IMG/VR virus record: IMGVR_UViG_3300013131_000235 | Coordinates: 1 to 24,826 of that record | Strand: one strand, 5' to 3' | Length of the DNA: 24,826 nt | Source of the DNA: a virus | In this document: in pieces, positions 1-24,826 of the stretch | Layout: every line of letters starts with the position of its first letter | How positions within the stretch are numbered: position 1 is the first letter of the stretch | Position numbers and translations under genes: made by a program | Notes under the pieces: generated by a model | Database searches by the model: none | What the model was told of the DNA's origin: nothing | The model's input: the letters and a program-made list of their open reading frames with translations, nothing else

Positions 1-375
1 ATCAAGGCAAAGAAGAAGTCAGATGAGGTAGTTGTTATTGATGCAATTGCTGAAATTAAAGAAACTATTACATCGGCCTTTAGCGATCTTTCAAATACTC
101 TTAAGTCTTTGCAGGCTGAGGTAGAAGTACTAAAGTCTACCGCAATTGACAAAGAGACAGTAAAAAGTTCGTTTGATGCAGTCGCCAGAGATATCGCTGC
201 AACTAATGAACGATTCAGTGAGTTTGGAAAGCGTGTTGACGCAGTAGAAGCAGATACCGCATTCCGAAAGTCTGGCGATCTAGGCGAGATCGTTCAGGAT
301 CGACCACAGGAAACTATGGTTGAAAAATCCTTATGGGGCGGACGTTTCCTCAAAACAGCCGACTTATTTAATTAA
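1..375 (+). CDS. C-terminal part of capsid maturation protease/scaffold-like coiled-coil protein (partial)
   Basis: The frame is open from the first base, so the real start lies upstream of the window; the TTG at 109 is internal and is not used as a start. The visible 124 residues are mostly heptad-like alpha helix rich in Glu, Lys, Ala and Val, from about residue 10 to 85, followed by a short tail that includes AFRKSGDLGEIVQ and ends in SLWGGRFLKTADLFN. A helical segment just before the major capsid gene is what a scaffolding domain, alone or fused to the C-terminus of a prohead protease, looks like. The capsid protein downstream shows no obvious N-terminal delta-type scaffold of its own, which supports this. 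No protease active site is visible because that part would be outside the window. The assignment rests on position and helical character, so a stand-alone scaffold is equally possible. Confidence 0.55.
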   Translation: MKAKKKSDEVVVIDAIAEIKETITSAFSDLSNTLKSLQAEVEVLKSTAIDKETVKSSFDAVARDIAATNERFSEFGKRVDAVEADTAFRKSGDLGEIVQDRPQETMVEKSLWGGRFLKTADLFN

Positions 376-398
376 GTAAACAACTCGGAGGTGACAAT

Positions 399-1541
399 AT
401 GTCGGAAGAAATAAAGAAAAACCAGCCAGGAGAATCAGGCCAACTCGGTGGAACTACACCAGGTCTTTATCAGGCACAAGGTGCGTATGCATCTGGTTCT
501 GATGCAGGCTCAAATATCCCTGGCAATTATACTGATGGTGGTGTTCTTGGAAACATTCCAAACGCCAACCTAGGTCTTACAACAGGACCAAATGCAGTAA
601 ATCCTTCAGGTGAGGCTGGAAGCGGTATCCTACGCCCTGAACAGGCACAGCGTTTCATTGATTACGTTTGGGACGCTACAGTTCTCGCCCAGGATGGTCG
701 TCGTGTCACAATGAGAGCAAATACCATGGAACTCGAAAAGATTAACGTGGGTGAACGAGTAATTCGTTCTGCTGCTCAAGGTGTCGGTGACTACACCAAT
801 AGTGGTGCTACATTCAGCAAAGTTGAACTTACAACCAAGAAGATTCGTCTAGATTGGGAAGTTACTGCTGAAGCACTCGAAGATAATATTGAAGGGGCTG
901 CGCTTGAAGATCATCTAGTTCGCTTGATGACAAACGCATTCGCTAACGATATTGAAGACCTCGCTATTAATGGCGATGGTGCAACTGGAAACTTCCTTTC
1001 AATTATGAAGGGATTCGTCAAGAAGCACAAGGACAATGGAGATTCGCACGAAGTTGCGATGACCGTTGCTGACAATGCTTGGACACCAGAAAAAATGCAA
1101 GAGATTATTCTAGGCATGCCACGTAAGTATCGTGCTCTTAAGAATAACCTCAAGTTCTATGTAGGTACAGACACATTTGCTGGTATCGTTAAGCATAACG
1201 GTACTCTTGCTGATGCAATTGCTGAAGCAATGGGTAATCGTGTTGCTGGTACTGCTGCAAACCGTCAAGCATATCTTGATGGAAACGGCCAGACATTCGG
1301 TGGAGCACGTACAACACGTGTTCTCGGAATTGATGTCCAAGAAGTTCCTTACTATCCAGAAGGATATGTCGATTTGACATTCCCACAGAACCGTGTATGG
1401 GGCTTCCAACGTGATATCGTCGTCAACCGTGAATACAAGGCAAAGAAGGATACAATTGAGTATACCGTCTTCGTCCGTTTTGGTATTCAATGGGAAGAAG
1501 AAGACGCTATTACATGGGCAGACGCTGCTGCAGATGCATAA
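399..1541 (+). CDS. Major capsid protein, HK97 fold
   Basis: This 380-residue protein forms the icosahedral head shell. It follows the scaffold-like gene and precedes the head-tail connectors, the normal place for the major capsid gene. Residues 1-75 are Gly/Asn/Pro-rich and almost free of charge, like a flexible N-terminal arm. From ILRPEQAQRFIDYVW onward the pattern fits HK97-type capsids: a strand-rich stretch (MELEKINVGERVIRSAAQGV) that may correspond to the E-loop region, then the long spine helix around residues 165-185 ending in DIEDLAINGDG, a typical signature of the phage capsid family. The C-terminus is acidic. The start is decided by GGAGGTGA at 387-394, a near-perfect ribosome binding site four bases from the ATG. 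Of 19 Arg codons, 17 are CGT or CGC and only one is AGA, unlike the neighbouring genes, which suggests very high expression. A terminator hairpin follows at 1562. Confidence 0.9.
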   Translation: MSEEIKKNQPGESGQLGGTTPGLYQAQGAYASGSDAGSNIPGNYTDGGVLGNIPNANLGLTTGPNAVNPSGEAGSGILRPEQAQRFIDYVWDATVLAQDGRRVTMRANTMELEKINVGERVIRSAAQGVGDYTNSGATFSKVELTTKKIRLDWEVTAEALEDNIEGAALEDHLVRLMTNAFANDIEDLAINGDGATGNFLSIMKGFVKKHKDNGDSHEVAMTVADNAWTPEKMQEIILGMPRKYRALKNNLKFYVGTDTFAGIVKHNGTLADAIAEAMGNRVAGTAANRQAYLDGNGQTFGGARTTRVLGIDVQEVPYYPEGYVDLTFPQNRVWGFQRDIVVNREYKAKKDTIEYTVFVRFGIQWEEEDAITWADAAADA

Positions 1542-1561
1542 TCTGTAAACAGTAACCTTTG

Positions 1562-1602
1562 AGAGGGGGTAGGGGCTAGATCTCCTCCCCCTCTTAACTT
1601 TT
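1562..1602 (+). terminator. Rho-independent terminator after the capsid gene
   Basis: AGAGGGGG at 1562-1569 pairs perfectly with CCCCCTCT at 1587-1594, giving an 8-bp, very GC-rich stem with a 17-base loop in otherwise AT-rich DNA. It is followed by TTAACTTTTAG. The hairpin sits 20 bases after the capsid stop codon. It probably ends or attenuates the capsid message, so that downstream connector genes are made in smaller amounts. Confidence 0.75.
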
Positions 1603-1609
1603 AGTATTC

Positions 1610-1618
1610 TGTTATAAT
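1610..1618 (+). promoter_or_regulatory. Extended -10 promoter before the 1638 gene
   Basis: TGTTATAAT gives a consensus TATAAT (1613-1618) with the TGn extension. No TTGACA-like -35 is seen at the expected distance, where the terminator arm lies instead. The predicted transcript start, near 1625, falls on the first base of the AAGGAGG ribosome binding site (1625-1631), leaving a leader of only about 13 bases. It restarts transcription directly after the capsid terminator. Confidence 0.55.
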
Positions 1619-1637
1619 AGTCATAAGGAGGTAAATA

Positions 1638-2147
1638 ATGGAAGAAAATAATTTAGATAATAATGTTCCAGCATATATTGCTGAGGGCGAATCAGTCATT
1701 CTAAGCGATAATGTTACTGCAGAATTTTCTGTGGAAGCAGTCTTAGCCGAAGAACCAGTTGTTGAGGCTCCTGTGTATGAGACAAAGGTAGAAGAGGTTG
1801 CCCTAGAAAACAATATTCAGGCAACAGTTTCTGCTCCAGAGCCAGAAGTAACTGCTATCACTTCAAATGATTTAGCAAGTTCTTCTGAAACTCAGGCACT
1901 AGGATCTGTCGCAGACGGAGCAATCGGAGTAACTTGGGTACCAAAAACAGTTGAAGCGCCACAAAATGAAAAGCCTGCTGTTGAAAAGTTAGCAGTATTT
2001 TCTACAAAGAATATTAGTGTTCCAGGTTTAGGAAAAGTCTATCGTGGATATAATATCGTTAAACAAGATGCTGCAGATGAATGGGTAACTAAGCCTTATA
2101 TTAGACTTGCTACTCCAGAAGAAGTAGCGAAGGAATTTGGTAAGTAA
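1638..2147 (+). CDS. Acidic hypothetical head protein
   Basis: I do not recognise a family for this 169-residue protein with certainty. Residues 1-105 are strongly acidic and low in complexity, rich in Glu, Val, Ala and Pro, and look disordered. Residues 118-169 form a compact C-terminal domain containing VFSTKNISVPGLGKVYRGYN and RLATPEEVAKEFGK, which ends in a helix. The position directly after the capsid gene and before the connectors suggests a virion head component, for example a decoration or head-tail accessory protein. A disordered acidic N-terminus on a small folded domain would suit something displayed on or threaded through the capsid, but this is inference. It has its own promoter and a strong ribosome binding site (AAGGAGG, 1625-1631), so the start is secure. 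Confidence 0.7.
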   Translation: MEENNLDNNVPAYIAEGESVILSDNVTAEFSVEAVLAEEPVVEAPVYETKVEEVALENNIQATVSAPEPEVTAITSNDLASSSETQALGSVADGAIGVTWVPKTVEAPQNEKPAVEKLAVFSTKNISVPGLGKVYRGYNIVKQDAADEWVTKPYIRLATPEEVAKEFGK

Positions 2148-2149
2148 TA

Positions 2150-3094
2150 GTGCAAATTTTGAGAGTTCCGCCATATAATAATATTGTTGTTCAATATTAT
2201 ACTGTGCCATTAACTTGGCCTAATAATAAAGACATAAGAGTTAGAATAACAGATCTGGCGGACTCTTCAAAACAAATATTAGTATATCCATCACCAGTAA
2301 CTCCAGGACAAGTTTTAGATAATTATTCACATAAATTTTCTGGAAAATATGATAATAATTACAAGATAGAAGTTTTTCAACATGAACTAGATAGTGTTTT
2401 ACTGTATGAAGAATATTACGAGGTTATTAGACCATACATAGACCCAAACACATTAGGGGAAACAGCATCAGAGATTAATGAATATAAAAATTATGAGTTA
2501 ATTGCAAGATCTCTTATTGACACATACATTAAAGACGGCTTTTATAATAAAAAAATTATCATAAACACTTCTGGAAATGGTTCAGATTATTTCCCTGTTT
2601 GGCACAATGCCAACAAGATTTTAAAAGTTTATGAAAACAATTTACTAGTATATGATTGCGACAATGAAGAAGATTATGAAGTAGAATATAGATTGTTAGC
2701 AGATAAGTCTGCTATTTATAAAATTGATGTAGCGACTGCAAGCGAACGAAGAAATAGGATGGAGCACGACATAACAAAAATTGCAACCGCACATGGAGAT
2801 TTGGGGCACGTGGCTTATGTCCCCACGGATTTTCCTAAAGGCGTAGATTATGATTTTGTATTAGGTGTTGGATATCTTAACGTTCCGTCAGATGTTGAAA
2901 TAGCAGCAAAGATGCTTATTGATGATATTAAGTGTGGTAAATTGGATTATTACAAGAGATATATATCAGCATACAATACAGATCAGTTTAGAATTCAGTT
3001 TGACAAAGGAATTGTGTATGGAACTGGAAATCTTCTTGTAGACAAAATACTAGAAAAATATATTACTTCAATAACTAAGCCAGGAGTATTATAA
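2150..3094 (+). CDS. Head-tail connector/adaptor protein (putative)
   Basis: This is a 314-residue protein starting at GTG two bases after the previous stop. No good ribosome binding site is close, so translation is probably coupled to the upstream gene. It is the first of four consecutive genes that together fill the slots normally taken by adaptor, stopper, gp10-like and tail terminator proteins. Residues about 100-130 (ASEINEYKNYELIARSLIDT) form a helical stretch like the helical adaptor proteins that dock under the portal. An N-terminal beta-rich part (residues 1-80) and a further helical C-terminus around residues 240-310 make it longer than the classical adaptors of about 100 residues. 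Function is assigned mainly from gene order. It ends in TAATG, sharing one base with the next start. Confidence 0.55.
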   Translation: MQILRVPPYNNIVVQYYTVPLTWPNNKDIRVRITDLADSSKQILVYPSPVTPGQVLDNYSHKFSGKYDNNYKIEVFQHELDSVLLYEEYYEVIRPYIDPNTLGETASEINEYKNYELIARSLIDTYIKDGFYNKKIIINTSGNGSDYFPVWHNANKILKVYENNLLVYDCDNEEDYEVEYRLLADKSAIYKIDVATASERRNRMEHDITKIATAHGDLGHVAYVPTDFPKGVDYDFVLGVGYLNVPSDVEIAAKMLIDDIKCGKLDYYKRYISAYNTDQFRIQFDKGIVYGTGNLLVDKILEKYITSITKPGVL

Positions 3095-3540
3095 TGATTT
3101 GCGAGGAAACAGACTTCGCATTTCCGATGCTGGCAGATATATATCATCCTATAGTTGAGCAAGGTGTATATGGAGAAGTTAAAAAAACTTGGATATTAGA
3201 TAGGACAATAGCATGCTCTTTTACATCAGCAGGAACGGCCTTTAAAGAAGAAGTAACCCCCAACATTAATCTTACACAAGATAAAATATTGGTTGGTCGT
3301 TGTAAGTCAGATATTAGAATATCAAGCATGGAAGCCAGAAATGCAATTACAAATGTTATTATTACTAACATAAAAGATAAAAATTGTAATGAAATTTATA
3401 AAGAAACATCTGGGCCTCGTGCGGGTAAATCTACTATATTTGAAATTGCTACCCATGATCCATTTGCAGGACCCTTTGGAAATGTAGAATACTACAAGTT
3501 GATTATCCGTAGATCTGAAAATCAGGCGGTAGATGTTTAA
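3094..3540 (+). CDS. Head-tail stopper/head closure protein (putative)
   Basis: This 148-residue, mostly beta-strand protein lies in the slot between the connector and the gp10-like gene. Stopper proteins of the SPP1 gp16/HK97 gp7 kind are small beta-barrels of similar length that close the portal after DNA packaging and bind the tail. The strand pattern (for example IACSFTSAGTAFKEE and DILVGRC-like stretches) and the C-terminal YYKLIIRRSE are compatible, but no diagnostic motif is visible. The start shares one base with the upstream stop (TAATG), and AGGAG lies about ten bases before it. The gene ends in the same TAATG arrangement. The assignment is positional. Confidence 0.5.
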   Translation: MICEETDFAFPMLADIYHPIVEQGVYGEVKKTWILDRTIACSFTSAGTAFKEEVTPNINLTQDKILVGRCKSDIRISSMEARNAITNVIITNIKDKNCNEIYKETSGPRAGKSTIFEIATHDPFAGPFGNVEYYKLIIRRSENQAVDV

Positions 3541-4214
3541 TGCTTAAGTTAGTAATCAATAGTAAACAATTTCAAAAAGAAATGAATAATATAATGAAAT
3601 ATTCAACTGGTTTTGTTGAAGGAGTTCAGCGTGGTAAAAAGGCTATGTATCTAGCACTTGGCCCACAAATAGCAGAATTAGCATCACAATTTATAGATGC
3701 AAATGCCAGAGTTTCTCCAGAAACGTTGCACCATGTTTATGAGTGGCATAAAACTGGAAGTCCAGAAGCAAGATTGTTTGACATTGACTATACTATAAGT
3801 AATATAGGAATTACATTTAAGTCATCACTTAAACAGTCTACGTCCATAAAAAATGGATCCAATGTTCCATTTTATAATAAAGCAACAATAATGGAAAATG
3901 GTGTTGCCGTTACAATTATGCCTAAGAGAGCAGAGGCACTTAGATTTGAGATTGATGGAGAAGAAATATATACAAAGAATGCAGTTCGTGTAGAAAATCC
4001 TGGAGGACAGACAGCAGGACAATTTAAAAATGTTATTAACAATTTCTTTGGAATATATTTTAGACAATCATTCTTACAGGCAAGTGGCCTTTCTCAATAC
4101 TTTAAATATCCAAAAGTTTATTCAAAGAATTTAAATGCAGGCAAAAGAGGCGGAAGATCTCTTGGACTTAAGACAGGATATCAATGGGTAGCAACTGCGG
4201 GGGTTAAGAGATGA
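3540..4214 (+). CDS. HK97 gp10-like tail completion/neck protein (putative)
   Basis: This 224-residue protein resembles the HK97-gp10 group by layout: an N-terminal pair of helices (residues 1-55, with QRGKKAMYLALGPQIAELAS), a beta-rich middle (residues 90-145), and a long helix near residues 155-180. These proteins sit at the head-tail interface and are nearly always encoded between the stopper and the tail terminator, as here. The C-terminal 35 residues are basic and Gly/Lys/Arg-rich (NLNAGKRGGRSLGLKTGYQW), which may contact DNA or the neck. The ATG shares a base with the preceding stop and has only a weak ribosome binding site, so reinitiation is likely. It overlaps the next gene by four bases (ATGA). 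Confidence 0.55.
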   Translation: MLKLVINSKQFQKEMNNIMKYSTGFVEGVQRGKKAMYLALGPQIAELASQFIDANARVSPETLHHVYEWHKTGSPEARLFDIDYTISNIGITFKSSLKQSTSIKNGSNVPFYNKATIMENGVAVTIMPKRAEALRFEIDGEEIYTKNAVRVENPGGQTAGQFKNVINNFFGIYFRQSFLQASGLSQYFKYPKVYSKNLNAGKRGGRSLGLKTGYQWVATAGVKR

Positions 4215-4744
4215 CAGAGTCAACATCAGTATTAAATACACCAGTGTTATGGATTAATCAGTATCTTAAGGAAAATATTCCTTTGTTAACTGACTTAGAA
4301 GATGTTCCATTTTTCCCTACTGGCCCTTCTACTTTAGAAACTTTACAAAAGCAGTTTCCAGAGGGTGGAACTATGGCAGTATGGGATAGAATGTTTAAAA
4401 TGCGTAGGGGTGCATTTCCTCATATAAAATGTGAACAGGTTCTATATTATTTTTATGCTACTGGAGAAAGTCCAAGTTTAAAAATGATTCAGATTCAAGA
4501 GGCAATAATGAGACTTATGGATCGTGGAGATGAAAGTGCTCAAGAACTCAATGCCTGGACTAAGGGCAAGACTTTTGACGGTATGGAATGCAAGTTCTAC
4601 TTCCACGACTTTAAGATATATCAGTTAGAAGAGGCACGGGATATAGTAGACTTCGGAACAGCCCGAACCTATGCGGGTAATAAGATAATTATCGACTACG
4701 ACTACCATCAAATGCAAGACATTATAAACTCAGTAAATTCATAA
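4211..4744 (+). CDS. Tail terminator protein (putative)
   Basis: This is a 177-residue protein immediately before the major tail gene, the usual place for the protein that caps the tail tube and joins it to the neck. The N-terminus (residues 1-40) begins with a helix, VLWINQYLKENIPLL, that matches the style of tail terminators, followed by strands around residues 70-85 (HIKCEQVLYYFYATG) and 120-165 (ECKFYFHDFKIYQLEE). Length and alpha/beta character agree with the family. No catalytic role is expected. The start overlaps the previous stop by four bases, so the two are coupled. A hairpin starts at the stop codon and separates it from the major tail gene. Confidence 0.55.
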   Translation: MTESTSVLNTPVLWINQYLKENIPLLTDLEDVPFFPTGPSTLETLQKQFPEGGTMAVWDRMFKMRRGAFPHIKCEQVLYYFYATGESPSLKMIQIQEAIMRLMDRGDESAQELNAWTKGKTFDGMECKFYFHDFKIYQLEEARDIVDFGTARTYAGNKIIIDYDYHQMQDIINSVNS

Positions 4745-4782
4745 AAAGGCTGTATACTTGTCAATGAGGAAACACGCCTTTT
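4744..4782 (+). terminator. Hairpin between tail terminator gene and major tail gene
   Basis: AAAAGGC (4744-4750) pairs with GCCTTTT (4776-4782). TGT/ACA can extend the stem inward past one bulged C, and AATTTC follows. This fits a modest intrinsic terminator. A weak promoter for the major tail gene may overlap it: TTGTCA at 4758-4763 and TAATTT at 4782-4787 are 18 bases apart. That promoter reading is uncertain. Confidence 0.5.
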
Positions 4783-4812
4783 AATTTCTAGAAAAATAAA
4801 GAGGTGAAATAA

Positions 4813-5430
4813 ATGGCTCTAGGTAATAGCAGTAATATTATCGTAGGTGCAGCGCAGGTCTGGGTATACGAAGGACTACTTGCGGATGCAGATCTACCAG
4901 CATATGTTGGTGGTACTAAGTACGCAACAACACTTGATGGAGATGCTGATTTCCGTAACGTGGGTTACACCATGAATGGTTTGGAAATTCAATTCCAGCC
5001 AGATTTTGGTGAAGTCGCAGTAGATCAGGTTCTTGACGTTGCAAAGTTGTTCAAGCAAGGTATGCAGGTTAACCTAAATACCGCATTTGCCGAATCAACA
5101 TTGGAAAATCTTCTTGTTGCCACAGCAGGATCTGATTCAGATCTTAGCACAGTATCAGGAAACCCAACACTCAATCTCAAGGCAGGAACTCTTGGTGAAT
5201 GTCCGATTGAGCGAGGAATTGTCGCAGTAGGTCCAGGAACTGGTGACTGCGAAGAAGGTTCAAACTTGGAACGAATCTATGTTGCATATCGTGCACTTTC
5301 AATTGAGAGTGTAACAGTATCTGCAAAGCGTGATGAGGCTACAATGTTTGAAGTTTCATTCCGTCTGCTTCCAAACGATAACGGCTCTTATGGTAAGATC
5401 GTTGATCGTACAGTAACACCAACACCATAA
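4813..5430 (+). CDS. Major tail (tube) protein
   Basis: This 205-residue protein would polymerise into the tail tube around the tape measure. It lies directly before the tail chaperones and tape measure gene, and its length is normal for the family. The N-terminus (residues 1-20, LGNSSNIIVGAAQVWVYEG) and the pattern of strands around one helix (residues 69-85, AVDQVLDVAKLFKQGM) fit the tube fold, as does the late strand region ending MFEVSFRLLPNDNGSYGKI. The start has GAGGTGA at 4801-4807 with good spacing. All seven Arg codons are CGT or CGA and none is AGA; together with the flanking hairpins at 4744 and 5449 this marks a highly expressed, insulated gene like the capsid gene. Confidence 0.8.
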   Translation: MALGNSSNIIVGAAQVWVYEGLLADADLPAYVGGTKYATTLDGDADFRNVGYTMNGLEIQFQPDFGEVAVDQVLDVAKLFKQGMQVNLNTAFAESTLENLLVATAGSDSDLSTVSGNPTLNLKAGTLGECPIERGIVAVGPGTGDCEEGSNLERIYVAYRALSIESVTVSAKRDEATMFEVSFRLLPNDNGSYGKIVDRTVTPTP

Positions 5431-5448
5431 TACAACTTAATAATACAG

Positions 5449-5482
5449 AAGGCCCACGACCCTTGAAAGTCTGGGCCTTTCT
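5449..5482 (+). terminator. Rho-independent terminator after the major tail gene
   Basis: AAGGCCCA (5449-5456) pairs perfectly with TGGGCCTT (5472-5479), with a 15-base loop, and TCTGTTT follows. It lies 18 bases after the major tail stop codon. A promoter follows within ten bases, so the tube gene is insulated from the chaperone and tape measure message. Confidence 0.7.
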
Positions 5483-5485
5483 GTT

Positions 5486-5494
5486 TGGTATAAT
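5486..5494 (+). promoter_or_regulatory. Extended -10 promoter giving a probable leaderless transcript
   Basis: TGGTATAAT has its last base at 5494, and the ATG of the long chaperone starts at 5501. With the usual distance of six to seven bases between the -10 box and the first transcribed base, the transcript would begin at or next to the A of the ATG. No Shine-Dalgarno sequence is present. Leaderless messages of this kind are common in actinobacteria. Confidence 0.6.
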
Positions 5495-5500
5495 AGTTTT

Positions 5501-6190
5501 ATGCCTACAGAAATATATCAAAGTGCCGTCGTACAATTAATAGATGGAACAGAATTATATATAACTCCATTAAAAATAAAATTTCTTAAATTATTTTTAA
5601 ATCAATTTGAAGATGTTAAAATTGCTAAAAATGATGACGAGGCAATTGATGCTTTAGCAAAATGTACTGTTATTGCTATGAGACAGTACTTTCCAGAAAT
5701 AAAAACACAAGAACAACTAGAAGATAATATAGATATGCCAACTATCTATCAGATATTAGATTTTTCTGCGGGAATTAAAATTAATGAAAAGTCAGAAGAA
5801 ACAGTAAAAAAACAAGCCACAGAGAGCGGATCAAGTTGGGATGAATTAGATTTAGCAGAATTAGAATCTGAAGTTTTTCTTTTAGGTATATGGAAAGATT
5901 ATGAAGAACTTGAATCTTCAATGTCAATGCCAGAAATTATAGCAACCTTAAAAATAAAAAGAGATTTAGATTATTCTCAAAAGAAATTTTTGGCTGCTAT
6001 GCAAGGAGTAGATTTAGATAAGGCAAGTGGCAAGAAGAGCAATGCTTGGGAAGACATGAAAGCCAGGGTATTTAGTAAGGGTAAGGCAACTGACTCAAAT
6101 GACATATTAGCCCTACAAGGAGTAAATGCAACACAGGCAGGGTTTGGCATTGGTTTGGGTTTAGACTATGAAGATCTAACCAAAAAATAA
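5501..6190 (+). CDS. Tail assembly chaperone, long form (G and T-like parts in one frame)
   Basis: This 229-residue protein should coat and guide the tape measure during tail assembly. Residues 8-95 are clearly homologous to the short protein encoded at 6234: shared positions include the xLxDxTE start, the central LAKCTVIAMRQYFPE against LMDCVQIAMKQYKPE, and MPTIYQILDFSAG against LPTVYQIIDAASG. This is the G-like part. Residues 115-229 form a separate T-like extension (LAELESEVFLLGIWKDYEEL and KKFLAAMQGVDLDK). In most siphoviruses the extension is joined to the G part by programmed frameshifting; here it is in frame with no shift needed. There is no ribosome binding site, and the ATG lies six bases after a -10 box, so translation is probably leaderless. 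An A7 run at 5806-5812 falls at the junction of the two parts. Confidence 0.75.
   Translation: MPTEIYQSAVVQLIDGTELYITPLKIKFLKLFLNQFEDVKIAKNDDEAIDALAKCTVIAMRQYFPEIKTQEQLEDNIDMPTIYQILDFSAGIKINEKSEETVKKQATESGSSWDELDLAELESEVFLLGIWKDYEELESSMSMPEIIATLKIKRDLDYSQKKFLAAMQGVDLDKASGKKSNAWEDMKARVFSKGKATDSNDILALQGVNATQAGFGIGLGLDYEDLTKK
5806..5812 (+). other. Possible -1 ribosomal slippery heptamer (A7)
   Basis: The zero-frame reading is GTA AAA AAA CAA, so A AAA AAA satisfies the X XXY YYZ rule for simultaneous tRNA slippage. It falls at codons 103-104, between the G-like and T-like parts of the long chaperone. A -1 slip adds ten residues (TSHRERIKLG) and stops at TGA 5842-5844, giving about 114 residues. 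No pseudoknot was evaluated, and an A run in AT-rich DNA may be accidental. Confidence 0.35.
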
Positions 6191-6200
6191 AATGCCTCTG

Positions 6201-6209
6201 TGGTATAAT
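6201..6209 (+). promoter_or_regulatory. Extended -10 promoter before the short chaperone
   Basis: TGGTATAAT lies eleven bases after the stop of the long chaperone. The predicted transcript start is near 6216, with the AAGGAGG binding site at 6223-6229 and the ATG at 6234. The -10 box is embedded in a small inverted repeat: GGTAT at 6202-6206 and ATACC at 6216-6220. Confidence 0.55.
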
Positions 6210-6233
6210 TTATTCATACCTTAAGGAGGAACA

Positions 6234-6560
6234 ATGGCCGAAAAGCCTAAAGATAATAAGAAAACAATCACGTTAGTCGACAATACAGAAGTCCCAGTTA
6301 GAGCGCTTAAGTTGTCTCTTCTAAGACCATTTATGATAAAGTTCGCAGAATTAGCAGCAGTTGCTGATAATAACGATAAGTCCATGGATATTCTCATGGA
6401 TTGCGTTCAAATTGCAATGAAACAATACAAGCCAGAATTGGCAGATGACAGAGAACAACTAGAGGAACTACTAGATCTTCCTACAGTTTATCAAATAATT
6501 GATGCAGCGTCTGGTTTCCAGAATGCAGAAGCATCAGTTGTTTCTGGTCTAGTAAAATAA
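6234..6560 (+). CDS. Tail assembly chaperone, short form (G-like paralogue)
   Basis: This 108-residue protein aligns along nearly its whole length with residues 8-95 of the long chaperone upstream. Shared landmarks are LVDNTEVPVRALKLSLLRPF against the equivalent N-terminal segment, the DCVQIAMKQYKPEL helix, and LPTVYQIIDAASG near the end. It lacks any T-like extension, and no slippery heptamer is seen near its stop. It therefore looks like a separately encoded G protein, produced by duplication, that supplies the short form which other phages obtain by not frameshifting. It has its own extended -10 promoter and a perfect AAGGAGG site, so it could be made in excess over the long form, as is usual for G over GT. 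The tape measure gene follows after 23 bases. Confidence 0.75.
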   Translation: MAEKPKDNKKTITLVDNTEVPVRALKLSLLRPFMIKFAELAAVADNNDKSMDILMDCVQIAMKQYKPELADDREQLEELLDLPTVYQIIDAASGFQNAEASVVSGLVK

Positions 6561-6568
6561 ATAAATAA

Positions 6569-6575
6569 AGAGGTG
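6569..6575 (+). promoter_or_regulatory. Ribosome binding site that sets the TTG start of the tape measure
   Basis: AGAGGTG lies eight bases before TTG at 6584. It closely matches the AGAGGTG-type site in front of the major tail gene. The next possible in-frame starts are well inside the conserved N-terminus and lack such a site. Confidence 0.6.
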
Positions 6576-6583
6576 CAAGGAAG

Positions 6584-9500
6584 TTGGCAGATGTAAATTC
6601 TAATATTAATATAAATTTTAATACTGCTCAAGCACTTGCACAACTAAAAGCATTACAGGCAGGCCTCAGTAAGTTTCATCAATCACTTGCTGAGGGAAAC
6701 CTTGCTGCAGCAAATGCACAAAAAGGTTTAAATGCTCAACTAATGCAGGCTGTTGGGGCTACTGGAAAATTTGCAGCAAGCCAAGTCAAAGTTGCATCAA
6801 GCACTATGGCATTTACAAGTGCCTTAGAAAAAAATAAATTTTCCCTTCGTGAATACTACAGATATAGTATGGCTGCTGCTACGGCCAACACAAGGGTTTT
6901 AAGCAGGGCATTTGCACAAGAGCGAGAAATTATTAATCGTGCTCGTAGAGATAGAGTAAAGGCACTACAGGCACAATATATTCAAATGGCTAAATCCCAA
7001 GGTGGATTTGTTGAAGCATTAAGAATAATGCCGAAGACCTTAATGATGGCCAATGGTAGATTTACTGAATTGGGAACCAGAATACAATATGCAGCACAAA
7101 GACAACAATTTTTAAATCAATTACTCAGGCAGGGATCTACACAACTATTAAACTTTGGTAAGAATACTCAGTGGGCTGGTCGTCAGTTGATGGTAGGTTT
7201 AACTATGCCTTTGGCACTACTTGGAGGATATGCTGCTAAGGCTTTTAGAGATCTTGAAAAAGCAACAGTTAAATTTAGACGTGTTTATGGAGATGCCTTT
7301 ACAAATGATGCAGAAGTCGAACAAGCATTATCTAACATTAGGATGCTTGCGGAAGAGTTTACTCGATATGGTGTTGCAGTTAAAGATACTGTTGAAATGG
7401 CTGCGACTGCAGCAGCAGCAGGCTTTTCAGGAAAAGCATTAGAAGAACAGGTTAAAACTGCAACAAAACTTGCTGTGCTTGGACAGGTAGAACAACAACA
7501 GGCTCTTGAAACTACAATTTCTTTACAAAACGCATTTGGTCTTTCTACAGAACAACTAGCAAGTAAGATTAACTTTTTAAACGCAGTAGAAAACCAGACA
7601 GTTCTTTCTATTGAAGATTTAACTATAGCAATTCCAAAGGCTGCTCCAGTTGTAAAACAATTAGGTGGTACTGTAGAAGATCTTGCATTCTTCCTAACTG
7701 CTATGAAAGAAGGCGGTATTAATGCATCACAAGGCGCTAACGCACTTAAGTCTGGTCTTGCTTCTTTAATTAACCCAACAGAGAAAGCAAGCAAAATGCT
7801 TGGCGAAATGGGAGTTAATATAAATGGTATTGTTGAGGCCAACCAAGGAGACATAAAGGGAACTGTTGTTGGCTTTGCCAGAGCATTGGATACGTTAGAT
7901 CCGCTTAATCGTGCTCGTGCTATTGAGCAATTATTTGGTAAGTTCCAGTTTGCCCGTCTATCAACACTATTTCAGAACGTATCTAAAGATGGAACTCAGG
8001 CAGCCAGAGCCTTAGACCTTGCTGGATCGTCTGTAGAAGAGTTAGCAGTTCTATCTGAGAGAGAAATGAAGAAGGTAGAAGATGCGGTAGGAACAAAATT
8101 TCAAGCAGCAGTCGAACAGTTTAAGCAAGATATTATGCCATTGGGTAAGGCATTTCTTGAGGCAATAACTCCAATAGTTAAGTTTTTTGGAAAATTATTT
8201 GAAAAATTTAATGGATTATCAGATCAAACTAAAAAAGTTATAGCAATTATTGTAGGCGTGGTTGCTGGTTTAGGTCCAATAGTATTGATGACATTTGGTT
8301 TGTTGGCCAATGGTTTGGCTAACCTGATTAAGTTATTTGCAACAATAAGGGGTGGAATTGCTAGATTAAATGGACAAACAAATGTTTTAGGGGCTGGGTT
8401 TAACTATGTTACTCAAGAGCAGTTGGAACAGCAAGCAGCAGGTCAAGCACTTCACAATACTCACACAAGATTAACGCAAGTATTTAATGTTGAAAAAACA
8501 GCAGCAATGCAACTGGCTGCAGCATATGGTGCAATGTCTACTCAAATGAGAGCAATGGCAGCACAAAATCCAGCACTATTTGCTGGAGGTGCCCGTGGCG
8601 CAGCAGCAGCAGTATCTAAGTTGCCAAAAGGTCCAACAGGTTTTGAAGATGGTGTAGTAAGTGTTCCAGGTCCAAAAGGTGCAGGAGATGTTGTACCAGC
8701 ATTAGTTTCTCCTGGCGAAGCAATTATTCCTGCTAAAACTGCTGAGAAGCATCGTGGATTAATTACTGCAATGTTTCAGGATAAAGTTCCTGGATTTAGG
8801 GTAGGACTAAATCCATTTAAGGGCTCCCACTCTACTAAACAATCTGGTGCAGTGGATATTGGTATGCCAAAAAGATTTGCAGATGTTACTCAATCAAGAA
8901 TGATTGCAGAAAAAATTTCTCAAGAAGCAAATTCTGGAAAATGGTCAAAAGTAAAAGCAAAAGATTTTGGACAAATAATGGAACGTTTTGATGGAAGAAG
9001 TTTTCCAGTAAGAGGAGTTGGCGGAGTATATAAACAACCAAACGGGCAGTTAGTTGTAGTTAAACCAACAATGAATGAGTCTACTGCAAAAGCAGATATT
9101 AGAGCAAATGAACTTACAAGACTTCACAATGCCAATGCTCCAAAATCAAGAATTGAAAAAATAATAGATCCTACAGATCCAGAAAGAAAAAGATCTTATT
9201 TGGCTCTTGTTTCAAAATATGATCCAAGATTTTCTCCGCAACAGATGACGGGTAAATTTAGTCAGTCTGACATGGTAAAACAATTAGTTGCATCAACTAT
9301 TAGAGTTGATAGAGATTTATCAAGAAGCAATGTATCTGGAAGAAATATACCAGATGCAGGAAATGCCTATATTTATGATAGAGCGTCTGGCCTTAGAGTT
9401 CCGAATTTAAATCTACCCTCGATGCAAGAAATGGCAATGATTAATACCCTTGGAGTTAAGGGCGGGGCTAAAAAGTTCTTTGCTCAAGAAACATCTGCTT

Positions 9501-12500
9501 TAGCAGCAAAGATGACACCAACACAATATGAAAATGCCATGAAAAAAGAAATTGCTAGAGTGCTGCCACTTTATAAAAAAACAATATCAGAGAGCAAAAA
9601 TTTCCAAGGACTAGATCCTATAGAAAAACAAGCATATGCAAATGTAATAAAAAGATTAGAAGGTGGATTAAAAGCAGACTGGAAGGCTGTTCATGCAGCA
9701 CACGTAAGAGCAGGAGGAAATATTCCTAAGTATTCAACTGGACTGGGTGGAGATGCGAAACAATCTGCAGTTGAGAAACATCTTGGTAAATTTGTAATCG
9801 GAGATCAAACACAAAAAGATAAACTTGTAAGAAAATTAAGAAGAGACGCAAATATTGCATTTGCTAAAGAACTAAACAAACTAGATCCAGAAAGAAGAAG
9901 GGTTGTAGAAAAAGCATGGTTTGGCGGTTCTGCAAAAATGCCAGATGGAACTGAAAAAACATTTAACAAACCGAGACAAAGTTCTTTCTTAAGAGAAACT
10001 CAAAAGATGATTCCAGTTAAGGTCGGAGATGAAATTAGATATGTTCATCCAAAGGACTTTGATAAATTTAAAGCAGACCCAGAAGGAAGATCTCAATATG
10101 CAAGAACAAAAGAACAAATAATTAAGAATTTATTATATAGAATGGGCGCCACAGAAAGAAATGGTTCTTTTGTTGCTGGAGGCAAGTTTAGTGGAAGGTT
10201 TGCTGCTTTAGACCATTTTGTAACAGATTTAAGATCTACTGGCAAAGGTGCTGGTGGAGGAAAGTCAATTCTTTCTGGTATAGTTAGGCCAGAAGCAGCC
10301 AAACAAGAAGCAAGGTATTTAGCACGACTCGGAGACCCCTTAAAAACTCGTACTGGCAAGACAATGCTTTCTTTGGGATATAGTGCTGCAGAAATAAAGA
10401 AAAAACTAAAGCCAGAATTGTCTCATCTAGATGCAACATCTAAATTAGGAATAGGTGGAAGAGATGCCATAAAGTTTGCTACAGGATATGCTCAATATGA
10501 TTCCCATCTCTTAAATAGATTTATGACTGCAACAACAAGACATTCTAATATTTTAGATTGGGAAGAAAAAAATAAGTCTATTGGATTGAGTGCTAAAGAA
10601 ATCAAAGATTACAGAAGAGCAGCAGAGTTTATGTCTAAAAATGTGCATCCAGCCACCAAAGCAGAAAGACTATTGGTTGCAAAAGCAGCAGAGTTAGATC
10701 AAAGAGTTATTGCACATAAAAATAAGGGTAATTCTGTACCAGCAAAACTTTTGCCAGCAGACCTAAAAATGCCTAGAGCAGTCTCTGCAGTTCTTAAAGA
10801 CACAGGCATTAAGCCAAGCGCTGTTATGAATTTGGCTGCCACCAATTCAGGAGCAGTTCTTGCAAAAGCAGGAGAGTATTTAGTAGACAGAGCAAAAGGA
10901 ACAGCAAAGAAACTTAATGTTGCTAATACCGAATCAAGACCCATGGGTGCAGTTCCATCAACAGGAAAAGTCGGGGATAATTTAAAGGTTACAGAAACTC
11001 CAACAAAGAGAGTAATGACTAGAACTCAGGTTGGTCGTTTGGCGTATTCTCTGCCTGGAAGAGATGCGGGAGACGGTACAAGAATTACATCTCCAGATCA
11101 ATTAAGTAAAACAGCACAAAGGAGGATTAATGCAGGACTTCTTGCAAAAGAAAGGTTATTGAGAAAAGAAAATAAATTAACTGAAACTCAAATTCAAAGG
11201 GCAATTCAAAAAATAAGAACTCAAAGAACTGAAGCAGAAATGGCAAAGGCAAATCTTCGCCTACAGGCTCAGGCTCTTAAGCAGGCCCCCCAAACAGCAA
11301 AAGAAAAGGCAAGACTAGAAAAGCAAGAAAGAAGACAACTAAGACAAGAGAAGGTATCACGATTCTCTGGCGGTGCATCAATGGCTTTAGGAACTGCTGG
11401 TATGGGTATGATGATGTCTGGAAACATGGGTGCTGGTATGGGGCTTATGGGAGCATCAGCAATTGCTGGTATGGCTCCTATGTTTGCTGGTATGGGTCCT
11501 GTTGGATGGATAACTACTGCTACCATTGCAATTGGCGGAAGTTTGTTTGCATTAAATAAGCACTTTGAAAATGCTGCAAAAAAACAGGCTGTATTTGTTG
11601 ATTCAATTTCTGCCACAACCTCAAAGATGGATAAGATTGGTCAAATAACTGATAAGGTTGGCGCTTCACGTGCTATGGAAGAAGTTCGCTCTAAAGGATC
11701 TTTTAATGACTACAATGATGTAAATCGTGCAGGACAACTATTTGGCGATACATTCTTAGAGTCTGAAGTTGGTAAAGCGATGGCTAAAGGCTTTGTTGAC
11801 AATATGGCTTTATTTGGGTCAAAGCAAGCAGCACAAGATTTTGGACTACAACTAGCAACATATGTTTCAGACGGAGTTTTAACATCTGAACAAGCATCAA
11901 GTATTGCAGAACAGATAGGTATTCAATTAGGAAGCAGAACTTATACTACAAATATTCAAGCAGAACTTCGTGGTTTAATAGGTCCAAATGGACAAGATAT
12001 ATTAAATCAACCACTTAAAACCAGAATGAATATTGTTGCTCAAACTGAAAAACGATCTAATATTTTAACCAACAAGTTAAAGGTTGCACAGGGACAAGGA
12101 CTTTCAGGAAGAACAGAATCTGCACAATTAGCAGCAGTAAGTATTAATAATTTACAAATAGCACAAGCACAAGCAGATGCCACAGAATGGCAATACAAAA
12201 AACAAATTCAGATATTACAAAAACAATTAGCACAAACAACTGTTTTAGAAAAACAATTAGAAATTAAAGATAAAATTGCTCAATTAGAAAAAGATATGAT
12301 TATTGATATAGAAAAAATGAATCGCCTAGTAGGCAATCAATACAAAAAAGAATTAAGCAATTTTGAAAAAAATGTTCAGGCTGGCGCTTGGTCACTTGGT
12401 GAGCCAAGAGAAGATGCATACTTTGATTCAATGAAATCAATGGTTAAAGATAGATTTAAGGGCACAGAGTTTGAAACAATGGCAACCGATGCATTGAGCC

Positions 12501-15500
12501 GAAATGCAAAAATTAGTGATAAGAGACAATATGCTAAACAAGGATTTAAAAATCAGGACCAGGCTCAAAAGTTAGAAGTACAACTAGGATTCATGATGGC
12601 AAATGGAATATTGAATCCTCAACAAAATAATGCTTTGCTTGAGTTGTTTGCTGGAAATTTAGATGACTTATCTTCAAGTCTAACACTTGGCGTTGAAAGA
12701 CATGGTGCACAGAAAACTGTAGAAATGATGGACTTCTTTACTGGTTTTGAAAATAAAGAAATGGCATCAACTATGGTAACAAATATCGTAAATAAGGATC
12801 CAAAGCAATTTGATAAAATTGGAAAAACCTTAGCACAACTATCTGTTCTTGATGGACATGAAGTTAACATGGAAGCATTTTTAAGTATGAAAGATGCAAA
12901 TGGCAAGCCAATAGGAATGGAATTGTTAGAAAAATTATCTAATGACTTAGCAAAAATAGAGGCTATGCCAGATGTAACAACTAAAGAAGCAATCTTTAAA
13001 TATTTTGAAGAAGGTGCTGGTAAAGGAATGTCTGGTATGTCAAAGTCTGGAATAGAAAATCTTATTTCGCAATGGAAAAATTGGGACAAACTTCCAGATG
13101 TAGCGAAGAAAGAAGCAATTTCAAAATATAAAACAATTTATGAAACTGTTTTTGCTGATGAACAGGCACGTATAGATTATGCACAAAGAATAGCAAGAGA
13201 AAAGGCTAATGCTGGTTCCGACGGTGGAAGACAAACATATCTTTATGAATATATTTATAAAAATACATACGAAACATTAATGAAAGGAGATGCATCACAG
13301 CAGGCCTCAAATATTGCAGCAGCAGGATCATTTACATATGTTGGTGAAAAGGGAGAATTGCTTGTTAAAGATCCAACAGGGGATCCACTTGGCAACGACA
13401 CAGGTAAGAAGAAAGACCCATATGAAGAAATACTTAAGAGACTAAAGGCTGTAAGAAATGCGGCAATTAATGCTGCTGGAGGAATTAAGGAATTAAATAG
13501 AGCACTAGCAGATTCTGGTTCTAAGTCAGTTAAAAATAGATTTATTGGTATAGAGCAACAACTTGGGGCTAAGGGTTATAGTAGACAATTCTCAGACTGG
13601 ATAATGAGTATGGACGCTAAAGAGCAGGCTAACTGGATGAGAACTGCATCAAAGAAAGTCACTAAAGGGAAAAATAAAGGAAGAGTTATAAATCCGTTTA
13701 CTGGAAAGTTAATGGGCAAAAATGCAAAAATTGGTGATGTAGTTCTTTCTCAAGGCGAAAAAACAGGTAATAAAAAGTTTGACGCAGTGGCAATGGCAAA
13801 AGCATTTGACGCTGCAATTGTAGGAGAGTTTAATTCTGCTGCAGGTAAATCATTAACAATATTAAATGAACAGGAAGAAGTAAGAAGAAAATTATCTGCG
13901 TTAGGTTATGATGCTACCTCAATTGAAAGAATTCTTCAAGACGAATATACAACATCGGCAATTGCTAATGGAAAAATTACACAAAAAGAACTTGAAACTA
14001 ACGCTGCTTTAAATAATCAAGTTATTCTTAGAGAAAGAATTAATGGTCTTATTGCTAAGGGTCTTCAGGCTCAAGAGCAGGCAGCAAATGTTAAACAGAT
14101 TCCACAGGTTTTAGAATTCTTTAGAAATATGTCTAAGGAAGGAATAGGTTTATCTAGAGGCGCAATGCTTGATATGATCGGTGATCCTGATCAACTTGCT
14201 GCAGCGATTTCTGCTATGAAAGATTATGAGTCAAATGCAGAAGGAGCAAGGGATAGACTAAAAGAAATAGTTGATGGTTTAAATGCAATCAAGGCAAACT
14301 CTAATATTAAATTAATAATGGATTTTGTTTCTAAAAATCCTGCGGAAAAAGCACAGGCTGGGTTTGAATCAGCAAAACGTGTAATGGAAGTTAGAAAAAA
14401 TATATATTCTAATATGACAATAGGAGAACTTCCAGGCATAAGCACTGCAAGCAGAACAGGAAAAGATGGTAAAACTATTGCTGGTAAAAATATTGGACAG
14501 CAAGCAGTCGCAAATGTAGCAGCAAGATATAAGGCTGCTGGTGTTGCAGTTCCTCAAGTTGCACCAGGAGAAACTTTAAAGGGTATACAAAAGAAGAGAA
14601 TAGATTTGGCAAAGACTATGCAGATTGGACAGCAAGCATTGTCTGCTATGCAAGCAAGATATAGTGCAAAGCAAGATGAATTAAAGAGTGCACAAGATAA
14701 CTTAGAAAAGGCTCTTGACGATGCAAATGATAAATATGACAAACTAGTTGAGACACAAGAAAATATAATTAAAGATCTTGAAGATAACATTAAATTAAAT
14801 TATGAAGATAAAATTACGGATTTAAATAAAGAGTCTGATAAATTAAGCAATGACCTTGCAATCATGGATCATACTGCAGACAAGATAAATGAAAAATATG
14901 ATAAGCAAGTTGAGGCATTAGAAAAAGTATCTCAAATTAATCAAGATATTGCAGAAAGTCAGCAGCAGCAACTTGGTTTAGCAGATGCATTGTCTCAAGG
15001 TGATATAGCAGCAGCAGCACGTGCAGCACAAGAAATGAGAGCCTCTCAACAAGAAAGAATGATGAATGCTCAAATGTCAGGTATAGAGCAGGCAAGACAG
15101 AACGAACTTGGAGCGTTGCGTGGTGCAGAAACTGGAATGACTAGAGAGCAAATATCCGAAAGACAGTTCCAGATCCAGCAAGCAATATATAAACTAGAAA
15201 ACGATCCAGAAAGATTAAAATTAGAAAAAGCAATAGAGGCTGCTAAGACAGAAATTACTAGATTAGATAAAGAACGTACATTAGAAATTGAGAAAATTAA
15301 TAAAAATCATGATGCACTAATAACAAAATTAAATAGTGAACTAACAACTATTAATAATGAGTTGACTGCACAAAAGAATATTCTTTCAACATTAGAAAAA
15401 CAAGATACAGAGTTAGCATCTCAAGAGACCTATTTACAATCTATTGTTGATGAAGCAGTTGATTTAGATGACAGCACTGGAATGACTTTAGAGAAGTGGG

Positions 15501-16417
15501 AAGAGACAGTAGATAAGTTAATTGATATTGAGCAATTAGCAGAAGATTATGCAATTTCTTTAGCAGCAGCAGAGGCTTCCGCAGCAGCAACTGATTTATC
15601 CTGGCAAAATATTTTAAATACAATTAATTCAATTCCAGAAAGTGTTACTACAAATCATATTATAAATGAAATAAGAAACATTACAGAAAATATTACTAGA
15701 TATATAACAACGATTAATCTTGGCGGAAGTGACGGAAGTAGCGGAGGTAATAATACTTGCCCTGCAGGTTTTGTTAAAAATGCAAGTGGTCAGTGTGTTC
15801 CTGTCACCACCTCTTGCCCTACAGGTTTTGTTAAAAATGCAAGTGGCCAATGTGTTCCTGTCAATCAAAGCGGTGAAGGCAATGGAAACGGCAATGGCAA
15901 CGGAAATAGTGGTAACACAGATTTAGGCGGAGATGGGCTACTAACTGCAGAAGCAATAGCAGCAGCAGCCAAAGCAAAGGCAGACGCAGAAGAAGCGGCA
16001 AAAATTATTGCAGCAGGTAATGCCCAAGCATCAGAAAATTCAGATTGCGTTACATTATCAAATGGAATGGTTATATGTGCAAGTGGTGGCTTAATTCCAA
16101 GTATTAATTACGCTAACGGAGGCTTTGCTTCATATTTTAATGAAGGTAATTTAGTAAACTTTAAACCATATAAAACAGATACTGTTCCAGCAATGCTTAC
16201 TCCAGGAGAATTTGTTATGAGTAAATACGCTGTACAAAACTATGGTGTTGATAAAATGAGAGCAATCAATAATGGTGAAGCAGTTGGAGATTCAGTGTAT
16301 AATTATAGTATTAGTATCAACGTTAAATCAGATGCAAATCCAGATGAAATTGCACAAGCAGTAATGACACATATTAAGCAGGTAGATGCAAAGAGACTTA
16401 GAGGAGCCAGATTATAA
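6584..16417 (+). CDS. Tape measure protein with embedded enzyme-like region
   Basis: The 3277-residue product sets tail length and is carried in the tail lumen until DNA ejection. Residues about 185-470 form the TP901-type tape measure core (QWAGRQLMVGLTMPLALLGG, then EMAATAAAAGFSGKALEEQ and FLTAMKEGGINASQGANAL). Residues 551-587 are hydrophobic, probably membrane-active. Residues 697-730 carry a first DVVPALVSPGEAIIP motif. Residues 806-935 show a kinase-like signature. Residues 1050-1590 are basic and unrecognised, ending in a charged coiled coil. Residues 1600-1657 are Met/Gly-rich and hydrophobic. Residues 2686-2990 are long coiled coils. Residues 3059-3093 hold two Cys-containing repeats, followed by Gly-Asn repeats. 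Residues 3199-3212 carry a second motif (DTVPAMLTPGEFVM). The start is TTG, fixed by AGAGGTG at 6569-6575. I saw no lytic transglycosylase or peptidase motif. The stop overlaps the next start (TAATG). The length is at the top of the known range. Confidence 0.9.
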   Translation: MADVNSNININFNTAQALAQLKALQAGLSKFHQSLAEGNLAAANAQKGLNAQLMQAVGATGKFAASQVKVASSTMAFTSALEKNKFSLREYYRYSMAAATANTRVLSRAFAQEREIINRARRDRVKALQAQYIQMAKSQGGFVEALRIMPKTLMMANGRFTELGTRIQYAAQRQQFLNQLLRQGSTQLLNFGKNTQWAGRQLMVGLTMPLALLGGYAAKAFRDLEKATVKFRRVYGDAFTNDAEVEQALSNIRMLAEEFTRYGVAVKDTVEMAATAAAAGFSGKALEEQVKTATKLAVLGQVEQQQALETTISLQNAFGLSTEQLASKINFLNAVENQTVLSIEDLTIAIPKAAPVVKQLGGTVEDLAFFLTAMKEGGINASQGANALKSGLASLINPTEKASKMLGEMGVNINGIVEANQGDIKGTVVGFARALDTLDPLNRARAIEQLFGKFQFARLSTLFQNVSKDGTQAARALDLAGSSVEELAVLSEREMKKVEDAVGTKFQAAVEQFKQDIMPLGKAFLEAITPIVKFFGKLFEKFNGLSDQTKKVIAIIVGVVAGLGPIVLMTFGLLANGLANLIKLFATIRGGIARLNGQTNVLGAGFNYVTQEQLEQQAAGQALHNTHTRLTQVFNVEKTAAMQLAAAYGAMSTQMRAMAAQNPALFAGGARGAAAAVSKLPKGPTGFEDGVVSVPGPKGAGDVVPALVSPGEAIIPAKTAEKHRGLITAMFQDKVPGFRVGLNPFKGSHSTKQSGAVDIGMPKRFADVTQSRMIAEKISQEANSGKWSKVKAKDFGQIMERFDGRSFPVRGVGGVYKQPNGQLVVVKPTMNESTAKADIRANELTRLHNANAPKSRIEKIIDPTDPERKRSYLALVSKYDPRFSPQQMTGKFSQSDMVKQLVASTIRVDRDLSRSNVSGRNIPDAGNAYIYDRASGLRVPNLNLPSMQEMAMINTLGVKGGAKKFFAQETSALAAKMTPTQYENAMKKEIARVLPLYKKTISESKNFQGLDPIEKQAYANVIKRLEGGLKADWKAVHAAHVRAGGNIPKYSTGLGGDAKQSAVEKHLGKFVIGDQTQKDKLVRKLRRDANIAFAKELNKLDPERRRVVEKAWFGGSAKMPDGTEKTFNKPRQSSFLRETQKMIPVKVGDEIRYVHPKDFDKFKADPEGRSQYARTKEQIIKNLLYRMGATERNGSFVAGGKFSGRFAALDHFVTDLRSTGKGAGGGKSILSGIVRPEAAKQEARYLARLGDPLKTRTGKTMLSLGYSAAEIKKKLKPELSHLDATSKLGIGGRDAIKFATGYAQYDSHLLNRFMTATTRHSNILDWEEKNKSIGLSAKEIKDYRRAAEFMSKNVHPATKAERLLVAKAAELDQRVIAHKNKGNSVPAKLLPADLKMPRAVSAVLKDTGIKPSAVMNLAATNSGAVLAKAGEYLVDRAKGTAKKLNVANTESRPMGAVPSTGKVGDNLKVTETPTKRVMTRTQVGRLAYSLPGRDAGDGTRITSPDQLSKTAQRRINAGLLAKERLLRKENKLTETQIQRAIQKIRTQRTEAEMAKANLRLQAQALKQAPQTAKEKARLEKQERRQLRQEKVSRFSGGASMALGTAGMGMMMSGNMGAGMGLMGASAIAGMAPMFAGMGPVGWITTATIAIGGSLFALNKHFENAAKKQAVFVDSISATTSKMDKIGQITDKVGASRAMEEVRSKGSFNDYNDVNRAGQLFGDTFLESEVGKAMAKGFVDNMALFGSKQAAQDFGLQLATYVSDGVLTSEQASSIAEQIGIQLGSRTYTTNIQAELRGLIGPNGQDILNQPLKTRMNIVAQTEKRSNILTNKLKVAQGQGLSGRTESAQLAAVSINNLQIAQAQADATEWQYKKQIQILQKQLAQTTVLEKQLEIKDKIAQLEKDMIIDIEKMNRLVGNQYKKELSNFEKNVQAGAWSLGEPREDAYFDSMKSMVKDRFKGTEFETMATDALSRNAKISDKRQYAKQGFKNQDQAQKLEVQLGFMMANGILNPQQNNALLELFAGNLDDLSSSLTLGVERHGAQKTVEMMDFFTGFENKEMASTMVTNIVNKDPKQFDKIGKTLAQLSVLDGHEVNMEAFLSMKDANGKPIGMELLEKLSNDLAKIEAMPDVTTKEAIFKYFEEGAGKGMSGMSKSGIENLISQWKNWDKLPDVAKKEAISKYKTIYETVFADEQARIDYAQRIAREKANAGSDGGRQTYLYEYIYKNTYETLMKGDASQQASNIAAAGSFTYVGEKGELLVKDPTGDPLGNDTGKKKDPYEEILKRLKAVRNAAINAAGGIKELNRALADSGSKSVKNRFIGIEQQLGAKGYSRQFSDWIMSMDAKEQANWMRTASKKVTKGKNKGRVINPFTGKLMGKNAKIGDVVLSQGEKTGNKKFDAVAMAKAFDAAIVGEFNSAAGKSLTILNEQEEVRRKLSALGYDATSIERILQDEYTTSAIANGKITQKELETNAALNNQVILRERINGLIAKGLQAQEQAANVKQIPQVLEFFRNMSKEGIGLSRGAMLDMIGDPDQLAAAISAMKDYESNAEGARDRLKEIVDGLNAIKANSNIKLIMDFVSKNPAEKAQAGFESAKRVMEVRKNIYSNMTIGELPGISTASRTGKDGKTIAGKNIGQQAVANVAARYKAAGVAVPQVAPGETLKGIQKKRIDLAKTMQIGQQALSAMQARYSAKQDELKSAQDNLEKALDDANDKYDKLVETQENIIKDLEDNIKLNYEDKITDLNKESDKLSNDLAIMDHTADKINEKYDKQVEALEKVSQINQDIAESQQQQLGLADALSQGDIAAAARAAQEMRASQQERMMNAQMSGIEQARQNELGALRGAETGMTREQISERQFQIQQAIYKLENDPERLKLEKAIEAAKTEITRLDKERTLEIEKINKNHDALITKLNSELTTINNELTAQKNILSTLEKQDTELASQETYLQSIVDEAVDLDDSTGMTLEKWEETVDKLIDIEQLAEDYAISLAAAEASAAATDLSWQNILNTINSIPESVTTNHIINEIRNITENITRYITTINLGGSDGSSGGNNTCPAGFVKNASGQCVPVTTSCPTGFVKNASGQCVPVNQSGEGNGNGNGNGNSGNTDLGGDGLLTAEAIAAAAKAKADAEEAAKIIAAGNAQASENSDCVTLSNGMVICASGGLIPSINYANGGFASYFNEGNLVNFKPYKTDTVPAMLTPGEFVMSKYAVQNYGVDKMRAINNGEAVGDSVYNYSISINVKSDANPDEIAQAVMTHIKQVDAKRLRGARL
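8999..9388 (+). other. Kinase-like domain inside the tape measure (putative)
   Basis: Residues 806-935 of the tape measure show, in order, the landmarks of a protein-kinase-type fold. There is a glycine-rich strand turn (RGVGGVYKQPNG) leading to VVVKP with Lys827, a helix with Glu843 in RANELTRL, a hinge-like strand (SYLALVSKYDP), a catalytic-loop-like VDRDLSRSNV with Asp911 and Asn916 spaced exactly as in HRDxxxxN, and a metal-site-like AYIYDRASG with Asp932. The compact spacing is closer to small atypical kinases (HipA or PI3/PI4-kinase-like, aminoglycoside kinase-like) than to eukaryotic kinases. The residues are read directly; the fold and activity are inference. Confidence 0.45.
11381..11554 (+). 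other. Met/Gly-rich hydrophobic segment of the tape measure
   Basis: Residues 1600-1657 contain runs such as MGMMMSGNMGAGMGLMGAS followed by a helix-like WITTATIAIGGSLFAL. The segment is long enough for two membrane passes and follows a strongly basic coiled coil. Hydrophobic stretches in tape measures are thought to insert into the host membrane during DNA entry. Confidence 0.5.
15758..15862 (+). repeat. Tandem Cys-containing repeat in the tape measure (two units)
   Basis: Two 48-base units (15758-15805 and 15815-15862), 57 bases apart, encode CPAGFVKNASGQCVPV and CPTGFVKNASGQCVPV. At DNA level they differ at only a few positions. Each unit has two cysteines twelve residues apart, like a small disulfide-linked loop. 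Confidence 0.85.
15878..15907 (+). repeat. Gly-Asn repeat linker in the tape measure
   Basis: GGN AAY codons alternate five times (residues 3099-3108), directly after the Cys repeats. It probably forms a flexible linker between the repeats and the conserved C-terminal segment. Confidence 0.7.
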
Positions 16418-17058
16418 TGTCAACATCAACATACATGACAGGAAGGAAAAAGTATGGCAGACCACAGGCTATGCTATGGTCTGAAAATTCTGGAACTTTA
16501 CTTAATGGTTTATATATTCCAAACGGTTTAGAGGTGGGTCAAGATCCAGGCTCTGAAAGTGATGACTCTACATATAATCAATTTTTAATATTGTCTGATG
16601 ATAATAGATCTTCTATTGATTTTTCTAATGAGAGAATTGAAAAAAGAGAAAGAATGATAAATGGAAGAATGCGTTCATATCATATAGCAGATAAATTAAC
16701 AATATCTACATCATGGGACATGTTGCCGTCTAGATCATATTTTACAATACCAGATTTTAATCCTACTACAGGAATATCTCCGCACTCTGGGTCAAATAAT
16801 TTAGAGTACACAACTGACGGAGGCGCAGGAGGAGTAGAAATTCTCGATTGGCACGAAAAACATCAAGGACCATTTTGGGTATATCTGGCGTATGACAAAT
16901 ACTCTAATTTTGGAAAAGATAGTGCTGCTTATGCACATCTACCACAATATAATCAATTAATACAAATGTATTTTTCTAATTTTAGTTATAGTGTTGTAAA
17001 AAGAGGCAACAGCAATTATGATTTTTGGAATATATCCGTATCTCTGGAAGAGGTATAA
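16417..17058 (+). CDS. Distal tail-like minor tail protein (putative)
   Basis: The first gene after the tape measure normally encodes the distal tail protein, the ring that joins the tube to the tip. This 213-residue product fits in length and beta content. Visible features are a basic N-terminus (TGRKKYGRPQAMLW), a central KLTISTSWDMLPSRSYF stretch with a strand pattern, EILDWHEKHQGPFWVYLAYD around residues 145-165, and a C-terminal strand pair ending NYDFWNISVSLEEV. The last segment is what tube-like domains look like when they list their closing strand. No enzymatic motif is seen. Eight of ten Arg codons are AGA, in contrast to the capsid and tube genes. The start shares a base with the tape measure stop; GAGGAG lies about ten bases ahead. 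Confidence 0.6.
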   Translation: MSTSTYMTGRKKYGRPQAMLWSENSGTLLNGLYIPNGLEVGQDPGSESDDSTYNQFLILSDDNRSSIDFSNERIEKRERMINGRMRSYHIADKLTISTSWDMLPSRSYFTIPDFNPTTGISPHSGSNNLEYTTDGGAGGVEILDWHEKHQGPFWVYLAYDKYSNFGKDSAAYAHLPQYNQLIQMYFSNFSYSVVKRGNSNYDFWNISVSLEEV

Positions 17059-20000
17059 TGTTTAATAACGAAGATCTTAAACTACACTTGGAGACTTCTC
17101 CTACAATACGTAGTCAATCTGCAATTATAGCAGAATGGAATATGAATATTGCAAATAATATTTTTAGAATAGGTAATTATAGATACAGACCAGCATCTGA
17201 TATATCTGATAAATATAAAACAGTTCCAGGAACTTTTGATGTAAACGACATAGGTAATTTTTATACTGGAGCAACGGATGCAGATGTTAGGATTGATGGT
17301 GGAATAGATCCAGATGGTAACGCAGAACCATGGTTTTTATTAGAACAAAATAAAAAAAATAAAATGTTATATTCTTTAGAAGATTGTTTTAAAAAATTTA
17401 GACCAAGATCTGGAATAAACAAAGCAGTGTATTTTCCATGGAAAAAATTTCATCATTCTAATATGAGTATGTCAAATAGACCACGATACTATATGGCAGA
17501 TAAAAATGATAATTTTAAATACTGGACTTCCTTTAGAACTGATTCTGGAAACTTGCGAGGTATAGCAAATAAAGTAGTAAATGGACAAAACTATATAGAA
17601 GATACAGCACCATTTATAGTATATGAAAATCCAGTGCCTGCAAATAGAGTTGTAATAAAAATGCAGACAAATGTAGGTTCCGTCGACCTTGGACCCTTTT
17701 CTAATAAGTCTGGTTCATTTTCAGATCCACTATATGGTGATTTAAATAAAACTACACCCGTAAAATGGAAGGTCCAATCTTTGCAAAATAATAATTGGAT
17801 AGATATTATATCTTTTAATTCTGGAACTACAAGAAGAGACGGTACTGCAATAATTAAAGACGATGGGTATATAGAAATATCTTATGGTTTGATTGTTCCA
17901 GATAAATATAGAGATTCTTTTGTAAGGGCAGAGGAATATACAAATGCTTCATTCCTTCCAGAAAAATCTATTAATGGTTATGCATATTTACTTAAAGAAA
18001 ATGAATCAGATATTGGACAATATCACATATGGTTTGAAAATGCTTGGCAGGTTTTTACCCCAGAATATGGGTGGTTATTAGAAGAAGAAACTGTAAATCG
18101 TTTAACTAACTTTGTCACAGATTTTGTAGATCCGCCAAAATTTATTTCTACATCAGAAAACAAAAATATGTATCGTGAATTTGAATATATAAAAGGTCTA
18201 AGAGTTGTAGTTGATACAATGAATAAAATAAATTCTACTTTTGATCTTATAGAACTTTCACCAAGATTGTGTGCCGATATATCAGAAAAGGTAGTAAGTT
18301 TTAATGTTTCAAAAACTGCATCTGACTTAGGAACTAGTGGACTTCCAGTAGGACAATTATTAGCATCTAATGGAACGTTAGAAATATTTGATTACGACAA
18401 TTCTTTTAATGAAAATAATGAATTAAGCATTATCAAAAACTATACGTCAAGCAATATACAAATTAAGTTTTATGATATTGTCGTAAATGTTGATGGCTAT
18501 GATTATTTTGTTCCAATAAAAACTATGTACTCTGAAGGATTTCCATCTATATCTTATTCTGATAGAAAGGTAAGCCTTTCATTAAGAGATATGTATTTTT
18601 ATTTTGAGTCAATCAAAGCACCAGAAATGTTGGTCCCAAGAGTATCTCTTAGTTATGCTATTTCTTTACTTTTAGATTCTATAGGATTTTCTAATTATGT
18701 ATTTAAAAGGGTGGCTGGAGAAAAAGAACTAATTATTCCATTTTTCTTTATTCCCCCAGATAAAAGTATTGCTGAGATTTTAAATGATCTTGCAATTTCA
18801 ACACAGACTGCAATGTTTTTTGATGAATATAATAATTTTGTAATGATGAGTAAAAATTATATGATTCCATCAATTAATGATAGGAATATAGATACAACAA
18901 TTTTTGGATCAAATGATTTTATAGATAGCGGTGTTATTGAAAATGCTAACTCTCAAGATAAACTTGCAAATATTATTGAAATAGCATCAGAGGATAAAAC
19001 TATATATAATGATGGAGTAATTAATTATGACACAAGATATATACAAAGATCTTACGGAAGCATTAAACAAGCATCAATGATAGACAATGCTGCTGCTGCA
19101 AAAAATTGGATATATAAACCAGTTTTGCTTTGGGAAATTGTTGGAGGCAAAAATGCAAGATCAATTAATAATGAAACTTCAGATCAGTCAGCGTATAACC
19201 TATCCGCAATTCCATTAAATTCTAATTTATCTGCCAGTGTGCCAGAGGTGGTGGGTAATAGATTGGCTAATAACGTTATAGATTTAGGAGAAGCAGTTTA
19301 TTGGTTAAGTAGATATAATGGATATTTTTATGCTAATGGTGAGATTATAAAATTTGATGCAGTGCAATACAGCATTCCTGGCGGAGAAAAAATTATAGTT
19401 ACACAAGATAATAATGGAAAGCCAATATATACTTCTCAAACTGTTGGTGCAATTGGAAATGTTTGGATTAGCAGTAATCAAGAATATCAAGACTATATGT
19501 CTAAACTTGCATTCAATGGAAAAATTTATCCAACTGGACTTATAAGAATATATGCTGAACCCAAATATGAAGAAGTTAATGGTATAACTGTAATGAAAAA
19601 TGGATCAGTTGCAAGACATGGACGTGGACAATTTGGTACTAAAATAGTTTCGCATGATGCTGGGTTAAACTCGCATTGGAAAGACGACCTATACGTTCGT
19701 GGAATGAATATGGAATCAAAACATCTATTTGGTTTGGTGAGCGGACAAATATATGTTTGGGATCAAATTTTAAATCAATGGGTTGTTAAAACAAATAATA
19801 ATCAGGTAACTATAAAAGCAAACTATAGCACCTTAGATGAATTAAAAGCAGCACATCCTATTGGAACAATAGAAGACGCTTATAGGGTTGGATATGATAT
19901 TTTAGATAATGCTGCAATTCAGACTAAAAATTTAACTACAGGACAGGCTGGAGTTAATAATTCTAGAGCAAAAGAAACAGTTAGGTCTAGTATAATCAAA

Positions 20001-21602
20001 AACTTTTTATCTCATTCATATGTTAATGAATCTGAAAATAATACAAATAAGTCTACTCAAACAGGATCTATTCAGGCTTCTGCGTTAGTAATGGGTGGGC
20101 CGTCTTTTAGTACAACAGAAACTCCATTAAACTTTGTTTCTTATCAATATAAACCATTAGATAATAAATATAAACATTTTGGCACAAGAATGAGAGTTAT
20201 AGGAAAACTTGAAATAAGCGATACCAAAGAACAGACCCCCATCGGATCTGTACCAGTATATGTTTTACCTGGAAGTCAGCCAAACCAACAATTAAATATT
20301 TCTGGAGGATCTGGCGGTATTGCTGTTATGATTAATCCTAATACGAATGTTGGATATTATTTTGAAATTGTTGCTTTAACAGAAAAAAATGTAAGTGAAT
20401 ATTCTTCAGAAATAGATAATCTTCATAACGTAATATTTTATAAAGTTTATTCTGACCCAAATGGAAAAGCAATTCCAATAAAACTTTGGGGTGGACTTGC
20501 CAGCATTACAGTTGATGATGGAGCGTTTACTGGTCAATCAAGAATGCTTGGTGAGAAAAATCCAACGGTATACGATCTTGCAGTAGAGTATCAAGACATA
20601 GGATCATCAAGAAGGTTTTATTTATATATAAATAATAATTTAGTTAAAATTATTGATGATTCTTCTCCTTTGCCAATTTATAATAATATGGCATTATTTG
20701 TTCGTGGCGGTTCAAAGTGTATGTTTGAAAATGTTTATGCACTTACTAACAACTATAGCCAAAATACAGCATCAGAACTAGATACTCCAATTGCTGCAGC
20801 GTTTGGGGATGAACATATAACGACAAATGAATCTTTTAGAAAATATGCAATGTCTGGAATGGTACAGTCAACTTATTTATCTGGAATTAATATGAGTCAG
20901 CCACCCTCATTTAATATTTACTTTGATGAGTTTGGAACAATTATGCGAGAGGCCTCATATTTAAAAATTAAATATGATAAGGCGTACCCAGCACTTTATG
21001 CTCAACTATCTCCAACCTTTAATAGAATAAAAGGATATGCAGTTTCTGGATTTAAGGCAGGTTCTTACGGTGCAGAGTTTATGGTATTTAATGCTACCGA
21101 TACATCTCTTAACCTTGATGAGACAAGTGGTAATTATTTAAGAATTCAGGGAATTACTTTTACACAAGAGTCAGGCGATCAATTAAGTGTTGATTCATAT
21201 TTTGAAAAAAATGCAAATTTTTCTGATCCAGCAATAGGCAAGGATGGATTAATTATTTCTCCAATTAGATCCGCAATAGATTACGATAAAATAAAAACAA
21301 GCAGGATGACATACGGCAAAAAAGAATTTTCTTTAGATACCTTATACGTTCAGTCAAATGATGATGCAAATGATTTAATGGGATGGATGATTAATAAAAT
21401 GTTAAAGCCTAGAAAAAATATAGGTGTTAAGATTTTTGTTAATCCAACAATTCAGTTGGGAGATTTAGTAAATATAAAATATAAAGATAATGAAGGAACT
21501 GATATAATAGCATCAGAAGAAAAAAGGTTTGTGGTTTATCATATGGAATATTTAAAAAATTATGACGGGCCAGAAATGACTTTGTATTTGAGTGAGGTGT
21601 AA
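17058..21602 (+). CDS. Large tail hub/tip minor tail protein with lectin-like insert
   Basis: This 1514-residue protein is probably the central tail-tip (hub) protein. The start chosen is ATG 17058, which shares a base with the upstream stop and has GGAAGAGGT just before it; an earlier in-frame ATG at 17025 lies inside the previous gene and is unlikely. The N-terminal 500 residues are beta-rich, with a discoidin-like patch (NRVVIKMQTNVGS and WKVQSLQNNNWIDI). Residues 520-600 contain PRVSLSYAISLLLDSIGFSN and EILNDLAISTQTAMFFDEYN, typical of hub proteins of siphovirus and myovirus tips. Residues 1006-1232 look like a concanavalin-type lectin insert. The C-terminus (NDLMGWMINKMLKPR, then IQLGDLVNIKYKD and a final LYLSEV) is a conserved closing domain of this type. 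It could contact the host surface. No protease or glycosidase site is visible. Confidence 0.65.
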   Translation: MFNNEDLKLHLETSPTIRSQSAIIAEWNMNIANNIFRIGNYRYRPASDISDKYKTVPGTFDVNDIGNFYTGATDADVRIDGGIDPDGNAEPWFLLEQNKKNKMLYSLEDCFKKFRPRSGINKAVYFPWKKFHHSNMSMSNRPRYYMADKNDNFKYWTSFRTDSGNLRGIANKVVNGQNYIEDTAPFIVYENPVPANRVVIKMQTNVGSVDLGPFSNKSGSFSDPLYGDLNKTTPVKWKVQSLQNNNWIDIISFNSGTTRRDGTAIIKDDGYIEISYGLIVPDKYRDSFVRAEEYTNASFLPEKSINGYAYLLKENESDIGQYHIWFENAWQVFTPEYGWLLEEETVNRLTNFVTDFVDPPKFISTSENKNMYREFEYIKGLRVVVDTMNKINSTFDLIELSPRLCADISEKVVSFNVSKTASDLGTSGLPVGQLLASNGTLEIFDYDNSFNENNELSIIKNYTSSNIQIKFYDIVVNVDGYDYFVPIKTMYSEGFPSISYSDRKVSLSLRDMYFYFESIKAPEMLVPRVSLSYAISLLLDSIGFSNYVFKRVAGEKELIIPFFFIPPDKSIAEILNDLAISTQTAMFFDEYNNFVMMSKNYMIPSINDRNIDTTIFGSNDFIDSGVIENANSQDKLANIIEIASEDKTIYNDGVINYDTRYIQRSYGSIKQASMIDNAAAAKNWIYKPVLLWEIVGGKNARSINNETSDQSAYNLSAIPLNSNLSASVPEVVGNRLANNVIDLGEAVYWLSRYNGYFYANGEIIKFDAVQYSIPGGEKIIVTQDNNGKPIYTSQTVGAIGNVWISSNQEYQDYMSKLAFNGKIYPTGLIRIYAEPKYEEVNGITVMKNGSVARHGRGQFGTKIVSHDAGLNSHWKDDLYVRGMNMESKHLFGLVSGQIYVWDQILNQWVVKTNNNQVTIKANYSTLDELKAAHPIGTIEDAYRVGYDILDNAAIQTKNLTTGQAGVNNSRAKETVRSSIIKNFLSHSYVNESENNTNKSTQTGSIQASALVMGGPSFSTTETPLNFVSYQYKPLDNKYKHFGTRMRVIGKLEISDTKEQTPIGSVPVYVLPGSQPNQQLNISGGSGGIAVMINPNTNVGYYFEIVALTEKNVSEYSSEIDNLHNVIFYKVYSDPNGKAIPIKLWGGLASITVDDGAFTGQSRMLGEKNPTVYDLAVEYQDIGSSRRFYLYINNNLVKIIDDSSPLPIYNNMALFVRGGSKCMFENVYALTNNYSQNTASELDTPIAAAFGDEHITTNESFRKYAMSGMVQSTYLSGINMSQPPSFNIYFDEFGTIMREASYLKIKYDKAYPALYAQLSPTFNRIKGYAVSGFKAGSYGAEFMVFNATDTSLNLDETSGNYLRIQGITFTQESGDQLSVDSYFEKNANFSDPAIGKDGLIISPIRSAIDYDKIKTSRMTYGKKEFSLDTLYVQSNDDANDLMGWMINKMLKPRKNIGVKIFVNPTIQLGDLVNIKYKDNEGTDIIASEEKRFVVYHMEYLKNYDGPEMTLYLSEV
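20073..20753 (+). other. Concanavalin A-like (LamG-type) domain in the hub protein (putative)
   Basis: Residues 1006-1232 run as a series of strands characteristic of lectin-like jelly rolls: SALVMGGPSF, then HFGTRMRVIGKLE, GIAVMINPNTNVGYYFEIV, VIFYKVYSD, YDLAVEYQDIGSSRRFYLYI, NNNLVKIIDD and NNMALFVRGGSKCMFENVYAL. This order, in which a ligand strand pair precedes a short solvent-exposed Y-x-N-N-x-L turn and a final aromatic strand, is typical of the family. Carbohydrate binding on the host wall is inferred. Confidence 0.5.
21500..21508 (+). promoter_or_regulatory. Possible internal extended -10 promoter
   Basis: TGATATAAT lies inside the hub gene about 100 bases before the next start. It is the only other forward-strand TGnTATAAT I found inside a gene and may be a chance match. 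Confidence 0.2.
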
Positions 21603-21603
21603 T

Positions 21604-22107
21604 TTGGCATCAGTAAATAGTACTCCAGACTTGCCATCCTCAAGTCCTAATCCACAATTAGAAAAACAAAATGTTAAGGCGGCAACGCCAGATATTATTC
21701 TTTTTGATGATGAGACTACTCCTATAGAGATAATGACAGATCTTATATTTGAAAATATAGGTGGTCAAGAACTAATTAATATTGTACGGTCTGACACCAT
21801 CAATGGTCAAAATGTTTCTTATCAACCAATAAAAAATTTAACTAATTTATATTTTCAATATAATCCGCAAAATATTTTAGCATTACAAGATATCGATTCA
21901 AATTATTTTAAAAAATTTCCCATCAACTTTTCAAGCAAGGTCCCATCCTGTGGCACTGGTCCAAATTGCTCTATAGTCTATATAGACACAGAAACTGGAA
22001 ACCTTGTTGTAAATGTAGTTAATTTAGGACGGGATGAGCAGGTAGAAATATCAATAATATCAGATGGACAGGTATTAGATGATACAATATACGAGGTGAA
22101 TCCATGA
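21604..22107 (+). CDS. Minor tail protein, hypothetical
   Basis: I do not recognise this 167-residue protein. I chose TTG at 21604, two bases after the hub stop, because GAGGTG (21594-21599) stands in front of it; an in-frame GTG at 21592 would overlap the hub gene and lacks such a site. Residues 1-30 are Pro/Ser/Asn-rich and probably disordered. Residues 40-110 look like a beta-rich domain (IEIMTDLIFENIGGQELINI). A short Cys pair (SCGTGPNCS) lies near residue 120, and the C-terminus (NLVVNVVNLGRDEQVEISII) is a strand pair. The position between hub and fibre genes suggests a tip or baseplate component. It overlaps the next gene by four bases (ATGA), so the two are translated together. Confidence 0.6.
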   Translation: MASVNSTPDLPSSSPNPQLEKQNVKAATPDIILFDDETTPIEIMTDLIFENIGGQELINIVRSDTINGQNVSYQPIKNLTNLYFQYNPQNILALQDIDSNYFKKFPINFSSKVPSCGTGPNCSIVYIDTETGNLVVNVVNLGRDEQVEISIISDGQVLDDTIYEVNP

Positions 22108-23222
22108 TTACAAACACAGGCAAAGGCATATTGGCAAAATATCTAATTGGACAGGCTCCGTCGTATGCCTCATACCTTGCTAAAGGCTGCGGTGCCAAAC
22201 CTTTAGCAACAAACCAAAATTTTGGAGACTATTCTGAAAAACAATCATTAGATTTTGAAATGTTTAGAGTTCCAATTACTTCTAGAGGTTATGTAAATGA
22301 AGATGGATTAGATAAAATAGTTCTTACAGCAGAACTTCCAACAGATGAAAGATATGAGATTTCTGAAGTCGGAGTTTACTCTGCTGGAGCAAACCCATCT
22401 GCTGGAGCATATGATAGTAGAACATTATTTGCATTTACTGTAAATGAAAATTGGGAATATCATGATCAAACTTCTGCAACAGGGTTGCCAATAACTTATG
22501 AACCACTAGATGGAACAAATAATGATAATGTTATTAATCAAACATATAGTGCATTTCAAACAAACTCCGACAACAGATTATTTACAAATGCTGATAGAAT
22601 TTCAAGATATGAAAAAGCACGTTTTTATAATAATATAGTTATGTTAAGGGGAGACTCTGCAAACTTAACAATATCTGGAGACAATTTAGATATAGGAACA
22701 GGCTCAAACCACATTCACCTTCTTGGTGTGGGTCTAGACTTTAACTCTAATGCGCCAACTGATCAAATTAAACTAGCATTTAGCATTATCAATAAAGATC
22801 CAGATCCATCTATTGTTCCTGATGAAATAAGGATATTATTAGAATTTGCAGAAAGCGACACGGCTGGAAGTGGAGAGTCTGCCAGATTTGAAGTAATAAT
22901 GGAAGCAGGAGATTATAATTTTTCAACAAACAGATATCATGTAGTAACTAAACAATTACAAGAATTATACAAAACCACTGGTTTCACATGGAACAATGTC
23001 TCTATTGTAAAAATATATTCAACTGTAATTAACAATGGATCTCCATCTGAAGATTTTTATATTGGTTTGGATGCTATTAGGTTTGAAAATGTATCTACAA
23101 CAAACCCAATCTATGGAATGACTGGATATACTGTTTTAAAAAATGCAAATGCAGAAACAATTATTAAAGCAGCAAATACAAGCAATTACATAGAATTTAG
23201 ATTTGCTTTGGATGTGCAGTAA
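22104..23222 (+). CDS. Minor tail/fibre protein
   Basis: This 372-residue protein begins with NTGKGILAKYLIGQAPSYAS followed by YLAKGCGAKPL, a start I associate with minor tail proteins of actinobacterial phages (from memory, unverified). It continues with EISEVGVYSAGANPSAGAYD around residues 100-120, the pattern of Mu-type and lambdoid fibre base segments in which a strand pair precedes a variable arm. Residues 190-370 are a beta-rich, jelly-roll-like region (HIHLLGVGLDFNSNAPTDQI, then RILLEFAESD and FYIGLDAIRFENVS), which could bind carbohydrate. A good GAGGTGA site (22093-22099) precedes the ATG, and the start overlaps the previous stop. The gene ends in TAATG. The likely role is a receptor-binding or fibre-attachment protein at the tip. 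Confidence 0.6.
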   Translation: MITNTGKGILAKYLIGQAPSYASYLAKGCGAKPLATNQNFGDYSEKQSLDFEMFRVPITSRGYVNEDGLDKIVLTAELPTDERYEISEVGVYSAGANPSAGAYDSRTLFAFTVNENWEYHDQTSATGLPITYEPLDGTNNDNVINQTYSAFQTNSDNRLFTNADRISRYEKARFYNNIVMLRGDSANLTISGDNLDIGTGSNHIHLLGVGLDFNSNAPTDQIKLAFSIINKDPDPSIVPDEIRILLEFAESDTAGSGESARFEVIMEAGDYNFSTNRYHVVTKQLQELYKTTGFTWNNVSIVKIYSTVINNGSPSEDFYIGLDAIRFENVSTTNPIYGMTGYTVLKNANAETIIKAANTSNYIEFRFALDVQ

Positions 23223-23662
23223 TGCCTACACCAGATAATGGAATTAAAAAAGTTATAATTCCAAAATCTAAGTTACCTGGATTTTTTGGAGAAAACAAAA
23301 AATATGTTTTGAGATATAGGTTTATTTCTGAAGATAAAAATAGAACTTCGCATTGGTCTCCAGTATATAAAATTATTGCAGAAGATACTCCAGAAGAAAT
23401 ACTTAATAGTATTATTATAGACACAGATAATCGAGTTATTAATTTGGCATGGCAGCCACAGAGTTCGGTAGAAGAATATTTTTTGTATGTAAAGTGGAAT
23501 AGTGGAGAATGGCAGTATTATGCAAAAACATCACAAACAAATTATTCAATTGTTTATGATTTAAGTAAAACATATATAAATGTTGCAGTACAAACAAGTA
23601 CAATCCCATTAGAAAGATTTGAGAATTCTACCTTATTTGAAAACCAGGGTAGTCTGATATAA
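23222..23662 (+). CDS. Minor tail protein with fibronectin-III-like pattern (putative)
   Basis: This is a 146-residue protein. Residues 28-52 (YVLRYRFISEDKNRTSHWSP) and 72-110 (NRVINLAWQPQSSVEEYFLY, then WNSGEWQYYAKTSQTNYSI) show the alternating strand pattern with a conserved Trp that marks fibronectin type III-like or related immunoglobulin-type domains, common as accessory modules on phage tails. Such domains are thought to stick weakly to host surface sugars. No enzymatic motif is seen. The start shares a base with the previous stop and has only a weak ribosome binding site, so it depends on coupling. The stop lies inside the extended -10 promoter of the next gene. Confidence 0.55.
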   Translation: MPTPDNGIKKVIIPKSKLPGFFGENKKYVLRYRFISEDKNRTSHWSPVYKIIAEDTPEEILNSIIIDTDNRVINLAWQPQSSVEEYFLYVKWNSGEWQYYAKTSQTNYSIVYDLSKTYINVAVQTSTIPLERFENSTLFENQGSLI

Positions 23663-23663
23663 T
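23655..23663 (+). promoter_or_regulatory. Extended -10 promoter overlapping a stop codon
   Basis: TGATATAAT includes the TAA stop (23660-23662) of the preceding gene. The predicted transcript start near 23670 lies inside the AGGAGG ribosome binding site (23669-23674), and the ATG follows at 23679, so the leader would be about ten bases. Confidence 0.5.
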
Positions 23664-23678
23664 TAGACAGGAGGAATA

Positions 23679-24119
23679 ATGGCAAAAATACCATCACCAG
23701 AACCAGGACAACCGATAGATGTTTCGTATATCTCTGAAATAGTTGGGGCTATTAATGATTTATCTGTTCAGATATCCCCCGCAATTTATAAATATGTTAC
23801 AGTAGATTCTCCTGGATTGCCGTCTCAAAGTGTTAAGATATCTGAAACAAGAATAGTTGGTGGATATGTTGATGTTTTTAAAGGTAGCCAGAGCGTTGGT
23901 GGACAAAAAGATTTTTCTTATCCTCTTAAACCAGAATTTAAATATCCTCCAATAGTTACTGCAAGTCCAGTAAATATAGGCGGAACAGATGCTGGTAAAA
24001 ATATAACTGTTGTAATAAAGTCAATAACAACATCAAGGGTAGACGGGGTAGTTAATTTTAATGTAAATGGAGACGTTTCTGTTGGTGTTAATTTAATTAT
24101 CGTTGGTATACCTAATTAA
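23679..24119 (+). CDS. Short tail structural protein, hypothetical
   Basis: This is a 146-residue protein. Residues 1-35 (AKIPSPEPGQPIDVSYISEI, then NDLSVQISPAIYKY) form a short helical head with a Pro-rich lead, which I associate with small structural proteins of tailed phages. Residues 38-146 are beta-rich and hydrophilic (VKISETRIVGGYVDVFKGSQ, PPIVTASPVNIGG, VNFNVNGDVSVGVNLIIVGI), the pattern of a trimeric fibre-head or collar-like domain. It follows the other minor tail genes and has a strong AGGAGG site plus its own -10 box, so it can be expressed apart from them. The gene ends in TAATG. A specific role, such as fibre tip, is a guess. Confidence 0.55.
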   Translation: MAKIPSPEPGQPIDVSYISEIVGAINDLSVQISPAIYKYVTVDSPGLPSQSVKISETRIVGGYVDVFKGSQSVGGQKDFSYPLKPEFKYPPIVTASPVNIGGTDAGKNITVVIKSITTSRVDGVVNFNVNGDVSVGVNLIIVGIPN

Positions 24120-24310
24120 TGATCAAATGTACAAAATGTTTTCGCAAAATGTTAATAGACAGAGTTTACAATTCAATCTCACATTTAGAGATATATTGCT
24201 TGGTATGTGGATCAAGAAAGTTTTTTCATCCGCCGTCTGATTCGGAGGAAGGTCGATGGCTGTTAAAAAAGGAAACAGAACGAGCGAAGATTACAATGTC
24301 GCCCCTATAA
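24119..24310 (+). CDS. Small four-cysteine zinc-ribbon protein
   Basis: This is a 63-residue protein. Cys4 and Cys7 (KCTKC) and Cys27 and Cys30 (CLVC) form two CxxC knuckles twenty residues apart, the normal layout for one zinc-ribbon site. Between them lies a basic helix-like stretch (RKMLIDRVYNSISHLE), and afterwards a charged tail with SRKFFHPPSDSEEGRWLLK. Such proteins often bind nucleic acid or a polymerase; the target here is unknown. The ATG shares a base with the preceding stop and has no ribosome binding site, so expression should depend on translational coupling. Its last 55 bases overlap the next gene in another frame. A structural role is less likely given its size and cysteines. 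Confidence 0.65.
   Translation: MIKCTKCFRKMLIDRVYNSISHLEIYCLVCGSRKFFHPPSDSEEGRWLLKKETERAKITMSPL
24244..24250 (+). promoter_or_regulatory. Ribosome binding site inside the zinc-ribbon gene
   Basis: GGAGGAA, with core GGAGG at 24244-24248, stands seven bases before ATG 24256. It supports the long overlap of the two genes as real rather than a mis-called start. Confidence 0.7.
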
Positions 24311-24798
24311 TACCTGGAAATAAAAAGGTTTGGTTTTTAAATAAAGATCTTGTTAGAATTGTGCATTATAACAGATCTAATGGCATTATGTCAATTTATA
24401 ATATTAATAAAGATAGATTGGAAAGTTGTTTAATAAATGATTTTAAAACTAAAAGAGAACGAGCATACACGGTTGGAGAAACTGCTGATCTTGTTAATAG
24501 GCATAAAAAATATATGCCTTCATTAATGAAGCGTGGAGTTATACCATTTCCAACTGGATCACAAAAGGGTGGAGCACGAGGATGGCAAATAAGATCATAC
24601 TACTCCGAATCGCAAGTAAGAGACATTCGTGATATACTGGCTACATATCATATTGGCAGACCAAGAAAAGATAACTTAATAACAAATGATATTACTCCCA
24701 CAAAGGCTGAGTTGACACGCAGAATGGGAGATGGTATACTGACATATACGAAAACTGAAGATGGTAGATTTATACCAATTTGGTCAGAATCAATATAA
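24256..24798 (+). CDS. MerR/excisionase-like helix-turn-helix protein with AT-hook-like motif
   Basis: This is a 180-residue protein. Residues about 70-125 read as a winged helix-turn-helix of MerR or excisionase style: AYTVGETADLVNRHKKYMPS (helix, turn, helix), KRGVIPFPTG (turn into the wing), then GARGWQIRSYYSESQVRDIR (wing and next helix). Residues 133-139 (IGRPRKD) resemble an AT-hook, which would suit AT-rich DNA. The N-terminal 65 residues and the C-terminal 30 are not recognised. It could regulate late or early phage genes, or bind DNA in packaging. The start has an ideal GGAGG site inside the zinc-ribbon gene, so the two proteins are coupled and may work together. Binding sites cannot be read from this window. 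Confidence 0.65.
   Translation: MAVKKGNRTSEDYNVAPIIPGNKKVWFLNKDLVRIVHYNRSNGIMSIYNINKDRLESCLINDFKTKRERAYTVGETADLVNRHKKYMPSLMKRGVIPFPTGSQKGGARGWQIRSYYSESQVRDIRDILATYHIGRPRKDNLITNDITPTKAELTRRMGDGILTYTKTEDGRFIPIWSESI
24732..24740 (+). promoter_or_regulatory. Possible extended -10 promoter for the next gene
   Basis: TGGTATACT lies near the end of the helix-turn-helix gene, about 80 bases before the next possible start. It matches the other extended -10 boxes at all but one base (C for A). Confidence 0.3.
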
Positions 24799-24812
24799 CA
24801 GAAGGGCATGAA

Positions 24813-24826
24813 ATGGAAGAAACAAA
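24813..24826 (+). CDS. Start of a further gene (partial)
   Basis: ATG at 24813 (Met-Glu-Glu-Thr) has GAAGGG at 24801-24806 at a workable distance; the ATG at 24808 would be too close to it. Only four complete codons are visible, so nothing can be said about the product. Confidence 0.3.

Follow-up and report, generated by a model that had tools for sequence, protein, structure and literature searches.

The window, by which we mean the whole stretch of 24,826 nt analyzed here (positions 1 to 24,826 of the IMG/VR virus record IMGVR_UViG_3300013131_000235), carries two adjacent ORFs in its tail module, a long one (GT) and a short one (G2), at the coordinates given by an earlier sequence-only reading (Table 1). 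For GT, position 5501 is the only usable start and the only one that yields a whole G domain: an in-frame stop lies upstream at 5441 with no ATG, GTG, or TTG between, and the next in-frame start is at 5678. The protein is composed of a G domain (about residues 1-98), a linker containing SGSSWDELDLA, and a T domain (about residues 119-229). The phrog_2175 protein encoded upstream is a homolog of what is annotated as the major tail protein in Streptomyces phages, and an annotated major tail protein occupies the equivalent place in EGole, Circinus, Braelyn, and others. The N terminus of the tape-measure protein encoded downstream matches 46 of 46 related records searched. Annotated Streptomyces and Rhodococcus phages likewise have the major tail protein, the chaperone gene(s), and the tape measure in this order. 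With the phrog_2175 protein upstream and the PF10145 protein downstream, the GT/G2 pair is thus placed where tail assembly chaperones belong.

Table 1 Features of the putative chaperone locus and its neighbors in the window
Feature	Position	Strand	Remarks
Ig-domain family gene, probable major tail protein	4813..5430	+	phrog_2175, 1.9e-32; upstream neighbor of GT
Terminator-like hairpin and T-rich tail	5445..5486	+	-21.8 kcal/mol, z -3.96; just before the predicted GT promoter
Extended -10 element TGGTATAAT of GT	5486..5494	+	last base 6 nt before the GT start codon
GT, putative long tail assembly chaperone, 229 aa	5501..6190	+	one frame throughout; no Shine-Dalgarno
Extended -10 element TGGTATAAT of the predicted second promoter	6201..6209	+	last base 24 nt before the G2 start codon
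Shine-Dalgarno AAGGAGG of G2	6224..6230	+	
G2, putative short tail assembly chaperone, 108 aa, G domain only	6234..6560	+	phrog_10504, 7.5e-13
Tape-measure protein, 3277 residues	6584..16417	+	PF10145, 2.6e-27; expected client of the G domain

GT and G2 are homologous. By BLASTP, 36 of 90 residues are identical (40%, E 7e-22), and both proteins match phrog_10504, GT at 5.8e-20. The common G-like part claimed by the sequence-only reading is therefore real; its motif MPTxYQIxD does not extend to the second protein, which reads LPTVYQIID. Only GT matches phrog_10474 (residues 130-219), and its T part is in frame with its G part, in agreement with the proposal that a T-like extension is confined to the long protein and fused in frame. 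With this identity and the same PHROG, the pair presents a short and a long form with a common N-terminal domain, as chaperones of the G/GT type do.

AlphaFold2 models of GT (pLDDT 69.9) and G2 (pLDDT 78.1) consist of a beta hairpin followed by helices. The best viral structure match of the G2 model is annotated "Tail assembly chaperone" (E 5.4e-7). The HK97 chaperone 2OB9 was second among the Foldseek candidates for both models, with Z scores of 4.3 and 4.4 that lie in the noise range. Foldseek searches of the PDB with the two models returned nothing significant, and a sequence search of solved structures gave no match. A Pfam search of G2 relatives found no credible family; its best match, Rubis-subs-bind at 0.0007, was dismissed as spurious. 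There are 132 phage records that match P0001, many of them annotated as tail assembly chaperone, perhaps on the basis of position. Membership of GT and G2 in the chaperone fold is only moderately supported, and the pair probably functions as chaperones.

Relatives were gathered from IMG/VR by five scans, which gave several hundred loci that were sorted with G and T profiles. An in-frame G-T gene followed by a separate G gene was found in 360 loci, 221 of them distinct, and this order is present in every intact nonredundant relative recovered (221 loci). Neither of the two outcomes that the sequence-only reading had named as evidence to the contrary was encountered: the two proteins are homologous, and the second gene is a family member in all intact two-gene relatives. 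Eight loci carry G-T alone; their contigs stop at the T domain or a short way past it, too early for a complete second gene. In none of the two-gene loci was a T domain found downstream of the second G gene.

Among isolates, the long protein matches Streptomyces phages of the Stanwilliamsviridae and, weakly, Rhodococcus phages. G and T lie in different frames in the isolate relatives that were inspected, some of which are annotated with a joined CDS. A single G gene with T in the -1 frame occurs in Streptomyces and Rhodococcus phages, in a phage in a MAG (L327), and in environmental contigs, including L348, L349, L352, L357, L367, L372, and L384. The suggested comparison of one-gene and two-gene versions among related phages has thus brought out both, 221 distinct two-gene loci versus single-gene loci with a -1 frameshift. 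All frameshift loci shift by -1, most of them with an in-register GGGAAAC, CCCAAAC/T/A, or GGGAAAA in the G/T overlap. In the Samistivirus- and Coruscantvirus-type Streptomyces phages (L163, L166, L167, L331, and L334-L338), T is likewise in the -1 frame, but the overlap contains no standard X_XXY_YYZ heptamer, and these phages must slip at another kind of site. Tape-measure length did not separate the architectures: their ORFs overlap in length, and many records are incomplete.

Programmed -1 frameshifting is not what the fused gene displays: T is in frame in the window and in the 221 loci, and there is no conserved zero-frame heptamer at the junction. GGGAAAC and GGGAAAA strings do occur in some fused junctions, out of register, where they encode the conserved W-E of the linker; these were discarded as slip sites. 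We also considered reverse recoding, by which the long gene would yield the short form as well through a -1 slip and the second gene would be an auxiliary paralog. An A-rich stretch near position 5806 (gtA AAA AAA caa) would suit it, as it contains a zero-frame AAAAAAA with a -1 stop about 10 codons on, in the window and a few near relatives. The A7 site is present in 7 of 221 relatives, however, and zero-frame slip heptamers occur at the fused junction in 21 of 221 loci, at differing positions, when 52.6 would be expected from codon-order shuffles. Slip heptamers fewer than expected and an A7 site in few relatives speak against covert frameshifting within GT. Scarce and nonconserved as these sites are, we rejected reverse recoding as very improbable.

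Metagenome assembly or a sequencing error could in principle have joined the G and T frames artificially, given that the window is one metagenomic contig and that one relative (L156:1-650) has a broken frame, the G part of its GT being divided over two frames near the contig end, probably by an assembly or sequencing error. Against such an origin stand the identical in-frame fusion in 221 distinct sequences and the purifying selection on GT and G2, with dN well below dS in 8 of 8 pairwise comparisons and in the G part and T part alike. These independent contigs refute an artifact, to which we attach a negligible chance.

The two-gene phages have a single origin within frameshifting phages. In the G-domain tree, first copies form one clade (98/90) and second copies another (97/93), and the frameshifting G of L348, L349, and L367 stands beside the second copies with weak support (92/54). 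The T tree places the two-gene sequences all in one group (84/83) among frameshifting ones. In the independent tree of the tape-measure N terminus, the two-gene phages are one clade (99/97), sister to the frameshifting L348 and L349 (97/92), with L367 and then the remaining frameshifting phages outside this group. The nesting is clear when the Rhodococcus phages are taken as the deepest branch, although the program inferred no root. The simplest reading of these sequence relationships is one duplication within the frameshifting phages, frameshifting being the older arrangement. The T linker W-x-x-L/F-D-L-A is common to in-frame and frameshifted forms, and in the in-frame forms the slippery-site stretch is replaced by a different sequence. 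An ancestor would have produced G and, via -1 ribosomal frameshifting, GT from a single gene. After tandem duplication, the first copy would have become an in-frame G-T fusion, losing the slippery site and Shine-Dalgarno; the second copy would have kept the G lineage and the leadered Shine-Dalgarno start and lost T.

The start regions of the two genes are conserved and of different kinds. A hairpin with a T tract precedes GT in 218 of 218 two-gene loci, versus 2 of 54 shuffles; a generic terminator scan of the window did not list this + strand hairpin. Among the 217 two-gene loci with enough upstream sequence, the extended -10 pattern TGnTAnnnT was found before GT in 213, with a spacing of 6 nt in 153 and of 5-9 nt in 209, and a Shine-Dalgarno before GT in none. 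In the same loci, which hold about 32,400 ATGs, an extended -10 at exactly 6 nt precedes just 23 others. At sigma-70 promoters, transcription starts about 7 nt after the -10. Here that distance leads to the A of the GT start codon, so a leaderless GT mRNA is predicted. GT has the form of leaderless transcription units of Actinobacteria, in that it lacks a Shine-Dalgarno and its -10 lies some 6 nt ahead of the start codon. In the frameshifting L348 (2600-2680), an in-frame ATG lies 8 nt past a TGATATACT element, upstream of the Shine-Dalgarno-type start, and could serve this single-gene phage as a leaderless start.

Upstream of G2, both a Shine-Dalgarno and TGnTAnnnT are present in 220 of 220 loci, the latter 23-30 nt before the start in 186. 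In 19 of the 220, the pattern matched TAACCT nearer the gene; in examples read by eye, TATAAT overlaps the GT stop codon. The earlier claim that each gene has its own start signals is thereby borne out, the signals being of leaderless type for GT and of Shine-Dalgarno type for G2. A -35/-10 scan of the window listed neither promoter because both are of the extended -10 type without a good -35. Terminator-like hairpins between GT and G2 are restricted to 1 of 221 loci, and with no terminator between the genes, G2 should be read from both promoters. Single-gene relatives have their -10 at 23-43 nt upstream, and a clear Shine-Dalgarno in 27 of 32; as these are leadered, the leaderless arrangement appears to have arisen with the fused copy, and G2 to have kept the older leader type. 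Elsewhere in the window, extended -10 elements (TGnTATAAT) are located at 1610-1618 and 23655-23663, in or near short intergenic gaps before Shine-Dalgarno-led genes at 1638 and 23679. Extended -10 promoters seem to be used inside the structural region.

In line with the sequence-only reading, which proposed duplication in place of frameshifting and a ratio governed by separate start signals, we infer that two nested promoters and two modes of initiation set the GT/G ratio, which is the best-supported mechanism. The terminator would stop the upstream transcript, and the promoter 6 nt ahead of the GT start codon would give rise to a leaderless GT mRNA. The second promoter, in the GT-G gap, would add a G mRNA with a strong Shine-Dalgarno. 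Since no terminator lies between the genes, G would also be carried on the GT mRNA, and G message would be at least as abundant as GT message. In phage lambda, the binding partners of G and T are the tape measure and the tail-tube protein, respectively (PMC5009743); by analogy with lambda gpG and gpGT, G would coat the tape measure and GT would recruit the major tail protein. With the capsid and tail-tube genes as reference, GT scores lowest for codon adaptation among 14 window genes (0.40); G2 reaches 0.545, and its GC3 exceeds that of GT in 193 of 220 loci. Leaderless mRNAs are frequent in mycobacteria, and M. smegmatis translates them with about the same efficiency as leadered ones (PMC4633059); leaderlessness alone therefore does not imply a low GT level. 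The direction of the predicted GT:G ratio rests on promoter nesting, the Shine-Dalgarno, and codon bias. That a tandem-duplicated chaperone pair replaces the frameshift, its amounts most likely set by two promoters and two initiation modes, we consider quite probable. We favor, with somewhat less assurance, the specific proposal that in this clade a leaderless promoter for GT and a nested second promoter with a Shine-Dalgarno leader for G set the ratio in place of recoding.

Alternatively, the two copies may be subfunctionalized paralogs, G2 serving as the tape-measure chaperone and GT as the tail-tube loader, in which case the GT:G ratio would no longer matter and the start signals would reflect timing more than stoichiometry. 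We regard this reading as unlikely. Divergence of the first-copy (G1) and second-copy G domains to 30-51% identity inside one genome is consistent with it, as is the longer stem branch of the G1 clade in the G-domain tree (0.64 vs 0.24), and separate promoters could serve timing. Both G domains are nevertheless kept in all intact loci, GT retains a full G domain, as binding of the same client would require, and in lambda, according to work cited in PMC5009743, a balanced G:GT ratio matters.

Actinobacterial hosts are suggested by WhiB genes, which 13 of 15 larger relatives carry, and by the Streptomyces and Rhodococcus relatives. A search of genome contigs for hosts gave a single contig, L327 (CAINGU010000031.1), from a MAG labeled as a cyanobacterium. 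This contig carries a frameshift-type tail module and may be a mis-binned actinophage or point to an unexpected host. A freshwater origin is presumed from the kind of host and from published work on comparable actinophages rather than from sample records.

A large, diverse, apparently actinobacterial phage group seems to have left the frameshift that its close relatives still use, so that gene duplication would have supplanted a widespread trick of translation. The steps are legible from sequence: duplication, in-frame fusion, slippery-site loss, and new start signals. If this is true, control by transcription and initiation replaces recoding for the same protein pair while frameshifting sister phages persist, and it becomes testable what selection keeps, the ratio or the frameshift itself. 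For annotation, the two chaperone genes of such genomes should not be joined as a frameshift product. Our literature search found no paper linking chaperones with gene duplication. As far as the searches show, the two-gene solution is apparently new in a large siphovirus-like clade related to Stanwilliamsviridae, as are a switch from frameshifting visible within that family and the conserved combination of a leaderless-type start on the long form and a leadered start on the short one.

Among long-tailed phages, the G/GT frameshift is regarded as widely conserved. Lambda, like the present clade, has a short G form and a long GT form; it obtains them by -1 frameshifting at about 30:1, whereas the present clade has separate genes. 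The HK97 chaperone 2OB9 has no detected sequence similarity to GT or G2, and its structural likeness (Z 4.3-4.4) is suggestive at most. The Stanwilliamsviridae phages EGole, Circinus, TunaTartare, Braelyn, and Coruscant share with the present clade the G and T domains and their place between major tail protein and tape measure; they differ in having one G gene with a leadered start, T in the -1 frame, and no second G gene. A short gene with a longer fusion gene, and no frameshifting, is ascribed to some T4-like phages in the passage of PMC10885494 that cites Vladimirov et al. 2022, so the two-gene solution is already known in kind. As that passage presents them, these phages resemble the present clade in that the short gene and the longer fusion gene make a frameshift unneeded; they are other phages, with a chaperone of another lineage. 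What sets the present clade apart from the T4-like phages is that the switch from frameshift to duplication is visible among close relatives, and that the long form has a leaderless-type start.

Follow-up and report, generated by a model that had tools for sequence, protein, structure and literature searches.

The tape measure protein (TMP) of a phage is usually seen as a ruler and a conduit for DNA, and the enzymatic parts known from such proteins so far cut the cell wall. The locus described here raises the question of whether a TMP may also carry an enzyme of a different kind, i.e., a domain with a kinase fold. An initial reading of the sequence (referred to below as the original prediction) had noted a kinase-like signature inside the TMP and offered two interpretations: an enzyme carried inside the tail ruler, or a degenerate fold reused as a structural part. 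A description of a kinase within a TMP was not found in the literature searched, in which subscription journals are little covered.

The DNA analyzed (referred to as the window) is a linear IMG/VR record of 24,826 bases, which holds a head-to-tail block of structural genes:

399-1541, major-capsid-like protein
4813-5430, Ig-domain protein
5501-6190 and 6234-6560, two tail-assembly-chaperone-like open reading frames (ORFs)
6584-16417, + strand, TMP ORF, 3277 amino acids (PhageMin_Tail, E 2.6e-27; phrog_10030, tail length tape measure protein, E 7.5e-102)
17025-21602, minor tail protein

The TMP ORF begins with a TTG codon, just upstream of which is a ribosome-binding-like sequence (GAGGTG), and it is identified both by the TMP profile and by the gene order, i.e., tail assembly chaperones, TMP and minor tail protein. 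The two chaperone-like ORFs have the N-terminal family phrog_10504 in common, and the first of them contains an additional C-terminal extension (phrog_10474). Because this extension is found in the same frame, the two forms, long and short, are apparently encoded by separate paralogous genes rather than generated by a programmed frameshift, which is annotated for the tail assembly chaperone of Streptomyces phage Yaboi.

Results

Layout of the tape measure protein

The N-terminal part of the TMP and the region of interest are composed of the following elements:

7361-7939, + strand, TMP core, PhageMin_Tail domain, residues 260-452 (profile match)
8225-8347, + strand, hydrophobic segment, residues 548-588, peak Kyte-Doolittle value 2.43
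8642-8803, + strand, "PGE" motif, residues 687-740 (...GDVVPALVSPGEAIIPAKT...), a conserved slot edge
8816-11263, + strand, variable slot, from the conserved N-terminal region to a conserved region that starts at about residue 1560
8816-9721, + strand, predicted atypical-kinase-fold domain, residues 745-1046, with the compact fold at about 785-1043 (about 8936-9712), delimited from an AlphaFold2 model, VIA and the cassette edges in the relatives L211 and L217

The hydrophobic segment, located upstream of the slot, may be a membrane segment, judging from its composition. The slot is bounded by the "PGE" motif on one side, of which several relatives harbor a second copy downstream of the kinase module, and by a Gly/Ala/Met-rich hydrophobic stretch (residues 1593-1657) on the other. 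Here, the kinase-fold domain occupies the first 300 residues of the slot, i.e., more than the interval 8999-9388 of the original prediction, which was too short, and a second module (9722-11263, residues 1047-1560) fills the remainder. Scans of this second module against Pfam and NCBIfam gave no significant match. Within this module, relatives have TGYAQYD..LLN.FM-like segments and an "ELSH-I" motif in common, and the slot modules of two TMPs that do not harbor the kinase domain (L198 and L206) contain a similar "[SA]H" element. Near the C-terminus of the TMP, a tandem cysteine repeat (CPAGFVKNASGQCVP / CPTGFVKNASGQCVP; 15758-15868, residues 3059-3095) shows a weak match to phrog_4454, in a stretch that is unfilled in most relatives.

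Predicted structure of the domain

An AlphaFold2 model of residues 745-1046, the second that was calculated, was based on 60 homologues (32-70% identity) and reached a pLDDT of 93.2 and a pTM of 0.89, with all five models above 91; the earlier model, based on 21 homologues, had a pLDDT of 83 and gave a much similar list of structural matches. The predicted fold has two lobes, as in the protein kinase-like (PKL) superfamily: a five-stranded N-lobe with helix alpha-C and a helical C-lobe, in the order b-b-b-aC-b-b, aE, catalytic loop, helical C-lobe, where Lys83 of the model, in the third strand, is Lys827 of the TMP. In a second look with VIA, all 50 of the PDB matches listed were atypical kinases or kinase-fold proteins. 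The top match was CotH (Z 11.8, 221 residues aligned, 4.3 A), and others were CtkA (Z 10.7), PI4KII-beta (10.6), the N-terminal region of LepB (9.4), Fam20C (9.1), VPS34 (9.0) and HipA (8.7). Among the folds that the original prediction had proposed for comparison, HipA and PI4KII were thus recovered, while aminoglycoside-kinase-like folds were absent among the VIA matches listed for both models. Superpositions obtained with Foldseek were poor (TM 0.2-0.5), and the fold assignment therefore rests on the second look with VIA and on residue conservation.

Sequence comparisons gave a different picture. Single-sequence and profile searches of Pfam, NCBIfam, PADLOC and the PDB did not reveal a kinase family match to the domain; weak hits, such as YopE_N and AOC_like, were at chance level and rejected as identities. 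When 60 members of the domain family were compared with Pfam, no PI3/PI4-kinase, CotH or Fam20 model was matched at E <1, and HipA_C (PF07804) had no match in the window record. A profile-profile comparison, suggested in the original prediction, yielded a probability of 0.05% (hhalign against seven HipA sequences), and membership of the HipA family is therefore rejected, in spite of a common fold class.

Active-site residues

Conservation was evaluated in an alignment of 149 distinct domain sequences with identities down to 31%, in which the following elements were followed:

9014-9031, + strand, glycine-rich strand turn GVGGVY, residues 811-816 (Gly814 invariant)
9062-9064, + strand, Lys827, beta-3 lysine (149 of 149)
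9095-9097, + strand, Asp838, acidic alpha-C position (E 142, D 5, S 2 of 149)
9302-9331, + strand, catalytic loop R907-x-D909-x-D911-L-x-x-x-N916 (R907, D909, D911 and N916 invariant)
9353-9361, + strand, D924-A-G926 (Asp 149 of 149; Gly 138, Ser 11 of 149)
9377-9379, + strand, Asp932 (Asp in 66 of 149)

Lys827, Asp909, Asp911, Asn916 and Asp924 are found in all 149 sequences, and Gly814, Asp862, Gln900 and Arg907 are invariant as well. The combination that is typical of the PKL superfamily, i.e., a beta-3 Lys and a catalytic-loop Asp/Asn pair, is thus present as Lys827, Asp911 and Asn916, and the catalytic loop predicted in the AlphaFold2 model coincides with invariant residues. In members such as L267, the catalytic loop and the region of the likely metal Asp read RGDRDLHGGN...ADAG.

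All residues named in the original prediction are located at the TMP positions given for them (ORF 6584-16417), and three of them, Lys827, Asp911 and Asn916, proved invariant as expected of kinase residues. The other two assignments have to be revised. Residue 843, a Glu in the window, varies freely (Q 45, E 42, I 22 and others), and the acid of helix alpha-C is likely residue 838 instead. Asp932, in AYIYDRASG, had been taken as the metal Asp, but this position is occupied by A, S, G, E, K or other residues in the remaining sequences, and an Asp found in only 66 of 149 cannot be a required metal ligand. After the catalytic loop, the only strand-bridge residues in the second model are 174 and 177 (DSSP), which suggest a minimal hairpin whose two-residue turn closes shortly ahead of Asp924, located 8 residues past Asn916. 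Spacing, DSSP and conservation indicate that Asp924 (D-x-G) is likely the DFG-equivalent metal Asp.

Pairwise dN/dS values of 0.10-0.29 (five pairs) show that the domain is under purifying selection. On the basis of these computations, i.e., predicted fold and conserved residues, residues 745-1046 are assigned to an atypical branch of the PKL superfamily, and the kinase-like signature of the original prediction is more than a chance resemblance. The two checks named in that prediction, a two-lobed fold and constancy of the Lys, Asp and Asn positions among homologues, both turned out in its favor.

An optional cassette

To our collection of related TMPs the domain itself did not contribute: an unbiased set was recruited by residues 201-600 only, from which the best 80 of at least 592 relatives were used. 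Presence of the domain could be judged for the TMP of the window and for 69 further TMPs; of these 70, 40 harbor the domain and 30 do not, and a full-sensitivity search of the latter did not uncover a hidden divergent copy. On a tree of the N-terminal region, the presence of the domain changes at least 8-10 times (10 changes, 8 of which are forced by the starred branches). The clearest case is that of L211, with the domain, and L217, without it, which are sisters with 100% support and 90% identical up to residue 747. Here, about 289 additional amino acids are cleanly inserted in frame in L211, after which the same sequence (IPELSP.AKSQSQVEMQKFFDWAD) continues in both. The insertion is flanked by similar 19-bp stretches (ATGGCTGGAAAGATTCCAG and ATGGCTGGTTTTATTCCAG), of which L217 has one copy (ATGGCAGGTTCTATTCCAG).

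The median length is 3039 amino acids for TMPs with the domain vs 2666 for those without (Mann-Whitney p 3e-8, a value that ignores relatedness), i.e., the length added by the cassette is not compensated. In domain-bearing TMPs the domain is a conserved island, with an identity to the window of about 0.47-0.62 over residues 801-1000 and 0.16-0.28 thereafter; since it was the domain that recruited this set, the comparison is biased. Upon comparison of 26 domain-less TMPs, the slot contents fell into 15 groups with no similarity over 150 residues, and seven slot sequences of such TMPs gave no significant family in Pfam. A diverse slot is seen in L198-L275, at TMP residues of about 700-1600. What these comparisons show is a cassette with exact borders, present in some TMPs and absent from others, that occupies a variable slot; further cargo enzymes could exist among the other slot modules.

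The cassette was found in 306 ORFs. In 293 of them, i.e., in all that could be judged, it is accompanied by the N-terminal region of a TMP of this group; another 12 are truncated at the 5' end, and the last is a broken copy. The latter is that of L105 (6001-6841), a short ORF whose frame changes within the kinase domain, which reflects either decay or a sequencing error. Searches of 50,697 phage records, for which four different members served as queries, gave no match to the domain, and neither did two scans of GTDB genomes. Named TMPs that are related by the N-terminal half (about 31%) belong mostly to Streptomyces and Gordonia phages, none of which matched the kinase-fold domain; from these relatives we would guess that the host is an actinobacterium. 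Phages of this group are presumably mostly from freshwater, an assumption based on the origins of the contigs.

Discussion

The data are best explained by a model where the domain is a catalytically competent atypical kinase-fold enzyme, which is carried as TMP cargo, expelled with the TMP and acts on the host early in infection, and we consider this model probably correct. An enzyme is likelier than a degenerate fold because the catalytic set shows no loss in 149 sequences, and the clean gains and losses of the domain favor cargo over a tail part; hence, of the two interpretations in the original prediction, the enzyme inside the tail ruler is favored and the degenerate fold disfavored. In mechanistic terms, the domain would bind ATP and transfer phosphate, or else a different portion of the nucleotide, to a protein. 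It would be packed in the tail tube together with the TMP, most likely not folded, expelled with the TMP at DNA ejection, and would then fold at or beyond the inner membrane, where it would act on a host target. Unfolding and refolding must be assumed because the folded domain, which we estimate to be about 45 A across, would be a tight fit in the tail tube. Delivery is made more plausible by two reports: during genome injection, the TMP is located at the inner membrane and contacts inner-membrane and cytoplasmic proteins (PMC13190303), and contractile injection systems load TMP-related effectors with exchangeable functional domains (PMC13277306). Together, these observations suggest, although they do not prove, that an ATP-using enzyme reaches the host by way of the phage tail.

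An active enzyme could also serve in the producing cell: the TMP is a late protein, and its domain would, prior to incorporation of the TMP into the tail, block superinfection or modify proteins of the host or of the phage tail at the assembly stage. The conserved active site is silent on timing, the domain is found inside TMPs only, and ATP is at hand for a free TMP in the cytoplasm. Confinement of the domain to TMPs of this group would likewise fit a structural or assembly role. However, a late assembly function of the whole group should persist, yet 30 of 70 TMPs do not harbor the domain and carry other, unrelated modules in the slot, which makes this explanation rather unlikely. Another possibility is a pseudokinase or nucleotide-binding domain that binds a partner (a host membrane protein, a chaperone or a tail protein) and does not transfer phosphate, as might be suspected from the loss of Asp932 in more than half of the sequences and from the unusually short hairpin ahead of Asp924. 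Pseudokinases usually lose one of the residues Lys827, Asp911, Asn916 and Asp924, all of which are invariant here in 149 sequences down to 31% identity, and we therefore regard the absence of catalysis as quite unlikely.

The invariance of these polar active-site residues also speaks against a passive structural insert, i.e., a kinase fold that now serves to lengthen the ruler or as a scaffold. Such a role would be in line with the observation that the length of the protein hosting the domain sets the tail length and that domain-bearing TMPs are about 370 amino acids longer; the clean presence or absence of the domain between near-identical TMPs, with the length left uncompensated, makes it very unlikely. 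Finally, the kinase likeness could be an artefact of structure prediction or of the composition of the PDB, in which kinases are over-represented, and the poor Foldseek superpositions (TM 0.2-0.5) might be viewed in this light. However, the models obtained from two different alignments agree, atypical kinases rather than the far commoner protein kinases occupy the top ranks, with Z up to 11.8 over most of the domain, and the invariant residues coincide with the predicted catalytic loop, so that an artefact is hardly credible.

The model of a TMP-borne enzyme may be extended to a broader one, where siphophages of a widespread freshwater group inject a TMP-borne kinase, swapped in and out of a dedicated cargo slot, which would modify a host protein at once; this we put forward tentatively, as somewhat short of probable. 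The effect would possibly be to disarm a defence or to aid DNA entry at the membrane. If true, the TMP would be a general delivery vehicle, in which a kinase-fold enzyme whose active site is invariant comes and goes as a cassette, and protein modification would precede expression of the first phage gene. The proposed cargo function also agrees with the recent finding that some effectors of injection systems are TMP-related and have exchangeable domains (PMC13277306).

Relation to known systems

The spore-coat protein kinase CotH (PDB 5jd9/5jda) is likewise a two-lobed atypical kinase with a Lys, a catalytic-loop Asp/Asn pair and a DFG-type Asp, of which Asp924 is the likely counterpart. It differs from the TMP domain in being a stand-alone spore protein, and the two display 8% identity and no profile match. 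The loop between the catalytic and metal Asp is longer in CotH than in the TMP domain. PI4KII, CtkA, HipA and Fam20C belong to the same fold class, but their identity to the TMP domain is 10-14%; none of them is known to be part of a virion. In HipA, the D-x4-N spacing of the catalytic loop, with residues Asp309 and Asn314, is the same as that of Asp911 and Asn916.

The best viral structural matches are HHTV-1 gp13, "PI3/4-kinase domain" proteins of uncultured Caudovirales and a portal fusion (A0A6J5S481). HHTV-1 gp13 (L276, 9436-12738) is an unannotated protein of 1100 amino acids from an archaeal virus, with a kinase-like catalytic loop (NRDIHGGNFIVDDDGVPQPVDNG). Its best alignment to the TMP profile, which is non-significant, falls on ASVLTGNRDIHGGN and then VDNG; gp13 carries NRDIHGGN...VDNG, where VDNG is a partial parallel to the Asp924 motif. 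In contrast to the TMP domain, gp13 is encoded in the head block, beside a Mu gpF-like gene, and has a hairpin of normal length before the metal Asp, which seems to be minimal in the TMP domain.

Enzymes that enter the host with the virion are found in other phages. Alt of phage T4, an ADP-ribosyltransferase, travels in the virion, as proposed here for the TMP domain, and modifies proteins of the host upon entry, but it is an internal head protein with a different fold and chemistry. The protein pb2 of phage T5 is a TMP with an enzymatic part, and, like the TMP of mycobacteriophage TM4, it exemplifies a TMP with a built-in enzyme that helps the phage at infection, as proposed here, but these are cell-wall hydrolases and not ATP-dependent. 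In TM4 the part in question is a peptidoglycan hydrolase motif (as cited in PMC13277306). Sle1/Tme of the contractile injection systems of actinobacteria are components of bacterial systems, with the effector domain at the C-terminus and with no kinase mentioned in that text, but they resemble the proposed cargo TMP in being TMP-like carriers with exchangeable functional domains, ejected to membranes (PMC13277306).
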